This document shows positions 1 to 64,000 of a stretch of 64,000 nt of DNA, in pieces. Made by a program: the position numbers and the translations under genes. The DNA comes from Acinetobacter pittii (GTDB lineage: Bacteria > Pseudomonadota > Gammaproteobacteria > Pseudomonadales > Moraxellaceae), in assembly GCF_034067285.1 (NCBI RefSeq), contig NZ_CP139286.1, positions 2,294,001 through 2,358,000 on the forward strand. Direction: 5' to 3'. The notes below the pieces were generated by a model. That model was not told the origin of the DNA and did no database searches. It saw only the letters and a list, made by a program, of their open reading frames with translations. Every line of letters starts with the position of its first letter. The stretch's first letter is position 1.

Positions 1-409
1 CAACCGCATATTTGAGATGGCTTAATTGAATATCTTTAACATTTTTACCTAAGGATGCAGGTAAAGCAGGTGGATTATCTTTAACAACGGTGTACCTTAC
101 AGGCAAAATATTAAAGCCTTTTTTACGACAAAAATTTGAACACTCTTTCTGGGCCTGTCCTGCACTACTATTTTGCATGTTTGCAGCAGTTGACTGTTTT
201 GCTGATTTTGCAATTTCACTTTCTTCAATCTTCTTATTAATATTTTTAGCAACAGTTGGGTTACGCATATCCCCCACTGGTGCGGTTTTGCCCATAACAG
301 GAATTTTATCCTGCTTCTGTTTTTGCTTAGCAATCATTTCATTAAATGAATTATTTGATTTTGACTTACCCAATATCATTTTTCGATTTTCTGTCATCTT
401 TTTATCCAT
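1..409 (-). CDS. T6SS VasX-type effector, N-terminal part (partial)
   Basis: The gene is cut by the left window edge; about 136 N-terminal codons are visible. The start is a hydrophilic, Lys/Gln/Asn-rich leader. It is followed by a Cys-containing segment leading to GFNILPVRYTVV, which matches the opening strand of the N-terminal domain of VasX-type T6SS effectors (ILPVRYAV-like). Those proteins usually carry a membrane-active or other toxic C-terminus, which is outside this window. The ATG at 409 overlaps the end of the DUF4123 gene by 8 bases; an in-frame ATG at 397 is an alternative. The order vgrG, DUF4123 adaptor, effector is the classical T6SS cargo arrangement, so the adaptor probably loads this protein on the upstream VgrG. 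The family call rests on one motif and context; the toxic activity is unknown. Confidence 0.7.
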   Translation of the reverse strand, partial: MDKKMTENRKMILGKSKSNNSFNEMIAKQKQKQDKIPVMGKTAPVGDMRNPTVAKNINKKIEESEIAKSAKQSTAANMQNSSAGQAQKECSNFCRKKGFNILPVRYTVVKDNPPALPASLGKNVKDIQLSHLKYAV

Positions 410-1340
410 TCAATTCTTTAGCTATCTGTTCATATAAATCTTTCGTTACATAATCCATAGCATCTGTAAAAGACATTTCATTCATAACACAATGGTCGTA
501 AAGCACGCTGGTTACTACAGGATGCTGTATAAAATTTTTATGTATAATTTGACTGTATAGACCATATGTGACTAAATCTAAATGATTTTGAATACCATAA
601 TCGTAGTAAGCTTCTTTAAGATTTTTATGTATTTCAATTGGATGTACCTTTATTAAATCAACTTGTTCAAACTCATTTAATTGTTGAAATATATTATTAG
701 CAATCTCAATTAAATCTAAATCTATAGATTGCTCAAGGTTCACTTTTGTTAGATTCAATATTGATCGTGATTCCTCGTAAGACTTAAAGCTAAATAGACC
801 TTTTGGATGCAAAAAATGCCATTCTTTAAAGCTATCTAATAAGCCACCTACATATTCTGTTTTAAAAATCTCATCTAAGTAGATCATGACTCTAGGATCA
901 TACCAACGGAAAAGAATTTTTTTACCTTGATCAGCAATTACTAATTTAGTTTTTATCTGATCTCGTAATTCCTCAAGTGAGCGTGTCTTCGCCACGCCAA
1001 ACCCATGAACAAAATAGCAATCATTCGTAATATTTTTATTTCTCGATAGGTTTTGCAACAAATCTTCTTTGACCTGCTCAAATATTTTTTTATCATCAAT
1101 ACAAATAAAAAAGAGGTTTGACTTCGCAATTTCTTTTTTATGCGCTAAAGGGATATATGCAATATTTTTGTTTGATAAATTATCTAATACCTCGTTAAAA
1201 ATAGAATCATTTAATGTAGTATCTAATAAAAAAATGATCTGACCATATTCACTCAGAATTTGGATACACTGTTCTTCAATTTTAGAAGTAATATCTTTTA
1301 AATCTTCATTTTGCGTTGTATTAAAAACCGATAAACTCAT
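402..1340 (-). CDS. DUF4123 T6SS effector adaptor/chaperone
   Basis: A 312-aa protein whose N-terminal half carries the DUF4123 pattern: hydrophobic strands such as IIFLLDTTLNDSIF near residue 35 and a later FRWYDPRVM segment, a conserved signature of this family. DUF4123 proteins (Tap/TEC type) bind a specific effector and hand it to the tip of a VgrG spike; they are not secreted themselves. The ATG overlaps the vgrG stop by four bases, and the stop overlaps the next gene by eight, so the three genes are translationally coupled. The C-terminal half is helical in composition and probably gives effector specificity. The family call is firm; the partner pairing is inferred from gene order. Confidence 0.85.
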   Translation of the reverse strand: MSLSVFNTTQNEDLKDITSKIEEQCIQILSEYGQIIFLLDTTLNDSIFNEVLDNLSNKNIAYIPLAHKKEIAKSNLFFICIDDKKIFEQVKEDLLQNLSRNKNITNDCYFVHGFGVAKTRSLEELRDQIKTKLVIADQGKKILFRWYDPRVMIYLDEIFKTEYVGGLLDSFKEWHFLHPKGLFSFKSYEESRSILNLTKVNLEQSIDLDLIEIANNIFQQLNEFEQVDLIKVHPIEIHKNLKEAYYDYGIQNHLDLVTYGLYSQIIHKNFIQHPVVTSVLYDHCVMNEMSFTDAMDYVTKDLYEQIAKELNG

Positions 1341-3964
1341 GATAAATCTACCTTAGCCGAACCATTCTGAGCGGCTTGAGCCTGCTTCGCAGAACAGTCT
1401 GGTAAATCAAGCGCAGGTGGATTTATTGATGACCCCCCCATAAACAAATGTTGCCCTGCTTTCACCTCAAGCTTACCGCCCGTAACAGGGAAAATGCCTG
1501 AACCATTCAGCTTAACTTGAGACCCATTGGCTGTCAGATTAATTTCAGTTGGGCTAGTAATAAAAACCGTGTCTTCAGTTGAGGTAATTTGTATACCTTT
1601 TCGAGCAATGACATCTAAGCCATCACCTTGAGCCTGAATTTCTACTTTGCCTTGGCCAGCAAAAAGTCGAGCACCCTCCTGAGCGGCAAATAGACTAATC
1701 TTTTGGCTCGCATGACTTAATATATTCTTTTGCGTACTAATATTAACGCTATCTCCAGCACTTTGAGTAAGCTGACCATTTGCACTAAGGTGTATATCTT
1801 CATTACTACTTACAGCGATACTTTTTGGAGATGCCAACAGCATCACTGCTGATTGAAACTCAGCAGCTTTTTTAGGATCTTCTTGTTTGAGAACTTCTAA
1901 GAAAGTCTGAATATTCTCAAGCATATCTAACGGGTCAGTTTGCTGATTTTTAGCAACTTCACTGAGTGCCTTGGCATTGCTAAGACCGCCTTCGATTTGT
2001 TGTTTGGCCTCATTTGCATCAAGGTGTACGCCTTGGGCTTGATCCTGTTTGTGGGTACTAATCAGTAAACCACTGCCAGCTCGAACTGCACCCCATTGGT
2101 CTGTTCTGAGTTCGAAACCTTCACCACGACCGTCACTTTCGGCTTTATCTTTTGGATGGCTTAAGTTACCCAAGTTGAGCTGACTGGCTGCATGACTACT
2201 TTGTAGCTGGGCACTGATTTGCCCTGTGGTGTCGTCAAAACGGAGCTGGTTAAAGCCTTTACCATCGACTTCTTCTGAGCGAATGCCACTGAGCTTTTTA
2301 GTGTCAGGTAGCTGGCCTTTCTGGTCAAACTGGGTTGGATGGCGTTCAGCTTCATGAATGCGTCCTACCACAAACGGGCGGTCAATGTTGCCGTCAAAGA
2401 AATCGATCACAACGATCTCACCAACGCGAGGCAAGAAGCGTGCGCCATAACCTTCACCTGCCCACGGGGTAAGTACATCAACCCAAGCGGAGTCGGTGTC
2501 ATTATCGTTACTTCCTGCACCACCATCATGGCTATGGTCGTCAGTTCGGGTAAATAGGAAGCGAACTTTAATGCGCCCCCATTGGTCAACATGGATGCTT
2601 TCGCCTTCCAAGCCCACCACTCTAGCGCGCTGCGGATAAGCGGCTGGACGGTGCTCTAACGGGTTATATCCAGGCACCGCTTTAATATTTCTACGCGACA
2701 AGATGAGTTCATTACCCTGACGCTCGGTTTGGTCATTTAAATCGGATTGATATTTTTGCCATTGGCTTTGGCTAAAAAGTTGATCGATTTGCTGTTGTAA
2801 ATCTTTAGGCAAATTATTTTGTAAATAGAAGCTTTTACCAATAATCAGAAATTCTTTGTCCGATCCAATATGCGTATCTATTTCTGGATGTTCATTCAAT
2901 TCAAACCAATAGCCGACTTGCGTATCACGTACCGTAGTTTGTGCACGGAAATATTTTGATTGAGACGCATAATAATCAGATAGATTTTGATTGAGTTTTT
3001 CTAGCTGCTGGTGACCCGATGCGGTGGCTTGGTCTTCACCTTTTAAATCTTGCATCCAAGCAGGACTGACATGCCATGCATGTTCTAGACTTAAACTCGC
3101 ATTATCCTGATTAATGCTATGAATATGCTTTGACTGAACACTTCCCATGCCTTCTTCTTGACTTAAAGCATCAGCCTGCCAGCGTTGCACATGCACGGCT
3201 GTAGATTGCAAGCTTCGAGTTGGAACAAGGCTTGTCATACTGTCTTGTTGTTCAACAGCACTACTGCGGTGATAACGGATATTTCTTCGATTTAATGCTA
3301 AATATGATTCATTATTAGCAATTAAACGTAATTTTTGCGGTTGAATCTCATCCGAGCTATCAGCGACCCAAAGCTGAGCTTCATCAATTAACCAGTTAAT
3401 GCCTTCACTACGCCAAAGTCTGGTTAAAAACTCATAATCTGTTTCATTACTTTGCATAACAAAAGGTCGAACATCGTAATATTCGGTTAGACCTTTTAAA
3501 TCCAAAGTTAAGCTAGAAGCAAATAACGGACTTTTGTTCTGCCATTCTGTAAATAGAATTTCAGTGATGTCCCGTACACTCTTATTCATAAACACACGGC
3601 TATTGCGGCGTTTATGCCATAGCACCGTTGGGTCTTGTAATCTCAGTTTATACAAAGTTAATGAACCATCACTCTGCCCCTGACTGGCTTCGGTAATAAT
3701 TCCTGTAGTTCTAAATAATTGCCCCTGATCAGTTACTTGATCGACTGCAACCTGACAACCAATAAATTGTTTTAATGAAATATGAGCATTCGTAGAAAGA
3801 CAAAATAAATCGGCAGTCAGTCCTTCATTTAGCTGATGCTGTCCTTCAATACTTTGTAAAAAGACTTGAGTATTCAACGATGGATTAGAAAACTGAACAT
3901 GAAGCACGCGCTTTTGCGAGCTGATACCCAAATCTTCTAGAATTCTATATATATGAGATAACAT
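1337..3964 (-). CDS. vgrG: T6SS spike protein VgrG (copy 1)
   Basis: An 875-aa VgrG. The N-terminal region (to about residue 400) is the gp27-like base, containing TDYEFLTRLWRSEGINW. An OB/gp5-like segment follows near residue 450 (HVDQWGRIKVRF and AWVDVLTPWAGEGYGA). From about residue 570 comes the DUF2345-type beta-needle with repeats such as NEDIHLSANGQLTQSAGDS. The trimer forms the puncturing tip of the T6SS tube and carries effectors. The protein ends soon after GQHLFMGG with no extra domain, unlike copy 2. It is first in a cassette with the DUF4123 adaptor and the VasX-like effector. The central region is almost identical in protein sequence to copy 2, though the DNA has diverged at synonymous sites. 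Confidence 0.95.
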   Translation of the reverse strand: MLSHIYRILEDLGISSQKRVLHVQFSNPSLNTQVFLQSIEGQHQLNEGLTADLFCLSTNAHISLKQFIGCQVAVDQVTDQGQLFRTTGIITEASQGQSDGSLTLYKLRLQDPTVLWHKRRNSRVFMNKSVRDITEILFTEWQNKSPLFASSLTLDLKGLTEYYDVRPFVMQSNETDYEFLTRLWRSEGINWLIDEAQLWVADSSDEIQPQKLRLIANNESYLALNRRNIRYHRSSAVEQQDSMTSLVPTRSLQSTAVHVQRWQADALSQEEGMGSVQSKHIHSINQDNASLSLEHAWHVSPAWMQDLKGEDQATASGHQQLEKLNQNLSDYYASQSKYFRAQTTVRDTQVGYWFELNEHPEIDTHIGSDKEFLIIGKSFYLQNNLPKDLQQQIDQLFSQSQWQKYQSDLNDQTERQGNELILSRRNIKAVPGYNPLEHRPAAYPQRARVVGLEGESIHVDQWGRIKVRFLFTRTDDHSHDGGAGSNDNDTDSAWVDVLTPWAGEGYGARFLPRVGEIVVIDFFDGNIDRPFVVGRIHEAERHPTQFDQKGQLPDTKKLSGIRSEEVDGKGFNQLRFDDTTGQISAQLQSSHAASQLNLGNLSHPKDKAESDGRGEGFELRTDQWGAVRAGSGLLISTHKQDQAQGVHLDANEAKQQIEGGLSNAKALSEVAKNQQTDPLDMLENIQTFLEVLKQEDPKKAAEFQSAVMLLASPKSIAVSSNEDIHLSANGQLTQSAGDSVNISTQKNILSHASQKISLFAAQEGARLFAGQGKVEIQAQGDGLDVIARKGIQITSTEDTVFITSPTEINLTANGSQVKLNGSGIFPVTGGKLEVKAGQHLFMGGSSINPPALDLPDCSAKQAQAAQNGSAKVDLS

Positions 3965-4136
3965 CTTTTTTTATGAAAACTTTGTCAGGATTGGCATTAT
4001 TTTATAAAATACAGAAACATCTGTCTATTTTGTAAAGAAAAACTTAACCATATGAATACACGAATAAAGCTATCTTTTAGTCGTACATAATTTATTTTAA
4101 TAAAAAAAGTAATTAGAATACATTACTTATATAAAA

Positions 4137-4162
4137 CCCCATTAAATAATGGGGCTTTTTTT
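4137..4162. terminator. Bidirectional intrinsic terminator between vgrG copy 1 and the first immunity gene
   Basis: Stem CCCCATT (4137-4143) pairs with AATGGGG (4148-4154) around a 4-base loop. A T-run follows on the plus strand and a shorter TTTT on the minus strand. It lies just past the stop of the minus-strand gene at 4182 and separates effector module 2 from module 1. Confidence 0.75.
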
Positions 4163-4181
4163 AGTTATATATTTTAATTTT

Positions 4182-5165
4182 TTATTCTTCTTTTTCAAAT
4201 TGCCAGTAAACCTCTCCCCAGTCTTGTTTTTTAATTTCTGGAAGAATCTCTCCAGCATTAAAATAATGTCGAGAATTATTACTAGCTACTGTAAACCAAT
4301 AACCCGATTGAGGAGCCTTCTCACCTGCTTTAATCGCCATTCTATTATAATTATTTAATAAATTTTCCTCTCCTGCTGTTGGATTGAATGAATGATAGAA
4401 AGCAATTAAATCTTTAGGATAATAAAGATAATCGTATAATTCTTTGTCATCATTTATTTCCAGTAAAATAACGGCACAAGCAGCTTCAAAAGACCAATAC
4501 CCATAATATCCACCATCAGCTTTATGGGTATCATGCCAAGGTGCACCTGCTAAATCTTTATACCATTTCTTTAAAAATTTATGTAAATGCTTCAGAGAAA
4601 CCTTATTATCTTGGCTTACAAAAGCATTTGAAAGCTCAAAGTAAGGCTGGGGAAAAAGAACATCAGAACAGTCAAAACGATTATCATCAGAAAAAGCTAA
4701 AAATTCTTCAACGATCCAGTCTTTACCACCATTTTCGTGAGTATCTCCATCTACTAATTTGGCAACACTCATCAATAAGTCATTTCTTTTTAATAAATAA
4801 CAAAGACTAATTAACCAAATATATAAGCAATAATCATCAAGCAACTCTAAATTAAAGACACTAAAATTTGGATCTTTATAATAAGTTCTTTGCTTTTCAG
4901 ATAAAATATTAAATAAATTTATAACACTCTCAAAATCTACACGTAAGTGATCAATAGATCTTCCAGCAGTATAGTCTAGTATAAATAGATCAAATTGATA
5001 TCTTGCAGCTATAGAATAAGAATCAATCCATCCCGCTTCAATATCCTCATCACTATTAGATTCACCTAAAAAGTCTTGAATAGCATTTATTAAGGCAGCT
5101 CTGGTAGAGAGATAATACTTTTCATCCCAAAATTGTTGTCTTCGACTAAAATCTTCATCACACAT
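4182..5165 (-). CDS. DUF1910/DUF1911 immunity protein (PoNi-type), copy 1
   Basis: A 327-aa protein with the DUF1911 C-terminal signature: GYWSFEAACAVILLEIND followed by YYPKDLIAF, and a final block ending PQSGYWFTVASNNSRHYFN. Proteins of this family (PoNi) neutralise PoNe-type nuclease toxins in the cytoplasm. It is the most diverged of three family members in a row downstream of the toxin, and shares only scattered motifs with the other two. It may protect against a different toxin variant. The stretch is very AT-rich (one 60-base line near 4861 has 12 G+C), as is common for acquired immunity genes. The family call is good; toxin specificity is unknown. Confidence 0.85.
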   Translation of the reverse strand: MCDEDFSRRQQFWDEKYYLSTRAALINAIQDFLGESNSDEDIEAGWIDSYSIAARYQFDLFILDYTAGRSIDHLRVDFESVINLFNILSEKQRTYYKDPNFSVFNLELLDDYCLYIWLISLCYLLKRNDLLMSVAKLVDGDTHENGGKDWIVEEFLAFSDDNRFDCSDVLFPQPYFELSNAFVSQDNKVSLKHLHKFLKKWYKDLAGAPWHDTHKADGGYYGYWSFEAACAVILLEINDDKELYDYLYYPKDLIAFYHSFNPTAGEENLLNNYNRMAIKAGEKAPQSGYWFTVASNNSRHYFNAGEILPEIKKQDWGEVYWQFEKEE

Positions 5166-5196
5166 TATATTTCTCTATTAGGAAATTAATTATTAT

Positions 5197-6012
5197 TTAT
5201 GCACCATACTTGCTTCGAGCATAATCAACCAAGTCTTTTGGATAGTATGGTTTATCTCGATAACTACTGTCATCTATTCGTAAAATAACTGTAATTGCTG
5301 CTGCCTCTAATGACCAGTAACCTGGAAACTGACTACTTTTATGACGGTCATGATAGGATTCCCTTTTACTTGCACCATACCACTCATCCATATAAGCTGA
5401 CATCAGAGCTGGGCGGTCAGCTTCATCCGCCGTAAATACTTTTTCAAGCTTTCTATATGGAAGTTGTCTTAAATATACTTCCGAGATTTCCCGATCTGGT
5501 AACCATGGAGAAACTAGTTTATCCAGTAAGGCATCTTGCTCATCATTTTCATAAGCCAGAAGTTCCATAATTGTTTTTAAATGCTCAGGTTGAGCAAATA
5601 AAATAGAGAAACAAACTAACTGTAAAGCTTCCCAATATTCACTTGTAATTAATTCTAAGTGTGGTACTAAATGTCCATCACTTTCAGAGCTTTGATGAAA
5701 GTCCAAATGATAGAATTCTGCTTTTTTAAGTGCATAAATAACATTAGGAAAGTATTTAGCTAGTTTCTTTACAGAAACACCTGCAGAGTAACTAAAGAAT
5801 ATAAGCTCTAAAGAAGCTTCAAAAAAATGATTAGATGATAAGTAAATTGCACCTTTAGGTTTATCTTTTAAAAATTCCTTGTCATTTAGCCTTTCGCCTA
5901 TTGTTTGGACTGAGTCTAAAACTTGCGTTACCACATATTCGTAATCTTTATATTTTTGATAAGGTTCTCTTCTTAAATTTTTCCAGTCTTTCTCATTCAA
6001 TAGGGTAATCAT
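5197..6012 (-). CDS. DUF1910/DUF1911 immunity protein, copy 2, C-terminally truncated
   Basis: 271 aa. The C-terminal half is almost identical to copy 3 through GYWSLEAAAITVILRIDD and YYPKDLVDYARSKY, but then ends with Gly-Ala-stop. About 70 residues present in copies 1 and 3 (the block around QSGEWYSPAND) are missing. The N-terminal 120 residues differ clearly from copy 3. This fits a duplicated or gene-converted immunity gene that lost its tail, so it may be a partial allele, a decoy or a decaying copy. The ATG at 6012 opens with MITLLNEKDWKNLRREPYQKY, which aligns with the copy 3 N-terminus and supports the start. Confidence 0.8.
   Translation of the reverse strand: MITLLNEKDWKNLRREPYQKYKDYEYVVTQVLDSVQTIGERLNDKEFLKDKPKGAIYLSSNHFFEASLELIFFSYSAGVSVKKLAKYFPNVIYALKKAEFYHLDFHQSSESDGHLVPHLELITSEYWEALQLVCFSILFAQPEHLKTIMELLAYENDEQDALLDKLVSPWLPDREISEVYLRQLPYRKLEKVFTADEADRPALMSAYMDEWYGASKRESYHDRHKSSQFPGYWSLEAAAITVILRIDDSSYRDKPYYPKDLVDYARSKYGA
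5206..5640. repeat. Direct repeat A (immunity gene duplication)
   Basis: About 435 bp matches 6351-6785 in the same orientation with only around ten single-base differences by eye. It covers the C-terminal coding half of immunity copy 2. Outside the block the two genes diverge sharply, which points to recent duplication or gene conversion limited to this part. Confidence 0.85.
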
Positions 6013-6090
6013 TTAAGTATTATTCCATTAAAAATATTATGGGTAGTAAACAATAATCTGCAGAATACTATTTAAATTTAATAAATTACG

Positions 6091-6117
6091 AAAAAGCCTA
6101 TCCGTTAGATAGGCCTT
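6091..6117 (-). terminator. Intrinsic terminator after immunity copy 3
   Basis: On the minus strand, AAGGCCTATC pairs with GATAGGCTT around a 5-base loop and is followed by TTTTT. It lies between the stop of copy 3 (6144) and the start of copy 2 (6012). Copies 1 and 2 may therefore need read-through or their own promoter. Confidence 0.75.
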
Positions 6118-6143
6118 ATATTAAAAGATCAAAAAATAAAATA

Positions 6144-7160
6144 TTATGGATTTTCTATATCTAAATACCAAATGGTTTCACCCCAAGTGTTATCTTTAAT
6201 TTCAGGCATAATTTCGCCTTGATTAAAATGACGCTTTTGCATGTCATTGGCTGGACTATACCATTCACCAGACTGTGGGCAAGGTTGACCAGCTTCACAA
6301 CGTAAGCGGTTAGCTTCTCCCTCTATAACCCCATGTTCATCTAGAACCATATACTTGCTTCGAGCATAATCAACCAAGTCTTTTGGATAGTATGGTTTAT
6401 CTCGATAACTACTATCATCTATTCGTAAAATAACTGTAATTGCTGCTGCCTCTAATGACCAGTAACCTGGAAACTGACTACTTTTATGACGATCATGATA
6501 GGGTTCTCTTTTACTTGCACCATACCACTCATCCATATAAGCTGACATCAGAGCTGGACGGTCAGCTTCATCCGCCGTAAATACTTTTTCAAGCTTTCTA
6601 TATGGAAGTTGTCTTAAATATACTTCCGAAATTTCCCGATCTGGTAACCATGGAGAAACTAGTTTATCTAGTAAGGCATCTTGCTCATCATTTTCATAAG
6701 CTAGAAGTTCTATAATTATTTTTAAATGCTCAGGTTGAGCAAATAAAATAGAGAAACAAACTAACTGTAAAGCTTCCCAATATTCATCAGTTACCAGTTC
6801 TAAATGTGGTACTAAATGTCCATCACATTCTGAACTTTGATGAAAATTGATATGATGCTTTGCATAAAGCTGCCAATATTCCACTACCTTTGGAAAAAAG
6901 TCAGCAAGTTCTTCTACTGTTAGACCAGCAGAATAACTAAAAAAAACACTTTTAAGGGATAGCTGAGCAATAGCATTTGAAGCATTCATTAACCCAACAT
7001 AATAATCATCAGGTCCATGATCAAAATCATTCTCTAGGTTATTTAAACCTATTTGAATATTTTTAAGATTAAAATCCAATCGCTTTTGATAATCTGAAAA
7101 TTTTTGGTATGGTTCACGTTTAACTATATCCCATTCGGATTTATTCAAAACTTTTAACAT
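6144..7160 (-). CDS. DUF1910/DUF1911 immunity protein (PoNi-type), copy 3, full length
   Basis: 338 aa from the ATG at 7160, which has AGGG eight bases upstream; a TTG three codons earlier is also open. It carries DUF1910-like N-terminal helices and the DUF1911 core with GYWSLEAAAITVILRIDD and YYPKDLVDYARSKY, then the full C-terminal block ending ETIWYLDIENP. The gene starts only 14 bases after the stop of the PoNe-type toxin gene, making it the most likely cognate immunity protein. It shares the 435-bp block with copy 2. Binding to the toxin is inferred from family and position. Confidence 0.88.
   Translation of the reverse strand: MLKVLNKSEWDIVKREPYQKFSDYQKRLDFNLKNIQIGLNNLENDFDHGPDDYYVGLMNASNAIAQLSLKSVFFSYSAGLTVEELADFFPKVVEYWQLYAKHHINFHQSSECDGHLVPHLELVTDEYWEALQLVCFSILFAQPEHLKIIIELLAYENDEQDALLDKLVSPWLPDREISEVYLRQLPYRKLEKVFTADEADRPALMSAYMDEWYGASKREPYHDRHKSSQFPGYWSLEAAAITVILRIDDSSYRDKPYYPKDLVDYARSKYMVLDEHGVIEGEANRLRCEAGQPCPQSGEWYSPANDMQKRHFNQGEIMPEIKDNTWGETIWYLDIENP
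6351..6785. repeat. Direct repeat B (immunity gene duplication)
   Basis: Partner of the repeat at 5206-5640, within immunity copy 3. The few differences include silent third-position changes, so the block has been under coding constraint since it was copied. Confidence 0.85.
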
Positions 7161-7174
7161 ATGCTGCAACCCTA

Positions 7175-8746
7175 TTACTCAGGTAAAATATTATCAGGTA
7201 AAAAAATTAATGGCATCTGAATATTATGAATTTTTCCTTTGGACCGATCATGCTGCTCATATTGCTTACCAGTAACCATATAAATTTCTCGATTATATGT
7301 GGTTGGATTCTTCCTACTTACCCGTGCACTTTGAATAGAGTCCGTTAGATAGTCTTTGTGTGAAGCAGGGATAGTATTGTCCGATTCTAATGATGAATAT
7401 ATCCATCGATGACTCATCTGACGACCTTTAGACTTAGTACCACTTAGCCCAGCTTTCCCTTGACTGCCCGTTAGAGCCCCTTCATTTTTTATAGAAGTTT
7501 CTGCACTAGTCGATCTTTTACCTAACCCTGACTGTTCATTGTACTCAGTCTTCTCATCAAAAATTTTACCAATCTCGCTTCGATTACCTTCAATTGCTTT
7601 AGCATCAGAATCTGCCATTCCCGCTAAAAAAGCAAAATGACCAAAAATACTTCCCTTTGTTTCACCAACCAAATATTTACGACCTTTATGACTTCCAAAC
7701 CACAAATGATCTATACCAGTTTGATTAATATCTTGTTTACGTATCCGGTCACCCACTGCATTACGCTTTAAACGATCATGTTCTTCTATTAAACGTCCAT
7801 TATCATTAATTTTGCGTAAACCCTTTCGTCTTTCTTTTGAATAATAATCCACAATATGCTCAGCAGGCACCCCCGTAGACCAACGCTTTTTTTTCGATTG
7901 CCTAATTTCTTGACTACGCTTTGTTTTATTAGCAGCAGAACTCTGAACAGTCGGAGCTTTATCTTTTACTTGCTGCTGTGCTCCACCTCGTTGATGACTT
8001 GAAGGTTGTTGAGATGAGTTTTTCCCTTTCCCTGCAACTGTCGTCTGTCTAGGCGGAACTTGACGTGTCGTCTTAGCTGCTGCTGTACTCGGTAATGGGG
8101 GATGCATATTCAACATTTGATTAACTGTTTTTTGAATTTCTGCAAACGCAGAATTCATATATTTGGGAGCATCTTTTTTTACTTGTTGAAGCATACGAAT
8201 TACTTCGTTTACTTTAGGTCTACCCATTACTTGTTTTGCTAACCAAGAATCTAACACATCTACAAATTCATCAATCATTTTATTAAGTAAGGAAAGGCAT
8301 TCGTTTTTAAGTCGATTCCAATCCATTTCTTTTAATGCTTTTTTAGGATCTATTTTGGCATATTTACGCATAGCATCAAATACACGCTCTGCATTTGCAC
8401 CACTTCTTGCAAGCTTAAACCCTGCTTTGAATGCATCTCCAAAACCAGGAATACATCCAATTAAAGTTATAACTAAATCTACCCATCCCATTATATTAGC
8501 CGGATTTGTGGCTACTAAGATAATTCCCTTAATTAAATCACGTAAATCAAATAATTGTCCTACAACCGGAACACATCCTAAAATTGCTGTAACAATAATT
8601 TGACTAGGCCCCGTACCGCTCCCATCTAGTAAGCCTAAAAACCACTTTCCCACATCATCATCTGCTTTTTTTAACTGCTGAGGTGTTACTCTTTGTGTTA
8701 CAGGTTGTTTAGTCGCTTTTGCTGGTACAGAAGGTAAAGTCGCCAT
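7175..8746 (-). CDS. T6SS antibacterial effector with PoNe-type nuclease domain
   Basis: A 523-aa polymorphic toxin. Residues about 45-115 are hydrophobic and Gly-rich (VTAILGCVPVVGQLFDLRDL and a second similar stretch), a pattern common in the front part of T6SS cargo. A Gln/Ser/Lys-rich linker spans about 215-290. From about 290 comes the putative toxin domain, with Asp346 (GID) and Glu362-Thr-Lys364 (VGETKG) matching the D...ExK core of PD-(D/E)xK nucleases, as in PoNe DNases. DUF1911 immunity genes directly downstream strongly support the PoNe call. The ATG overlaps the vgrG copy 2 stop by one base (TAATG), so the effector is coupled to its carrier; no DUF4123 gene lies between. The DNase activity is inferred. 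Confidence 0.8.
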   Translation of the reverse strand: MATLPSVPAKATKQPVTQRVTPQQLKKADDDVGKWFLGLLDGSGTGPSQIIVTAILGCVPVVGQLFDLRDLIKGIILVATNPANIMGWVDLVITLIGCIPGFGDAFKAGFKLARSGANAERVFDAMRKYAKIDPKKALKEMDWNRLKNECLSLLNKMIDEFVDVLDSWLAKQVMGRPKVNEVIRMLQQVKKDAPKYMNSAFAEIQKTVNQMLNMHPPLPSTAAAKTTRQVPPRQTTVAGKGKNSSQQPSSHQRGGAQQQVKDKAPTVQSSAANKTKRSQEIRQSKKKRWSTGVPAEHIVDYYSKERRKGLRKINDNGRLIEEHDRLKRNAVGDRIRKQDINQTGIDHLWFGSHKGRKYLVGETKGSIFGHFAFLAGMADSDAKAIEGNRSEIGKIFDEKTEYNEQSGLGKRSTSAETSIKNEGALTGSQGKAGLSGTKSKGRQMSHRWIYSSLESDNTIPASHKDYLTDSIQSARVSRKNPTTYNREIYMVTGKQYEQHDRSKGKIHNIQMPLIFLPDNILPE

Positions 8747-11700
8747 TAAATATCACCTTCTTGATAACTACGCTCGGATTCAGCTTCTTCATCTGTTAAA
8801 TCTTTCGAATGCATTTCTTTATATGGTTTTGTCTCAGGTGTAATTTCATTTTCTAAAATATAATCATCATAGTAGTCATGTATTATTTCACTGTTATTTT
8901 GCATTTCTTCAATTTCATCATCAAAAAAATTATCTTTTAGATAAGCATTGTATGTATCAGAAAATGTTGCCCTCGCAAATAACACATCTTCTTCAGTACG
9001 TATTTTTTGCTCAGCAATAGGATTTTTCAAAAGATCTATAAAATGTTCTGGTTTAACTCTAATATCTTCACCATATAAAACTTTGGCTTTCTTACCTAAC
9101 TCGATATTGTCAATTTTAGCGTAACCATTTGCATCCAACATACCTTTTTTACTGGTCCCATCTTCAAATAAAAGTTCATATGTTGCTTGTTTTACAGGAG
9201 ATAAATCTTCATAAACATAATTAAGCTCTATTGAACCCGTATTTTTTCCTACTGCTGGCAAAGCAGGCAAAGTAGCAGAAGCACTCCCTCCCCCCATAAA
9301 CAAATGCTGCCCAGCCTTCACCTCAAACTTGCCGCCAGTGACAGGGAAAATTCCCGAGCCATTAATCTTGATTTGAGACCCGCCTGCCGTGATAACAATT
9401 TCTTTAGAAGCACTAATTTCAATTTTGTCTTCTGTAGAAATAATCTGCACAGCTTTACGGGCAATTAAATCTGCGCCATCGCCTTGTGCTTGTATCTCAA
9501 CTTTGCCTTTGCCTGCATAGAGTCTTGCCCCTTCTTGAGCCGCAAAAAGGCTGATCTTGTTTTGGGCATGCGCGATTAAATTCTTTTGGGTAGACAGGTT
9601 AATGCTATCACCAGCAGTTTGACTTAACTGAGCATCTGCGCTGAGGTGAATGTCTTCATTACTGGCTAGAGCAATACTGTTAGGTGCAGTTAATATCATC
9701 AAGGCTTGCTTAAAAGCAGCAGCTTTGTCTTGATCTTTTTCTTCAATTTGTTCTATGAATGTTTTTAAGTTCTCAAGAACTTCCAATGGATCAGTTTGCT
9801 GATTTTTGGCAACTTCACTGAGTGCCTTGGCATTGTTGAGACCGCCTTCAATTTGTTGTTTGGCCTCATTTGCATCAAGGTGTACGCCTTGAGCTTGGTC
9901 TTGTTTATGAGTGCTAACGAGTAAGCCACTGCCTGCTCGAACTGCGCCCCATTGGTCGGTTCTAAGTTCAAAACCCTCACCTCGGCCATCACTTTCCGCC
10001 TTGTCTTTTGGATGGCTTAAGTTACCGAGGTTTAATTGGCTAGCCGCATGGCTGCTTTGTAGCTGGGCACTGATTTGGCCTGTCGTGTCATCAAAACGGA
10101 GTTGGTTAAAACCTTTGCCATCCACTTCTTCTGAGCGAATGCCGCTGAGTTTTTTGGTATCGGGTAGCTGACCTTTCTGGTCGAATTGCGTTGGGTTCCG
10201 TTCAGCCTCATGAATACGGCCCACCACAAATGGACGGTCAATGTTGCCGTCAAAGAAGTCGATGACAACGATTTCACCCACACGAGGTAAGAAGCGTGCG
10301 CCATAACCCTCACCTGCCCATGGGGTGAGTACATCGACCCAAGCCGAGTCAGTGTCATTGTCGTTACTGCCTGCTCCACCGTCATGACTATGGTCGTCAG
10401 CTCGAGTAAACAGGAAACGGACTTTAATGCGTCCCCACTGGTCGACATGAATACTTTCACCCTCTAACCCAACCACTCTAGCACGCTGCGGGTAAGCTGC
10501 TGGTCGGTGCTCTAGTGGGCTATATTCAGGTACAGCTTTAATGTTGCGTCGAACAACATTCAGCTCAGCAAAGTGGCGCTGCTCAGGATTTTGGCTGTCG
10601 AGTTGGGCTGCCTTGAGCTTATCTTTTGGTAATAGGCGCTCAAGTTGCTGTTGTAATTCTTTCGGTAAATTATTCTGGTTATAGTAGTGCTTGCTTAAGA
10701 TTAAGAATTCTTTATCGGCACTGTCATGCTGGTCGAGTTCTGGGTGATCATTAAGTTCAAACCAGTAACCGACCTGTGCATCACGAACATTACCTGAAAC
10801 GGTAAATTGTTTAGAGTTCAAGTGATGGTAAGCATTGATGTGCTGGTTAAGCTGTTCAATCTGGCTATTGCCTGAAGCGGTGGCTTGGTCTTCACCGTTT
10901 AAGTCTTGCATCCACGCTGGGCTAACATGCCATGCATCTTCAAGGTTCAAGCTCGCATTGTCATAGTGTTCGCTGTGCTTTTGGGTGCCTTGTACGCTGC
11001 CACTACCCTCTTCTTGTTGCAGAGCATCGGCTTGCCAGCGTTGCACATGTACAGACGTCGGCTGTAGGCTTCGCTCAGCTTTAACTTGGGTAATGGTATC
11101 GAACTGTTCTGTGGCACTGCTGCGTTGATAACGTAGGCTACGACGTTCAAGGGCTTGATAGTGTTGGTTATCGTCAATTAAGCGCAAGACTTGTGGCTGA
11201 ATGGACGCATTCGGGTCGGTGACAAAAAGCTGTGATTCATCGATTAACCAGTTAATGCCTTCGCTACGCCACAAACGGGTTAAAAAGTCATAATCGCTTT
11301 CGTTTGACTGCATCACAAATGGACGCACATCGTAGTCTTTCGTTAAACCTGCTGTGTCGAGCGTTAAGCTTGAGGCAAATAGCGGGCTTTTACCTTGCCA
11401 TTCTTTAAATAAAATTTCGCTAATATCGCGCACGCTTTTGTTCATAAACACGCGGCTGTTACGACGTTTATGCCAAAGTGCAGTTGGGTCTTTTAAGGTG
11501 AGATTATAAATGGTAAGTGAGCCGTCGCTTTGCCCCTGGCTCGCTTCGGTAATAATACCTGTGGTTCTAAAAAACTGGCCTGTGTCAGTGACCTGATCGA
11601 CGGCAACCTGACAGCCAATAAATTGTTTTAATGCAATATGCGCGTTCGTCGACAGACACAGTAACTCAGCAACGCTACCTTGATTGAGCGTATGTTCGCC

Positions 11701-11823
11701 CTCAATGCGTTGTAAGAAGACTTGGTTATTTAATGATGCGTTGGAGAATTGCACATGAAGAACGCGGTTCTGTGCAACTAAACCTAAACTATCTAAAATT
11801 TGAAATATTTTATGGGACATCAT
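8746..11823 (-). CDS. vgrG: T6SS spike protein VgrG (copy 2) with C-terminal extension
   Basis: A 1025-aa VgrG with the same base, OB and DUF2345 needle regions as copy 1. After GQHLFMGGG near residue 845 it gains about 170 residues. The first part (about 860-930, VYEDLSPVKQATYELLF, then GMLDANGYAKIDNI) looks like a transthyretin/Ig-like beta-sandwich used as a cargo-docking module. The rest is acidic (Asp/Glu-rich) and ends QEGDI. The following gene is a toxin with no adaptor gene between, so the extension may load the toxin directly. An ATG one codon downstream of the chosen start is equally possible. VgrG identity is certain; the docking role is inferred. Confidence 0.93.
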   Translation of the reverse strand: MMSHKIFQILDSLGLVAQNRVLHVQFSNASLNNQVFLQRIEGEHTLNQGSVAELLCLSTNAHIALKQFIGCQVAVDQVTDTGQFFRTTGIITEASQGQSDGSLTIYNLTLKDPTALWHKRRNSRVFMNKSVRDISEILFKEWQGKSPLFASSLTLDTAGLTKDYDVRPFVMQSNESDYDFLTRLWRSEGINWLIDESQLFVTDPNASIQPQVLRLIDDNQHYQALERRSLRYQRSSATEQFDTITQVKAERSLQPTSVHVQRWQADALQQEEGSGSVQGTQKHSEHYDNASLNLEDAWHVSPAWMQDLNGEDQATASGNSQIEQLNQHINAYHHLNSKQFTVSGNVRDAQVGYWFELNDHPELDQHDSADKEFLILSKHYYNQNNLPKELQQQLERLLPKDKLKAAQLDSQNPEQRHFAELNVVRRNIKAVPEYSPLEHRPAAYPQRARVVGLEGESIHVDQWGRIKVRFLFTRADDHSHDGGAGSNDNDTDSAWVDVLTPWAGEGYGARFLPRVGEIVVIDFFDGNIDRPFVVGRIHEAERNPTQFDQKGQLPDTKKLSGIRSEEVDGKGFNQLRFDDTTGQISAQLQSSHAASQLNLGNLSHPKDKAESDGRGEGFELRTDQWGAVRAGSGLLVSTHKQDQAQGVHLDANEAKQQIEGGLNNAKALSEVAKNQQTDPLEVLENLKTFIEQIEEKDQDKAAAFKQALMILTAPNSIALASNEDIHLSADAQLSQTAGDSINLSTQKNLIAHAQNKISLFAAQEGARLYAGKGKVEIQAQGDGADLIARKAVQIISTEDKIEISASKEIVITAGGSQIKINGSGIFPVTGGKFEVKAGQHLFMGGGSASATLPALPAVGKNTGSIELNYVYEDLSPVKQATYELLFEDGTSKKGMLDANGYAKIDNIELGKKAKVLYGEDIRVKPEHFIDLLKNPIAEQKIRTEEDVLFARATFSDTYNAYLKDNFFDDEIEEMQNNSEIIHDYYDDYILENEITPETKPYKEMHSKDLTDEEAESERSYQEGDI

Positions 11824-11931
11824 TATTATAAAAACTGAGTCATAATCGCCGTTATTTTATAAAAAACAGACAGAATTGTCTATTTATATAAAATAGTTTA
11901 GCTTTCATAACTTACATAATTTTTAGTTTAT

Positions 11932-12825
11932 CTAAAAAGAAAGACGGCTTACTAAAAAATCTATAAAAGCACGAGTTTTGGCTGATAAATTAGAAGTATT
12001 CGGGTAAAGCAATTGAATATTTTGTAATGGTAAAGAAAAATCTGGTAATAACCGAATTAAGCGATTTTGTTGAATATCTTCATCAACTAACCATGCTGGA
12101 CAAATAGCAACTCCTAAAGAAGATAGAACCATTTGGTGAATTGCAGTAACCGAGTTTGATTCATACTGACTTCGAATAAATGGTAATGAATATTGCTCCC
12201 CTAAACTGTTTTGCAAAATATATTGTGAATCTTGCCAATTTAATAAGGTATGGCCAATCCAAGGAACATCCGCTAAATCAGATATATTTTCTATAGGATG
12301 ATCTTTTACAAACTGCGGAGTAGCCACAAGATAAATTGGATATTCTCCGATTTTTCGAGTTTTTAAAGATGAGTTTTTTAAATTTCCTAGCCGAATAACC
12401 AGGTCTAATTTTTCAGTCACTAAATCATCGAGAGATGAATTAAACGAGTACTGTAAACGTAAATGTGGATAAAGCCGACAAAACTCAGGAAGCAATGGGA
12501 GAATAAAACGCTGTCCAAACTCATTAGTTGACGAAAACCGTAAAGAGCCTGTAATACTTGTTCCTAAATGCTGACTACGTTCCAAAGCCTCAGCAATATG
12601 AAGTTGAATTTGCTTAAAATCTTCATAAAACTGTTGACCTATTTCCGTCAATGCAATGTTGCGGGTGTTACGAATTAAAAGGCTTGTATTTAACTGCTTT
12701 TCTAATTGTTTTATATCAATACTTACCATTGATCGGCTTAAGCCTAAAGTTTCAGCAGCCTTAGTAAATGATCCAGAATCAACGACCTGTAAAAAACTGG
12801 TAATTTGCTTAAGATTTTTTTGCAC
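11932..12825 (-). CDS. LysR-family transcriptional regulator
   Basis: A 297-aa LysR protein. The N-terminal winged HTH is clear (SFTKAAETLGLSRSMVSIDIKQLE, residues about 18-41), followed by the two-lobed substrate-binding domain. The start is a GTG codon. It is transcribed away from an MFS exporter gene that begins 98 bp to the right, the usual arrangement for a LysR regulator controlling the divergent promoter. The effector molecule cannot be told. Confidence 0.88.
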   Translation of the reverse strand: MQKNLKQITSFLQVVDSGSFTKAAETLGLSRSMVSIDIKQLEKQLNTSLLIRNTRNIALTEIGQQFYEDFKQIQLHIAEALERSQHLGTSITGSLRFSSTNEFGQRFILPLLPEFCRLYPHLRLQYSFNSSLDDLVTEKLDLVIRLGNLKNSSLKTRKIGEYPIYLVATPQFVKDHPIENISDLADVPWIGHTLLNWQDSQYILQNSLGEQYSLPFIRSQYESNSVTAIHQMVLSSLGVAICPAWLVDEDIQQNRLIRLLPDFSLPLQNIQLLYPNTSNLSAKTRAFIDFLVSRLSF

Positions 12826-12923
12826 AATTTAGCCGATTGTTTGAAATTATTAAACAATGATTTTACTTCGCCTGCATCGACAATAAAAGTGCTGGATCTT
12901 ACCCTGCCTGCTCGGAGGTAGGT

Positions 12924-14264
12924 ATGTCTTATCGATATAAAATAGCAACGGTGTTTTTACTTGGGTTCTTTATTGATTGCATTAATATTTTTATGTCAGC
13001 AATCGCATTACCCAATATTGCAGCATCATTTTCAATCAACCAGAGTATGGTCGCTTGGGTAACAAATGCTTATATTCTAGGTTTGATTCTAATCATGCCA
13101 ATGAGTTTATGGTTAGCCAGCAAGTTAGGAAATCAAAAGTTATTGTCTTTTTCAATGCTTCTATTTTCTTTAAGCATCTGGCTTATTGGCTCAAGTGAAT
13201 CGATTTATAGCTTAATTTTTTGGCGATTTATTCAAGGCATAGCAGGTGGTTTATTAATTCCAGTCGGACAAGCACTGGTATATGCCTTATTCCCAAACCA
13301 AGAACGCCAACGCATTTCTACAATGATTATGGCAATTGCGCTTATTGCCCCTGCATTTTCACCAGCGATTGGTGGAGCGATTATTGATTCATTAAACTGG
13401 CGATGGGTATTTTTTTCAAATCTTCCCTTTTCTTTAATTGCTTCGGCTTTAGCATGGTTATGGATTAAACAAACAGAGAATGTACCTAGCGTAAAACCTG
13501 ATATTTGGGGCTTACTTATTTTTAATATAAGCCTTTTATGTTTATTACTCTCCTTTTCGTTTTATGGGGATTATCATAATGCCACGTTGGCTATAGGCAG
13601 TTTTCTAATTTCGGTCGGAATGCTTACTTTTTATCTTCATCATGCAAAGAAAACCGATCATCCAGTTCTCAACCTACAATTATTAAAAAATAAAAATTTA
13701 CGCAATGCATTTATTATTTATTACGCTGTTCCCGGTGTTTTTACAGGCGTTAATTTACTCAATATTTTTAATTTACAGATCAACTTTGGCTTTAATGCAA
13801 AACAAACCGGCTTATTTATGTTGCTCTATGCAGCCGGTGCATTGGCGGCGATGGTCAACGGCGGACTGCTCTACCAAAAACTGGGTAAAAAATATTTACT
13901 TATCATTGGAATTATATTGCATAGTCTTGGTATTTTCTTTTTAGTTTATATTTCCAATAGCAATCAATTCAGCCTTTTAATTTTCGCTTATTTATTGATG
14001 GGAATGGGAGGCGGACTAAGTGCCAATATTGCCCAAATTAGTTCATTGATTGATTTCACTGGAAAAGATTTATTACAAGGTAGCGTGCTCTGGAATATTA
14101 ATCGCCAAGTTTCATTTAGTGTCGGCACGGTTGTTCTTATTTCAATATATAACTTGATGTCTTCTTCAAACGGCATAATCCGTTATCAACATACTTTTTT
14201 AATTGCAGCTCTACTCTGCATCATTTCATTAATTCCCATTTTAAAGGAGAAAAATCATGTCTAA
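12924..14264 (+). CDS. MFS transporter, DHA2 (drug:H+ antiporter) family
   Basis: A 446-aa membrane protein, almost all hydrophobic helices. It has the DHA2/EmrB-type signatures FWRFIQGIAGGLLIPVGQA (motif C-like region near residue 105) and NWRWVFFSNLPFSLI near residue 155. A strong GGAGG ribosome site lies just upstream of the ATG. Such pumps export hydrophobic drugs or metabolites across the inner membrane. The gene is divergent from a LysR gene and overlaps the next small gene by 8 bases, so the latter is co-translated. The substrate is unknown. Confidence 0.87.
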   Translation: MSYRYKIATVFLLGFFIDCINIFMSAIALPNIAASFSINQSMVAWVTNAYILGLILIMPMSLWLASKLGNQKLLSFSMLLFSLSIWLIGSSESIYSLIFWRFIQGIAGGLLIPVGQALVYALFPNQERQRISTMIMAIALIAPAFSPAIGGAIIDSLNWRWVFFSNLPFSLIASALAWLWIKQTENVPSVKPDIWGLLIFNISLLCLLLSFSFYGDYHNATLAIGSFLISVGMLTFYLHHAKKTDHPVLNLQLLKNKNLRNAFIIYYAVPGVFTGVNLLNIFNLQINFGFNAKQTGLFMLLYAAGALAAMVNGGLLYQKLGKKYLLIIGIILHSLGIFFLVYISNSNQFSLLIFAYLLMGMGGGLSANIAQISSLIDFTGKDLLQGSVLWNINRQVSFSVGTVVLISIYNLMSSSNGIIRYQHTFLIAALLCIISLIPILKEKNHV

Positions 14265-14658
14265 TCAAATGGATCAAGCTATTCAAAGTGTAATTGACTT
14301 GCATGTGTTGATCGAAAATGTATTTACAGGCCAAAATGCAGAACAAAATCTTAACCCACTTTTAGATAGTTTTGATCAAAATTTTAAGATGGTAACGGTT
14401 CAAGGGCAGAGCATTGGTTTAACTGAAGTGAAGAGTTTATTCAGCCAAAATATGGGCAAGAAACCTTCTTTAAAAATTAGCATTCTTAAAAGTGCAGCTT
14501 TATACGAATTTGAAAATTATTGTTGGGTGCAATATCAGGAACATCAGCAAACGAGTGAAACCGAAACATTACGCACTTCGACAGCCTGCATTAAAGTAGA
14601 AGGCGGAAAATGTTATTGGGTTTATTTACATGAAACTTTAGTTCCACTCGGCAATTAA
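14257..14658 (+). CDS. Small NTF2-like/SnoaL-like protein, function unknown
   Basis: A 133-aa soluble protein. Its pattern of an N-terminal helix, FDQNFKMVTVQGQSIGLTEV and later beta strands ending GGKCYWVYLHETLVP resembles the NTF2/DUF4440 cone fold, but no catalytic residue is recognised. An AAAGGAG ribosome site within the end of the MFS gene precedes the ATG, and the genes overlap, so it likely acts with the exporter, perhaps on its substrate. The role is inferred only from position. Confidence 0.6.
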   Translation: MSNQMDQAIQSVIDLHVLIENVFTGQNAEQNLNPLLDSFDQNFKMVTVQGQSIGLTEVKSLFSQNMGKKPSLKISILKSAALYEFENYCWVQYQEHQQTSETETLRTSTACIKVEGGKCYWVYLHETLVPLGN

Positions 14659-14676
14659 AAATCGATGCCAAATTTT

Positions 14677-14709
14677 CAAAAGCCTCTTCACATTAGTAAG
14701 AGGCTTTTG
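14677..14709. terminator. Strong bidirectional terminator
   Basis: A perfect 12-bp stem, CAAAAGCCTCTT (14677-14688) with AAGAGGCTTTTG (14698-14709), around a 9-base loop. It separates the convergent MFS operon (plus) and the alcohol dehydrogenase gene (minus). Confidence 0.85.
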
Positions 14710-14743
14710 GACGATTAGAAATGGAATGATAAGACTAAGAATT

Positions 14744-15907
14744 TTAAGGAAGCAGAATCACCTTACGGCAGTCCTCTTCTCTTTCATTAAAAATACGATA
14801 TCCCTCTGCGGCATCTTCTAATTTCATTCGGTGGGTAATAATCGTTTCAGGTGATAAATCACCACGCTCAATCAGTTCTAAAAGTTGCGGTAAATATTGA
14901 TGCACATGGGTTTGGCCCATTTTAAAAGTTAATCCTTTATCAAAAGCATCGCCAAACAAGAAACCATGAATCGGGCCTGCATATACACCCGGTACACTCA
15001 CGACTCCACCACGACGAACCGCGGCAATGCATTGACGCAGTGCTGCACCACTTGAACCTTCTAGTTTTAAATTGGTGAGTACTGTCTCAATCACACTGCC
15101 TTTTGCCTCGAAGCCAATCGCATCAATCACAGCATCGACACCGCGGTAATTATCGGTATGTTGAATAATAAATTCGGCCGCATCGACTTCATCAAAATTA
15201 ACAGGAATAGCACCGTATGTTGCCGCTGCATAGTTCAATCGATAGTCATTGTGATCGACCATAAATATCTTTTCAGCACCAAGCATCTTGGCACAAGCAG
15301 CACTTAATAGTCCGACTGGACCAGCACCATAAATTGCAACAGTTGAGCCACGTTTCACTTGGGCATTAGTCACGGCTTGCCAAGCAGTCGGTAGAATATC
15401 AGTCAAGAAAAGTACTTTTTCATCTGATAATGAAGTTGGCACTTTAAAAGGGCCTTTATTGGCTTTTGGTACACGCACATATTCCGCTTGCCCACCCGGT
15501 ATACCGCCGTAAAGATGACTATAGCCAAATAAAGCTGCACCTGGTGGAATTTGTTTTTTATTAATAATTGCGCCGCGCCCTGTATTAGTGGTTTCACATG
15601 CAGCGGTCAGGTCAAGTTGGCAAAAGAAACATTCACCACAGGCAATCACAAAAGGAACAATGACTCGATCACCCTTTTTCACTGCGGTAACGGCGGGACC
15701 GACCTCTTCAACCACGCCCATAAACTCGTGCCCAAAGATATCGCCCTGCTCGGTTCTAGGGATTTTGCCTCGATATAAATGTAAATCAGAGCCACATATC
15801 GCTGTGGCTGTCACTCGTAAAATAATGTCATCTGGTTCTTGAATAATAGGGTCCGCTACAGTTTCTACTCGAACATCTTCTGCACCGTGGTAAGTAAGAG
15901 CGCGCAT
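14744..15907 (-). CDS. Zinc-dependent alcohol dehydrogenase (FdhA-like, MDR family)
   Basis: A 387-aa medium-chain dehydrogenase. Catalytic zinc ligands are visible in ICGSDLH and GHEFMGVV near residues 37-63. The structural-zinc lobe has CGECFFC and a later Cys near residue 98. The nucleotide-binding motif is [10 protein letters not shown], about residue 195. The length and the extended loop around [10 protein letters not shown] are like the glutathione-independent formaldehyde dehydrogenase-like subgroup, so aldehydes or alcohols are the likely substrates with NAD(P). GAGGAAT precedes the ATG. The gene stands alone between two terminators. The exact substrate is not predictable. Confidence 0.87.
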
Positions 15908-16093
15908 ATTGTTATTCCTCTATTTTCTATCATGTCCTTTGATTATGAGGAGGCTTTCTTTACGATTTGCAACGTTTCTTACCTTTCACGTAAGGCATAT
16001 AGTGCAAATGCAACGCTACAGAGATTTCAGTAACATTTAATGAATGTAAATAAATTAGTTTTTGCGAGGGCTGTTTTTGTTATTTAACTCAGT

Positions 16094-16131
16094 AAAAAGC
16101 CAATCATCCATGCACTAAAATGATTGGCTTT
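16094..16131 (-). terminator. Intrinsic terminator of the carnitine-dehydrogenase-like gene
   Basis: Inverted repeat AAAGCCAATCAT (16096-16107) with ATGATTGGCTTT (16120-16131). On the minus strand it is followed by a T-run, 16 bases after the stop at 16148. Confidence 0.8.
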
Positions 16132-16147
16132 GTCTTAAAAATTTGAA

Positions 16148-17098
16148 TTAATCTAACTTGAGTTGCTGTCTGAGCTTTAAAATATCGACCAGACCTTTGT
16201 CTCTGGTTTGATATAAATCGATATCTTTATATTGGTTTAAAAGCTGGTTGGTTTCTGCTTCCAATAACTCTGTTGTCTCATCTGAATGTTGAAATGCGTG
16301 CATATCATTCCACCATTCTGTCATTGGTGGGCCTAAATGATGAATTGCCTCTTTAAACCCTTTTTGGTTTGCAAGCTGCATATTAATATAGGGACCAAAG
16401 AGCGCCCATCTTAAACCCGGCCCACTGGTAATCGCGACATCGACATCTTCGGCAGAGCACACGCCTTGTTCAACCAATGAAAAAGCTTCTCGCCATAGCG
16501 CAGCCTGCAAACGGTTTGCGACATGCCCTTTTACTTCTTTATTTAAAACGATTGGGTGCTTACCCAAGTGTTTATAGAACTCAGAAGCCTGTTTTAAAAT
16601 TTGAGGATCTGTCAAATTACCACCAACGATCTCGACCAAGGGTAAGAGATGAGGCGGATTAAAAGGATGACCTAATAAAACACGTTCAGGATGCCGCGCC
16701 TCTTTTTGAAAATCAGACACTTTTAAGCCCGATGAACTTGAGGCAATAATGGTATGTTCAGGGCAATATGCTGTGATTTCTTGATATAGCTTTTGTTTTA
16801 CATCGAGACGTTCAGGGGCATTTTCTTGAATAAAATCTACATCTGAAACCGCATCTTTTAAGTAATTAAAAATTTCCAGATGAAGCAGCACATCTTGCGG
16901 AGAATAACGGTGTTCAGCATTTTGGTATAAAGCCAATAAATCGTTTAAATTTGCAGATATTCTTTTTTTAAAGACCGCTTCATCAATCGGATATGGGTCA
17001 TAAACCTTAACTTTAAATCCTTTATGTAAAAATAAGGCCGTCCAACTCGCACCTATTACACCAGCTCCAACAACACCAACCGTTTTAATGACTTCCAT
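16148..17098 (-). CDS. 3-hydroxyacyl-CoA dehydrogenase-family protein, likely L-carnitine dehydrogenase
   Basis: 316 aa from the ATG at 17098, chosen because AGGAAAAT lies just upstream and VGVVGAGVIGASW (the NAD-binding GxGxxG) begins ten residues in; the upstream extension lacks family similarity. SSSGLKVSDFQ and GHPFNPPHLLPLVEIVGG follow the 3-hydroxyacyl-CoA/carnitine dehydrogenase pattern. Carnitine dehydrogenase (CdhA type, about 320 aa) oxidises L-carnitine to 3-dehydrocarnitine. A divergent GATase1-AraC regulator of the CdhR type sits 118 bp away, as in Pseudomonas carnitine loci, which favours carnitine. The thioesterase and betaine genes of that pathway are not adjacent. A hydroxybutyryl-CoA substrate is the alternative. 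Confidence 0.75.
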   Translation of the reverse strand: MEVIKTVGVVGAGVIGASWTALFLHKGFKVKVYDPYPIDEAVFKKRISANLNDLLALYQNAEHRYSPQDVLLHLEIFNYLKDAVSDVDFIQENAPERLDVKQKLYQEITAYCPEHTIIASSSSGLKVSDFQKEARHPERVLLGHPFNPPHLLPLVEIVGGNLTDPQILKQASEFYKHLGKHPIVLNKEVKGHVANRLQAALWREAFSLVEQGVCSAEDVDVAITSGPGLRWALFGPYINMQLANQKGFKEAIHHLGPPMTEWWNDMHAFQHSDETTELLEAETNQLLNQYKDIDLYQTRDKGLVDILKLRQQLKLD

Positions 17099-17216
17099 AT
17101 TTTCCTCGTAAAAATGTTGTTTTATTAAGAAATTTCTTTTGTTCCATTTCATGCCTATAATAAACATAGCAGATTCTAAGAATCACTGCTCTAAATGGAT
17201 ATTGACGGTGAAAGAT

Positions 17217-18272
17217 ATGAAGAACTCGTCTTCTCATGCTTACGATGAAGCATCTCCCTCTGAAGAAAGTCTCTCCTCGGTTCACCCGGATTTACGTGTT
17301 GGATTTATTCTGATGAATAAATTCACCTTAGCACCTATTTCCGGTTTCGTTGAATCTCTTAGATTTGCAGCAGACAAGTCTTTTCGTAGTTTGCAAATTT
17401 ACTGCAAATGGGACTGGATGACTTTTAATGATGAGCCAGTTACTGCAAGTTGCGGATTATCCGTTAATCCAACAACCTCACTTAACCTAAAAGCTTTAAA
17501 AGAAAATTATGATTACATTGTCATTGCAGGTGGTTTACTCACAGAAACACGCAATCCCCCAGAAAAATTATTAGAAATACTCAACGAAATACATAACGCA
17601 AAAATACCAATTATTGCCTTTTGTTCAGGCTGTTTTGTGTTAGGAAATGCAGGACTCATGGATGGTCGGAAATGTGCAATTCACTTTACGACCAGAGAAG
17701 AGTTTTCAGAAAGATTTCCTAAAGCAATCACGGTGGTGGATAAAGCTTATGTTGAAGATCAAGGTATTTTCACTTGCCCTGGTGGAACTGCCATAGATTT
17801 AGCTGCGGATTTAATACGGCGTCATTGTGGTGATATTCGGGCACAAAAAAGCTTAGAATATTTACTCATTAATGCTGACAAACAAATCATTGATGAAAAA
17901 GACGAGATACATTTAGATAGCCCAACTACCTATGAAAATAATATTGTCTCTAAAGCTATAGCTTTTATGAGTGAAAATTTAAGTGCACACGTTACATTAA
18001 AAGAAGTAGCAGAGCATGCGAGAACTAACCCAAGACAACTGCACCGCGCATTTTTATCGAGTACCAATGAACCACCATCAAATTATTGGCGTAAATTAAG
18101 ACTCGAACATGCCAGAAAATTACTTGCCAACACCAATGCTTACATCACCAATATTGCTATTGAATGTGGTTTTTCTGATGCCTCTCATTTTATTCTTTGG
18201 TTTAAAAAACAATATGGTGAAACCCCTTTTACCTATAGAAAACGTCGTCATGAAGTAGAAAAACTCAAATAA
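17217..18272 (+). CDS. GlxA/CdhR-type regulator (DJ-1/GATase1 + AraC HTH)
   Basis: 351 aa from the ATG at 17217 (GGTGAAAG just upstream). Residues about 20-200 form a DJ-1/PfpI-like ligand domain with AFCSGCFVLGNAGLMDGR around the nucleophile-elbow cysteine. The C-terminal 100 residues hold two AraC helix-turn-helices (LKEVAEHARTNPRQLHRAF and ITNIAIECGFSDASHFILWF). This architecture is shared by CdhR, GbdR and ArgR-type activators of quaternary-amine and amino-acid catabolism. The gene diverges from the carnitine-dehydrogenase-like gene, so it probably activates it. An upstream in-frame ATG at 17139 would overlap the divergent promoter and is less likely. Confidence 0.83.
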   Translation: MKNSSSHAYDEASPSEESLSSVHPDLRVGFILMNKFTLAPISGFVESLRFAADKSFRSLQIYCKWDWMTFNDEPVTASCGLSVNPTTSLNLKALKENYDYIVIAGGLLTETRNPPEKLLEILNEIHNAKIPIIAFCSGCFVLGNAGLMDGRKCAIHFTTREEFSERFPKAITVVDKAYVEDQGIFTCPGGTAIDLAADLIRRHCGDIRAQKSLEYLLINADKQIIDEKDEIHLDSPTTYENNIVSKAIAFMSENLSAHVTLKEVAEHARTNPRQLHRAFLSSTNEPPSNYWRKLRLEHARKLLANTNAYITNIAIECGFSDASHFILWFKKQYGETPFTYRKRRHEVEKLK

Positions 18273-18430
18273 TAATTCTATTTAACCACGCTACTAAAAC
18301 GCGATATTTTATATAAATTGTCCTATATAACCTATTTTTTGACCTTAAATTCTTTTAACCTGTCATGCTTCATGCTTTTTCCACCTCCTATTAACGGCTC
18401 AGTCAATTATTTGAGTTATTCAGTTTTCCT

Positions 18431-19378
18431 ATGTCAAAAAATTTAGCAACATTGATTGGTTTAAGCGCCATTCTCATGTGGGCATCTATGGTCGGCCTTG
18501 TTAAGCATATTACTGCCGCAATTGGTCCCGATATGGGTATTACGCTGATTTATACTTTCAGTGCCGTGCTATTGCTTATTATTTTTAGAGTTCCAAATTT
18601 TAAGTTAATTTCTAAAAAGTATTTAATTTTAGGTACCGCTTTATTTATTGCTTACGAACTTTGTTTTTCATTTGCAATTGCTTATTCCAAAACAGCTCAA
18701 CAGGCTATTGAAGTGAGTATTGTGAATTACCTCTGGCCAAGCTTAACAGTTTTAGCCTTTGTCATTTTTAAAGAACTAAAGTTTAATTTTATTATTATTT
18801 TAGGTTTACTCATCTCAATTTCAGGCATCATTTTTATTCAGACCGGAAATAGTGATTTTAGTCTCAATAGTATTGTTGATAATTTTCATAGCAATCCTTT
18901 AAGTTATATTTTGGCCTTTGCAGGCGCTGTCATTTGGGCTTTTTACTGCGTGTTAACCAAGAAAATGAGCAATGGACAAAATCCAATTTCTATTTTCTTT
19001 ATCTGTGTAGCACTCACCCTATGGATTAAGCTATTTATCACAGGTCACGCAACTCTACCCTCTATCGATCTAGCGACATTTATAACTTTAGCGGTCGCTT
19101 CTGTTGCTATTGGTTTAGGTTATGCAGCATGGAATATTGGTATTATTCATGGAAATATTACCATGCTGGTTGTTGCATCTTACTTTACCCCGATCATTTC
19201 ATCTCTTTTGGCAATGCTCGTTTTACAAACTCAATTGTCTATGAGCTTTTGGCAAGGAACTGCAATGGTCACAGCAGGTTCCTTTATTTGCTGGATGTCT
19301 ACAAACTGGTCAGTTATTCGTCCTTTCATCAAAAAGATCACGAGAGAAATTCAATATCTCTTTACGTCGAATCGTTAG
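18431..19378 (+). CDS. EamA/DMT-family transporter (YddG-like), copy 1
   Basis: A 315-aa inner-membrane protein with about ten hydrophobic helices in two EamA repeats. It has ATLIGLSAILMWASMVGL at the start and AIEVSIVNYLWPSLTVL near residue 100, both typical of the YddG amino-acid/metabolite exporter branch. It is convergent with a clear paralogue at 19416 with a 37-bp gap. The export substrate cannot be read from sequence. Confidence 0.83.
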   Translation: MSKNLATLIGLSAILMWASMVGLVKHITAAIGPDMGITLIYTFSAVLLLIIFRVPNFKLISKKYLILGTALFIAYELCFSFAIAYSKTAQQAIEVSIVNYLWPSLTVLAFVIFKELKFNFIIILGLLISISGIIFIQTGNSDFSLNSIVDNFHSNPLSYILAFAGAVIWAFYCVLTKKMSNGQNPISIFFICVALTLWIKLFITGHATLPSIDLATFITLAVASVAIGLGYAAWNIGIIHGNITMLVVASYFTPIISSLLAMLVLQTQLSMSFWQGTAMVTAGSFICWMSTNWSVIRPFIKKITREIQYLFTSNR

Positions 19379-19415
19379 AAATTGAACTCAATTTTGAAAA
19401 CCCCACTATCGGTTT

Positions 19416-20303
19416 TTAACGCTTCTGCCGCGTGGCAAGCCAACATAAAACCGAGCCGATGCATACCATAGCTGCCCCCTGCCAAAACGACATTGAAAGC
19501 GGTGTTTGTAAAACGATTGCTGCCAGAGCTGCTGAAAACACAGGTATAAAATAAGACGCACCTGCCAGAATCGTTACATTGCCATGCAATATCCCGACGT
19601 TCCATGCGGCATAGCCAAAACCCATTGCCGCAGCAGCAAGCACAAGATAGATCACAGCATGGAAGTCAAATACCATTGGCGCCCCGCCAATGAGGAGGTA
19701 TTTCACCCATAACACCAGCGCTGTAAGTATAAAAAAGAGTGTTACACCATTTTTTCCGTTGGCGATTCTTGCAGTTACCGTGCAATATGTCGCCCAAATT
19801 AATGCACCGATAAAAGCCAGCCCATAACTGAGCGGATTATCTTTTATATTTTCGAGCATACTTGCCAAATCAAGTCCTTGCTCACCCCCAAGTACCCAGC
19901 AGATTCCCAAAATGGCAATCACAAATCCGGGAATTATTAACCAGTTAGATTTTTGATTATTAAATAAAATAGCTGCGACCATGGTTAAAGCTGGCCATAA
20001 ATAATTCACCATTCCCACTTCAATGGCTTGGCGATTGGTATTTGAATAACCAATAGATAAGGCAAGACATAACTCATAGGACACAAATAATAGACTTCCC
20101 CAAATTAAATAGCGCTTAGGGAATTCACTCAGTTTTGGAAATCCAATGCTAATCAGGAGAAAGACAGAGGCAACGCTATACATCATGGCTGCACCACCAG
20201 TTGCTCCCAAGCTTTCGCTTACACTACGAATTAATCCAACAATAGAACTCCATAGCAAAACAGCGATGAGCCCTATTAACGTTGCATTTCTCTTGCTTAT
20301 CAT
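19416..20303 (-). CDS. EamA/DMT-family transporter (YddG-like), copy 2
   Basis: A 295-aa paralogue of the convergent EamA gene. It shares ATLIGLIAVLLWSSIVGLI, AIEVGMVNYLWPALTM, GFGYAAWNVGILHGNVTIL and TPLSMSFWQGAAMV in register, with many substitutions elsewhere. This looks like an old inverted duplication. The protein lacks the C-terminal basic tail of copy 1. It ends 34 bp before... in transcription order it follows no gene closely; the pyruvate carboxylase gene downstream begins at its own region to the right. YddG-type proteins export aromatic amino acids or similar compounds; the specificity here is unknown. Confidence 0.83.
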   Translation of the reverse strand: MISKRNATLIGLIAVLLWSSIVGLIRSVSESLGATGGAAMMYSVASVFLLISIGFPKLSEFPKRYLIWGSLLFVSYELCLALSIGYSNTNRQAIEVGMVNYLWPALTMVAAILFNNQKSNWLIIPGFVIAILGICWVLGGEQGLDLASMLENIKDNPLSYGLAFIGALIWATYCTVTARIANGKNGVTLFFILTALVLWVKYLLIGGAPMVFDFHAVIYLVLAAAAMGFGYAAWNVGILHGNVTILAGASYFIPVFSAALAAIVLQTPLSMSFWQGAAMVCIGSVLCWLATRQKR

Positions 20304-20336
20304 ATCTTTAAACCACTTCTCAAATTGAGAGTCGCT

Positions 20337-23300
20337 CTATTGAACGACTAAAACCAAATCCATATTTCTAACTTGCTTACCTGCACTCATTAAAACCTCC
20401 TGAACCACACAGTCCTGATCAGCTTTAATGGCAAGCTCCATCTTCATCGCTTCAATGGTAAATAAAGTATCGCCTTTCTTGACAGACTGACCCAGTTTCA
20501 CAGGTACTGTACTGATCATGCCCGGCATCGAAGCGCCGATATGCTTCGGATTTGTCGGGTCAGCTTTCGGATGAGCCGTCACTTCTTTTTGGCTTGCCTG
20601 TTTAATCTGCACCAGACGTAACTGACCATTCAGCTCTACAAACAGATCAATCACACCATCTTTGGCTTCTGAACGGCCCAACAGCTTTATTTCCAGTGTC
20701 TTGCCGCGTTCAAGCTCAATTTCGACAGGACTTTGCTCTTTTAAACCATAAAAGAAGGCTGAAGATGGAATGCTTGATACCGTGCCATATTTCAGTTTGT
20801 GTTTCATAAAGTCGATAAAGACTTTTGGATACATCAAATATGACGCCAGTTCCTGTTCAGTTAGTGTTTTACCAAACATATTTTCAAGCATTACTTTCTC
20901 ACCCACCAGATCGACTGGTGGCATCACTGCTCCAGGACGATCACTTAACGGGGCTGCACCTTTTAATACCTTGTGCTGTAACTCTTTTGGAAAACCATGT
21001 GCCGGTGTGCCTAGCTCCCCTTTAAACAGTGAAACCACCGATTCAGGGAAATCAATCTCAAGTTTCGGGTTTTTAATATCTTCTGAATTCAGGTGATTCG
21101 ACACCATATATAAAGCCATGTCACCCACCACTTTAGAGGTTGGAGTAACTTTCACAATGTCCCCAAACAATAAGTTGACTTGTGCATAGGCATCGGAAAC
21201 TTCAGACCAGCGTTCTTCAATGCCTAGAGAGCGAGCCTGTTCACGTAAATTGGTATATTGTCCACCCGGCATTTCATGGTGATAGACATCGGCTGTACCC
21301 GCACGCATATCTGCCTCGAACGGTGCGTAGATATGGCGGACACCTTCCCAGTAAGTAGAAAGCTGCTGCAGGTTGTTAGGGTTGAGTCCTGTATCACGAT
21401 CGGTATTTTGTAAGGCTGCAACCACCGAGCCCATGCTCGGTTGTGAAGTGAGTCCACTCATGGCATCCATGGCGGTATCGACTGCATCTACACCCGCATC
21501 AATGGCAGACAAAATGCTGGCCGCGGCAATACCACTGGTGTCATGTGTGTGAAAATGAATTGGCAATCCGGTTTCTTCTTTCAATGCCTTGATGAGTTCA
21601 CGGGCTGCGGCTGGCTTACAAATACCGGCCATATCCTTAATGGCAAGGATGTTAGCCCCCGCTTTTTGCAGTTGCTTTGCCATATCGACATAGTAGTTAA
21701 GGTTATATCTGCGGTTGTGGTCAAAGATATCACTGGTATAGCAGATTGCTGTTTCACACAGCATGCCTGACTCTCGAACTGCATCAATGGCAACCCGCAT
21801 GTTATCGACTGCATTGAGCGAATCAAATACACGGAACAGGTCAACCCCACCTTGTGCAGCCTGTGCAATAAAGTGACGAACGACATTATCTGGATAGTTG
21901 GTATAACCCACTGCGTTGGATGAGCGAAGCAGCATTTGAAATAGAATATTCGGCACCGCTTCACGAAGTTGAGCCAGACGCTCCCACGGATCTTCTTTTA
22001 AAAAACGCATCGACACATCAAAGGTTGCCCCGCCCCAACACTCTAGTGAAAACAGCTCACTGGCCATACGGGAATAATAAGGTGCAATCGCCAGCATATC
22101 TGCGGTACGCATTCGTGTTGCAAATAAGGACTGGTGGGCATCACGCATGGTGGTATCAGTGACCAATACACGCTTTTGATCAAGCATCCAGTTTGAGAAA
22201 CCCTCTGCACCCAGTAATTTAAACTGGTCTCGGGTTCCACTCGGAAGAGACTGGTTTAAGTTAAATGTCGGTAACTGTGCCAGAGCTGGTACAGTTTCAG
22301 GAAGTGAACGCCCTTTAAGTTCAGGTTGTCCATTGACGGTAATGTCCCCTAAAAACTCTAGTAACTTAGTCGCACGGTCCTGCTTAGGTTTAAGGTTAAA
22401 TAATTCAGGCGTGGTATCAATAAATCGGGTGGTACAAGTACCTTGTGTAAATAAAGGATGGGTTACCACATTTTCTAGAAATGCCAGATTATTTGAGACA
22501 CCGCGGATACGGAACTCCTGTAACGCTCGCAGCATACGAGCATTGGCTTCATCACCACTTGCACCACGAACCGTGACTTTAGCGAGTAAAGAATCATAAT
22601 ATGGCGTAATGACTGCACCGGTATAAGCTGTACCACTGTCTACCCGCACCCCAAAACCGGTTGCACTACGAAATGCGGTCAGGCGCCCATAGTCGGGCAT
22701 AAAGCCATTTTTAGGATCTTCGGTGGTGAGTCGGCATTGCAGTGCGTGGCCTAATAGTTTGATCTGCTCTTGTGGTGGAATAAAACTGCTGCCATCGCCG
22801 ACCGCAGCGCCTTCGGTCACCCGAATTTGTGCCTTAACAATATCAATGCCAGTAATTTCCTCAGTAACCGTATGTTCAACCTGAATGCGCGGATTAACTT
22901 CAATAAAGTAGAAGTCCTCTGTTTCGGCATCCATTAAGAACTCAACCGTACCCGCATGGGTGTAATCTACTGCGCGGGCCAGTCTTAAAGCAGCGTCACA
23001 GATTTTACTGCGCTGTATTTCAGACAAATAAGGTGCGGGTGCACGCTCAACCACCTTCTGGTTGCGTCGTTGTACGGTACAATCCCGTTCAAACAGATGC
23101 ACGATATTGCCATGGGTATCACCCAAGATCTGTACTTCGACATGGCGGGCATGGCGAATCAGTTTCTCTAGATAGACTTCGTCATTGCCAAATGCAGATT
23201 TGGCTTCACGACGTGCAACCGTAATTGCATCTTCGAGTTCACTTTCATTTTCAACCACACGCATACCACGGCCACCACCACCCCAGCTCGCTTTGAGCAT

Positions 23301-23774
23301 AAGTGGATAACCCACTTCAGCGGCCAGTAACTGACAGTCTTCAATACGTTCCGGTAGTGCCGATGTAGCAGGAACAACAGGCACACATGCAACTATTGCA
23401 ACATTACGTGCCATTACCTTGTTGCCTAACTGACGCATCACTTCCGGTTTTGGACCGATAAAACGGATTCCTGCTTGGCTACAGGCCTCGGCAAACTCAG
23501 GGTTTTCGGACAAGAAACCATAGCCCGGATGAATCGCATCTACCCCAGCCTCAAGTGCAATACGGATAATATCTTCAATATCCAGATAGGCCGCGATTGG
23601 CTTTTTGCCAGCACCTACCCGATAAGCTTCATCCGACTTGAAGCGATGCAGGGCAAATTTATCTTCTTCTGCATAAATTGCAACCGTGCGGATACCCATT
23701 TCTGTAGCGGCACGCATCACTCGAATTGCGATTTCACCACGGTTGGCAACTAAGATTTTACGTATTGGTTTCAT
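20337..23774 (-). CDS. pyc: Pyruvate carboxylase
   Basis: An 1145-aa single-chain biotin enzyme. The biotin carboxylase (residues 1 to about 450) begins KILVANRGEIAIRVMRA and has GGGGRGMRVV and RDCTVQRRNQKVVE. The carboxyltransferase (about 535-810) shows RDAHQSLFATRMRT and HFHTHDTSGIA with metal-binding histidines. The C-terminal biotin carrier has the AMKM motif with Lys1111. It makes oxaloacetate from pyruvate, ATP and bicarbonate. The gene follows the porin and catabolic genes on the same strand with a 95-bp gap. Two sampled 60-base lines have 50% and 58% G+C, clearly above the surrounding DNA, suggesting a different origin or codon selection. Confidence 0.96.
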   Translation of the reverse strand: MKPIRKILVANRGEIAIRVMRAATEMGIRTVAIYAEEDKFALHRFKSDEAYRVGAGKKPIAAYLDIEDIIRIALEAGVDAIHPGYGFLSENPEFAEACSQAGIRFIGPKPEVMRQLGNKVMARNVAIVACVPVVPATSALPERIEDCQLLAAEVGYPLMLKASWGGGGRGMRVVENESELEDAITVARREAKSAFGNDEVYLEKLIRHARHVEVQILGDTHGNIVHLFERDCTVQRRNQKVVERAPAPYLSEIQRSKICDAALRLARAVDYTHAGTVEFLMDAETEDFYFIEVNPRIQVEHTVTEEITGIDIVKAQIRVTEGAAVGDGSSFIPPQEQIKLLGHALQCRLTTEDPKNGFMPDYGRLTAFRSATGFGVRVDSGTAYTGAVITPYYDSLLAKVTVRGASGDEANARMLRALQEFRIRGVSNNLAFLENVVTHPLFTQGTCTTRFIDTTPELFNLKPKQDRATKLLEFLGDITVNGQPELKGRSLPETVPALAQLPTFNLNQSLPSGTRDQFKLLGAEGFSNWMLDQKRVLVTDTTMRDAHQSLFATRMRTADMLAIAPYYSRMASELFSLECWGGATFDVSMRFLKEDPWERLAQLREAVPNILFQMLLRSSNAVGYTNYPDNVVRHFIAQAAQGGVDLFRVFDSLNAVDNMRVAIDAVRESGMLCETAICYTSDIFDHNRRYNLNYYVDMAKQLQKAGANILAIKDMAGICKPAAARELIKALKEETGLPIHFHTHDTSGIAAASILSAIDAGVDAVDTAMDAMSGLTSQPSMGSVVAALQNTDRDTGLNPNNLQQLSTYWEGVRHIYAPFEADMRAGTADVYHHEMPGGQYTNLREQARSLGIEERWSEVSDAYAQVNLLFGDIVKVTPTSKVVGDMALYMVSNHLNSEDIKNPKLEIDFPESVVSLFKGELGTPAHGFPKELQHKVLKGAAPLSDRPGAVMPPVDLVGEKVMLENMFGKTLTEQELASYLMYPKVFIDFMKHKLKYGTVSSIPSSAFFYGLKEQSPVEIELERGKTLEIKLLGRSEAKDGVIDLFVELNGQLRLVQIKQASQKEVTAHPKADPTNPKHIGASMPGMISTVPVKLGQSVKKGDTLFTIEAMKMELAIKADQDCVVQEVLMSAGKQVRNMDLVLVVQ

Positions 23775-23869
23775 CTTTTTAACACTTTTAAATTACTCTC
23801 AAGCATTCTTGTCAGGTCTTTTTGAGAGTGTAGTTAATAGAAGTAGATTGATCAGTTAAGGCGCAACTC

Positions 23870-25045
23870 TTAGAAGTTATAAACAAGCATCACATTTAAG
23901 AGCTTGTTCCACTTACCATCATCGCCCGCTGCAAGTGAGCTACCCGTACCACCCACAAATGGATCGTTTTTACTCATTAAATATTCGGTATATAAAGAAA
24001 TATTTTTGTAGTCCCATGCCACACCCACAATGTTGCGCTGTGAGTCGTCAAAACCCTGTTCTTTCTTGTTGAAACCACTAAACACAACATAAGGCGTGAC
24101 GTTGAGTGAGTCTCGTACATTCTTAAAGGTATAACTGGTATCTACCGTGTAGAAATAACCCTTATTGGCAATATCGTATTCGCCATCAAACGAGCCAAAA
24201 GTAGAGCTTGTAGGGCTTACAGTATCTTTGTTGCTAATCGACTGCCTTCCGCCTGTAAGTACCACATTCAGGTTTTTATAGTTAATTCGGTTAAACACAG
24301 CCCATGTGTTTCGATTTCCATCTGCAGATGTCTTTTTATTTTCAATATCTGAATACCAGTAGCTTCCCCCAACTGATACTTTTAAATCATCTGTACTTAA
24401 AAATTTAAGGTCTTGATCAACACGAACCATCCACATATTTTTTTCATTGAGGTTAGTTTTAAGTGGATCAGATGAAGTGACTACATTGGCGGTATAGCGT
24501 GCAGAATCTTTACTTGTCCCGTGGTAGTTACCACCGTCAGTTGCGAAATATGCGAGATCAACTTTGGTAGCGGTTGGCATCTCAAAGTGATAGTTCACCC
24601 CTAAATCTAAAGCGTCTTGCAGACCAATGGTATTGTTAATACCCGCATAGAAACTAGTGTCCCAATAACGGCCCGGACCAAAAGGAATGGGTTGTAAACC
24701 GACCGTAATATTATCGGTCGCATTTAAACGGTAACCTGCATAGGCCTGTACCAAAGTCGAGAAATCACAAAATTTATCGTATTGATAGCAGCGGTATTGG
24801 ACCTTACCAAACCAGTCTGGTGACTCATAAGCCACATTTAAAATTGCTGCGTCGAACTTAATTTTCTGATCAGAAGCAGATTCGCCGTAGTGTTTATCTT
24901 GATAGTTGGCTCGTAAAGTTCCAGAAACTGTGACTGCCCCTAGTTCAGTTTTTGGGTCACCGAAAGTTACACCAGCAAAAACAGGTGTAGACATACCGAC
25001 TACAAACAAACCCATTCCCACTTTTTTGATATAGACATTATTCAT
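23870..25045 (-). CDS. Outer-membrane porin of the catabolic cluster
   Basis: 391 aa with a signal peptide (Lys-rich start, hydrophobic core, cut after STPVFA near residue 24). The mature protein consists of alternating polar/hydrophobic beta strands rich in Tyr, Asn and Gly, and ends LLNVMLVYNF with a C-terminal Phe typical of outer-membrane barrels. The pattern LQPIPFGPGRYWDTSFY resembles phosphate/carbohydrate-selective porin-like proteins. It lies between the aldehyde dehydrogenase and pyc genes, so it probably admits the substrate of the cluster. The substrate is unknown. Confidence 0.75.
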   Translation of the reverse strand: MNNVYIKKVGMGLFVVGMSTPVFAGVTFGDPKTELGAVTVSGTLRANYQDKHYGESASDQKIKFDAAILNVAYESPDWFGKVQYRCYQYDKFCDFSTLVQAYAGYRLNATDNITVGLQPIPFGPGRYWDTSFYAGINNTIGLQDALDLGVNYHFEMPTATKVDLAYFATDGGNYHGTSKDSARYTANVVTSSDPLKTNLNEKNMWMVRVDQDLKFLSTDDLKVSVGGSYWYSDIENKKTSADGNRNTWAVFNRINYKNLNVVLTGGRQSISNKDTVSPTSSTFGSFDGEYDIANKGYFYTVDTSYTFKNVRDSLNVTPYVVFSGFNKKEQGFDDSQRNIVGVAWDYKNISLYTEYLMSKNDPFVGGTGSSLAAGDDGKWNKLLNVMLVYNF

Positions 25046-25174
25046 TTACATTTCCTTATTTAAATGAATTTTTGGATAAAACGATCCCTTCAAAAACTTT
25101 TTTGTTTTCGAATTAAAAGTTAACGTGTTTTTTTAAACTCCCTTGGCCCCTAAGAACCAAGGTTTACAGAAGTT

Positions 25175-26671
25175 TTAAGACTCAGACACATCAATCCAGA
25201 TGGTCTTTAATTCTGTGTATTGGTCATGTGCCCAAATCGATTTATCTCGGCCACCAAAACCAGACTCTTTATAGCCGCCAAACGGTGTCGTAATGTCACC
25301 TTCACCAAAACAGTTCACAGTCACTACCCCAGCACGAATAGCACGTGAAAGCTTGATCGCATTGCGTAAGTTACTGGTATAGACCGAACCTGCAAGGCCA
25401 TAAACTGAATCATTGGCAAGTGCGATGGCTTCATCAATTGTATTAAACGTGGTCACTGACAAAATTGGACCAAACACCTCTTCTTTAAATAATGTATCTG
25501 TCGCCTTAATGCCATCTACTACGGTTGGCTGAACAAAAATATCTTGTTCAGTGTTGCCACCAAAAACGATGCTTTGTTTTTCAGCTTTTGCCTGATCGAT
25601 ATAAGACTTCACTTTTTCGTAGTGTGATTTGCTGACCATTGAACCTAGTTTATTGTTCGGATCAAGTGGGTTACCCATTTTCCAGTCATTTAGATGAACA
25701 CCGATTAAACCTAATAGTTCATCTTTAACATCAGAATGCACAATTAAACGTGAAGATGCAGAACAGTTTTCGCCCATGTTCCAAAAAGCGCCATTCACGA
25801 TATGCTGTGCAACTTGATCTAAATCGTCGACATCATTCATCACAACAGCAGGGTTTTTCCCACCACACTCAAGAACAACACGTTTTAGATTCGATTCGGC
25901 AGCATATTGTAAAAATAGACGGCCTGTTTCAGTTGAGCCAGTAAAACTCACCATAGTGACATCCATATGTCTACCTAGTGGCTCACCGACTTCACGTCCA
26001 CCACCCGGTAGAATATTGAATACACCAGCTGGAATGCCAGCCTCGGCAGCCAACTCAGCAACACGCAGCGCAGTTAAAGTCGTTTCCTTAGCGGGTTTAA
26101 TCACCACCGAACAGCCTGCCGCTAAAGACGGCGCAATTTTCCAAGCCAGCATCAGCAATGGGAAATTCCAAGGTAAAACAAGCCCAACTACACCAATCGC
26201 TTCGCGCACCACAAGCGACAAAGTATCTGAACCTACAGGTGCTGTATTGTCATAAATCTTGTCGATCAGTTCCGCATGCCAACGAATGGTATGAATCATT
26301 TCTGGCACATCAGTTAACTGGCATTCACTGACTGGCTTACCACTGTCTAGACTTTCCATAACAGCCAGTTCAACTGTATTTTTCTCTAGAAGATCGGCAA
26401 ATTTAAGTAAAACGTGTTTACGTTCATTCGGAGACAAACGATGCCAGCGACCATCCTCAAATGCTGCTTTAGCTTTAGCAACCGCAAGGTCCACATCTTG
26501 GCTGTTACATGCAGTAATTTCTGCAAGTAACTCACCTGTTGCAGGGTTGGTCGTTTTAAACGTTTTGCCTGAAACAGATGCCTGAAACTGACCATCAATA
26601 AAGGCTAAAGTCTGAAACGATAAGTTTTGGGCAATCGTTGCATATTCCGATGCAGTCAGAAGCTCAGACAT
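25175..26671 (-). CDS. NAD(P)-dependent aldehyde dehydrogenase (PuuC/KauB-like)
   Basis: A 498-aa ALDH. It has LPWNFPLLMLAWKIAPSLAA, FTGSTETGR, the general-base glutamate in LECGGKNPA and the catalytic Cys303 in MGENCSAS, and ends with the PFGGYKESGFGGRDKS substrate loop. The best resemblance is to gamma-glutamyl-aminobutyraldehyde and other amino-aldehyde dehydrogenases. The ATG overlaps the DapA-like stop by one base (TAATG), so both are one transcript. A CCTTGG/CCAAGG hairpin lies at 25141-25162 downstream. In this cluster it likely oxidises the semialdehyde made by the lyase or amine oxidase. A ketoglutaric-semialdehyde role is an alternative. Confidence 0.88.
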   Translation of the reverse strand: MSELLTASEYATIAQNLSFQTLAFIDGQFQASVSGKTFKTTNPATGELLAEITACNSQDVDLAVAKAKAAFEDGRWHRLSPNERKHVLLKFADLLEKNTVELAVMESLDSGKPVSECQLTDVPEMIHTIRWHAELIDKIYDNTAPVGSDTLSLVVREAIGVVGLVLPWNFPLLMLAWKIAPSLAAGCSVVIKPAKETTLTALRVAELAAEAGIPAGVFNILPGGGREVGEPLGRHMDVTMVSFTGSTETGRLFLQYAAESNLKRVVLECGGKNPAVVMNDVDDLDQVAQHIVNGAFWNMGENCSASSRLIVHSDVKDELLGLIGVHLNDWKMGNPLDPNNKLGSMVSKSHYEKVKSYIDQAKAEKQSIVFGGNTEQDIFVQPTVVDGIKATDTLFKEEVFGPILSVTTFNTIDEAIALANDSVYGLAGSVYTSNLRNAIKLSRAIRAGVVTVNCFGEGDITTPFGGYKESGFGGRDKSIWAHDQYTELKTIWIDVSES

Positions 26672-27579
26672 TAAACGCCTCCTGTAATGGCCGCAACGTC
26701 ACGTTTAAGCTCTTCTACAATCACTTTGAAAGCTTGTTTCTTTTCTGCATCCATATCTTGTAACGGCGCACGAACACTGCCTGCTTTTAGGCCATTAAGT
26801 TCACAGCCATATTTAATGCACTGAATGAAATGACCAGTTTCGAGGAAATCCATTAATGGCATCATTGCAGCCATAATGCGGCGGCCTTTGTCGAAGTCTT
26901 TCTCAATCACACAAGCTTCATATAAGGCAATGTGTTCACGAGGTACAAAGTTTGAACCTGCACAAACCCAACTACGTGCGCCCCATGCAAAGAACTCAAG
27001 CGCCTGATCATCCCAACCGCAAGAAATTTCAAAAAATGGATAGTTACGCGCCAGCATATGTAACTGGTTCATATCGCCAGAACTTTCTTTAATACCGACA
27101 AAGTTCTTTGATTCGGCAAATACAGTGTCAAAAAACTCTTTACCCATGCTTACGCCCATACGAGCAGGATAGTTATAGAACATGATTGGTAAGCCTGCTG
27201 CTTTATCAATTGTTAAAGCATGAGCTGCAACTTCTTTTTCAGTTGGCAATGCATAAGGCGGAATAGTCACTAAAATACTATCGGCTTTAATTTCTTTAGC
27301 CACTTTTGCATATTCAACTGAATCTTCGGTACGAATTGCGCCTGTACCCACCATCAATGAAGTACGTGAACCAATAACATCTTTCGCATATTTAGCAAGG
27401 TCATAACGTTCTTCGGCAGTATGTGCGTAATATTCACCAGTTGTTGCAGCCACAATAATCCCGTGTACTTTTGCATCAATTAAATATTCTAAAACTTCTG
27501 CAAAAGCAGCTTTATCAATTGAACCGTCAGCAGCTAAAGGTGTGATTGCTGGTGTATAAATGCCTTCAAAAAATGTCAT
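26671..27579 (-). CDS. DapA/N-acetylneuraminate lyase-family aldolase or dehydratase
   Basis: A 302-aa class I aldolase-superfamily protein. The Schiff-base lysine is Lys164 (FVGIKESSGD). The conserved Tyr lies in MFYNYPARMG, and the GTTGEYYAHTAEER substrate loop is near residue 46. Biosynthetic DapA is unlikely here because the gene is embedded in a catabolic operon with an ALDH. Candidate activities are pyrroline-hydroxycarboxylate deaminase (hydroxyproline route) or keto-deoxy-sugar-acid dehydratase/aldolase, both of which feed a semialdehyde to an ALDH. The residues do not decide among them. Confidence 0.82.
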   Translation of the reverse strand: MTFFEGIYTPAITPLAADGSIDKAAFAEVLEYLIDAKVHGIIVAATTGEYYAHTAEERYDLAKYAKDVIGSRTSLMVGTGAIRTEDSVEYAKVAKEIKADSILVTIPPYALPTEKEVAAHALTIDKAAGLPIMFYNYPARMGVSMGKEFFDTVFAESKNFVGIKESSGDMNQLHMLARNYPFFEISCGWDDQALEFFAWGARSWVCAGSNFVPREHIALYEACVIEKDFDKGRRIMAAMMPLMDFLETGHFIQCIKYGCELNGLKAGSVRAPLQDMDAEKKQAFKVIVEELKRDVAAITGGV

Positions 27580-27608
27580 GATATTTTCTCCGTTTTAAAG
27601 TGTGTTGA

Positions 27609-27651
27609 GAGTTGCCATCATCAATTTGAGAACTTGGGATCATGGCAACTC
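27609..27651 (-). other. Intercistronic hairpin between transporter and lyase genes
   Basis: A perfect 10-bp inverted repeat, GAGTTGCCAT (27609-27618) and ATGGCAACTC (27642-27651), with a 23-base loop. It lies in the 81-bp gap between the MFS stop and the lyase start. It has no T-run, so it is more likely an mRNA processing or stability element than a terminator. Confidence 0.55.
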
Positions 27652-27660
27652 GATCCATTG

Positions 27661-28992
27661 TTAATTTTTCAAAGAAGTTGCTTGTTCCAAACTCAACCCT
27701 TTGGTTTCTGGTGCCGTCATAATCGAAACAATCAAACCAAGTAGGGTGACACCTGCTGCTACAAACATCGTGTTGCCAATACCAATCGTGTCTAATGACA
27801 TCGGAACCAGCCATGTACCCACCGCTGCGCCGATTCGAGAAAATGAAGTTGCCATACCAACACCAATCGCACGCATTTCTGTTGGAAAGAGTTCATTTGG
27901 ATAAACCAATTCCAAGACTTGTGCCCCACCAATTAATACGGCGTATGCACAGAACAAAACCAAGACCAGCATTTGTGAACCATCAGCAAATGCACCCAGA
28001 CCTAGCAATGCCAAACCTGACCATAAGAAACTGTGAATGATTAATTTACGACGACCCATCACATTGATCAGTTTGGTTGCAATGGCACAGCCCACCACGA
28101 ACATTAAAGTAATTGCCACTGAACCATATTCAGCCCATGAGCCTTTAAGATTCATTGCCTCTAAAACACGAGGTGCAAAGGAATACACGGCAAACACAGG
28201 AATCACCGCACACATCCAAAACATCGAGCAGAAAAATACGCGTTTGCCATAGCCCGAAGCCAAGATTTGACTAAGAGATAAATTTTTAACTTCTTTCTGA
28301 ACAGGCACATTAGCAAGTGAAAAAGATGGTCCGTATACTTGTTTAATAATGGCTTCCGCTTCAGCATTACGACCTTTACTAATGAGCCAGCGTGGTGATT
28401 CTGGTGTACCTATTCGGATTAAAATTAAAATCAGACCAATCACGGCAGGACTCGCAAATACCCAACGCCAAGCCTCGTTAAGATCCATCTTTAAAATCAT
28501 ATTGCCGAAGAGATAAGCTAGCATCGCACCAAAAAACCACATGATTGTAAGCATTGCTAAACGAGGGCCACGTGCTTTGGTCGGTAGAAACTCAGTCAGT
28601 AATGACCCGCCTGCGGCATATTCAAAACCGACTGCGATCCCGATCATGAAACGACATAAAAATAATACCCATCCGGAATCAGCCCAAAGCTGAGCTACAG
28701 AACATAAAACAAATAAAGTTGGGGCAATGAAATACAGTTTCTTGCGCCCTATCAAGTCACTTAGCCAACCACCTAGAAAGCCGCCAAGAAACATGCCGAA
28801 CAGAGCGGATGCCGCAATCATGCCTTGCCAAAAATTGGTTAACTGTAATTGCGCAGCGGCCTGCATTAATGCAACTCCGATAATACTTAGAACATAGCCA
28901 TCCAGTAGCCAACCACCACCTGTACGAATACTCAATAACTGATGAAATCCATTTACGGGCACATCATCAATTGACATATGATTCGTTGCCAT
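27661..28992 (-). CDS. MFS transporter (sugar-porter/aromatic-acid symporter type)
   Basis: 443 aa from the ATG at 28992, chosen for GGAGATAAAA directly upstream; the upstream extension is not membrane-like. Twelve hydrophobic helices are expected. The GGWLSDLIGRKK loop 2-3 motif and the TPESPRWLISKGR loop after helix 6 mark it as a metabolite:H+ symporter. It also has VYPNELFPTEMRAIGVGMA in the second half. As the only inner-membrane importer in the cluster, it presumably takes up the substrate degraded by the oxidase, lyase and ALDH. Confidence 0.85.
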   Translation of the reverse strand: MATNHMSIDDVPVNGFHQLLSIRTGGGWLLDGYVLSIIGVALMQAAAQLQLTNFWQGMIAASALFGMFLGGFLGGWLSDLIGRKKLYFIAPTLFVLCSVAQLWADSGWVLFLCRFMIGIAVGFEYAAGGSLLTEFLPTKARGPRLAMLTIMWFFGAMLAYLFGNMILKMDLNEAWRWVFASPAVIGLILILIRIGTPESPRWLISKGRNAEAEAIIKQVYGPSFSLANVPVQKEVKNLSLSQILASGYGKRVFFCSMFWMCAVIPVFAVYSFAPRVLEAMNLKGSWAEYGSVAITLMFVVGCAIATKLINVMGRRKLIIHSFLWSGLALLGLGAFADGSQMLVLVLFCAYAVLIGGAQVLELVYPNELFPTEMRAIGVGMATSFSRIGAAVGTWLVPMSLDTIGIGNTMFVAAGVTLLGLIVSIMTAPETKGLSLEQATSLKN

Positions 28993-29162
28993 TTTTATCT
29001 CCAATACTCGTCCACCGAAGTGGATGTGTTTCCTACACATTTAAGAAATTTAAGGTTGAATAGCCCCTGCGAAACTGAAAACTCAATTTCGCCACCTTCG
29101 CTGTTTAAAGCTGTTTACCTAATTAATTTGATTTAAAACCTATAAACCTAATGCCACTTACA

Positions 29163-30488
29163 TCACTCTTCTAACCCTGCTTTTCTTTGCCCCCACCACA
29201 AGGTTGCATTGACACCAATGGATAAGAATGGCTCAGGCGGAACTTTGTTTGGACCTGAAGTTTCCAAAAGAAAATCAATCAAGTCGCTACGCTGGCCTGC
29301 AATCCAGTCAGCTAATAAAGTACCTGTGACTGTTCCGCGGGTAATTCCTAGACCGTTACAACACAAAGCACCATAAACATTTGGAGCAAGCTGACCAAAG
29401 AAGCCTTTATGGTTTTGCGACAATGCGAGTGAACCACTCCACGTATATTCAAATTTAACGTCTGGCAACATCGGAAAACGGTTATCAAAAGAACGCTGAT
29501 GTTTATAAATAAAACGCTCTAGACAATGCGGTTTCGGTTTTCCATTTGGGTTAAAACTAAAACTGTTGCGCATTAAAATACGGTTGTCATGGGTACGACG
29601 AACAGTACTACCAAACGGGTCAGATGGAATCACACCCCAGAAATCCTTACCGCCTAATTCAGCTTGCTCACTTGGCGTTAAGGGACGAGTCATACTTGCA
29701 TATAAAAAGACTGGCAACATGGTGCGTTTTAACTGTGAAAAACCAAAACGTTGCCCAAAAGCATTGTTCGCCAAAATCAACTTATCCGCAGTGATTTGAC
29801 CAAGGTCGTGCTTCAATACCACTTTATCGCCGTATTCAACTTCAGTGATTGCTGTATTTTCATATAGCGTCACATTCGACGGTAAACTGTCTGCTAAACC
29901 TTTGACTAACGCTGATGGTTGAAGCAGCATTGTTCCTGGTGTGAACAGTGCTTTTTTATAAAATGATGTTCCAATATGACTCGGTAATTCTGAACCATGA
30001 ATGACTTGGTATTCTTGCCCGAGTTTGTCTAAGCCACGTTGATAAGCTTCCAAAACCTTGATACCACGGTCTTCTACAGCACCTTGATATTTACCGCTTG
30101 GACGCATGTGACAATCGATTGCGTGTTTATTGACTAAGCCATGCAAAATAGATTGCCCCAACAAATTGAGCTTCAGAGTAGTTTTGGCAATATCAATATC
30201 ACCGATATAGTCTTCGGCACCAATATCATGTGGAAGATCAATTGCAAAACCCGCATTTCGACCAGCCGTACCAAAACCAACTTCTTGCGCTTCAATCAAG
30301 ATGACTTCATCATTTGGAAAATTAAGTGCCAATTGACGTGCTGCCGCCAAGCCCGTATACCCTGCACCAATGACTGCCCAGCGCGCTGTACTTTTACCTC
30401 TATGGCTTGGTTTAACCATTCGTTTTGGGCTCAAGTGATACCATGCACATCGCTGGTCATCGGCAGGTAAGGCTGTAACTTTAGTCAT
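29163..30488 (-). CDS. FAD-dependent amine oxidoreductase (PuuB/OrdL-like)
   Basis: 441 aa from the ATG at 30488 (GGAG eight bases upstream). The dinucleotide-binding motif WAVIGAGYTGLAAARQLA is near residue 48, followed by VILIEAQEVGFGTAGRNAGFA as in DAO/gamma-glutamylputrescine oxidases. A C-terminal FAD contact region (GALCCNGLGITRGTVTGTLLAD) is present. These enzymes oxidise C-N bonds of amines or amino acids to imines/aldehydes. Together with the PuuC-like ALDH it suggests an amine or imino-acid substrate. No glutamate-ligase (PuuA) gene is nearby, which argues against the classical putrescine route. Confidence 0.85.
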   Translation of the reverse strand: MTKVTALPADDQRCAWYHLSPKRMVKPSHRGKSTARWAVIGAGYTGLAAARQLALNFPNDEVILIEAQEVGFGTAGRNAGFAIDLPHDIGAEDYIGDIDIAKTTLKLNLLGQSILHGLVNKHAIDCHMRPSGKYQGAVEDRGIKVLEAYQRGLDKLGQEYQVIHGSELPSHIGTSFYKKALFTPGTMLLQPSALVKGLADSLPSNVTLYENTAITEVEYGDKVVLKHDLGQITADKLILANNAFGQRFGFSQLKRTMLPVFLYASMTRPLTPSEQAELGGKDFWGVIPSDPFGSTVRRTHDNRILMRNSFSFNPNGKPKPHCLERFIYKHQRSFDNRFPMLPDVKFEYTWSGSLALSQNHKGFFGQLAPNVYGALCCNGLGITRGTVTGTLLADWIAGQRSDLIDFLLETSGPNKVPPEPFLSIGVNATLWWGQRKAGLEE

Positions 30489-30569
30489 TTCAAAAACTCC
30501 ATTTATATTTTCCACTCACCTACTTTTCCTGTAAGTGAAAGTATTATTTGTAAAAGGTTTTGCCTTTAA

Positions 30570-31247
30570 TTAATAAGTAAGTGGAACATCAATACCTTCC
30601 GGAACAACATATTCAGTCATTCGACGGCGAGATAAATCCATGTGCACGCGGATCAGCTCACCGGCTTCACCTGCGTTGTGACGCTCTATGGCATCAATAA
30701 TCTGGTCATGTTGAATAACCGCTGTATCAAGATCTTCTTGCATATCTGATGAAGTCGGCTGGCGATAGAAAATCTTGCCCAACCGAGCATGATCAATCAG
30801 CAAACGCTCTAAACTCGGCATCAGATATGCGTTTTGGGAAATCTTTCCTATTTCCAAATGAAACTGGTTGTTATAGTAAACACGGCCTTCCAAATCATTT
30901 TCATCAATGGCTTTACGAAATTGCATCTGGATTTCTTTTAACTGCTTAATATCAATTGAACTAGCATTAATTGCTGCCAATTGTGTCGTAGCGATATAAA
31001 CTAATGGCGCAGCTAAAAAGAAATTACGTAGTGATTGATGGCTCATCGAAGAAACACGAGCAGCACGATTTGCTTCAAGCTCAAGGTAACCTTCGGCGGC
31101 CATTTGGCGGATGAGTTCACGAACGGGTGATCTGGAAATTCCAAATTCTTCGCTTAGGGATATTTCATCTACAATAGCGCCCGGTGCCAATTCCATACTA
31201 ATAATGCGGCGTTTTAATGTTTCGGCTAATCGTATTTTCTTATCCAT
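30570..31247 (-). CDS. GntR-family (FCD subfamily) regulator of the catabolic cluster
   Basis: 225 aa from the ATG at 31247, preceded by GGAG. The N-terminal winged HTH has RLAETLKRRIISMELAPGAI and EISLSEEFGISRSPVRELIRQMAAEGYLE. The all-helical FCD effector domain includes NQFHLEIGKIS and ends with HMDLSRRRMTEY, with metal/acid-binding His residues. It is the first gene of the minus-strand cluster, 81 bp before the FAD oxidase. Repeats of TGTCTACAAT upstream suit an FCD operator, so autoregulated repression relieved by a pathway acid is likely. Confidence 0.87.
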   Translation of the reverse strand: MDKKIRLAETLKRRIISMELAPGAIVDEISLSEEFGISRSPVRELIRQMAAEGYLELEANRAARVSSMSHQSLRNFFLAAPLVYIATTQLAAINASSIDIKQLKEIQMQFRKAIDENDLEGRVYYNNQFHLEIGKISQNAYLMPSLERLLIDHARLGKIFYRQPTSSDMQEDLDTAVIQHDQIIDAIERHNAGEAGELIRVHMDLSRRRMTEYVVPEGIDVPLTY

Positions 31248-31298
31248 GTTAACCACTCCATCCATAAGCCTGAGCTCGGTTCCTACCTTTATGGGAAA

Positions 31299-31352
31299 TG
31301 TCTACAATTTGTATAATTCTCCATTTCTCAAATAATACAATGTGTCTACAAT
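31299..31352. promoter_or_regulatory. Candidate GntR operator pair
   Basis: TGTCTACAAT occurs twice in the same direction, at 31299-31308 and 31343-31352, spaced 44 bases (close to four helical turns). Each has a TGT-CT-ACA dyad like FCD-type GntR sites. Between them lies an imperfect inverted repeat TTGTATAAT/ATAATACAA (31309-31317 and 31332-31340). The position is just upstream of the GntR start. Confidence 0.5.
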
Positions 31353-31517
31353 CCAAAAAGATAAAGAAAAGGACAGAAAATATAATGGATTTACCTAAAT
31401 GAATTTTTTTAGAGTTACCATAACTCCGACGAATTAGAATTCCCCCATTGCCCAAAGCGTGCTAACATCCAAATTCTGACAATTACCAATGTCAAAATAA
31501 TTTCTAGAGGAAACAAG

Positions 31518-31949
31518 ATGTTAAAAACTAAAAAAATCAACATCGTACAAGAATTTGATGCACCCGTAGACAAAGTCTTTGCAACCTTAAGTGAGCATGA
31601 AAACCTAAGCAAACTTTTCGCTCCTGCTAAAGTGACTCGCATTAGCAACGGAAAGGATGCACGCAATGGTGTTGGCTCTGCGCGCAAAATGTCTATTCCA
31701 TTGACCCCTTCGTTTGTAGAAACAAATTTAGTCTATAAAGAAAATGAACTGATCGAATATGCAATTACCAGTGGCATTAGCCCAATTAAAGCTCACCGTG
31801 GTGTCATGAAATTTACTGACTTGGGAAATAATCGGAGTCGTTTAGATTACACGATTAGCTTTAAAGGCCGCGTGCCCTTCATTGGTCTTATTATCAAAAA
31901 AGCTTTAGAAAATTGCGTGAGCCGTGGACTTAAAAAACTTAAGTTTTAA
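31518..31949 (+). CDS. SRPBCC (START-like) family protein
   Basis: A 143-aa protein. It opens with INIVQEFDAPVDKVFATLSEHENLSKLF, the usual first strand and helices of polyketide-cyclase/START-like domains, and ends with the long helix LIIKKALENCVSRGLKKL. Such proteins bind hydrophobic ligands in a deep cavity; no enzymatic residues stand out. AGAGGAAAC precedes the ATG. It is divergent from the GntR gene but has its own terminator and no operon partner. Confidence 0.8.
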   Translation: MLKTKKINIVQEFDAPVDKVFATLSEHENLSKLFAPAKVTRISNGKDARNGVGSARKMSIPLTPSFVETNLVYKENELIEYAITSGISPIKAHRGVMKFTDLGNNRSRLDYTISFKGRVPFIGLIIKKALENCVSRGLKKLKF

Positions 31950-31965
31950 TCGCCGCATCTAAAAG

Positions 31966-31989
31966 AAAAAGCCCAGTTACGGGCTTTTT
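31966..31989 (+). terminator. Intrinsic terminator of the SRPBCC gene
   Basis: AAAAAGCCC (31966-31974) pairs with GGGCTTTTT (31981-31989) with a 6-base loop and extra T residues. It also ends the convergent TetR gene. Confidence 0.85.
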
Positions 31990-31996
31990 TTAAGAT

Positions 31997-32563
31997 TTAA
32001 GTTGAATGCTCAGATAGCATAAATAAAAAGTAATCTAGTAATTTATCCCGTTCATCTACGCTATTGGCACTTAATAACTGAACCATTGCTCCATCAATTG
32101 CAAATAGAAACATGTGTGCGTCTTTTATTGAGGCGGTAGTTTTGACAGTAAGAAGTAGCTTATAAATCTCATTGATAAACCAGTTTCTATAATCAACAAC
32201 CACCCGGTACGCCATTGCATAGCACTTTTCAATTTCAAAAATTGCTTTAAATGGCAAACGGTAAAACCCTTCTAAATTGGCATGTAAAAAGTAAATTTGC
32301 TTGAGTTTATCGAACACCATAAGTTCGCTGTATGAATTGATAATTGAAAGGACTTTTACTTTGAGCGCATCCGTTTGAAAGGTTAAACACATCTCGATGA
32401 GTCGTGCTTTTGAATGAAAGATGTTATAGAAAGTCGCTTTGGGAATTTTGGCCTCAGCAATAATTCGGTCAACCCCCACCGTGTTAAACCCATCTTGAGT
32501 AAATAAATCTTTTGCCGTGTGCAGCACTCGTAGTGCTCTAAATGAAGATTCCAAATTGTTCAT
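31997..32563 (-). CDS. TetR-family regulator of TetR/C4-like RNA module 1
   Basis: A 188-aa TetR protein. The HTH region is VLHTAKDLFTQDGFNTVGVD through KATFYNIFHSKARLIE (residues 13-53). It is a clear paralogue of the TetR at 47552: SFRAL, KATFYN, FHSK, RLIEM, IYFLHA, LPFKAIFEI, VVDYRNWFINEIY, DAHMFLF and IDGAMVQLL are all shared in register. It is transcribed away from a structured C4-like RNA about 300 bp to the right, as is its paralogue. It probably regulates that divergent region, but no target is shown. Confidence 0.85.
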   Translation of the reverse strand: MNNLESSFRALRVLHTAKDLFTQDGFNTVGVDRIIAEAKIPKATFYNIFHSKARLIEMCLTFQTDALKVKVLSIINSYSELMVFDKLKQIYFLHANLEGFYRLPFKAIFEIEKCYAMAYRVVVDYRNWFINEIYKLLLTVKTTASIKDAHMFLFAIDGAMVQLLSANSVDERDKLLDYFLFMLSEHST

Positions 32564-32856
32564 ATATACCGCTTAAAATAATTTTTTGTTGTATGTAAAA
32601 AGAGATAGAAATGCCGTCACTCTTAAAATGAGTGCTAAAAACAGGCATGCAAAAACGACACAATAAAGTTGTGCTCGCCTATCTCGGGTTTATTGTTGCT
32701 ATGATTTTTGAGTCGTAATGATCTAAGGTTGTAGAAAACTTAGAGTCGATTAAACCAATTTATAGACTGTTTAAACGGTATAAATAGAGAGATTTTGGCA
32801 TAGGCCAATAAATGAGAAGAATTAGTACGCATAGCGGACTCCTAGATGAAATAGAA

Positions 32857-33083
32857 GTTCTACCTAATCACTGTCAAATGATTATGGTGGCAGAACGAAG
32901 GCGGGTTGACAGACCAGTCATCTAGGAACTGGCACGCACAAGGCGTCCCTCCTCCGTCCTACCGCTACGAAGGGGGACGAACGAGTTCAACACCAAAAAA
33001 TTACTTTTTTGATGTTCTAGATGATAGCGGCCTGTCAAAGCCGACTGGCGATGTAGGCCAGCATGCAAAGGATAGTATTCACT
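32857..33083 (+). ncRNA. C4-antisense-like structured RNA, copy 1
   Basis: Non-coding by codon pattern but conserved with 48366-48579. It opens with TGGCAGAACGAA, the start seen in the Acinetobacter family related to phage P1/P7 C4 RNA. Stems: long-range TTGACAG (32906-32912) with CTGTCAA (33032-33038); hairpin CCAGT/ACTGG (32914-32932); ACGC/GCGT with its loop over 32934-32945; CAAAAAA/TTTTTTG (32994-33011); and CTGGC/GCCAG just after 33040. Several stems differ in sequence from copy 2 but keep pairing. A small open frame over it is not believable. The strand is inferred; stems fit either. The role may be antisense control of a phage-type or host mRNA. Confidence 0.65.
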
Positions 33084-33245
33084 ATTGTTGGCGTCAAGCG
33101 TGGGAAATGACAATCGTATTAAAGTAGAGCGGTTGGGGAAATAAAAAATAGGTAAGTCAATCATCACTAAAATTTAACTTACCCTAATCTTACTAATTTT
33201 AGAAAAATATTTTATAAGGCTTTTGAATATATAAAATTAAATTTT

Positions 33246-34163
33246 TTATGGTTCAACCATTTCACCACTATAAAAAACTCTATTGGAATTATTCGTTAAA
33301 CTTAAAGTCATTATTAAGTGATCTTGATCTAATTCATTAAACTTAGAAACCTCTATTGTTCTTCCATTATCACACTCATATAAAGCATATACTGACAAAT
33401 CCTTATCTATAAGTTTAGAGTATCTAGTTTGTCCTTCTAAGGAATTTTTAGTATAGGTACAAGTTCCAGAAGTATTTAATTCTGGTCTATTAGCATTTTT
33501 AAAATCCATATTAAAAGAGACTCCTTTTTCATCAATGAAACGGATATCTAATTTTAAGTGTGAAGGACCTAAAGTTGTTAAATTAGGTGAGCTGAGGTTT
33601 GTCGAATTACTTTCATATGTCTCCTCCTCTAATACCTTTGGTTTCTCTTCTTCAGATGAAATATCAATATCCTTCGTATAAGAAGCACTACTCTCAGCTT
33701 GATAATCAATATTATTTATAGGGTTATTAAATTTATTCTCATCTTGATATCCGCTATCAGCTTCACTGTAGGCTGGTTGCTCAACATAGCTTTTGGGAGA
33801 ATTCAATAAATAAATTATAATTCCTACACATATAAAAATAATTAAAATTAAAAAATAAATAATTGATTTACTATTTCTTTTTTTAGGTTCTGTATAAACA
33901 GTATTTAAATTTTTCTCATAGGAATTCGATTTTGAAAATTTATTCTTTAGCGCATCAAAACTTAGACCAATTGTTCCTAGAACTGTTATAGCTGCCATAA
34001 CAATTAAAGGAGCAATAACTGAGCCTAAAACAAAAACACCTACTGTCCCCATAAAACTATGAGGTTCTATGATTGAATAAGCAACATAGTAAGGCAATAA
34101 CAAAGCTAGAATATAAATACACCAAACAAAAAAATATCCGAATATTAGTAATAATGCCTGCAC
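33246..34163 (-). CDS. Membrane-anchored protein of unknown function
   Basis: 305 aa. Two hydrophobic helices at the N-terminus (residues about 3-30 and 38-65) and a third at about 98-118 (SIIYFLILIIFICVGIIIYLL) suggest an inner-membrane anchor. An Asp/Glu/Ser-rich low-complexity linker (about 120-185) leads to a C-terminal beta-rich domain of about 100 residues with two cysteines. The DNA is very AT-rich. No family is recognised. It stands alone, with AT-rich gaps on both sides. Confidence 0.65.
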   Translation of the reverse strand: MQALLLIFGYFFVWCIYILALLLPYYVAYSIIEPHSFMGTVGVFVLGSVIAPLIVMAAITVLGTIGLSFDALKNKFSKSNSYEKNLNTVYTEPKKRNSKSIIYFLILIIFICVGIIIYLLNSPKSYVEQPAYSEADSGYQDENKFNNPINNIDYQAESSASYTKDIDISSEEEKPKVLEEETYESNSTNLSSPNLTTLGPSHLKLDIRFIDEKGVSFNMDFKNANRPELNTSGTCTYTKNSLEGQTRYSKLIDKDLSVYALYECDNGRTIEVSKFNELDQDHLIMTLSLTNNSNRVFYSGEMVEP

Positions 34164-34403
34164 AAATAAGCTCCACCCAAGAATCTATCCCAGTGTAATA
34201 TATTAAGCTGTTATTTGTTAATATTAAGGCTATTTAAATAATCTATCTTATCTATAACCACATACACTTAACCTTATTTTTTTCTACTTAACATTAAAAG
34301 TACTTCAATCTTTTTTGATATTATTTTCAGCTGTAATCTTAAAATTAATTTTAACTAGAGCTAACTAAGCAAGAATCAAATAATCCTTCCAATAAATTAC
34401 CCA

Positions 34404-35624
34404 CTAATCCATCAACTTTTTACGGCGATACAACCCACAATTCCCAGAAAATAGCGCTGCCAACAAACAAGTAATAATCGCATAAGTGGCAACATTCATT
34501 CCAAATAGCTCAATCGCTAAAATAATAGATGTTAATGGTGCTTTACTCGCCCCTGAAAACAAACTGACTAACCCTAAGCCTGCAAGCAATGAAATTGGTA
34601 AGTTTAAAGCTGCCCCTAAAGCATTCCCTAATGTCGCCCCTACATAAAAGAGTGGCGTAATTTCACCACCTTTAAAACCTGAACCTAAAGTGATGGCGGT
34701 AAAAACGGTCTTGTTAAAAAAGTCATAAAACTCAATCGGTACATAAAAAGATGAAATGATTTTATCTGTACCCAAACCGTTGTATTGCTGATGCGCGGTG
34801 AACAAAGTAAGTAGCATAATCACAATACCGCCGACCATGGTTCTTAATGGCAAATAGCGAATATATTTATAAAAGACGTCACTCGCAAAATGAATGGCGG
34901 CAATAAAGAAACGTGCAGCTAAACCAAAGATCAACCCTGCCGCAATCAGGCTCATGAGCGTGCCAAAATGAATCGCTGGAAACTCACTAATCACATAAAA
35001 GATATGTGGATGAACAATATCGAATAGTTCAGGAATGGTCGAAGCAATCAGCGCCGACACAAAACATGGAAAAATAGCTGAATATCTTAAATTACCTAAA
35101 GCTGTAATTTCTAAACCATAGATCGCGCCCGCCAAAGGCAAGCCAAACACCCCTGCAAAACCAGCACCAATACTGGCGATTAAACAAATTTTTCGGTTAT
35201 CTTCCGAGATTTTTAATATATGGCTCAGATGGTCAATTAAAGCACCCGAAAGCTGAACTGCTGGCGCCTCACGTCCTGCTGAACCACCAAACAACTGCGT
35301 TAAAATTGAGGTGATAAAAATGATAGGACTCATTCGTTTTGGAATAAACGACTTAGGCTGGTGAATTTCATCAATCAGTAAATGAGTTCCCCGTTCAATC
35401 GGCGATCCATATTTTTTAATGAGGTAACCAATACCAAAACCCACAAAAGGCAAAAAGTAGATAAGCCAGTGATGTAGGCTTCTGACTTTGTTTGAAATAT
35501 CAAAGGCAACAAAAATTAAGGTCGAGGCTAGCCCTGCTACGACTCCAATCACAATTGAGATGACGAGCCAATAGACACTGTATTTTAGAATTTGATCATA
35601 TTCAGATGAAGGTAGAATTTTCAT
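34404..35624 (-). CDS. CLC-family chloride/anion channel or transporter
   Basis: A 406-aa membrane protein. GGSAGREAPAVQLSGAL near residue 115 carries the CLC gating-glutamate motif, and GSGFKGGEITPLFYVGATLGNALG near residue 315 is the second conserved CLC helix. It lacks the canonical GSGIP selectivity motif: the aligned place reads YGSPIERGTHLLIDEIH, as in a shorter divergent clade sometimes linked to fluoride export. No C-terminal CBS domains. The upstream region was read for a fluoride riboswitch and none was seen. CLC membership is firm; the anion is unknown. Confidence 0.82.
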   Translation of the reverse strand: MKILPSSEYDQILKYSVYWLVISIVIGVVAGLASTLIFVAFDISNKVRSLHHWLIYFLPFVGFGIGYLIKKYGSPIERGTHLLIDEIHQPKSFIPKRMSPIIFITSILTQLFGGSAGREAPAVQLSGALIDHLSHILKISEDNRKICLIASIGAGFAGVFGLPLAGAIYGLEITALGNLRYSAIFPCFVSALIASTIPELFDIVHPHIFYVISEFPAIHFGTLMSLIAAGLIFGLAARFFIAAIHFASDVFYKYIRYLPLRTMVGGIVIMLLTLFTAHQQYNGLGTDKIISSFYVPIEFYDFFNKTVFTAITLGSGFKGGEITPLFYVGATLGNALGAALNLPISLLAGLGLVSLFSGASKAPLTSIILAIELFGMNVATYAIITCLLAALFSGNCGLYRRKKLMD

Positions 35625-35928
35625 TCGCTTTCTTCAATTCGCCTTTGAGTGGATGCCAAATTCTCAAATTATTTTTATGCTGCCAGCTCATTAAGTGAGA
35701 AATGCTTAAACTGGGCTAAAAATTAAAGCCCGCATATGCGAGCTTTCAATACAGTGATTAATTTTTGGTATCACTAAACTGTGACAAATATCTCATAATT
35801 GGCGCTATTTTTCAAGTTGAAAATAGTTAACGAGTACTGTGAAAAACAACTCACTAAGTGAATAAATAAGCATTGGCTTTGACCCAATCAAACTAATGCC
35901 TAATCGGGTCAAATCATTTAATGAAGTC

Positions 35929-37650
35929 TTAATTAATACTCGCAATCACGGTTTCCGCATGACAGGTCGCGCCTTTCTCCGTACTAAGCTGAATAACACC
36001 ACTGCGATGCGCCAGTACCTGCACTTCCATTTTCATAGCTTCCATAATGGCAACCACTTGCCCTTCTGTCACTTGTTCACCATTTTCGACTTTCCAAGTG
36101 CTAATCACACCATTAATTGGAGCAAGTAAATGTTCGGCACGTACTTCTGGCTCGGCAGTCTGCGCTTGAACTGCGGTTGCTGGGCCTTGTGCAAACATGC
36201 CCGCAGGTAAACCTAAACGGTGTAACTTGCCATCAATTTCAATATAGCTCAGCAACATCGGTTGTTGATGGTTTGGAATGCCTCGTTTAGTTGGCTTTAA
36301 CTCTTGTTTAAAGTCGTTTTCGATCCAGCGTGTATGGACATTAAATTCATCGGTAAAGTCAGGTTCATTAAGTACTGCACGGTGGAAATCTAAAACAGAA
36401 GCTACGCCTTCAATTTTAAATTGCTTTAATGCACGTTTGGCGCGAGCAATTGCAACTTCGCGGGTTGGACCAGTCACAATCAGTTTTGCCATGAGTGAGT
36501 CAAAGTGGCTAGACACTAAAGAGCCAGTCCGAACACCTGTATCAACCCGTACACCATGACCAAACGGCGCTTCAAATAAACTCAACACACCAAAGGCCGG
36601 AATAAAACCACGTGCTGGGTCTTCGGCATTAATACGAAACTCGATGGCATGACCTTGTGCTTTTGGGGTTTCTTTAATAGAAAGCTCACGGCCCTGTGCT
36701 ACGCGAATTTGCTCAACCACCAAATCGACTTTTGAGGTTTCTTCGGTCACTGGGTGCTCGACTTGCAAACGGGTATTTACTTCTAAAAATGAAAGCTTGC
36801 CATCACGACTCAGTAAGTATTCAACTGTACCCGCTCCCACATAGTTTGCGGCCTGACAAATGTTTTTTGCCGAGGTTAAAATTTGCTGATAAATCTCATC
36901 GCTAATAAATGGCGCTGGTGCTTCTTCGACTAACTTTTGGTTACGGCGTTGCAATGAGCAATCACGTGTGCCAAGCACCACAATATTGCCGTGCTGGTCA
37001 GCAATGACTTGCGCTTCTACATGGCGCGGTTTATCAAGATATTGCTCGACAAAACATTCACCACGGCCAAAAGCAGCTTTTGCCTCTCGTACTGCCGACT
37101 CATAAAGCTCTTTGACTTCTTCGAGTTTCCACGCGACTTTTAAGCCGCGGCCACCACCACCAAATGCGGCTTTAATGGCAATCGGTAAACCAAACTGTTT
37201 AGCAAACGCTAAAGCTTCATCTGCATTGTTGAGTGGATCTTGCGTACCCTGAACCAACGGTGCACCAACCGAAGCTGCAATTTTACGTGCTTCGATTTTA
37301 TCACCTAGTTTTTCAATGGCACTTGGTGATGGCCCGACCCATTTTAAGCCTGCATCAATCACAGCTTGGGCAAACTCAGCCCGTTCAGATAAAAAACCAT
37401 AACCCGGATGAACCATGGTCGCTTTCGATTTTTTTGCAACTTCGATAATGGCTGGAATATTTAAATAGGTTTCACTGGCAGTCGCACCAGCCAAGCCCCA
37501 TGCTTCATCTGCAAGTTCGACATGCATGCTGCCGATGTCATCATCTGCATATAACGCGACCGATAAAATGCCCATGTCACGGCAAGCATGAATAATACGA
37601 ACGGCAATTTCACCACGGTTAGCAATCAATAATTTTTCTGTATTCATCAT
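35929..37650 (-). CDS. Biotin carboxylase fused to biotin carrier domain (5-oxoproline cluster)
   Basis: A 573-aa protein: biotin carboxylase (1 to about 450; KLLIANRGEIAVRII, GGGGRGLKV, RDCSLQRRNQKLVE) and a C-terminal carrier with AMKM, biotinyl-Lys540. It lacks its own carboxyltransferase. The ATG overlaps the stop of the upstream fused PxpB-PxpC gene by four bases. PxpB/PxpC (KipI/KipA) are homologous to the carboxyltransferase part of urea carboxylase, so the two proteins together could form a full biotin enzyme. The acceptor is unknown. Databases often call this family an acetyl-CoA carboxylase subunit, which the context does not support. Confidence 0.88.
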   Translation of the reverse strand: MMNTEKLLIANRGEIAVRIIHACRDMGILSVALYADDDIGSMHVELADEAWGLAGATASETYLNIPAIIEVAKKSKATMVHPGYGFLSERAEFAQAVIDAGLKWVGPSPSAIEKLGDKIEARKIAASVGAPLVQGTQDPLNNADEALAFAKQFGLPIAIKAAFGGGGRGLKVAWKLEEVKELYESAVREAKAAFGRGECFVEQYLDKPRHVEAQVIADQHGNIVVLGTRDCSLQRRNQKLVEEAPAPFISDEIYQQILTSAKNICQAANYVGAGTVEYLLSRDGKLSFLEVNTRLQVEHPVTEETSKVDLVVEQIRVAQGRELSIKETPKAQGHAIEFRINAEDPARGFIPAFGVLSLFEAPFGHGVRVDTGVRTGSLVSSHFDSLMAKLIVTGPTREVAIARAKRALKQFKIEGVASVLDFHRAVLNEPDFTDEFNVHTRWIENDFKQELKPTKRGIPNHQQPMLLSYIEIDGKLHRLGLPAGMFAQGPATAVQAQTAEPEVRAEHLLAPINGVISTWKVENGEQVTEGQVVAIMEAMKMEVQVLAHRSGVIQLSTEKGATCHAETVIASIN

Positions 37651-39230
37651 TCATTCTCAAAATCTGTAAATTCGGCAATTTTTTTAAATTTGATGCGGCA
37701 ACCCGCCGGAATCTGTGCCACCAAGTCCCAATGGTGTTTAGCAACTGAGGCAATGACTGGATATCCGCCCGTTAAAGGGTGATCATTCATAAATAAAACG
37801 GGCTGGCCACTCGGTGGAATCTGCAAAGCACCAATGCATGTGCCTTCACTTTCTAGTTCATGGGTTATTTTGCGAGTCAAAGGCTGTGCACCTGAAAGTC
37901 TTAGCCCGACGCGGTTGCTTTCATTGGTCACGAGCCACTCTTGCTGACACAGTAGTTCAATACTGTCTTGTTCAAACCAGTCTGTGCGCGGCCCCATCAC
38001 AATATCTAGCTCAACGACTTCGCCAGCTTTTGGCAAGTCGCTTTTGCCCACTTCATTTACGCTAATGTTGGCTGCTTTGACCTGCCCTTGATAAATAGTA
38101 TCTCCAAGCTTTAAAGGCTCTGGGCCTAGCACTGCCAAGCTGTCAAACGAAGCACTATTGAGTACAGGTTCAACGTCTATACCACCACGAACTGCCAAAT
38201 AGTTTCTTAAACCTGCGGTTGGTGGTTGAATTTGAAATTCATCGCCTACATCCAAATCAATCGGTTGATAGCTTGCAAAGTCTGCGGTTTGCCCGTCGGC
38301 AAATTTCACACGAATGTTTGAGATGGCCCCAGTCACCGCAATAACACCTGCATGCTGCATTTTGGCTTTTAAGCCACCATTTAAAACTTCAATGACGGGT
38401 GTATCGGTTAGATTACCCACAATACGGTTAGCACTATGCATGGCAGATAAATCCGTTGCACCAGCCACTCCAACCCCAATATTGGTCTGGTTTAAGCGCC
38501 CTTCATCTTGAATAAGCATTTGTAAACTTGGTGCAGTGATCGTAAATAACGGCACAGATTGTTTCGGCTCAACTGTACGCGTGATTTGCTGTGGTACATT
38601 TACAGTTGTTGGACGATGTGTGACATCTTCAAAATGTACGGTCATGCCCGGTAACAGCAATGCTGGATTTTTCCGCTCTAAATCCCACATTTTCTCTGTT
38701 GTTGTACCAATTAGCTGCCAGCCACCCGGACTGTCTTTTGGATAAATACCAGAGTATTTTCCAGCCAAGCCCAAAGAGCCTGACGGTATTTTTTTACGTG
38801 GAACCGTTAAGCGTGGAATATCGGTAAAAGGCTTATCGGGACTGCTCATATAAGCAAAGCCCGGCGCAAAACCAATAAAAGCCACATTCCACACGCTTTG
38901 GTGATGTTTTCTAATCACATCGGCAACAGACAACCCTTGTAACTCGGCAACCTGAGCAAGGTCTTCGCCATCGTAACGAATCGGCACAATCACTTCTTGG
39001 CTGCTACGCTCAAATCCAGAATCAATTTTGAGGCTTTGAATTGAAGCAACCAGCGTTTTAAAGTTGGTTTCAATCTCGTTAAAAAAAACCAAAATTGTTT
39101 TTGCAGCGGGGACTAAGTCTTTAATTCCATTCAATTGCGTATTTTGCAATTTATTGTACAACGCCAAAGTTTCCTCTAAGCTCGCAAGCTCAATTAGAAA
39201 ACAATCGGCGTTTACCGATAAAAAACGCAT
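37647..39230 (-). CDS. Fused PxpB-PxpC (KipI-KipA) 5-oxoprolinase/carboxyltransferase subunit
   Basis: 527 aa. Residues 1 to about 225 are PxpB/KipI (FIGFAPGFAYMSSPDKPF, PRLTVPRKKIPSGSLGLAG and YPKDSPGGWQLIG, all conserved). The rest is PxpC/KipA (MLIQDEGRLNQTNIGVGVAGATDLSA and TGGYPVIASVAKHHWDLVAQI). In E. coli these are separate PxpB and PxpC proteins that hydrolyse 5-oxoproline to glutamate with ATP, together with PxpA. Here they are fused and overlap the biotin carboxylase gene by four bases. The domain order matches the carboxyltransferase half of urea carboxylase. The family call is firm; hydrolase versus carboxylase chemistry is open. Confidence 0.88.
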   Translation of the reverse strand: MRFLSVNADCFLIELASLEETLALYNKLQNTQLNGIKDLVPAAKTILVFFNEIETNFKTLVASIQSLKIDSGFERSSQEVIVPIRYDGEDLAQVAELQGLSVADVIRKHHQSVWNVAFIGFAPGFAYMSSPDKPFTDIPRLTVPRKKIPSGSLGLAGKYSGIYPKDSPGGWQLIGTTTEKMWDLERKNPALLLPGMTVHFEDVTHRPTTVNVPQQITRTVEPKQSVPLFTITAPSLQMLIQDEGRLNQTNIGVGVAGATDLSAMHSANRIVGNLTDTPVIEVLNGGLKAKMQHAGVIAVTGAISNIRVKFADGQTADFASYQPIDLDVGDEFQIQPPTAGLRNYLAVRGGIDVEPVLNSASFDSLAVLGPEPLKLGDTIYQGQVKAANISVNEVGKSDLPKAGEVVELDIVMGPRTDWFEQDSIELLCQQEWLVTNESNRVGLRLSGAQPLTRKITHELESEGTCIGALQIPPSGQPVLFMNDHPLTGGYPVIASVAKHHWDLVAQIPAGCRIKFKKIAEFTDFENE

Positions 39231-39262
39231 TTGCTTATCCTTTTAATTCTTCTTTAGTCCAG

Positions 39263-40078
39263 TTAGCCAATCCAAGCGCGGTCAGGAATGTCGGTAATAA
39301 ACATATGACCCGGTGCATGGCTAATCGCAAAAGGAATTTTCGAGTTCATTACAGCCGCTTGCGGTGTTACCCCACATGCCCAAAACACAGGGATTTCGCC
39401 CGCTTCAATGCGGGAAGCATCACCAAAGTCTGGCTTATTTACATCCGAAATTCCTAAGCTTTCAGGGTGACCAATATGCACAGGCGCACCATGCACGCTT
39501 GGCATACGTGAAGTAATTTTTACCGCTTCACTAATTTGATGCGATGGAATGGGTCGCATAGAAACGACCATGTTTCCTGAAATACGCCCTGCTGGTTCAC
39601 ACTTGATATTGCTTAGATACATCGGCACATTGGTGTCATCATGAATATGGCGAACTTCAATACCCGCTTCTTGCAAAGCGGTTTCAAACGAAAAACTACA
39701 GCCAATCAAGAAAGTCACCAAATCAGGATGAGCATTATAAATCTCGCTTGCATCAGTCACTTCATCGACCATTTCACCATCTTTCCAAATGCGATAACGT
39801 GGAAAGTCAGTTCGAATGTCTGAGTCTGCGGCCAGCTTAGTTGCGTAGATGCCTTCTTCGAGCACATCAAGTACTGGGCAGCTTTGCGGATTACGATGTG
39901 CGTATAGTAAAAAGTCGTATGCCCACTCTTTTGGCACCGAAATCATGTTGACCTGTGTCATACCCGCCGCCATGCCTGCTGTTGGTTTATCAAAACCAGC
40001 ACGGATTTTTAAACGCGCATCTAACGCGGCTTCAAGTTGAGCTGGGTCGACTTTAATATCCTTATACATTGTGCTCAT
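39263..40078 (-). CDS. DUF1445 putative hydro-lyase (D-glutamate cyclase-like)
   Basis: A 271-aa DUF1445 protein: [45 protein letters not shown] and [12 protein letters not shown] are family hallmarks. The related domain of mammalian D-glutamate cyclase converts D-glutamate to 5-oxo-D-proline, which suits a cluster with PxpA/B/C. The listed ATG abuts AAGG, so the ATG three codons in (40069), with AAGG nine bases upstream, may be the real start. It begins two bases after the pxpA stop. Confidence 0.82.
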
Positions 40079-40080
40079 CC

Positions 40081-40845
40081 TTATGCTTTGTTTACAAATG
40101 GGCGAATTTCAATATTATTTTTTACAAGCTCAGCTTTAATGGCTACTGACATCTCTAGCGCACCGTCGGTGTCGCCATGTAAGCAAATGGTGTCGGCCTG
40201 AATTGGGGTAAATACGCCGTCAATTGACTCAACCCCACCATTTTTAAGCATAGACACCACACGGCTCGCAACAAATGCCGAGTCGTGTAAAACCGCACCT
40301 TCTAGACGGCGAGATACCAGTGAACCATCGCTGTTATAAGCACGGTCTGCAAATGCTTCAGACACAACTTTTAAACCAGCCGCACGTGCCTGCTCGACTA
40401 AGTTTGACCCAGCCAAAGCCACTAAAACCAGCTCAGGGTTATACATTTTAATGGCATCAATTACTGCTGCTGCCTGAACTTGATCATGTGCAATGGTGTT
40501 ATAAAGTGCGCCATGCGGTTTAACGTATTGCACTTTTGAGCCTGCTACTTTAGCCAAGCCATCGAGTGCAGAAATTTGATAAAGCACATCGGCAATGAGT
40601 TCGTCACGCGACAAATCCATATTACGGCGGCCAAAGCCTACAAGGTCTGGATAAGACACGTGAGCGCCAATAGTCACACCCAGCTCAACAGCTTTACGAA
40701 CCGTTTTTAAAATGCCGAGCGGGTCGCCAGCATGGAAGCCACAAGCAATATTGGCACTGGTCACGACAGGTAAGATCTGATCATCATTACCCATTTTCCA
40801 TGAGCCAAAGCTTTCACCCAAATCACTATTTAAATCTACAAACAT
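40081..40845 (-). CDS. pxpA: 5-oxoprolinase subunit A (LamB/YcsF family)
   Basis: A 254-aa LamB/YcsF protein: [13 protein letters not shown] at the N-terminus, [13 protein letters not shown] near residue 32, [15 protein letters not shown] near residue 61 and VKPHGALYN near residue 108, with the conserved Asp/His metal or substrate residues. PxpA acts with PxpB and PxpC in ATP-dependent ring opening of 5-oxoproline to glutamate. The order here (transporter, pxpA, DUF1445, pxpBC, biotin carboxylase) parallels the Bacillus ycsFGI-kip locus with the carboxylase added. Confidence 0.9.
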
Positions 40846-40879
40846 GGCATTATTCCTTTATCACTTCACGCAGTCTGGC

Positions 40880-42112
40880 TTAAAGCTTGGTCAAATAGTT
40901 AAACACTGTCGTAAACGACATATAGCCCATCCACCACGTCAACAGACATGTTAATCCACCCAAAATAAGCAACCATTTTGGATAGTTATAATTACCCATT
41001 AAATCTTTACGGCATGCAGCAACATACACAAAAATTGTAAGGCCAATTGGCAACACCAAACCGTTAAAACCACCTACAAAAATGAGTAGACCTGCTGGAG
41101 TCGCGCCCAATACCACATACAGCAATAAAGCCAATGCAATAAAGGTAATGGTCGTATAATTGGTTTGCTTTGGGGTTAGGTTCTTTTTAAACGCGGTAAA
41201 GAATGACACTGAAGTATATGCTGCGCCAATGGTGCTACTAATCCCTGCTGCCCAGAAAATTAAACCAAATAATTTAAAACCGAATGTACCTGCTGCATAT
41301 TGGAATGCTTGAGCTGCCGGATTGGCATCATGGCTGGCTAAATCAATCGTTGCACCGCTCACCACCACACCTAAAAAAGCCAAGAACAGCACATAACGCA
41401 TGATGCCGACCACAACAATACCCTTGGTCGCAGCTCTAGCAACTTCATCAATATTTTCAGGGCCAACCGCGCCTTTATCGAGTAAACGGTGTGCACCCGC
41501 GTAGCAGATATAGCCACCCACTGTACCGCCAACAATGGTAGTAATAATGGCAAAGTCGATTTGATCTGGAGCGAAGGTTTGATGTACAGCTTGCCCAACA
41601 GGAGGCATTACAATAACGGCAACAATAATAATCAGTAGGATTTTAAGTAATCCCAACACAATCATGCTTTTATCCATGGCAAGCGTTGCTTTTCTTGATG
41701 CAAAAATCAAAATAGCTAACGCACCACTTAAAATACCGCCCCACTTTGTGTCTAGGCCAAAAAGTGCATTTAAGCCTAAAGCTGCACCTGCAATGTTACC
41801 GACACTAAAGAAAAAACCACCCAAGATCACTAAAAATGCCAGTAAATATCCACTACCCGGTAATGCTTTATTGGCAATATCTGATGCACGCATTTGGGTC
41901 AGTGTGACCACTCGCCAAATATTTTGTTGAACCACATAATCAATCAGAATGGAAACTAAAATGGCAAAGCCGAATGCCGCACCTAGCTTGACTGTAAACA
42001 CAGCAGTTTGGGTTAAAAATCCGGGCCCCATTGCAGAGGTCGCCATCATAAAGATAGAGGCTACAATGGCCCATTGGCGATCTGATAAAAAAGAAGATTT
42101 CAGTAAAGACAT
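40880..42112 (-). CDS. NRAMP-related transporter (YcsG-like) lacking the metal motifs
   Basis: 410 aa from the ATG at 42112 (AGGAACG upstream); an ATG seven codons earlier is open. About eleven hydrophobic helices with the NRAMP outline. In helix 1 the metal-binding DPGN is replaced by GPGF (MGPGFLTQTAVF), and the helix 6 region reads YICYAGAHRLLDKG without the MPH motif. This argues against Mn/Fe transport and for an organic substrate such as 5-oxoproline or a related imino acid. It leads the operon, followed after 34 bp by pxpA. Confidence 0.8.
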   Translation of the reverse strand: MSLLKSSFLSDRQWAIVASIFMMATSAMGPGFLTQTAVFTVKLGAAFGFAILVSILIDYVVQQNIWRVVTLTQMRASDIANKALPGSGYLLAFLVILGGFFFSVGNIAGAALGLNALFGLDTKWGGILSGALAILIFASRKATLAMDKSMIVLGLLKILLIIIVAVIVMPPVGQAVHQTFAPDQIDFAIITTIVGGTVGGYICYAGAHRLLDKGAVGPENIDEVARAATKGIVVVGIMRYVLFLAFLGVVVSGATIDLASHDANPAAQAFQYAAGTFGFKLFGLIFWAAGISSTIGAAYTSVSFFTAFKKNLTPKQTNYTTITFIALALLLYVVLGATPAGLLIFVGGFNGLVLPIGLTIFVYVAACRKDLMGNYNYPKWLLILGGLTCLLTWWMGYMSFTTVFNYLTKL

Positions 42113-42394
42113 ATTAATGCGTTCCTCATCCATTTGAGCTTAACAACGCTATTTTCAAGTTGAATCAAGAACACCATTTTTGTCCTAAACGATATTCTTT
42201 AATCCTTTAAAATGACAAAGATTCCCTGTTCCCCAATCAACACAATCGGTGATCAAATCTTGTAGCTAAAATAAAAACATAGCTCATCCTTACGGACAAT
42301 AAGGCTTTTTACATTAAGTTAAAAATTTAAATGATTGATTTTAAATAGTTTAGTCTTTAGTAAAAAATCAAGATAAGCTCTACTTATTGAAGTT

Positions 42395-42435
42395 AATAAG
42401 CTGCCTTTATTGTTTTACATACAAAACAGCTTATT
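42395..42435 (-). terminator. Hairpin at the end of the LysR gene
   Basis: AATAAGCTG (42395-42403) and CAGCTTATT (42427-42435), with an inner TGTTTT/AAAACA stem, overlap the LysR stop codon. The weak T-tail makes it a moderate terminator call. The rest of the gap 42113-42394 should hold the promoter of the oxoproline operon; no strong -35/-10 pair stood out. Confidence 0.5.
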
Positions 42436-43342
42436 TTTTTATTTGCTCATTGAGTCTTTTCATAGCACATTCAGATACCTTAACTGCAACTTCGGTCAAT
42501 TTCTCTTTTAAAGCCACATCGTTTCCTTGAATGTAAATCGAGGTGAAATGGAAGGTTTTTAATTGAATAGGCGTATTTAATATTTCTAGTCGCCCATCGG
42601 TAATTTCTTTTAACGCCGTTAAGGTCGGCACCACAGCAATACCTAAGCCCTGCTCGGCTAAACGCAATAGAGTCGCCAATGAATAACTGGTAATCGAAAG
42701 TGGTTCATCAATTCCCTGTTCTTTCATTCGGGCTTTTAATTCTTTATAGGGATAGGTAATTTTTGGATAAGTTAAAATGGTATGTGACATGAGCGTTTTA
42801 AAAGACATTTGAGCAATTCCGCCTTTAAATGACGGTGAAGCCAAGAAACTTAGTTCAAAGTCACACAAAGTCTGTTCAATACATTCAAAAGCTAAAGTTG
42901 GTCCAAGCAAGAATGCCATGTCTAAGTCGCCTGTCCGAACGCCTTCTTGTAAGTTAGGCGTAAGGTCTACCACAATCTCTACTGAAATTTTTGGGAACTC
43001 TTGTTGAACCTTTTCGATATATTCAACCAACCATGTATAAACAATAGTTTCGGAAACTCCCAAACGAATGGTGCCCGTCAGGTGCTGGTTTTCTGTCAGT
43101 TCTGCGACCAGATCTGTTTCTAGGCGCATAAATTTTTCGGCGTACTTAAATAAAGTTAAGCCTTTATGAGTCGGCTTAAACTGTCGATAGTTTCGATCTA
43201 AAACTTTAAAGCCCAATTCATTTTCAAGAGATGTGATTTTTTGAGAGACCGCAGGCTGGGTGGTTTGTAATTTAGTCGCAGCCTTATTGAAGCTATTTAA
43301 AGTCACAACCCAATAAAATGCTTCCAGATTCTTTAAATTCAC
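42431..43342 (-). CDS. LysR-family regulator next to the 5-oxoproline cluster
   Basis: 303 aa. The HTH is at residues about 14-40 (SFNKAATKLQTTQPAVSQKITSLE), followed by a LysR substrate-binding domain with GTIRLGVSETIVYTWLVEYIE and RLAEQGLGIAVVP. It lies directly upstream of the NRAMP-like/pxpA operon on the same strand, about 320 bp away, so it likely activates that operon. This is inference from position; the coinducer may be an oxoproline-type acid. Confidence 0.85.
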   Translation of the reverse strand: MNLKNLEAFYWVVTLNSFNKAATKLQTTQPAVSQKITSLENELGFKVLDRNYRQFKPTHKGLTLFKYAEKFMRLETDLVAELTENQHLTGTIRLGVSETIVYTWLVEYIEKVQQEFPKISVEIVVDLTPNLQEGVRTGDLDMAFLLGPTLAFECIEQTLCDFELSFLASPSFKGGIAQMSFKTLMSHTILTYPKITYPYKELKARMKEQGIDEPLSITSYSLATLLRLAEQGLGIAVVPTLTALKEITDGRLEILNTPIQLKTFHFTSIYIQGNDVALKEKLTEVAVKVSECAMKRLNEQIKK

Positions 43343-43438
43343 GTGTCATCCTGTCTTAAAAAACTTCCCTACTTTTATAGTATGGGAGTTGTTAGCATGA
43401 TTAGGCTACCCATTTATGCATTTTTATTTGAGTTTGGC

Positions 43439-44383
43439 CTATTTCACTCTCACAAAAATAATATCCAAATCTTTTTTAGGCACAAACTTGGTTTTGATCA
43501 TTTGAAATTGAGTTGGGCTAATCTTTTTGACTGGTCCATCCCAACAAAATGACACTAGTTCATCTTTATCTCGCTCAATGGTGAGCTTAAAGTTTTCAAT
43601 CGGCTTTGCCCAATTTGCACCCGTCGTCAAAATATAGCCCAAAGCACTAAACGGCGAATTTTCTGCACTGGCTTTTTTTAAGCCTTGCTTAAATTGTTTA
43701 TCCATACAAAATTGCTGGTTATATTCATCTGGATAGAGCGCAACAGAACCACCAACCAACGGTTTATATTCATGGTAAATTTTAGTCAAACTATTGGCTT
43801 TAAAGGTTTGTTTCCAACTATAGATCACTTGAGATGACCAAGGAATTACATCATCTTTTTTAAAATTGGCTAAAACTTTCTGTATCTGTGGCTTATTACA
43901 TTGTTTTAGCTTATCTACATAATATTCATAATCATAGGTATTACGTAGCCACGGGTTTAACATATCTTTTTCACTAAACCCACATTGCTTAAACTCTTCT
44001 GTGGTATCAATCAGAGGTGATTTTTCATCTTTTTGAATAAACGTTCGCACATGCATCTCTGGTTTTATATTTTTACCATCCACCACAATCTTAAAACTTT
44101 TCAAAAGATGTTCGGTATGGGCAAAATCAGACTCAAAAAAATTATTAATACGCGGTAGCGGAAATAAGATCGTTTCTGTTACGTCCTTATTGCTTAAATT
44201 TTTATAGGCGTAGTCGACCTTAACCAGTTTTTTACTGATAAATAGATCTTCGCTGTGCATGGCAATCTGCGAATTTTTGAGATATTGAATCCCACCTGTA
44301 CCTACGTAACCCGTAGAATCATTGGCTAAACCATAGGTTGATAACTGAACCAAAACAGCAAAGGTTATTGCAAACTTTTTCAT
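43439..44383 (-). CDS. DUF4424 exported protein
   Basis: 314 aa with a signal peptide (MKKFAITFAVLVQLSTYGLA). The body has the DUF4424 pattern: GYVGTGGIQYLKNSQIAMHSED, a section on VKVDYAYKNLSNKDVTETILFPLP, then SWKQTFKANSLTKIYHEYKPLVGGS and a final FVPKKDLDIIFV. These are periplasmic beta-rich proteins of unknown role. It is upstream of the LysR gene on the same strand with a 96-bp gap and no clear functional link to it. Confidence 0.8.
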   Translation of the reverse strand: MKKFAITFAVLVQLSTYGLANDSTGYVGTGGIQYLKNSQIAMHSEDLFISKKLVKVDYAYKNLSNKDVTETILFPLPRINNFFESDFAHTEHLLKSFKIVVDGKNIKPEMHVRTFIQKDEKSPLIDTTEEFKQCGFSEKDMLNPWLRNTYDYEYYVDKLKQCNKPQIQKVLANFKKDDVIPWSSQVIYSWKQTFKANSLTKIYHEYKPLVGGSVALYPDEYNQQFCMDKQFKQGLKKASAENSPFSALGYILTTGANWAKPIENFKLTIERDKDELVSFCWDGPVKKISPTQFQMIKTKFVPKKDLDIIFVRVK

Positions 44384-44506
44384 TTTAAGTGCTCTATATC
44401 ATTTTCTAATTATGAAATGTCGATCTGCAATAAAGCATAACTGTTTAAGCGTAGATGTTGTTAATCTTTTAGTGATGACTCATATATCTCTATAAACTCT
44501 AATTTT

Positions 44507-44860
44507 TTAGTGAAAACTTAATTTCTGCCTCGTCATCTTTTTAGGCACACTAATTTTCCCAATAAAGTTGGTTAGCCATAAAATGCATTCGTCACGATAT
44601 TCAAAATGAGGAATTAGACTAAGATCAATTTTTATATCTCTATCGGCTACAGGCAAACTCAGACAATATTCAAAGTCGATAGAATTATATTTTAACTTCA
44701 GATCTTTTTCTTCGGCCTGTTTTTTGATTTCCGCCATAATGCGGTTGAGATTAACAATCAAATTATTTGAAAATTGATTATTCTCATAGACACGTTCATA
44801 GACGTTCTCAGCAACGTCTATATATTTTATAAGCTCTGCGTTTTCATTCATTTCGTTCAT
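44507..44860 (-). CDS. Hypothetical protein, paralogue of 45164-45625
   Basis: A 117-aa cytoplasmic-looking protein with no signal or membrane segment. It shares an ordered pattern with the 153-aa protein at 45164: YIDVAENVYERV, LNRIMAEIKKQ, LKYNSIDFEYCLSLP, IKIDLSLIPHF and LWLTNFIGKI. It lacks the C-terminal Pro-rich tail of the longer copy. The two genes are co-directional with about 300 bp between them. No family or function is recognised. Confidence 0.6.
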   Translation of the reverse strand: MNEMNENAELIKYIDVAENVYERVYENNQFSNNLIVNLNRIMAEIKKQAEEKDLKLKYNSIDFEYCLSLPVADRDIKIDLSLIPHFEYRDECILWLTNFIGKISVPKKMTRQKLSFH

Positions 44861-45080
44861 GCTCTCTTTTTTTAAAGATTATGAACAGCTAAATGTTTCA
44901 TTGCGTTACTTGGCACATTGCTTATGTGAAAAATGTATATTTTTCTTTACCAAAGAATATAACTAAAGTTTTGAAATTTAAAAATAATTAGTTAATCCAA
45001 GCATATTTGTATACATTTAACATTTTCTTATAAATAGCTTTAGGGAAAGTAATAAATCGTGTGATAACTATTTACAGGCA

Positions 45081-45104
45081 AAAAAAACCGCCCCAGAAGG
45101 CGGT
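45081..45104 (-). terminator. Intrinsic terminator of the 45164 gene
   Basis: On the minus strand, ACCGCC pairs with GGCGGT around CTTCTGG-type loop bases and is followed by eight T residues. It lies 60 bp past the stop. Confidence 0.85.
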
Positions 45105-45163
45105 CGCTGAGTTAAAACCAGCAGGTATATAGAAGCAAGGTGGACATTCGCTTCTATATTCTT

Positions 45164-45625
45164 TTACGAAGGAGTTTTATTAGTTTTAATAAAATCCTCA
45201 GATTTAAAATAATTGATAATCATGTCTGCATGCTCTTCTTTTGGAGCAGTAACAGTCACAGGAAATGACGCATCTTTCGACATCTTAAAACCTGGTGGTA
45301 AAAAGTGTGAAATCGGCGGTAATTTAGGTTTTCCACCTTCTGTGATTCGCTCAATAAAACCAGCTAACCATAGAAGATATTCCCCTTCATTTGCGAACTT
45401 TGGCATAACACTCAGATCAATTTGAACCTTGCACTCGCTTAACGGCTTGGTTAAGTTTTCTTCAAAGTCTATATAGTTGAATTTGAGCTTAAACTCTGTT
45501 CCTTTAATAGCTTTTCGAATCTGACTAATTAAACAGTTAAGGTTCTGAGTAATGTCATCAGTGAATAAGCTATCTTTTTTTATATTTTTATAAACCTTTT
45601 CGGCTACAGCTAGATACTTTGGCAT
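45164..45625 (-). CDS. Hypothetical protein, paralogue of 44507-44860
   Basis: A 153-aa soluble protein. YLAVAEKVYKNI, LNCLISQIRKAI, LKFNYIDFEENLTKP, VQIDLSVMPKF and LWLAGFIERI align with the shorter neighbour. The tail (about residues 105-153) is Pro-rich then charged, and unique to this copy. It has its own terminator. A tandem duplication with later divergence is likely; the function is unknown. Confidence 0.6.
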   Translation of the reverse strand: MPKYLAVAEKVYKNIKKDSLFTDDITQNLNCLISQIRKAIKGTEFKLKFNYIDFEENLTKPLSECKVQIDLSVMPKFANEGEYLLWLAGFIERITEGGKPKLPPISHFLPPGFKMSKDASFPVTVTAPKEEHADMIINYFKSEDFIKTNKTPS

Positions 45626-45875
45626 TAACCTCTCTCCGTACTATTGTTATAAAGTGCTGATCTATGAATGTTTTATGACTTTGATTATGCTTAAAGATAT
45701 GTAAGTAAAGGTAACCTTATTAGCTTGGTTTGTAAGTAGTTAGAGCTTTATGTAAAGTGCACCAAAAAAACACCGAAAAAAATTATGGTTTTGATAACTC
45801 CTCCACAAAATAAACGCTTGAATAGAGATACTTTGAAATATTTTCTTTCATATTGATTTTTACCATTTGGTAAAA

Positions 45876-46070
45876 TTAATATGTTTTCATCTGCTTATCA
45901 CGTCGGACTAAACCAAGAACAGCTCTACGTACTCTTATTTCATCTTCGGAAAAAGGGAGATGCACTGTAAGTTCGTAAATTGAGAGAGAATTATTTTCTA
46001 TCAAGAAGCAGTCTTGCTCTGTCGTCCAATGAGAAGTGGTTGTGGGAGTTTGTTTAAGATAACGTTTCAT
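45876..46070 (-). CDS. Small SANT/Myb-like DNA-binding protein (putative)
   Basis: 64 aa from the ATG at 46070, where AGGAAAT sits just upstream. HWTTEQDCFLIENNSLSIYE followed by RRAVLGLVRR has the W-x3-D-x2-L ... LGL-RR pattern of small Myb/SANT-like helix-turn-helix proteins that read DNA in phages and mobile elements. The match is by eye. An imperfect hairpin with a T-tail (46101-46125) lies directly upstream and may act as an attenuator or be a remnant terminator. Confidence 0.5.
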   Translation of the reverse strand: MKRYLKQTPTTTSHWTTEQDCFLIENNSLSIYELTVHLPFSEDEIRVRRAVLGLVRRDKQMKTY

Positions 46071-46210
46071 ATTTCCTAGCAGATCTGTTTGCACATATAA
46101 AAAGCCTGCCTTTGGGGCAAGCTTAGTTTAAATTTTGTGGTGATCATTATTATAGCAGTCTGTAGATAATATGTTCAGTTAATATTGTAGCTACCCTAAC
46201 TAAATATTAT

Positions 46211-46236
46211 AAAAAAAGCCCACGCTCTGTGGGCTT
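46211..46236 (-). terminator. Intrinsic terminator of the 46245 gene
   Basis: AAGCCCAC (46216-46223) and GTGGGCTT (46229-46236) form a GC-rich hairpin followed on the minus strand by a T-run, 9 bases after the stop. Confidence 0.85.
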
Positions 46237-46244
46237 CCTCTCGG

Positions 46245-46562
46245 TTATTTTGCGGCATTCACACCAACAATAAACTGGCTACAATGAGATCCTTCAGATG
46301 CGTTACCTAATTGCTTTTCAGAGAATTTAAATTTAGAAGCAACTGACTCATAATCTTTTTTAAGGCTTTGGCCTGTGAGCTCACCGAACTCTTTCACTTG
46401 CTCTGGTTGCAAGAGGCCATGTTCAACTGCTTGGTTTACCATTACACATGCTGTGGTCATCGCGTCATAACGTGCGGCAGTTTTAGAGTAACCGAGAGCA
46501 CCTATTACTCCACCCACAACCAAACCAATAATTACCGCTAAAATTACGTGCATTTTATTCAT
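46245..46562 (-). CDS. Small membrane-anchored/periplasmic hypothetical protein
   Basis: 105 aa. One N-terminal membrane segment (HVILAVIIGLVVGGVIGALGY, residues 5-25) with Gly-zipper character is followed by a soluble helical domain with two cysteines (near residues 38 and 94) that could form a disulfide in the periplasm. It has its own terminator and no operon partner. No family is recognised. Confidence 0.65.
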   Translation of the reverse strand: MNKMHVILAVIIGLVVGGVIGALGYSKTAARYDAMTTACVMVNQAVEHGLLQPEQVKEFGELTGQSLKKDYESVASKFKFSEKQLGNASEGSHCSQFIVGVNAAK

Positions 46563-46689
46563 TTTTTAAATACCTAAAAATCGAACTTAAAAAGGAACAC
46601 TTTAAGATGTTGTGTTCAAGTTCAATTAGGATAGTCGTATTTACATGATATAAGAAGTTAGAATCTGTCACATTTATTGATAGAAAAAA

Positions 46690-47385
46690 TCAGTCCTTTC
46701 TACTTCGCTTTTGTTTTTTGCTTGGCACTTCTAAAGGAATAGCCACCTTACCTGTACCTAACCCGCGGAAAAAATAATTAATGATATATAAAAATAAAAG
46801 CCCAAAATAAAAAATCGGGAAAATACTAAATAAGCTGACTGCTATTTCCCAGAACATCACCCCCACTCTGTAATTATAACTAAATGCTATAAGTCCACCT
46901 TTACGTCTAGGTCTGTGCTGAGAAATATCATCATCAATAAAATGAAAAATTCCGATAATCAAACATATAGCAAATGTACTTGAGACTAAAGTCTTTTTAA
47001 TTAGAGGCTTTTCTAACCAAGGGTATTTTTTTGAAGATTCAAACTCGGCTTTAAAAAAGAATTTATAAATTTCTTCTTGATAAGCTTTGTTAATCCCGTG
47101 TTCTTTAATAAAAAAATAGCATACTGCACAGCCTAAAAAGAACATGACTATGGTTATGTAAATGCTATAAAGAATCGTAAAAAACGGTAATGGCCCTTTC
47201 GTACCAACAGTCACATGCATAATTTGTGTGATGTATTGATATAGCTCGTACTGCCATTCATTTTTTGGATAAGCAGGAAATACAAATAAAGGAATAATAA
47301 AAAGTATAGAACATAAGGCTATATTTCCTCTGTTTTCTTTACTTTTCCGTGCAAGCTTAGATATAAAGCTTTCTTTAGTGGTCAT
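46690..47385 (-). CDS. Integral membrane protein, unknown function
   Basis: 231 aa with about four hydrophobic helices (residues about 22-40, 67-92, 128-147 and 180-207), a basic N-terminus and a Lys/Arg-rich tail (KKQKRSRKD). No conserved motif is recognised. It stands alone on the minus strand upstream of the second TetR gene, with no visible terminator hairpin of note. Confidence 0.6.
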   Translation of the reverse strand: MTTKESFISKLARKSKENRGNIALCSILFIIPLFVFPAYPKNEWQYELYQYITQIMHVTVGTKGPLPFFTILYSIYITIVMFFLGCAVCYFFIKEHGINKAYQEEIYKFFFKAEFESSKKYPWLEKPLIKKTLVSSTFAICLIIGIFHFIDDDISQHRPRRKGGLIAFSYNYRVGVMFWEIAVSLFSIFPIFYFGLLFLYIINYFFRGLGTGKVAIPLEVPSKKQKRSRKD

Positions 47386-47551
47386 ATTTATATCTTACAA
47401 TTTGGAATAATGGGTTTAATTCTATAAAGTTCATTAAAACCCTTTTTTAATATTCATAACAATTCATTCATTTGAATTAATAACTGCATGTTTTAGATTA
47501 AATCAAAAATTAATCCAATTTATAAAAATTTTTCCTCTTTCTAATCGCTCC

Positions 47552-48106
47552 CTACCCAAACCCCATCAAGAAATACTCAAGTAACCGCTCTCTTTCATCT
47601 GGTTTGTTTGGGTCTAAAAGTTGAACCATCGCCCCGTCAATCACAAACAAGAACATGTGGGCATCTTGCTTTGTGGCAGTACTTTTTACTGTTAGAAGCA
47701 AGTTGTAGATTTCATTGATAAACCAGTTTCTATAATCAACTACAAGCTGATATGCCTTTGGATGTGATTTTGCAATTTCAAAAATGGCTTTAAACGGCAA
47801 ATGATAAAGCCCATCTAAATCGGCATGTAAAAAGTAAATTTTGCGAAGTTTTTCAACCAGTGTTAAATCTTTATGCGCGTAAATAATCGAAATGACCTCA
47901 TGTTTAAGCCCTTCCTTTTGAAAACTTAGGCTCATTTCAATAAGGCGCTCTTTTGAGTGAAAATAATTATAAAAAGTCGCTTTGGGTGTTTTTGATGACT
48001 CGATAATTCGGTCTATTCCGACATTGTGAAAACCATATTTATTAAAAAGAAATCTTGAGGTGTGAAGCACGCTTAAAGCACGGAATGAAAGATCTGAATG
48101 TGGCAT
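47552..48106 (-). CDS. TetR-family regulator of TetR/C4-like RNA module 2
   Basis: A 184-aa paralogue of the TetR at 31997, with the same HTH layout (VLHTSRFLFNKYGFHNVGID to KATFYNYFHSKERLIE) and nearly the same effector-domain core (VVDYRNWFINEIYNLLLTVK and IDGAMVQLL). It is transcribed away from the second C4-like RNA about 280 bp to the right, like its paralogue. Parts of the intervening DNA also match between the two modules, for instance around ATCTC..GTTTATTGTT. The whole TetR-RNA unit therefore seems duplicated. Confidence 0.85.
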   Translation of the reverse strand: MPHSDLSFRALSVLHTSRFLFNKYGFHNVGIDRIIESSKTPKATFYNYFHSKERLIEMSLSFQKEGLKHEVISIIYAHKDLTLVEKLRKIYFLHADLDGLYHLPFKAIFEIAKSHPKAYQLVVDYRNWFINEIYNLLLTVKSTATKQDAHMFLFVIDGAMVQLLDPNKPDERERLLEYFLMGFG

Positions 48107-48360
48107 AGTTTTTACCGTTATAAATTCTTGTTGTTTCTAAATGAGATACTTTTTGGGGAGAAAAAAGGCATAGCAAAGCCCGTAAAGACTGTGCGTGGCA
48201 CATCTCAAGTTTTATTGTTAGTTAAGTTTTTAGACGAAATGATTTAAAGCCTGAAAACCTTACGGCGATCAAACTGCTTTAAAAGTTTAAGTTGTGTCGT
48301 TATAGCTTTTAGCAAAGGCTGCCAAGAAATAATGGATGTGCAAAGCCAACTCCTTTTTAA

Positions 48361-48374
48361 TTGGAGTTCTGCCA
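48361..48374. repeat. 14-bp direct repeat, left copy
   Basis: TTGGAGTTCTGCCA occurs here and, identically, at 49628-49641. The repeats bracket the C4-like RNA and the frameshifted HD gene, about 1.27 kb. The left copy includes GTTCTGCCA, which pairs with TGGCAGAAC at 48391-48399. Confidence 0.6.
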
Positions 48375-48579
48375 GACATTAAAATTATGGTGGCAGAACG
48401 AAAGGGGGTTAGCAGACTGGTCAAACGTGGCCAGCACACCCGAAGGTGTCCCCCTCCCGTTCCGCCGCAGAGGGGGCACGAGGGCTCAACACTAAAAGTA
48501 TGAAACTTTTAATGCACGTTTGATGCGGTCTGCTAAAACCGACTGGCAATGTGGCCAGCAGGCGAAGAATAATATTCAC
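48366..48579 (+). ncRNA. C4-antisense-like structured RNA, copy 2
   Basis: Leading inverted repeat GTTCTGCCA (48366-48374) with TGGCAGAAC (48391-48399). Then long-range stem TTAGCAGAC (48409-48417) with GTCTGCTAA (48528-48536); CTGG/CCAG (48417-48434); ACACC-CGAA-GGTGT; GTGTCCCCCTC with GAGGGGGCAC; TAAAAGT/ACTTTTA (48493-48511); and CTGGC/GCCAG near 48543-48558. Conserved ends TGGCAGAACGAA and ATTCAC match copy 1. The family resembles C4 antisense RNA of phages P1/P7, which blocks antirepressor translation; many Acinetobacter genomes carry such sRNAs. No ant-like target is seen next to it. Confidence 0.7.
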
Positions 48580-48784
48580 ATGTCTTTCAGTCAAGTATGC
48601 AAAATGACATTTGTTTTAAAATAGATCATTAAAAAGTAAGGATAAATAATTAAAATTTATTGTTAAATTGGGATTTATAAAATGCCTATCAATCAAAGCT
48701 CTATCGATGTCTTAAAAGAGAAAACTTGCAAAAAATCATCTATGGCAATATTTTAGAGTAATTACTCTAAAATGAGATCTAATA

Positions 48785-49542
48785 ATGAAAACTAAAAGAA
48801 TTGGTTCGTATCACTGGATGCAAGCTACCAATGGTCAGCTCAGCTTCAAAGACAAAATTAAGTTAATTCAAAAAATTATGCTGCCCAGTGTTATGGCCTC
48901 TATAAAAATAAATTACTTTCGGTTCAAAACTTCCGATGATTTTGATATCGATCAGATCGTAATACCTGATACTCAAATGGTTAAAGTCGCGCTTGATGAA
49001 CTAGAGGCTAAAGCAAATATATCTATCTACAATCATTCATGGCGCACTTATTTCTGGGGGGCTGCTTTAGGCAATATACAAAGACGGCAATTTGATGATG
49101 AGTCACTTTTAATAGCCTCACTTTTTCATGATATTGGCTTAACTGAGCAACATACTCATAGTAAAGGTTGTAACTGTTTTACCTATGAGAGTGCTAAACA
49201 ATTTGAGCAAAAGGCTAAAGAACATAGCTTCGATGAGAAAAAAGTGAAGTTATTAAAGATGCTATCTGCTTACATATGAATGGCTATATAGATCATTCTG
49301 ACCCAGCAGAAATTACTCTTTTACAGCAAGGTGCATCCTGTGATGTGATTAGTGACGGTCTATATAAACTCCCCCTATCTTTTCGAAAGGAAATTTTAGA
49401 AAAATATCCTAGAAAACAATTTAATAAAGAATTTATCGAGCTTATTAATTTAGAAACTAAGAATGTATCAAATTCTCGAACGAGTTTATTAAGTAGTCTT
49501 GGTTTACCCCTTATGATTAATTCAAACTTATTTAAAGAGTAG
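48785..49542 (+). pseudogene. HD-domain (cyanamide hydratase-like) protein, frameshifted
   Basis: The first frame gives 164 aa with NHSWRTYFWG and SLFHDIGLTEQH, the first His and the HD pair of HD-domain hydrolases of the cyanamide hydratase type, then stops at 49279. A second frame from about 49256 carries on the same protein: reading AICLHMNGYIDHSDPAEI and onward for about 90 residues. A one-base loss near 49250 (a TTAATTAAA-like run now reads TTATTAAA) would explain both. The last metal-ligand Asp likely lies past the shift, so the product should be inactive. A sequencing error is possible. Intact homologues would be about 250 aa. Confidence 0.78.
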
Positions 49543-49627
49543 AAATATTAATATTTATAAGGTGTTTACACCAAGTATTGAAACGCCCTAAGTTGTATTC
49601 ATTGTGACAAAGACAGATCCCTTATAT

Positions 49628-49641
49628 TTGGAGTTCTGCCA
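49628..49641. repeat. 14-bp direct repeat, right copy
   Basis: Identical to 48361-48374. Here the sequence after it (TAATATTAGGGTTGCCGAA) no longer completes the hairpin, so this looks like a partial copy of the C4-like leader. It lies in the 130-bp gap between the HD pseudogene and the EAL gene. Confidence 0.55.
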
Positions 49642-49672
49642 TAATATTAGGGTTGCCGAATTACCCTTTTAT

Positions 49673-51016
49673 TTACTTTTTAAAATGTGGCAATTGTTGC
49701 ATAAAATCATTTAAAGACTTCGGGCAGCCCCATAAGTAACCTTGAAACTCAGTACATCCATTATCTTTAAAAGTATTAAATTGTTCAGTCGTTTCAATAC
49801 CTTCTACCAACACTCTGAGGTTCAGATCTAGACCAATTTTAATAATGCCTGTGACTAATTTATTACTGCGCTTATCCTCCAAAGCTGCCTGCACAAAGCT
49901 ACGATCAATTTTGATTTGCTTAATCGGCATTTTTTGTAAATAACTTAAAGATGAATAACCTGTACCAAAATCATCAAGAGAAAGTTGGATTCCATTTTTT
50001 GAGAGGAAATGCATTTTTTCAATCATGCTTGCGCAATTATTTAAAGCAATGTTTTCAGTAATTTCTAAAATGAGCCGAGATGGATTTATGCCGTATTGCA
50101 GAATCAAATCAATCAACGTTTGCTCAAAGGTAGGCTGCATAAAATGATCAGCACTAATATTAATTGAAAGCGTAAGATCTTTGGTCTCGGCTTGTTTACT
50201 CCAATCTTGTAAAACTTTGCAGCCCTGAGTTAATACCCACTCCCCAATCTCTGGCATTAATCCATAATTTTCAGCTGCTGGAATAAAGTCTGGTGTTGGA
50301 ACATAACCCAAAACAGGATGACGCCATCTGAGCAGAGCTTCCGCACCAATCAGCCTTTCGGATGAATCTATTTGGGGTTGATAGAAAAGCTCAAATTGTT
50401 CTTTCGCAAGTGCTAAACGTAGGTCTTGCACCATGGAGTTTTCGGTTTGTATTTCTAATTGCATGGTATAGATTGAAATACAAATCATGAGTGTCGCTAC
50501 ACACGTTGCAATCCATCCCCCATGGTCACGAATATCTTCAGATAGTGGTATAGCACTCTCAAGATTAAAAGAGGTTCCACTAAAAAATATAAAACACCCA
50601 ATCGACAATAAAATTAAAATAAATTGTAAATAGCTTGGATTTCTACGGTAATTTAAATACCCCAATATCGCTCCAGCAGGTAAAAACAATTGGGCCACTT
50701 GCGGACGGTCATTGGTCGCCACATCAAAAAATAAGCAAAAAATGACTGGAAAAACGAGTAAAACAACTTGAGATAAAAGAATGCCCGCTGAAATACGATT
50801 TATATAAATAAGACAAAGGCTAAATATGGAGATCAGTGTAAAAAAGATATCCATATAAACAATTAACCACATTTGTGCGAATGCAAAATATATGGTCCAA
50901 AACAAACAAAAAATGATGCAAATAAAGATATTTGCTTTGGCTGCAATTGTAAGCTGCTGGTCCTTTACGGCGCGATAATTTTTCTGACGTTTTTTAAAGT
51001 AAGACGAAGCTAACAT
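49673..51016 (-). CDS. Membrane-bound EAL-domain c-di-GMP phosphodiesterase
   Basis: 447 aa. About six hydrophobic helices fill residues 25-190 as an integral sensory region. The EAL domain follows from about 200: GAEALLRWRHP (EAL motif), ITENIALNN, DDFGTGYSSLSYL (loop 6), IKIDRSFVQ and VEGIET. All the catalytic metal-site signatures are present, so an active phosphodiesterase that lowers c-di-GMP is likely. There is no GGDEF domain. It is divergent from the DUF1826 gene. The signal it senses is unknown. Confidence 0.88.
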   Translation of the reverse strand: MLASSYFKKRQKNYRAVKDQQLTIAAKANIFICIIFCLFWTIYFAFAQMWLIVYMDIFFTLISIFSLCLIYINRISAGILLSQVVLLVFPVIFCLFFDVATNDRPQVAQLFLPAGAILGYLNYRRNPSYLQFILILLSIGCFIFFSGTSFNLESAIPLSEDIRDHGGWIATCVATLMICISIYTMQLEIQTENSMVQDLRLALAKEQFELFYQPQIDSSERLIGAEALLRWRHPVLGYVPTPDFIPAAENYGLMPEIGEWVLTQGCKVLQDWSKQAETKDLTLSINISADHFMQPTFEQTLIDLILQYGINPSRLILEITENIALNNCASMIEKMHFLSKNGIQLSLDDFGTGYSSLSYLQKMPIKQIKIDRSFVQAALEDKRSNKLVTGIIKIGLDLNLRVLVEGIETTEQFNTFKDNGCTEFQGYLWGCPKSLNDFMQQLPHFKK

Positions 51017-51350
51017 ACATAAATCAACCTAAAATATAAAAAAGCACTCTCTTTGTCAGTCATGCTCTATTTCAAAATCCACCAATAAAACTTAGTTTTC
51101 TATAAAGTTATTATTTATCTAATATTTTTGAGTTTAAAAAACCGCCTACTCTTCACAATAAAATCCATTTATTTAAGAGGTTTAATGAAAAGATATCCGC
51201 TTTTCAGGTTCCTATAATTTTAAAGTATCAGTCTCTAACGATACATGCTTCGGCCTAACAGGCACAAGTCTTAAATACTCACAGTTTTACTCGCTTCAAA
51301 GAGACCCTGACCTATCTAAAGTGGAATATTTTCAACTCAGCTCAGGCTAT

Positions 51351-51373
51351 AATATTAGACCTGCTCTAATATT
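51351..51373 (+). promoter_or_regulatory. Inverted repeat in the leader of the DUF1826 gene
   Basis: Perfect 9-bp arms AATATTAGA (51351-51359) and TCTAATATT (51365-51373) with a 5-base spacer, ending 11 bases before the ATG. It could be a repressor operator or an RNA hairpin covering the ribosome site. The rest of the 51017-51350 gap shows no other clear element. Confidence 0.5.
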
Positions 51374-51384
51374 TTATTTCTCCA

Positions 51385-52083
51385 ATGAAGAATGCTTTTT
51401 CTGACAGCAAACAAATTAAACAAGTTTCTAGCTTCTCTGAACTTGTAAATACAAAGTTCCAAGGTGAGACAAATGCGATTTGCTGGCATAGAAATTTGGT
51501 GGGCGACTTTAAGGAAATTGTGAATAAAATTGAGTTAAAAGAAAATATTACAGAAGTTTCTACTGAAGACTTGCTAGCACTTGAGCTTTCAGAACAAGGT
51601 GATTTGGCTCGAGACATTATTTTAAAAGACATGCAGCTTTTAACTGATATGGGTGCCTCACCTGTACTTAATTTGCTTAAACACTATGAGCGCGATGAAG
51701 AGCTAGATTTTATTTCAACAGATGTATATTCATTTCATGTTGATCGCTCCCCAATTGAAACCGATACATTCTTATGCACCTATCACGGCGCTGCGAGTGA
51801 TATTGTGCCCAATGATCAGGTTCAACAAAAAGTTTTAATTCCAGAAATTAGAGAAAAGCTCAAAGAATTACATGATGGCACAGATGCTGAGTTTGAAGCT
51901 TTTTTGGCAGAATATTTCTTTGATTTACATTATCAGCCTAAACCAAATGCACAGCCTATAAATTTAGGTACGGGACATATTTGGCGTTTGGCAGTAGATC
52001 ATCCTACTCAAAAGGTTCTACCTTGTGTTCATCGAGCGCCTGTCGAAAAAGATGGCGAGTACCGATTGCTGTTGATCTGCTAA
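51385..52083 (+). CDS. DUF1826 family protein
   Basis: 232 aa, soluble. DVYSFHVDRSPIETDTFLCTYHG (near residue 112), LGTGHIWRLAVDHP and the final CVHRAP are the conserved DUF1826 blocks. Their His/Asp residues could bind a metal. Members are found near zinc-homeostasis (COG0523) genes in other bacteria, but none is adjacent here. No good Shine-Dalgarno site is seen before the ATG; the inverted repeat just upstream may control expression. The function is unknown. Confidence 0.75.
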   Translation: MKNAFSDSKQIKQVSSFSELVNTKFQGETNAICWHRNLVGDFKEIVNKIELKENITEVSTEDLLALELSEQGDLARDIILKDMQLLTDMGASPVLNLLKHYERDEELDFISTDVYSFHVDRSPIETDTFLCTYHGAASDIVPNDQVQQKVLIPEIREKLKELHDGTDAEFEAFLAEYFFDLHYQPKPNAQPINLGTGHIWRLAVDHPTQKVLPCVHRAPVEKDGEYRLLLIC

Positions 52084-52244
52084 ATATATTCTCTCTACAT
52101 AATACAAGAAACCTCTCCCTTAAAAATTTAGATGTTATACCACTTAATAACTGAGAGCTTATTAATGATTTCTACAGCAAATTTAAAACATCAAATAAAT
52201 TAAATGTCATCAATTTAAATTAGAATAATTTTAAACTTATATAA

Positions 52245-52281
52245 AAAAATTAGGGCTATATTACATATAATAATCTAGCCC
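52245..52281 (-). terminator. Intrinsic terminator of the heme oxygenase gene
   Basis: AGGGCTA (52252-52258) pairs with TAGCCCT (52275-52281); on the minus strand seven T residues follow. It is about 40 bp past the stop. Confidence 0.8.
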
Positions 52282-52321
52282 TGCGCTAAAGTTTTAGTTT
52301 AAAGTTTTGATTTCTTATTAT

Positions 52322-52909
52322 TTAGATTAATTCATCTAAATTTTCCAACATAGTCCCAAATTTATTAAACGCAGCAAATGCGCCGTCTACTACCAAATGT
52401 TGTTGATCCAAACTTAAGTTAAGTTGGTTTAATTGATTTATAAAATTTTCCCAATATTTAAGTCTACCTTCAGGATGCTCTGCCAAGTTTCTTGCACCAA
52501 AATGCTCTGATAGATAATAGCTCTCTTTAGCACTTTTCAACAAAATCGCTGCGCCTAAAGTAGACCCTTCAGAAACATATAGCCAGCCTAAAGCTTCATA
52601 TATATTTAAAGTTTTCAGATCTTTTAACACATCATTTTCTGCCACAATACCAAGGTCGTCCATATCTTTTTTTATGGCATTCAACCTTTCAGCACATTTA
52701 ATACCAGAAATTAAATGAGCAACACTATGTACATTAAAAATCTCTGTAACATAAACATGAAAATAATATTGAGCTAATGTGAAATTTTTATACCGACCTA
52801 CATTATTAAAAAGATCCAAACTGATCATTAAATTTCTTAATCTTTCATGCTCGCATGCAGTTTGTCTTTTTATTTTACAGTGTAAAGTAGGTCTTACAAA
52901 AGTATTCAT
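52322..52909 (-). CDS. Biliverdin-producing heme oxygenase
   Basis: 195 aa from the ATG at 52909; a longer frame starts at 52981 but its extra residues are non-conserved and hydrophobic. The heme-ligand His lies in CEHERLRN near residue 21. GWLYVSEGSTLGAAILLK near residue 120 is the signature helix over the heme. The enzyme opens heme to biliverdin, CO and free iron in the cytoplasm. It is co-directional with and 182 bp downstream of an omptin gene, with a Fur-like box further upstream. No heme receptor or TonB gene is in the window. Confidence 0.88.
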   Translation of the reverse strand: MNTFVRPTLHCKIKRQTACEHERLRNLMISLDLFNNVGRYKNFTLAQYYFHVYVTEIFNVHSVAHLISGIKCAERLNAIKKDMDDLGIVAENDVLKDLKTLNIYEALGWLYVSEGSTLGAAILLKSAKESYYLSEHFGARNLAEHPEGRLKYWENFINQLNQLNLSLDQQHLVVDGAFAAFNKFGTMLENLDELI

Positions 52910-52999
52910 GTCGCCGCCCGAAAACAAAATTTCATTTAAATAAAAACAATATGTCTTAATTAAAAAATCAAAAAAAGACATAATAAATAATAAGTTAAT

Positions 53000-53033
53000 T
53001 AGATATACCCTATAATTTTATGAGGTATATCTA
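53000..53033 (-). other. Perfect 10-bp hairpin between omptin and heme oxygenase genes
   Basis: TAGATATACC (53000-53009) and GGTATATCTA (53024-53033) with a 14-base loop. On the minus strand it follows the omptin stop by 58 bases. The T-tail is poor (TAATTAAC), so partial termination or RNA processing between the two genes is possible. Confidence 0.55.
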
Positions 53034-53091
53034 AAATCAAAAAATTAAGTTCAATTATTTAAATTAAAAATAATTTTAAGATTCAACTAAA

Positions 53092-54051
53092 TTAGAAAGT
53101 ATGTTTTACACCCACACTTAAAGTATAGTGTTTGTTTGAGATACCACCTGTAGCACCACTATATCCCTGCTCGCCGTCTACATCTTGCCATGTTGGACCT
53201 TTTGCAAGCTTATATTCATTCCAGTTAAATTCGGTAAATAACTTAGTTCCCGGAATTACATTATATCCAACATTAACTGTTGCCCCATAATAATCAGAAC
53301 GTTTTGCATTATTTGTAGAAACAAATGAACGTAGATAATGATTATCAAAATCTTTGGCTTTAGCCCATGGACTATATTTAACCGAACCATTTAATTCAAA
53401 GTTCTTGTAAATATATTGTCCTGCTAAACCAAAGTATGGAACGCTGAATTTCTGTTGATATCCAATAATTGAGACACCTGGTTCAAACTCACCTTCAAGA
53501 GTTTGCGCGCTGCCAGGGATATATTCACCCTCTTCATCACTATCAGAATATTTAAAAGTTCCACCACTCGCATTCCAGCTAAAGCGGCTCTCTTGGTATC
53601 CCACTAAACCACTTACCTTTAAAGAAGGTTTATTAAAAATCAACCCTTGAAAGTTAAGGTCAAATTCATTTGCATGGTTAAGTTTTGCATTAGGGTGATG
53701 AGACCAATCTGTGACTAAATTCGCGTCTTCCTCATCTTGCCAATCATAGTCATCCATTGTGGTTTTGTTACTTGAAACTGTTGTCCAACCATTTGCGTTA
53801 AATGATAACCATGGCAAAAATTGCCAAGATAAATCTGCTTTTACAATGGGTGCATTTTTCATTTCCCAGTTCAACTGGGAAAGTTTTTCATTATCAGCTA
53901 ATACTAATTCGTGTGCTTTTCCGCCATTTAAAATACCTGATGACAAAGATGCAGATACATTAGAAGGAGTAAACTGATTCCATTGACTATCTGCATTTGC
54001 GTGAACAGCGCAAGAAGCTAAAACGGCAAAAAATAAAGAATACTTTTTCAA
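53092..54051 (-). CDS. Omptin-family outer-membrane protease
   Basis: 319 aa from a TTG at 54051, chosen because it gives a clean signal peptide (KKYSLFFAVLASCAVHANA, cut before DSQWNQF) and follows GGGAA; the ATG at 54138 would add a long hydrophobic stretch. The mature protein matches OmpT block by block: MDDYDW (Asp101/Asp103), HANEFDLNFQG, GYQESRFSWNASGG, FDNHYLRSF (Asp236/His238) and the C-terminal GVKHTF. All four catalytic residues are present. Omptins cleave peptides, antimicrobial peptides and plasminogen at basic residues, outside the cell. They are well known in Enterobacteriaceae; here a heme oxygenase gene follows. Confidence 0.88.
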   Translation of the reverse strand: MKKYSLFFAVLASCAVHANADSQWNQFTPSNVSASLSSGILNGGKAHELVLADNEKLSQLNWEMKNAPIVKADLSWQFLPWLSFNANGWTTVSSNKTTMDDYDWQDEEDANLVTDWSHHPNAKLNHANEFDLNFQGLIFNKPSLKVSGLVGYQESRFSWNASGGTFKYSDSDEEGEYIPGSAQTLEGEFEPGVSIIGYQQKFSVPYFGLAGQYIYKNFELNGSVKYSPWAKAKDFDNHYLRSFVSTNNAKRSDYYGATVNVGYNVIPGTKLFTEFNWNEYKLAKGPTWQDVDGEQGYSGATGGISNKHYTLSVGVKHTF

Positions 54052-54162
54052 TTTCAAATTCCCAAAAACAAAAAAAAAGGAGATACCAAAGCTGGTTTTT
54101 GTGAAACCTATCACAAAAAATATAATAAAAAAAATCAATTAATCCCTATGACTTAAATAAAT

Positions 54163-54181
54163 AATAATGATAATGGTTAAA
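54163..54181 (-). promoter_or_regulatory. Fur-box-like site upstream of the omptin gene
   Basis: AATAATGATAATGGTTAAA matches the 19-base Fur consensus (GATAATGATAATCATTATC) at 14 positions. It lies about 110 bp before the omptin TTG. The remaining gap to 54733 is nearly all A and T with no other clear signal, so a chance match is possible. Confidence 0.4.
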
Positions 54182-54778
54182 TTAACTGGCTTTTTTTTTG
54201 GATATTTCATATAAAGTATTGAAAAAAGTGGAGTTACAAAAATTAGCATTTTATTACACTGCTTACATTATCTATACAATACTAAGAGGAGAAAAAGAAT
54301 AAGAAAAAACACTTTTTTATAGGCTCGAAGTGAGTAAATTGTTTAGCTCAATAGCCTGCTTTAACTTTTAATTTTGATTAAACCGGCCCTCTTACTCAGA
54401 TTTATACATATTATTCTTCTACTTTTTCTTTCCATATTAATAATAAAACCAATCACTTAAAAGACTTAAATAGATAATTTAAAAATTATTAGATTTATAT
54501 TTTTATCAAACTCCTATTATTCAAATAATTATTACAAGTTTATACGACGTAAAATTATTAAATACCAAACTAAAACAAAACACTTAGCCTATTGACATAT
54601 TAAATAAATAAATGAATAAAGATTTTAAAATAAAAAATACAATAAAATTATTTAAAATCAAAAGCTTAACCAAAAAAGAAAAATAATATATTTTTAAATA
54701 ATTATAAAAAAACTTCACAAATAGGGCTTTGGAGTGATTGCTATCCTACATAGAGAAAAATATAGGTTTATGCACTTT

Positions 54779-55258
54779 ATGACAATGAAATATATTTTTG
54801 TAGGAAATCCTACCTCTGGTGGTGGACAAGTAATTTCAGGAAATAATCTGCCTTTAAGTAAGGGAGTGGCTATTGCTTGTGTAGGAGACAAAGCTATCTG
54901 CCCTAAACATAACACTGTTTCAAAAATTATTACGGGCGATCCTAATCATAAAATAATGGGCAAACCTGTAGCCAGAATAAATGATTTACTATCCTGCGGT
55001 TGTAAATTATTGCCTCAATCAAGCTCAACAATTGAAGATGATATTGAAAATTACGGTATTAAGTTTCGACTCATCAATGAAATTTCGGAAAATCCTTTAT
55101 CTAATCAATATTATAAATTAGAAATTTGTGGGGGAAATGCTTTTGAAGGTTTAACAGATGAGTATGGCAATACATGCCTATTAGAGTCAGGAAAAGAAGT
55201 TAAACATATCATTCTTACTACTTATGACTTATCTAAACCAATGGAAAGCTGGGATTAA
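54779..55258 (+). CDS. Orphan PAAR-domain T6SS spike tip protein with C-terminal TTR-like region
   Basis: 159 aa from the ATG at 54779; starts at 54734, 54770 or 54785 are possible, none with an ideal ribosome site. The N-terminal 85 residues are a PAAR repeat: YIFVGNPTSGGGQVISGN, ACVGDKAICPKH, ITGDPNHKIMGKPVARI and LLSCGCKLL, with the Cys/His zinc ligands. The C-terminal 75 residues (KLEICGGNAFEGLTDEYGN) look like a small transthyretin-like beta-sandwich used for cargo. The gene precedes a 200-aa gene by three bases. PAAR proteins cap VgrG; no vgrG is adjacent. Confidence 0.85.
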   Translation: MTMKYIFVGNPTSGGGQVISGNNLPLSKGVAIACVGDKAICPKHNTVSKIITGDPNHKIMGKPVARINDLLSCGCKLLPQSSSTIEDDIENYGIKFRLINEISENPLSNQYYKLEICGGNAFEGLTDEYGNTCLLESGKEVKHIILTTYDLSKPMESWD

Positions 55259-55261
55259 TAT

Positions 55262-55864
55262 ATGAATAATAAATTAGATAATATGCAATCCAATATCGCT
55301 TGGAATTTACCTATATGGGATATCTCCCCTAGAGAACAAAAGATTTATAAAACTACTGAACTATTATGTGCAACTCATATAAATCTTCAAAAATATTATA
55401 CAGCTCGTCCTTATAATTTTTTAATGAATACCCAACAATGGGCTTCTATCGAAAATACGATTGAATTATTAATGGCAATACGTTTTGGTATGGAATGGGA
55501 TACATATAAAATACCTGATACGCTCTTTAAAGATCCAGATTTTCACCACAAAATGTATAATAAATTTCATGACTATGTTCTTAAACACTCACAAAAAGAG
55601 GTTGATGAAATTATTAGGGAATTTGAACATACAGCTTTTAGAGTAAGATTTTTATCTACTTTTTCTATCGACAACCTCATCAATTTAAAAGATTTCGCCC
55701 AATTAAGTTATATTAATTTTTTACCAAGAAACTTAAATGACTTAAAATACAATCATATGAAATTAGATAGAAATAAAGCCTATAAGGATTTACTAGCGCT
55801 AAAAAACAATGCGGGTCCTTTATATATTAACGAAAAAATGTTTAAAGAAGTTTTTAACTTATAA
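55262..55864 (+). CDS. Unknown 200-aa protein paired with the PAAR gene (candidate effector or immunity protein)
   Basis: 200 aa, no signal peptide or membrane helix, very AT-rich DNA. Mostly helical in composition, Tyr/Asn/Lys-rich; no known toxin or immunity motif is recognised. It begins three bases after the PAAR stop, so the two are co-translated. PAAR proteins of this form usually carry or sit next to cargo, so this may be a T6SS effector, or the immunity protein for toxicity in the PAAR tail. No third gene follows on the strand, so one partner of a normal toxin/immunity set is missing. Confidence 0.6.
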   Translation: MNNKLDNMQSNIAWNLPIWDISPREQKIYKTTELLCATHINLQKYYTARPYNFLMNTQQWASIENTIELLMAIRFGMEWDTYKIPDTLFKDPDFHHKMYNKFHDYVLKHSQKEVDEIIREFEHTAFRVRFLSTFSIDNLINLKDFAQLSYINFLPRNLNDLKYNHMKLDRNKAYKDLLALKNNAGPLYINEKMFKEVFNL

Positions 55865-55978
55865 TCTCTTAAATTTACAAGTGTATGTCAATCCAATTTG
55901 TTTGACATACACACTTCAATAAAAATTCTTAATCTCAAATTTTATTATAAAATTTTTCATACTCATCACATTAATTTT

Positions 55979-56794
55979 CTATTTATTAGGCATAATCCCA
56001 ATGTAATCATAAACCCCTAAACGAAAGTTAAATTTTGCTTGTTCCTTTCCTTCATCTTCTTTACAACACTCTATTGCTTCTTTTAATATTTTTTTTGACA
56101 TATCTTCCCACAACTCTAAACTTAGATGTTTTAATCTATTAATAGAGTCGAGAGTTATCTCATCTGCAAATATTGCCTGTTCAAGATATTTATCATCATT
56201 TTCTACTAGATTATGAATTCCTGCTGATAGATGTGAACACACATTATCTATAAAGATTTGTTTCGCCTCGCTCAATTTAGCCGAAGGAGAAAAACAATCC
56301 TTTAGCAAAGTCACAGTTTTATCATTTATTTCAATTAGCCCTATACGCTTTAACTCTAACAGTATAGATTTCGGATGTTTTTCAGTAGAAATATTTTTAA
56401 CTAGCCACTCAAAACTATTTTCTTCGCCATATATTAAAATTTTATGGGGTAAATCTAAACTTATCCATAAACCTATTACTCGGGCAGGTACACTAATTGG
56501 TAAACTTACATTATCAACTTCTATTAGCTCATGACGCCCATTGTTTACTTGTCGAAGCTCACTTACCTCTCTTCTACTTAAACCCGCCAGCAAACTAATT
56601 GATGAGTCTGTTTTTTTCTGATTAATTCTTTCTAACTCATAAATAGCTTCATTATAAAATAATGGTCTTAAAGCAGCTGAAAACTCACTGTATCCAATTC
56701 CCGATCTAACCAATAGAGGCATAAGTACACGCATGATTTCTAAAGCACTCTCTAAAGTGGCTTCTGACTCATGAGATAAAGTTGGCAGTGACAA
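55979..56794 (-). CDS. DUF6502 family protein
   Basis: A 271-aa soluble protein. LESALEIMRVLMPLLVRSGIGYSEF at the start, and SISLLAGLSRREVSEL near residue 66 (a possible HTH), are the family hallmarks. The start is TTG with AGAGG upstream. The function of the family is unknown; the HTH-like block suggests a regulator. It is a single gene with AT-rich DNA on both sides; the 56795-57025 gap shows nothing more that can be supported. Confidence 0.72.
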   Translation of the reverse strand: MSLPTLSHESEATLESALEIMRVLMPLLVRSGIGYSEFSAALRPLFYNEAIYELERINQKKTDSSISLLAGLSRREVSELRQVNNGRHELIEVDNVSLPISVPARVIGLWISLDLPHKILIYGEENSFEWLVKNISTEKHPKSILLELKRIGLIEINDKTVTLLKDCFSPSAKLSEAKQIFIDNVCSHLSAGIHNLVENDDKYLEQAIFADEITLDSINRLKHLSLELWEDMSKKILKEAIECCKEDEGKEQAKFNFRLGVYDYIGIMPNK

Positions 56795-57025
56795 GTTTAG
56801 ATCCTCTTAATCCCTAATGAATCTTTCAAGATAATTTATCCATCCAAATTTAACATAAGAAAGCAAAAGCATAGTTAAGATATATAAATTAACTTTATTA
56901 CTTTAAACACTATATATTATAAAACCATTCTTATATTTTTTACCAATCGTTATAATTTATAGTACAAAAAACCCATAACCATTTGTTTTAATGCAAATTA
57001 AGTTTACCAACTTTTTTGATTTTAA

Positions 57026-58027
57026 TTAAAATTCTACTTGTACTGTTACCGTATCGCTATAAGTTCCTACAGGCAAGCTCGATTGGTTAGGTAATATCTT
57101 CGTTGTAAAAGAATATCCCTGCTGAGTACGACCGTTGTATTGGCCTGAATTGATTGTTGCTTGAGCACTAGACCAACTTTCACTTGCACTTCCCCATCTA
57201 TTCATACTCGTATTCTTATAAATTTCATACTTCATAAAACTATTTCCTGAACTTAATTTCATTGCTCGTTGCTTATCTCCTTGTGCATACATACCGTTAT
57301 TTAGACTTACTGTATACGGCGTTTTAGCAGAACAGCGAACCCCCATTGAAGTTACAACTGGTTCAAATTTATCAACAAATGCAGATGTTCCCAGATTGAC
57401 ATCGTTAACTGTAATTCTGCAATCAGGTAACACATCAATCATTAAGAATACACCAGAGCTCTCACCCGCCCCCCACTCAAGATTTCCAAGCAAAGATGGC
57501 CGACGAAATCCGGGACTAGAATGAAAAAAGCCAATCCCTCCAACTGAAAGTGCGGGCACTGAATAGAACCAACGAACTTCAAACAATGTTTCAGAAACGT
57601 AGCGCCCTGGAGCAACTGATTGCCCAGCCGGTATTTTCAAATAGAATGGGATAGCCCCATCAGGTCCAGAGAAAAAATTAATGAGTGAAAAACTAGTCAA
57701 ATCTACTTCCTCACCCAACGTAACTAACTTCTTATTGGTATCAAGATAAATTACATTTAAAGAATCTGAGAGAGTTGCATTTACGAATTTTAAAGGCAGC
57801 TGACTGACTTGATATTTTAAGTAAGTTTTATTTCCCGCGCCTAGACCCGAACAGGAAAGTCCCGCACTAAACTGGGTAGAAAGTTCACCTTGCTCAGCCA
57901 AAGTAATCGATGGAATTGTGGTAGCTAAAAGATTATGACTAGTACTTACCTTACAATCCGCGTAAAGGTCAGTATGCAATACAGTAATGGCCACAAACAT
58001 TGCAATTTTTAATCTTCTATTTAACAT
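57026..58027 (-). CDS. csuE: Csu pilus tip adhesin CsuE (spore coat U domain protein)
   Basis: 333 aa with a signal peptide ending near VLHTDLYA and an immediately following Cys. Two spore-coat-U (SCPU) domains are present. The second ends SSLPVGTYSDTVTVQVEF, the usual donor-strand/closing strand of this class. CsuE is the tip adhesin that binds hydrophobic surfaces through exposed loops. The ATG overlaps the csuD stop by one base (TAATG). No clear terminator hairpin follows. Confidence 0.88.
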   Translation of the reverse strand: MLNRRLKIAMFVAITVLHTDLYADCKVSTSHNLLATTIPSITLAEQGELSTQFSAGLSCSGLGAGNKTYLKYQVSQLPLKFVNATLSDSLNVIYLDTNKKLVTLGEEVDLTSFSLINFFSGPDGAIPFYLKIPAGQSVAPGRYVSETLFEVRWFYSVPALSVGGIGFFHSSPGFRRPSLLGNLEWGAGESSGVFLMIDVLPDCRITVNDVNLGTSAFVDKFEPVVTSMGVRCSAKTPYTVSLNNGMYAQGDKQRAMKLSSGNSFMKYEIYKNTSMNRWGSASESWSSAQATINSGQYNGRTQQGYSFTTKILPNQSSLPVGTYSDTVTVQVEF

Positions 58028-60534
58028 TACTGGATTTCCTCAACGCACATTACCGGTTTAATCAACAATATCTGTTGTTTCGCTTTTTCTGGTTGAATAG
58101 AAAAATTTGCTCTACATATACGTTGATCTGGCATTTGCACTTTAATTTGATTTTCTAATTCAAGATTTTCTAGATATGCAATACCATCTAGCCCCACATA
58201 ACTTGATTCAATATGTTTACGATGAACCTTTGACGCTACGGGGACAGGCTCACCAGACGCCATGACTAAATGCACATTTGCAGCCAATGATTTTTTAATT
58301 GGAAAATTTACAACAATCCCTGAACCCAATCTGGCTGCTTGGCGTTTTTCAACGGTTGTTACATTAAAGTTGGTAGGTAAATCTAACGGATCGATACTAT
58401 ATTTTGCTGAAAAATAAGGTGTCACAGAAGGTACAAATACATAGCCATTCTTATCGCTGTGCCCAATCAAATTATTTTCATAACGTACCGGAACATCAGA
58501 GACACCCTGAGTATCAATTAATGAAAAAGAGTCACCGATACGATTGGCGGCAAATACTCCTTGCTGCATAAGAATTACAGCACCGGAAAGCCCAAACGAA
58601 TAGTTATAATGATCCCCTCCTGAGAGCCCTATATCTGTATTGATATAACGATTCCTATAACTTATTCGTGCCTGATTCAGATCTTCACTGTGCTGATACA
58701 TACGTTTATTAAGATCAAATCCAATTCCTCCCTCCATTGGAATTGCCCGACTATAGTTAATAAAACTAACATCTTCTCTAGGTCGGAAGTTATATCCTGA
58801 ACTTAAAGTTGTTGAAGAGCCTTTGAGTGATAGAGGAATAGAAAGCTGTAACGCAGCATTTGTTTCTTTTGCATTTAGGTCATGGGTGGCACTAATGGAA
58901 ATAGTAGCCCCATGCATATAAGTAGGTAAAATAGGGGCCCAAGAAATATTTAATAGTTTATTCGATATTTTATCTAATTTTGTCTGTATGTAGCCAACAC
59001 CCAAAGTCCCGCTTTTTTCTAAAGCAAAATAGGTATTTGCTGTTGTCGTTTCTTGGCTATTAACCGAAACCAAATCGCTGTATTGCTGTCTTGATAAATC
59101 CGAATACCCTGCACTACGCTGGGTATGATTAACACTCAAACCAAATCTATTCTGGTTATAACTATACCCCACTGTAAGTTGATGACCTTGTTTTGATTGA
59201 TTTGGTAGAGATGAAGTTTGATCAGCATGACTATGACTAAATGACTGACTGAAAACACCCCAATGATATAGTTTCATAACAGAGCCCAAGCCAAATAACT
59301 GCAGATTATTTGATAGCTCTGTTCGCCCTTCTGTTGTTATCCAGTCAAATAAGCCATATCGCATATCAGCAGCGAGCGCAAAATTGCCATAAGAAAAGTT
59401 TTTTACTCCATAATCTTCACGGATTGCCCCTGCAGATAGTGAATAATCAAATAAATTCTTTTTGAGTAAAGTATTCGAGATATAAAAAGGAACGCTACTT
59501 ACGACTTGCCGACCAACAATATCGGTGGTGACAATAACAGCCTCGCCCTTACCATTAATAAAAGGAACATTATTTAGGACAAAAGGTCCAGATTGTATAT
59601 CTTGGGAATTTGCTTTTTGCCCATTGATCAACAGATCTACTGTGCTTGGTAAAGCTGCTTGCCCCTTAAATTGAGGTAATGGATAGGTAATTAAATCAGG
59701 TCGTGTATTAAAGTTACGTTGCAGCTGTACTCCTCCTAAACGTACTGAACTTCCCCAATTTGTTTTATTTCCTGTAATGATATCGCCCACTAGCAATGAC
59801 GAGATTTGATCCTGATTATCATATTGCCATGTGGTATCGTAACGACGATAGCCGTTACTTGGAGAGTCTGTAGGCTGGAGTAATGCTTTTGTCTTTATTT
59901 TTGAATAACTACCTGTGTTACGAAGCACACCCCATGGGGAAAAAAATCTTTGCTCTGTAAATAACGTACTATGCAAATCACCTGTATAAGAACGAAAATT
60001 ATAAAAGTCGTAGTTATTTAATAAACCTAGGCTTGAGTCTGCACTTTGTTTGTCATACCAAACATCACGACCCAACATTTGTGTAGGCAACCAGTCGCTA
60101 GGCAAATTTAAGCTTAAAGACTGAGTGGCGGAGTAATATTCAAACACTATTTCTGGTGTTTGATTTAACGATACCCATTCCTTAACATCTCCACTATACC
60201 CTAATGTAATTACATCTTTATCAGAGAGCCCTATTGATACATCTTTATTGCGCATTTCTTGGGGTATTTTAATTTGCAGCTCATCCAGTTTTTCTTGCTG
60301 GATAAAATACTCATCCCCTTTAACAATAACAGGTATCGTTAAGCCGGTTGAATACTGATTAATCACTAGATCCAAATACATTTTAAAAAGTGGATTTAAG
60401 TCTTGAATGCTGCGTGGAGGCGGAGGTAGTTCATTTGCCAAACTTTTGGTAGATAGGAAAGGTACAGACGTAGACATCGAAAACAATAGACATTTAAATA
60501 GTACTGAATGCTTTTCTGTAAACCGATGGCTCAT
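58027..60534 (-). CDS. csuD: Csu pilus outer-membrane usher CsuD
   Basis: An 835-aa usher. After a signal peptide comes the N-terminal chaperone-binding region, the large beta barrel with plug (VDLLINGQKANSQDIQSGPF, then GEAVIVTTDIVGRQ), and C-terminal domains ending in a two-Cys segment. The usher takes chaperone-subunit complexes and threads the pilus through the outer membrane. It starts four bases inside the end of csuC (ATGA overlap). The length is normal for the archaic chaperone-usher class. Confidence 0.92.
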   Translation of the reverse strand: MSHRFTEKHSVLFKCLLFSMSTSVPFLSTKSLANELPPPPRSIQDLNPLFKMYLDLVINQYSTGLTIPVIVKGDEYFIQQEKLDELQIKIPQEMRNKDVSIGLSDKDVITLGYSGDVKEWVSLNQTPEIVFEYYSATQSLSLNLPSDWLPTQMLGRDVWYDKQSADSSLGLLNNYDFYNFRSYTGDLHSTLFTEQRFFSPWGVLRNTGSYSKIKTKALLQPTDSPSNGYRRYDTTWQYDNQDQISSLLVGDIITGNKTNWGSSVRLGGVQLQRNFNTRPDLITYPLPQFKGQAALPSTVDLLINGQKANSQDIQSGPFVLNNVPFINGKGEAVIVTTDIVGRQVVSSVPFYISNTLLKKNLFDYSLSAGAIREDYGVKNFSYGNFALAADMRYGLFDWITTEGRTELSNNLQLFGLGSVMKLYHWGVFSQSFSHSHADQTSSLPNQSKQGHQLTVGYSYNQNRFGLSVNHTQRSAGYSDLSRQQYSDLVSVNSQETTTANTYFALEKSGTLGVGYIQTKLDKISNKLLNISWAPILPTYMHGATISISATHDLNAKETNAALQLSIPLSLKGSSTTLSSGYNFRPREDVSFINYSRAIPMEGGIGFDLNKRMYQHSEDLNQARISYRNRYINTDIGLSGGDHYNYSFGLSGAVILMQQGVFAANRIGDSFSLIDTQGVSDVPVRYENNLIGHSDKNGYVFVPSVTPYFSAKYSIDPLDLPTNFNVTTVEKRQAARLGSGIVVNFPIKKSLAANVHLVMASGEPVPVASKVHRKHIESSYVGLDGIAYLENLELENQIKVQMPDQRICRANFSIQPEKAKQQILLIKPVMCVEEIQ

Positions 60535-61355
60535 TGACGAGCCTCATCAAGTTTCATCTCAATCACTTGTGATTTGCTGCCTGAGCTATCTACTGCATAT
60601 AAAACATGACGTTGCTTGATACTATCGAAATGTTTTATATCAATCTCAAATTTCATAGTACTTTGAGCAAGAACATACCCAAATGAAGCATTATCAAAGG
60701 CCACTTGTGTTGCCTCAGGTTTTAGCTTTATGCCTGAAAGGCGTGTAAATTTCTGGCCTGAATTTTTAATAAATAGCTCAGCTTTACCTTGTGGATTTTT
60801 ATTTACCCACCAAGTGAGAATAGGTTTAGCTGAGGGATTTTTTTCATTTAATTTCTGGCTTAATTCATTTAAACCACTTCCTATTTCTTTGCCATAAACA
60901 AAAAGCGGGATTGAATAGCGCATTTGAAAATTCACTTTAGAAGCAGTTTTTGCCTCATCCTCACTTAATTTGATTGGCAGCTCATCCACAATGATTCGAT
61001 AAGCCTGTTCCTTACCATCAGTTGCATTCTCTGCCTTTGTCAAACGCAACATGTGTTTTTCTCCAGCCTTAATTTTTGCAACAGGCGGGCTTGGAATAAT
61101 TTTATTTTGTTCAGCATATTGATCTTTATATAGTTCTTGCGTCCATTCAAAAACTCGAACCTGAATCATTGCATCACTTTTACCCGTATTTTGAAGCCAA
61201 ATTGCCGTAGCTTTTTCCTGAGATTCAATCTTTGGGTAAATAGGCCAAATCAGAAAAGTAGCTTGAGCGAAAACAGGAGATGCGATTAAAACCGCACTTA
61301 AAAAGACGCTAGAACCTTGCAAAGTATTTTTTAGAGTTAAAGTATTAAAAAACAT
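60531..61355 (-). CDS. csuC: Csu pilus periplasmic chaperone CsuC
   Basis: 274 aa with a signal peptide ending at ASPVFA. The PapD-like fold has FLIWPIYPKIESQEKATAIWLQNTG, the conserved VRVFEW strand and a second Ig domain with FTRLSGIKLK. It has the archaic pilus chaperone pattern rather than classical FimC. It holds Csu subunits until the usher takes them. It begins four bases after csuB and overlaps csuD. Confidence 0.9.
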   Translation of the reverse strand: MFFNTLTLKNTLQGSSVFLSAVLIASPVFAQATFLIWPIYPKIESQEKATAIWLQNTGKSDAMIQVRVFEWTQELYKDQYAEQNKIIPSPPVAKIKAGEKHMLRLTKAENATDGKEQAYRIIVDELPIKLSEDEAKTASKVNFQMRYSIPLFVYGKEIGSGLNELSQKLNEKNPSAKPILTWWVNKNPQGKAELFIKNSGQKFTRLSGIKLKPEATQVAFDNASFGYVLAQSTMKFEIDIKHFDSIKQRHVLYAVDSSGSKSQVIEMKLDEARQ

Positions 61356-61359
61356 ATGA

Positions 61360-61872
61360 CTACCATGAAATTGTAATTGCGACAGAATCTTGATAAAGAC
61401 CAGGTGAGTTCAGTTGAGTATTAGAAAACTCAACCTTCCCAAAAATAGAAAAATTTAAAACCTGATTAATGGCTGTAGTAGGGCTGAGTTCATATTGCTT
61501 ACCAGCGATATATTCTATTTTTTGATCAGCCTTGTTATAGAGACGGTAGGCAATAAACTCATTTTTAGAACTATGTTTCATATGGCGAAGCATAGTTTGA
61601 GCATGCTCCCCTCCATTTATAGAAATAAAAACTGGTAGTTTTTGGGTACAGCGGATATTCCAAGTTTGAGCATTATTCTCAATCTGTCCGATTGCTTTGA
61701 GATCTGTTAGCGCAGCATGTTGACCAAAATTTAAAAGTTGTTCGTTATTGGTAATAGAGCACCCATTTTCCAGAGTTGCTTGAACTTTAAAGTTTTGGCT
61801 CGTTTGTTCTTGTGCAGCAAAAACAACAGATATACTCTGCCCTAGCAATAAGCCAAATATTAATTTTTTCAT
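61360..61872 (-). CDS. csuB: Csu minor pilin CsuB (SCPU domain)
   Basis: 170 aa from the ATG at 61872, which gives a good signal peptide (MKKLIFGLLLGQSISVVFA). A TTG seven codons earlier would overlap csuA. One SCPU domain with Cys pair (ENGCSITNNEQLLNFGQ and WNIRCTQKLP), ending SPGLYQDSVAITISW, the usual closing strand. Minor subunit near the tip. Confidence 0.87.
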   Translation of the reverse strand: MKKLIFGLLLGQSISVVFAAQEQTSQNFKVQATLENGCSITNNEQLLNFGQHAALTDLKAIGQIENNAQTWNIRCTQKLPVFISINGGEHAQTMLRHMKHSSKNEFIAYRLYNKADQKIEYIAGKQYELSPTTAINQVLNFSIFGKVEFSNTQLNSPGLYQDSVAITISW

Positions 61873-61882
61873 AGAGAAGGCT

Positions 61883-62437
61883 TTAAAACTCAATTAATAT
61901 GGAAACAGTATCTGTGTATTGACCTAATGAAACTGGCTTGCCATTATTTATGACTTGCCCAGAAAGTTCTAAATTAAAAACTTTCCCATCGTTGGGAATA
62001 GTGATTATTTCATTGGATTTAATGACTTGTTTTTTTGTGCCATAAAGCAAGTTATATGCTAAATAATCTTTTCCATTGCTTAACGCTCTAAAATACTGAG
62101 AAACAAAATCAGTAGGGATATTTTGGGTATGCTTCCCTCCATCAAATATAACTTTGACGGGAGCACGACTAGAACACAAAATTTTAATTCCTGAATTGCG
62201 AGCATTGAGTTGATGTAATTGACCATCAACCACCCCACTAAAAGATGCCCTTACCTCACCGAAGTTAATTTGGCCAAAACTTAAAACACGATCCGAAGTA
62301 TTTTTTTGGTCATTAATAAGACATGAAGGTAATAATTCAATTTGTGTTTTTAAGAAAACAGTTTGCTGTCCTGAAAAAACCGGTAAAGAGTAAAGTCCTA
62401 AAATTAAAAAAGAAAAACTTCTTTTGAAAAAAAACAT
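61883..62437 (-). CDS. csuA: Csu minor pilin CsuA (SCPU domain)
   Basis: 184 aa with a signal peptide (hydrophobic SFSFLILGLYSLPVFSG). One SCPU domain: SCLINDQKN, VLSFGQINFGEV and the closing GQYTDTVSILIEF. It follows csuA/B after a 52-bp gap that holds a terminator-like palindrome, so its expression should be lower than that of the major subunit. Confidence 0.87.
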   Translation of the reverse strand: MFFFKRSFSFLILGLYSLPVFSGQQTVFLKTQIELLPSCLINDQKNTSDRVLSFGQINFGEVRASFSGVVDGQLHQLNARNSGIKILCSSRAPVKVIFDGGKHTQNIPTDFVSQYFRALSNGKDYLAYNLLYGTKKQVIKSNEIITIPNDGKVFNLELSGQVINNGKPVSLGQYTDTVSILIEF

Positions 62438-62453
62438 ATTTATCTCTTAAAAA

Positions 62454-62477
62454 CAGGTTTGTAAATTTACAAACCTG
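62454..62477 (-). terminator. Attenuator-like hairpin between csuA/B and csuA
   Basis: CAGGTTTGTAAA (62454-62465) and TTTACAAACCTG (62466-62477) form a perfect 24-base palindrome. On the minus strand it is followed by TTTTTAAG. It sits after the major subunit stop and 16 bases before the csuA ATG. Confidence 0.75.
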
Positions 62478-62489
62478 CTAAGGCTTTCA

Positions 62490-63026
62490 TTAGAAGTTTA
62501 CAGTAACTAATAGAGTATCCTTATAATCACCTTGTGCTTTTGGATTACTCATATTTGCGGCAATGGCACCAAATATTGGAATTTCTTGTGCTTGATTACC
62601 ACTTGCAGTAAATGTTTGTGGGGTATTAATTGCATATAAATTTGTACGCGCTGCATCACGATAAATGTTATAGCCTATCTCATCGCTGCCTGAGATATGT
62701 TTTAAAGTACGGTTTGAACGCTCACCACCATCAATTGAGACTTTAAAATCAATAGGATCTGCACTATCACATTTTACTGATAAATGTCCTGCATTCGCCG
62801 TAGAAGCAACTTGTGCTGTTAATACGTTATTCCAAACGCCAGAGGTTTTACCAAAATCTAATGCACCAAATTTGTTCATATTTCCTTCAACTTGCGCCCC
62901 CTCAACAGAGCATCCTGCCGATACATTTAATAAAACATCGACTTGTCCTGTTACTGCAGCTTGAGAAGAGATGGCGATTGGAGAAAAAACAAATGCACAA
63001 AAGAGTAGTTTTTTAATGCTTGTCAT
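62490..63026 (-). CDS. csuA/B: Csu major pilin CsuA/B
   Basis: 178 aa from the ATG at 63026 (AGGAATACTT just upstream). The longer frame from 63116 has a hydrophobic, non-conserved extension. The signal peptide ends at SSQA, then AVTGQVDVLLNVSAGCSVEG, NMNKFGALDFGKTSGVWNN and the closing GDYKDTLLVTVNF. The layout follows A. baumannii CsuA/B closely, but with many substitutions. It is the rod subunit, first gene of the operon. Confidence 0.92.
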   Translation of the reverse strand: MTSIKKLLFCAFVFSPIAISSQAAVTGQVDVLLNVSAGCSVEGAQVEGNMNKFGALDFGKTSGVWNNVLTAQVASTANAGHLSVKCDSADPIDFKVSIDGGERSNRTLKHISGSDEIGYNIYRDAARTNLYAINTPQTFTASGNQAQEIPIFGAIAANMSNPKAQGDYKDTLLVTVNF

Positions 63027-63087
63027 AAGTATTCCTATAAAAGTGATAAAAAACACAAAAACAAAAGGTTTTTTTAAATCCATCACA

Positions 63088-63116
63088 AATATACTTTTCA
63101 AAAATGTGCAAATCAA
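63088..63116 (-). promoter_or_regulatory. Possible sigma-70 promoter of the csu operon
   Basis: On the minus strand TTGATT (63116-63111) and TATATT (63093-63088) have a 17-base spacer, about 60 bases before the csuA/B ATG. Only a motif match; the leader is AT-rich, so chance hits are likely. Confidence 0.35.
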
Positions 63117-63247
63117 ACATTTTTACAAACCCCTTCAAACCATACAAAAAAGATACAAAGTAATTGATTTTTAACATTTCTCTCTATAATTTAATATTTT
63201 TCTATTTGTTTTTTAAACGTCATTTATTTTGCAAGAAATATAAAAAT

Positions 63248-63276
63248 AAAAAAGCTCATATAAATATATGAGCTTT
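63248..63276 (-). terminator. Intrinsic terminator of the acyl-CoA ligase gene
   Basis: AAAGCTCATAT (63251-63261) and ATATGAGCTTT (63266-63276); on the minus strand a TTTTTT run follows. It isolates the csu operon from read-through. Confidence 0.82.
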
Positions 63277-63307
63277 GAAAAAATACTATTTGTTGGTCTT
63301 TTATATC

Positions 63308-64000
63308 TTAATTTTTAAATGGTCTTAATTCTTTACGCAGAATTTTACCTGAAGCCGACTTTGGAATAATATCAATAAAATCAACCTTTCTAACTTTTTT
63401 ATGAGGCGCTACCCGCTCACTAACCCACTCCATTAATTGGGCCTCGTTTAAATGGGCATTTGACTGCAAAACTACAAATGCATGAGGAATTTCTCCCGCA
63501 TCATTATCAGGATGCCCCACCACCGCTACATCAGCAATAGCCGGATGTTGAAGTATAAGAGCTTCTAACTCTGCTGGTGCTACTTGATATCCCTTATATT
63601 TAATAAGCTCTTTAAGACGGTCAACAATATAGACCTCTTGATATGGACCAACCTCCGCAATATCACCAGTTCGCAACCATCCATCTGAAGTGATCGTAGA
63701 AAGCGTTGCGGCCTCATTACCAAGATAACCAAGCATCACATTTGGCCCACGAATCCACAACTCACCAGAACGTGTACGACCATCTGGCACTGCAGGAATA
63801 TCTTCACCAGTTTCGACATCTACCACTTTAAATTCCATATTAGGAACTATCAGCCCGACTGAACCTTTCGAAATTTTATTATTTCCAATTGGCGTAATAT
63901 GAGAGACAGCACTGAGTTCAGTCATCCCATATCCCTGAGCAATATCGACAGAAAAACGTCTTTGCAATTCGTCACTTAATTTTTCATCAAGTGGTGCAGC
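63308..64000 (-). CDS. AMP-dependent acyl-CoA/aryl-CoA ligase, C-terminal part (partial)
   Basis: The frame stays open to the right window edge, so the N-terminal half is missing. The visible part has QGYGMTELSAVSHI (motif A5), ELWIRGPNVMLGY, DGWLRTGDIAEVGP (A7), VDRLKELIKYKGYQVAPAELE (A8) and the catalytic lysine in PKSASGKILRKEL (A10). These are typical of 4-coumarate-CoA ligase-like or medium-chain acyl-CoA synthetases that activate a carboxylic acid as CoA thioester. The substrate is unknown. It lies upstream of csuA/B on the same strand but has its own terminator. Confidence 0.88.
   Translation of the reverse strand, partial: AAPLDEKLSDELQRRFSVDIAQGYGMTELSAVSHITPIGNNKISKGSVGLIVPNMEFKVVDVETGEDIPAVPDGRTRSGELWIRGPNVMLGYLGNEAATLSTITSDGWLRTGDIAEVGPYQEVYIVDRLKELIKYKGYQVAPAELEALILQHPAIADVAVVGHPDNDAGEIPHAFVVLQSNAHLNEAQLMEWVSERVAPHKKVRKVDFIDIIPKSASGKILRKELRPFKN

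Follow-up and report, generated by a model that had tools for sequence, protein, structure and literature searches.

C4-like antisense RNA in the 5' leaders of a TetR clade of Acinetobacter: layout, cis covariation and a candidate attenuator

In the window, the whole stretch of 64,000 nucleotides of Acinetobacter pittii DNA that was analysed, a TetR-family gene is found twice beside a region rich in paired segments. The question raised by this locus is what the paired region encodes and how it is related to the regulator gene next to it. An earlier note had described the two places as a two-copy module, in which a C4-like structured RNA under structural selection and a TetR gene facing away from it form one regulatory unit.

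The C4 leaders of the window and the spread of the RNA family

Both copies were matched by the Rfam C4 model RF01695, a covariance model that scores sequence and fold jointly, above its cut-off of 45 bits (53.6 and 65.1 bits for copies 1 and 2), which bears out the proposed membership of the C4 family. The paired substitutions and A-rich hairpins described between the copies are also present: copy 1 has CTGTCAA (33032-33038) and TTGACAG (32906-32912), with a third element CTGTCAA at 32871-32877, and copy 2 has the CTGCTAA/TTAGCAG stem and the TAAAAGT/ACTTTTA hairpin. The sequences of the supposed long-range stem are therefore real, but its identity is that of an a1/b1 element of the phage P1 type, predicted to compete with the C4 fold. 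The following features were assigned to copy 1.

33069..33097, minus strand: sigma-70-like promoter TTGACG-17-TATCCT of the leader; weak alone, a similar pattern recurring genome-wide
33017..33038, minus strand: a1/b1 element (b1 TTGACAG, 33032-33038; a1 TCATCTAG, 33017-33024), complementary to C4 loop and linker; in the MFE fold
32991..33014, minus strand: A/T-rich hairpin separating a1 from C4, included in the MFE fold
32883..32969, minus strand: C4 antisense RNA core (RF01695, 53.6 bits)
32918..32928, minus strand: variable antisense loop a of C4, TTCCTAGATGA, read as anti-Shine-Dalgarno plus gene-specific address
32839..32877, minus strand: b2 (32871-32877), complement of the C4 3' arm (GGTAGAAC, 32857-32864) and a2 (TCATCTAGGAG, 32839-32849)
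32740..32832, minus strand: short leader ORF of 30 codons, icd-like by position; ORF call without a chance control
31997..32563, minus strand: TetR-family regulator of 188 aa, starting 320 nt past the C4 end

The RNA from 33085 to 32860 (minus strand) was predicted to fold at -85.3 kcal/mol (z = -5.76; none of 200 shuffles was as good), and in its MFE fold the long stem is formed by the upstream element with the C4 loop and linker. The a2 segment TCATCTAGGAG, complementary to the C4 loop over 11 bp, covers the leader-ORF ribosome site. Between the leader ORF and TetR no marked structure (z = -1.30) and no terminator-like site on the minus strand were found; one such site lies past TetR, at 31989-31966. 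Promoter-like sites numbered 6 in the 1.5 kb scanned against 4.8 expected, a count not above shuffles, and a TTGAC-16/18-TA pattern was observed 121-140 nt 5' of C4 in all 16 C4 copies of the genome by a loose regular expression applied without a chance control. Among the records compared, from which the window's own record was possibly excluded, the copy 1 TetR is nearest to proteins of A. lactucae (98%) and A. pittii (97%); just distant TetRs were matched among solved structures, and no NCBIfam model came near its cut-off.

The features assigned to copy 2 are as follows.

48566..48594, minus strand: promoter-like site TTGACT-17-TATTCT of the leader
48386..48472, minus strand: C4 antisense RNA core (RF01695, 65.1 bits)
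48287..48343, minus strand: short leader ORF of 18 codons with TTG start, its ribosome site inside an AACTCC/GGAGTT hairpin; class II (see below)
47552..48106, minus strand: TetR-family regulator of 184 aa, 64% identical to that of copy 1

Upstream a1/b1 elements complementary to C4 are present in both copies. No a2 was found at the ribosome site of copy 2, where the best downstream match to the loop is 5 bp and lies off that site. Both copies are C4 leaders, and they differ at the decisive point: a site matching the C4 loop covers the leader ribosome site in copy 1 and is missing from copy 2. By reading, the C4 core of copy 1 starts with GGT, in the same place as the GGT of P1, and that of copy 2 with GGC followed by GGA, as candidate RNase P sites of the GGW type; two published C4-like members use GGC at the cleavage site, according to the part of PMC5320573 used here. 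Adjoining copy 2, an HD-domain ORF was observed on the plus strand (48785-49279), which may be shortened, since coding-like sequence continues beyond its stop by eye. By eye, GTTCTGCCATAAT at 49629-49670 is similar to the 3' end of C4, with a terminator-like hairpin after it; this could be a C4 relic or a chance resemblance.

The two copies are not a two-copy module: they are 2 of 16 C4s in the genome, and the family is common in the genus, being found in at least 101 of 119 sampled Acinetobacter genomes with a strict filter that loses weak matches, and in none of 14 control genomes. The pairing is kept across other Acinetobacter copies, which together with the fold score of copy 1 agrees with the structural selection proposed before. 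In genome G083, three C4 units of about 85 nt each stand head to tail behind one promoter-like site, with three different loops; neither a1/b1 nor a leader ORF is seen there by eye (L083, G083:C1:255601-255856). A similar row, ABUWs067-069, is found in the published AB5075 table, as far as that table was seen. Tandem arrays of this type are possibly trans-acting.

Association of C4 with a clade of TetR genes

C4 and TetR are both on the minus strand and co-directional. TetR does read away from the element, as had been stated; C4, however, is encoded on that same strand and is read in the direction of TetR. Since TetR is downstream on the same strand and a promoter-like site is just upstream, C4 would most simply be the 5' leader of tetR.

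In this genome, a TetR of the same clade lies 3' of C4 within 1100 nt in 13 of 16 cases, the other 12 TetRs being 49-79% identical to that of copy 1. The same was observed for 15 of 20 C4s in another genome of the species (G007, within 1100 nt downstream), for 23 of 26 in G083, where tandem C4s share a TetR and one match is below the cut-off, and for 14 of 19 on the A. baumannii X4-300 chromosome, searched with a strict filter that loses weak matches. The distance from C4 to the TetR start was about 270-321 nt in most cases. Conversely, among the 15 TetR homologues of the own genome (E <= 1e-15), all 13 with at least 49% identity are closely preceded by a C4, which is missing at the two with 29-30%. 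In G083, 17 of 19 homologues have an upstream C4, including all 17 with at least 47% identity, and in X4-300 this holds for 14 of 15 with at least 45% identity (the exception is 623300-623848) and for none of three at 30-34%. The view of TetR and RNA as one regulatory unit is upheld by this association.

C4 has no general tie to TetR, because no clade TetR was found at 40 C4 regions from other genomes, picked by hand and not at random among the matches listed; at the best C4 matches of the genus survey it was present in 9 of 29. In other genomes C4 often lies 5' of lipoprotein-like or phage-like genes. Small lipoprotein-like genes of 85-100 aa, alike by eye, follow C4 leaders at L004, L011 and L012 of the own genome and at L095 and L124; Pfam gave no match for those of L004, L011 and L124. 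In two further scanned regions of other Acinetobacter genomes, C4 lies 5' of a Rha-type regulator (L116) and of a primase-type zinc-finger gene (L122), and the setting downstream of C4 in L117, L121 and L123 is phage-like and resembles these two by eye.

Two A. baumannii plasmid records, pAC29b (L151) and pRAB94-3 (L152), carry a clade TetR with leader-like DNA 5' of it and identical neighbours on both. The records NZ_CP064203.1, NZ_CP077849.1 and NZ_CP104448.1, filed as plasmids, are chromosome-sized A. baumannii sequences. A phage-borne TetR, for which phrog_21633 was considered, is not claimed: the records matched, named 'Acinetobacter phage MD-2021a', have the look of bacterial contigs; those of CAKLQF02/CAKLQH02 reach 378 kb and carry ordinary host gene names.

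Cis covariation of the C4 loop with its target sites

Loop pairing was scored as ungapped helices between each C4 loop and its own (cis) or other (trans) leaders, with permutation tests; a first cis/trans matrix, in which duplexes could contain gaps and loops were poorly delimited, gave noisy results (p 0.001 downstream, 0.00017 upstream) and was replaced. Among 17 leaders (the 16 of the genome and that of P1), the loop pairs with its own upstream a1 site over 6-10 bp, and cis is best or tied best in 15, at the 1e-5 permutation floor; the exceptions L004 and L014 rank 5th and 4th in cis. Downstream, the loop pairs with a2 over the short-ORF ribosome site with 9-11 bp in the class I leaders and P1, also at the 1e-5 floor.

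A larger set comprised 120 leaders: 128 of 130 were usable (L090 and L112 having no loop anchor), 8 duplicates were taken out, and L094 repeats the match of L037. Upstream, the cis mean was 18.96 against 12.19 in trans, the best of 20,000 permutations being 13.32, and downstream it was 17.85 against 12.69, with a best permutation of 13.59. Cis ranked first in just 47 leaders upstream and 42 downstream, and 94 and 70 leaders, respectively, reached the top 5%; loops are shared by many leaders. For the 75 leaders with distinct loops, the cis means were 18.73 upstream and 17.06 downstream, where permutations reached at most 13.28 and 13.53, with cis first in 38 and 28; the permutations ignore relatedness, which this one-per-loop run lessens and does not remove. 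X4-300 alone gave 18.79 upstream (maximum 14.97) and 14.79 downstream (maximum 14.47), with cis best upstream in 16 of 19.

The C4 7-mer beside the loop has 12 variants, two of which cover 87 of the 120 leaders. Of the 120 leaders, 102 have its exact complement in cis on the upstream side and 75 have it in the 25 nt downstream, against at most 44 and 35 in 2000 permutations; the corresponding counts for the 16 leaders of the genome are 13 and 6, and L002, L003 and L014 have no exact b1 match. Downstream, a further complement in cis was observed for the C4 3' arm (p 0.00015 for the 16 own leaders, p 5e-5 for the 120).

Leaders with loop pairing at the ribosome site (a2) were defined as class I, which comprises 6 of the 13 TetR leaders of the genome (L001, L005, L007, L009, L015, which is copy 1, and L016). 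The other 7 (L002, L003, L006, L008, which is copy 2, L010, L013 and L014) form class II, in which no long loop target is found at the ribosome site and an AACTCC/GGAGTT hairpin lies over that site in 7 of 7. In L003, 7 bp including a G-U pair can form at this site, a match that is not specific to this leader. All seven class II leaders retain C4 and a1, and in 6 of them the cis match of a1 to the loop is the best (it ranks 4th in L014). L004, L011 and L012 also have no a2. The leader ORFs of the TetR copies have 18-35 codons and stop well 5' of tetR; a TTG start is needed by 6 of 16 leader ORFs, and the motif (F/Y/I/N)AK, found by eye, occurs in the leader ORF of all 13 TetR leaders.

A candidate attenuator, other readings and phase switching

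The immI region of phage P1 (c4-icd-ant) resembles copy 1 in having, in the same order, promoter, a1/b1, C4, a TTGACAG b2 and a2 over an ORF ribosome site. The gene controlled in P1 is the antirepressor ant, whereas a chromosomal TetR gene stands here, hence the leaders were not filed as an immI operon; they also differ from P1 in that one genome carries many paralogues whose loops differ, and in that class II has no a2. The parts of the P1 literature used here describe c4 RNA as a repressor of Ant synthesis (PMC8546580), icd as apparently required for ant expression (PMC8201110) and P1 C4 as cut by RNase P (as told in PMC5320573). Weinberg 2010 (PMC2864571) lists c4 and c4-a1b1 motifs; the latter, whose table line gives gamma-Proteobacteria and phages, is by its name the a1/b1 element that accompanies C4, as in the window leaders.

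By analogy, we consider it fairly probable that a P1-like antisense attenuator in the 5' leader holds tetR off, and this is our best explanation. A single promoter would give a transcript with a1/b1, C4, b2/a2, the short leader ORF and tetR, from which RNase P would excise C4 as in P1. The freed C4 loop would pair with a2 and cover the leader-ORF ribosome site, the leader RNA left untranslated would be terminated early, and C4 would accumulate with tetR off. Because neither a terminator-like site nor marked structure lies 5' of tetR, this termination would have to be of the Rho type. In phage P1, termination is Rho-dependent. In the uncut transcript, a1/b1 would pair with the same C4 segments and impose a competing fold, giving two exclusive leader states; since the a1/b1 fold and the C4 fold exclude each other, switching could be stochastic. 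Class II must use a variant, because a2 is missing, perhaps through the Shine-Dalgarno hairpin and the C4 3'-arm complement. The layout and the cis covariation are strong evidence, from which we infer repression, termination and two-state switching; the cis attenuator is the best explanation for class I and, likely in altered form, for class II.

Other readings account for part of these data. C4 could be a free trans-acting sRNA against other mRNAs, of the host or of incoming phage, lying beside TetR through joint duplication. The Group 1 sRNAs have been interpreted in this way in print (PMC5320573, as far as seen), the three tandem C4s of G083 have no a1/b1 or leader by eye, and some loops pair with other leaders (for example L011 with L009, L005 with L015). 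Hitchhiking, however, leaves the covariation of the loop with its own a1 and ribosome site unexplained, and we regard this reading as unlikely. Attenuation by ribosomes on the short ORF alone, with C4 as a relic, would fit the (F/Y/I/N)AK motif seen by eye in all 13 TetR leaders and the loss of a2 in class II, but class II keeps C4 and an a1 whose match to the loop is best in cis in all but L014, which makes a relic very unlikely. The dyads might instead be DNA operators, at which TetR would repress its own gene by binding the leader, with RNA pairing in a secondary role; inverted repeats adjoin the TetR gene here, as they do in many TetR systems. We hold this to be highly improbable, as the covarying parts are the C4 loop and a site overlapping the Shine-Dalgarno sequence, which fits RNA pairing, and as a model of sequence plus fold was matched. 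In addition, the part of PMC9802203 used here reports no autoregulation by qRT-PCR for three A. baumannii TTTRs.

The cis attenuator can be set beside two published findings in A. baumannii AB5075, each taken from parts of its source. Weiss 2016 (PMC5320573) described 21 Group 1 C4-like sRNAs, of the same RNA family and genus as the window C4s. These sRNAs are expressed, with higher read numbers over C4 than 5' of it, and are apparently processed at GGW. Possible trans targets were proposed; TetR is not named in the main text, where the sole 'tetr' match is part of 'tetraloop'. Perez-Varela 2022 (PMC9802203) described 11 TTTRs whose expression drives the opaque-to-translucent switch and whose activation is stochastic, OFF or ON at the mRNA level, and left open how they are kept off and turned on; in the parts of this paper covered no TTTR leader RNA is described, and 'antisense' is absent from the main text. 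Like the window TetRs, the TTTRs are a large set of related TetRs, and the window TetRs have the TetR_N domain and belong to a large paralogous clade. The switch events were still called 'uncharacterized' in a 2024 paper (PMC10845969), and PMC11472050, PMC12802169 and PMC9810633 also bear on the topic, all four taken in part.

On a rough linear map (assumed 3.97 Mb, 19 of 21 sRNA positions), the 12 TTTR gene numbers (11 and one pseudogene) lie at a mean of 24 kb from a Group 1 sRNA against 114 kb at random (p 4e-5), two gene pairs sharing their nearest sRNA. The TetR family with C4 leaders probably includes the phase-switching TTTRs, and family and map position suggest a link to opacity switching. 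C4-like sRNAs and TTTRs have each been published already; among the papers listed, from mostly open literature, none ties the two together by title or start of abstract, which is not proof of absence. SrvS was rejected as a direct partner: with p1AB5075 minus strand 37506-37900, taken as approximate ends of SrvS, just one of the 16 leaders (L008) formed a helix that exceeded the best of 15 simple shuffles (25.5 against 25.0), which was taken as noise and is a weak negative.

A further-reaching account is a serious possibility that we advance tentatively. A phage immunity module would have been domesticated and multiplied into 13-17 self-addressed antisense attenuators, at least one before nearly every member of the TetR clade; competition of a1/b1 with C4 would make a separate bistable switch for each gene, tandem C4-only arrays would silence others in trans, and this would be the missing mechanism of the stochastic activation of phase-variation TetRs.

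The match of the loop to the leader of its own gene suggests how those TetR genes may stay off, and the cis rule, in which the loop combines an anti-Shine-Dalgarno sequence with a gene-specific address, leads to exact and cheap tests. If true, the C4-like sRNAs without named targets, as far as their source was seen, and the TTTRs without a known off-switch would be two halves of one transcript, and a phage antisense switch would have been reused and multiplied to control regulators of the host.
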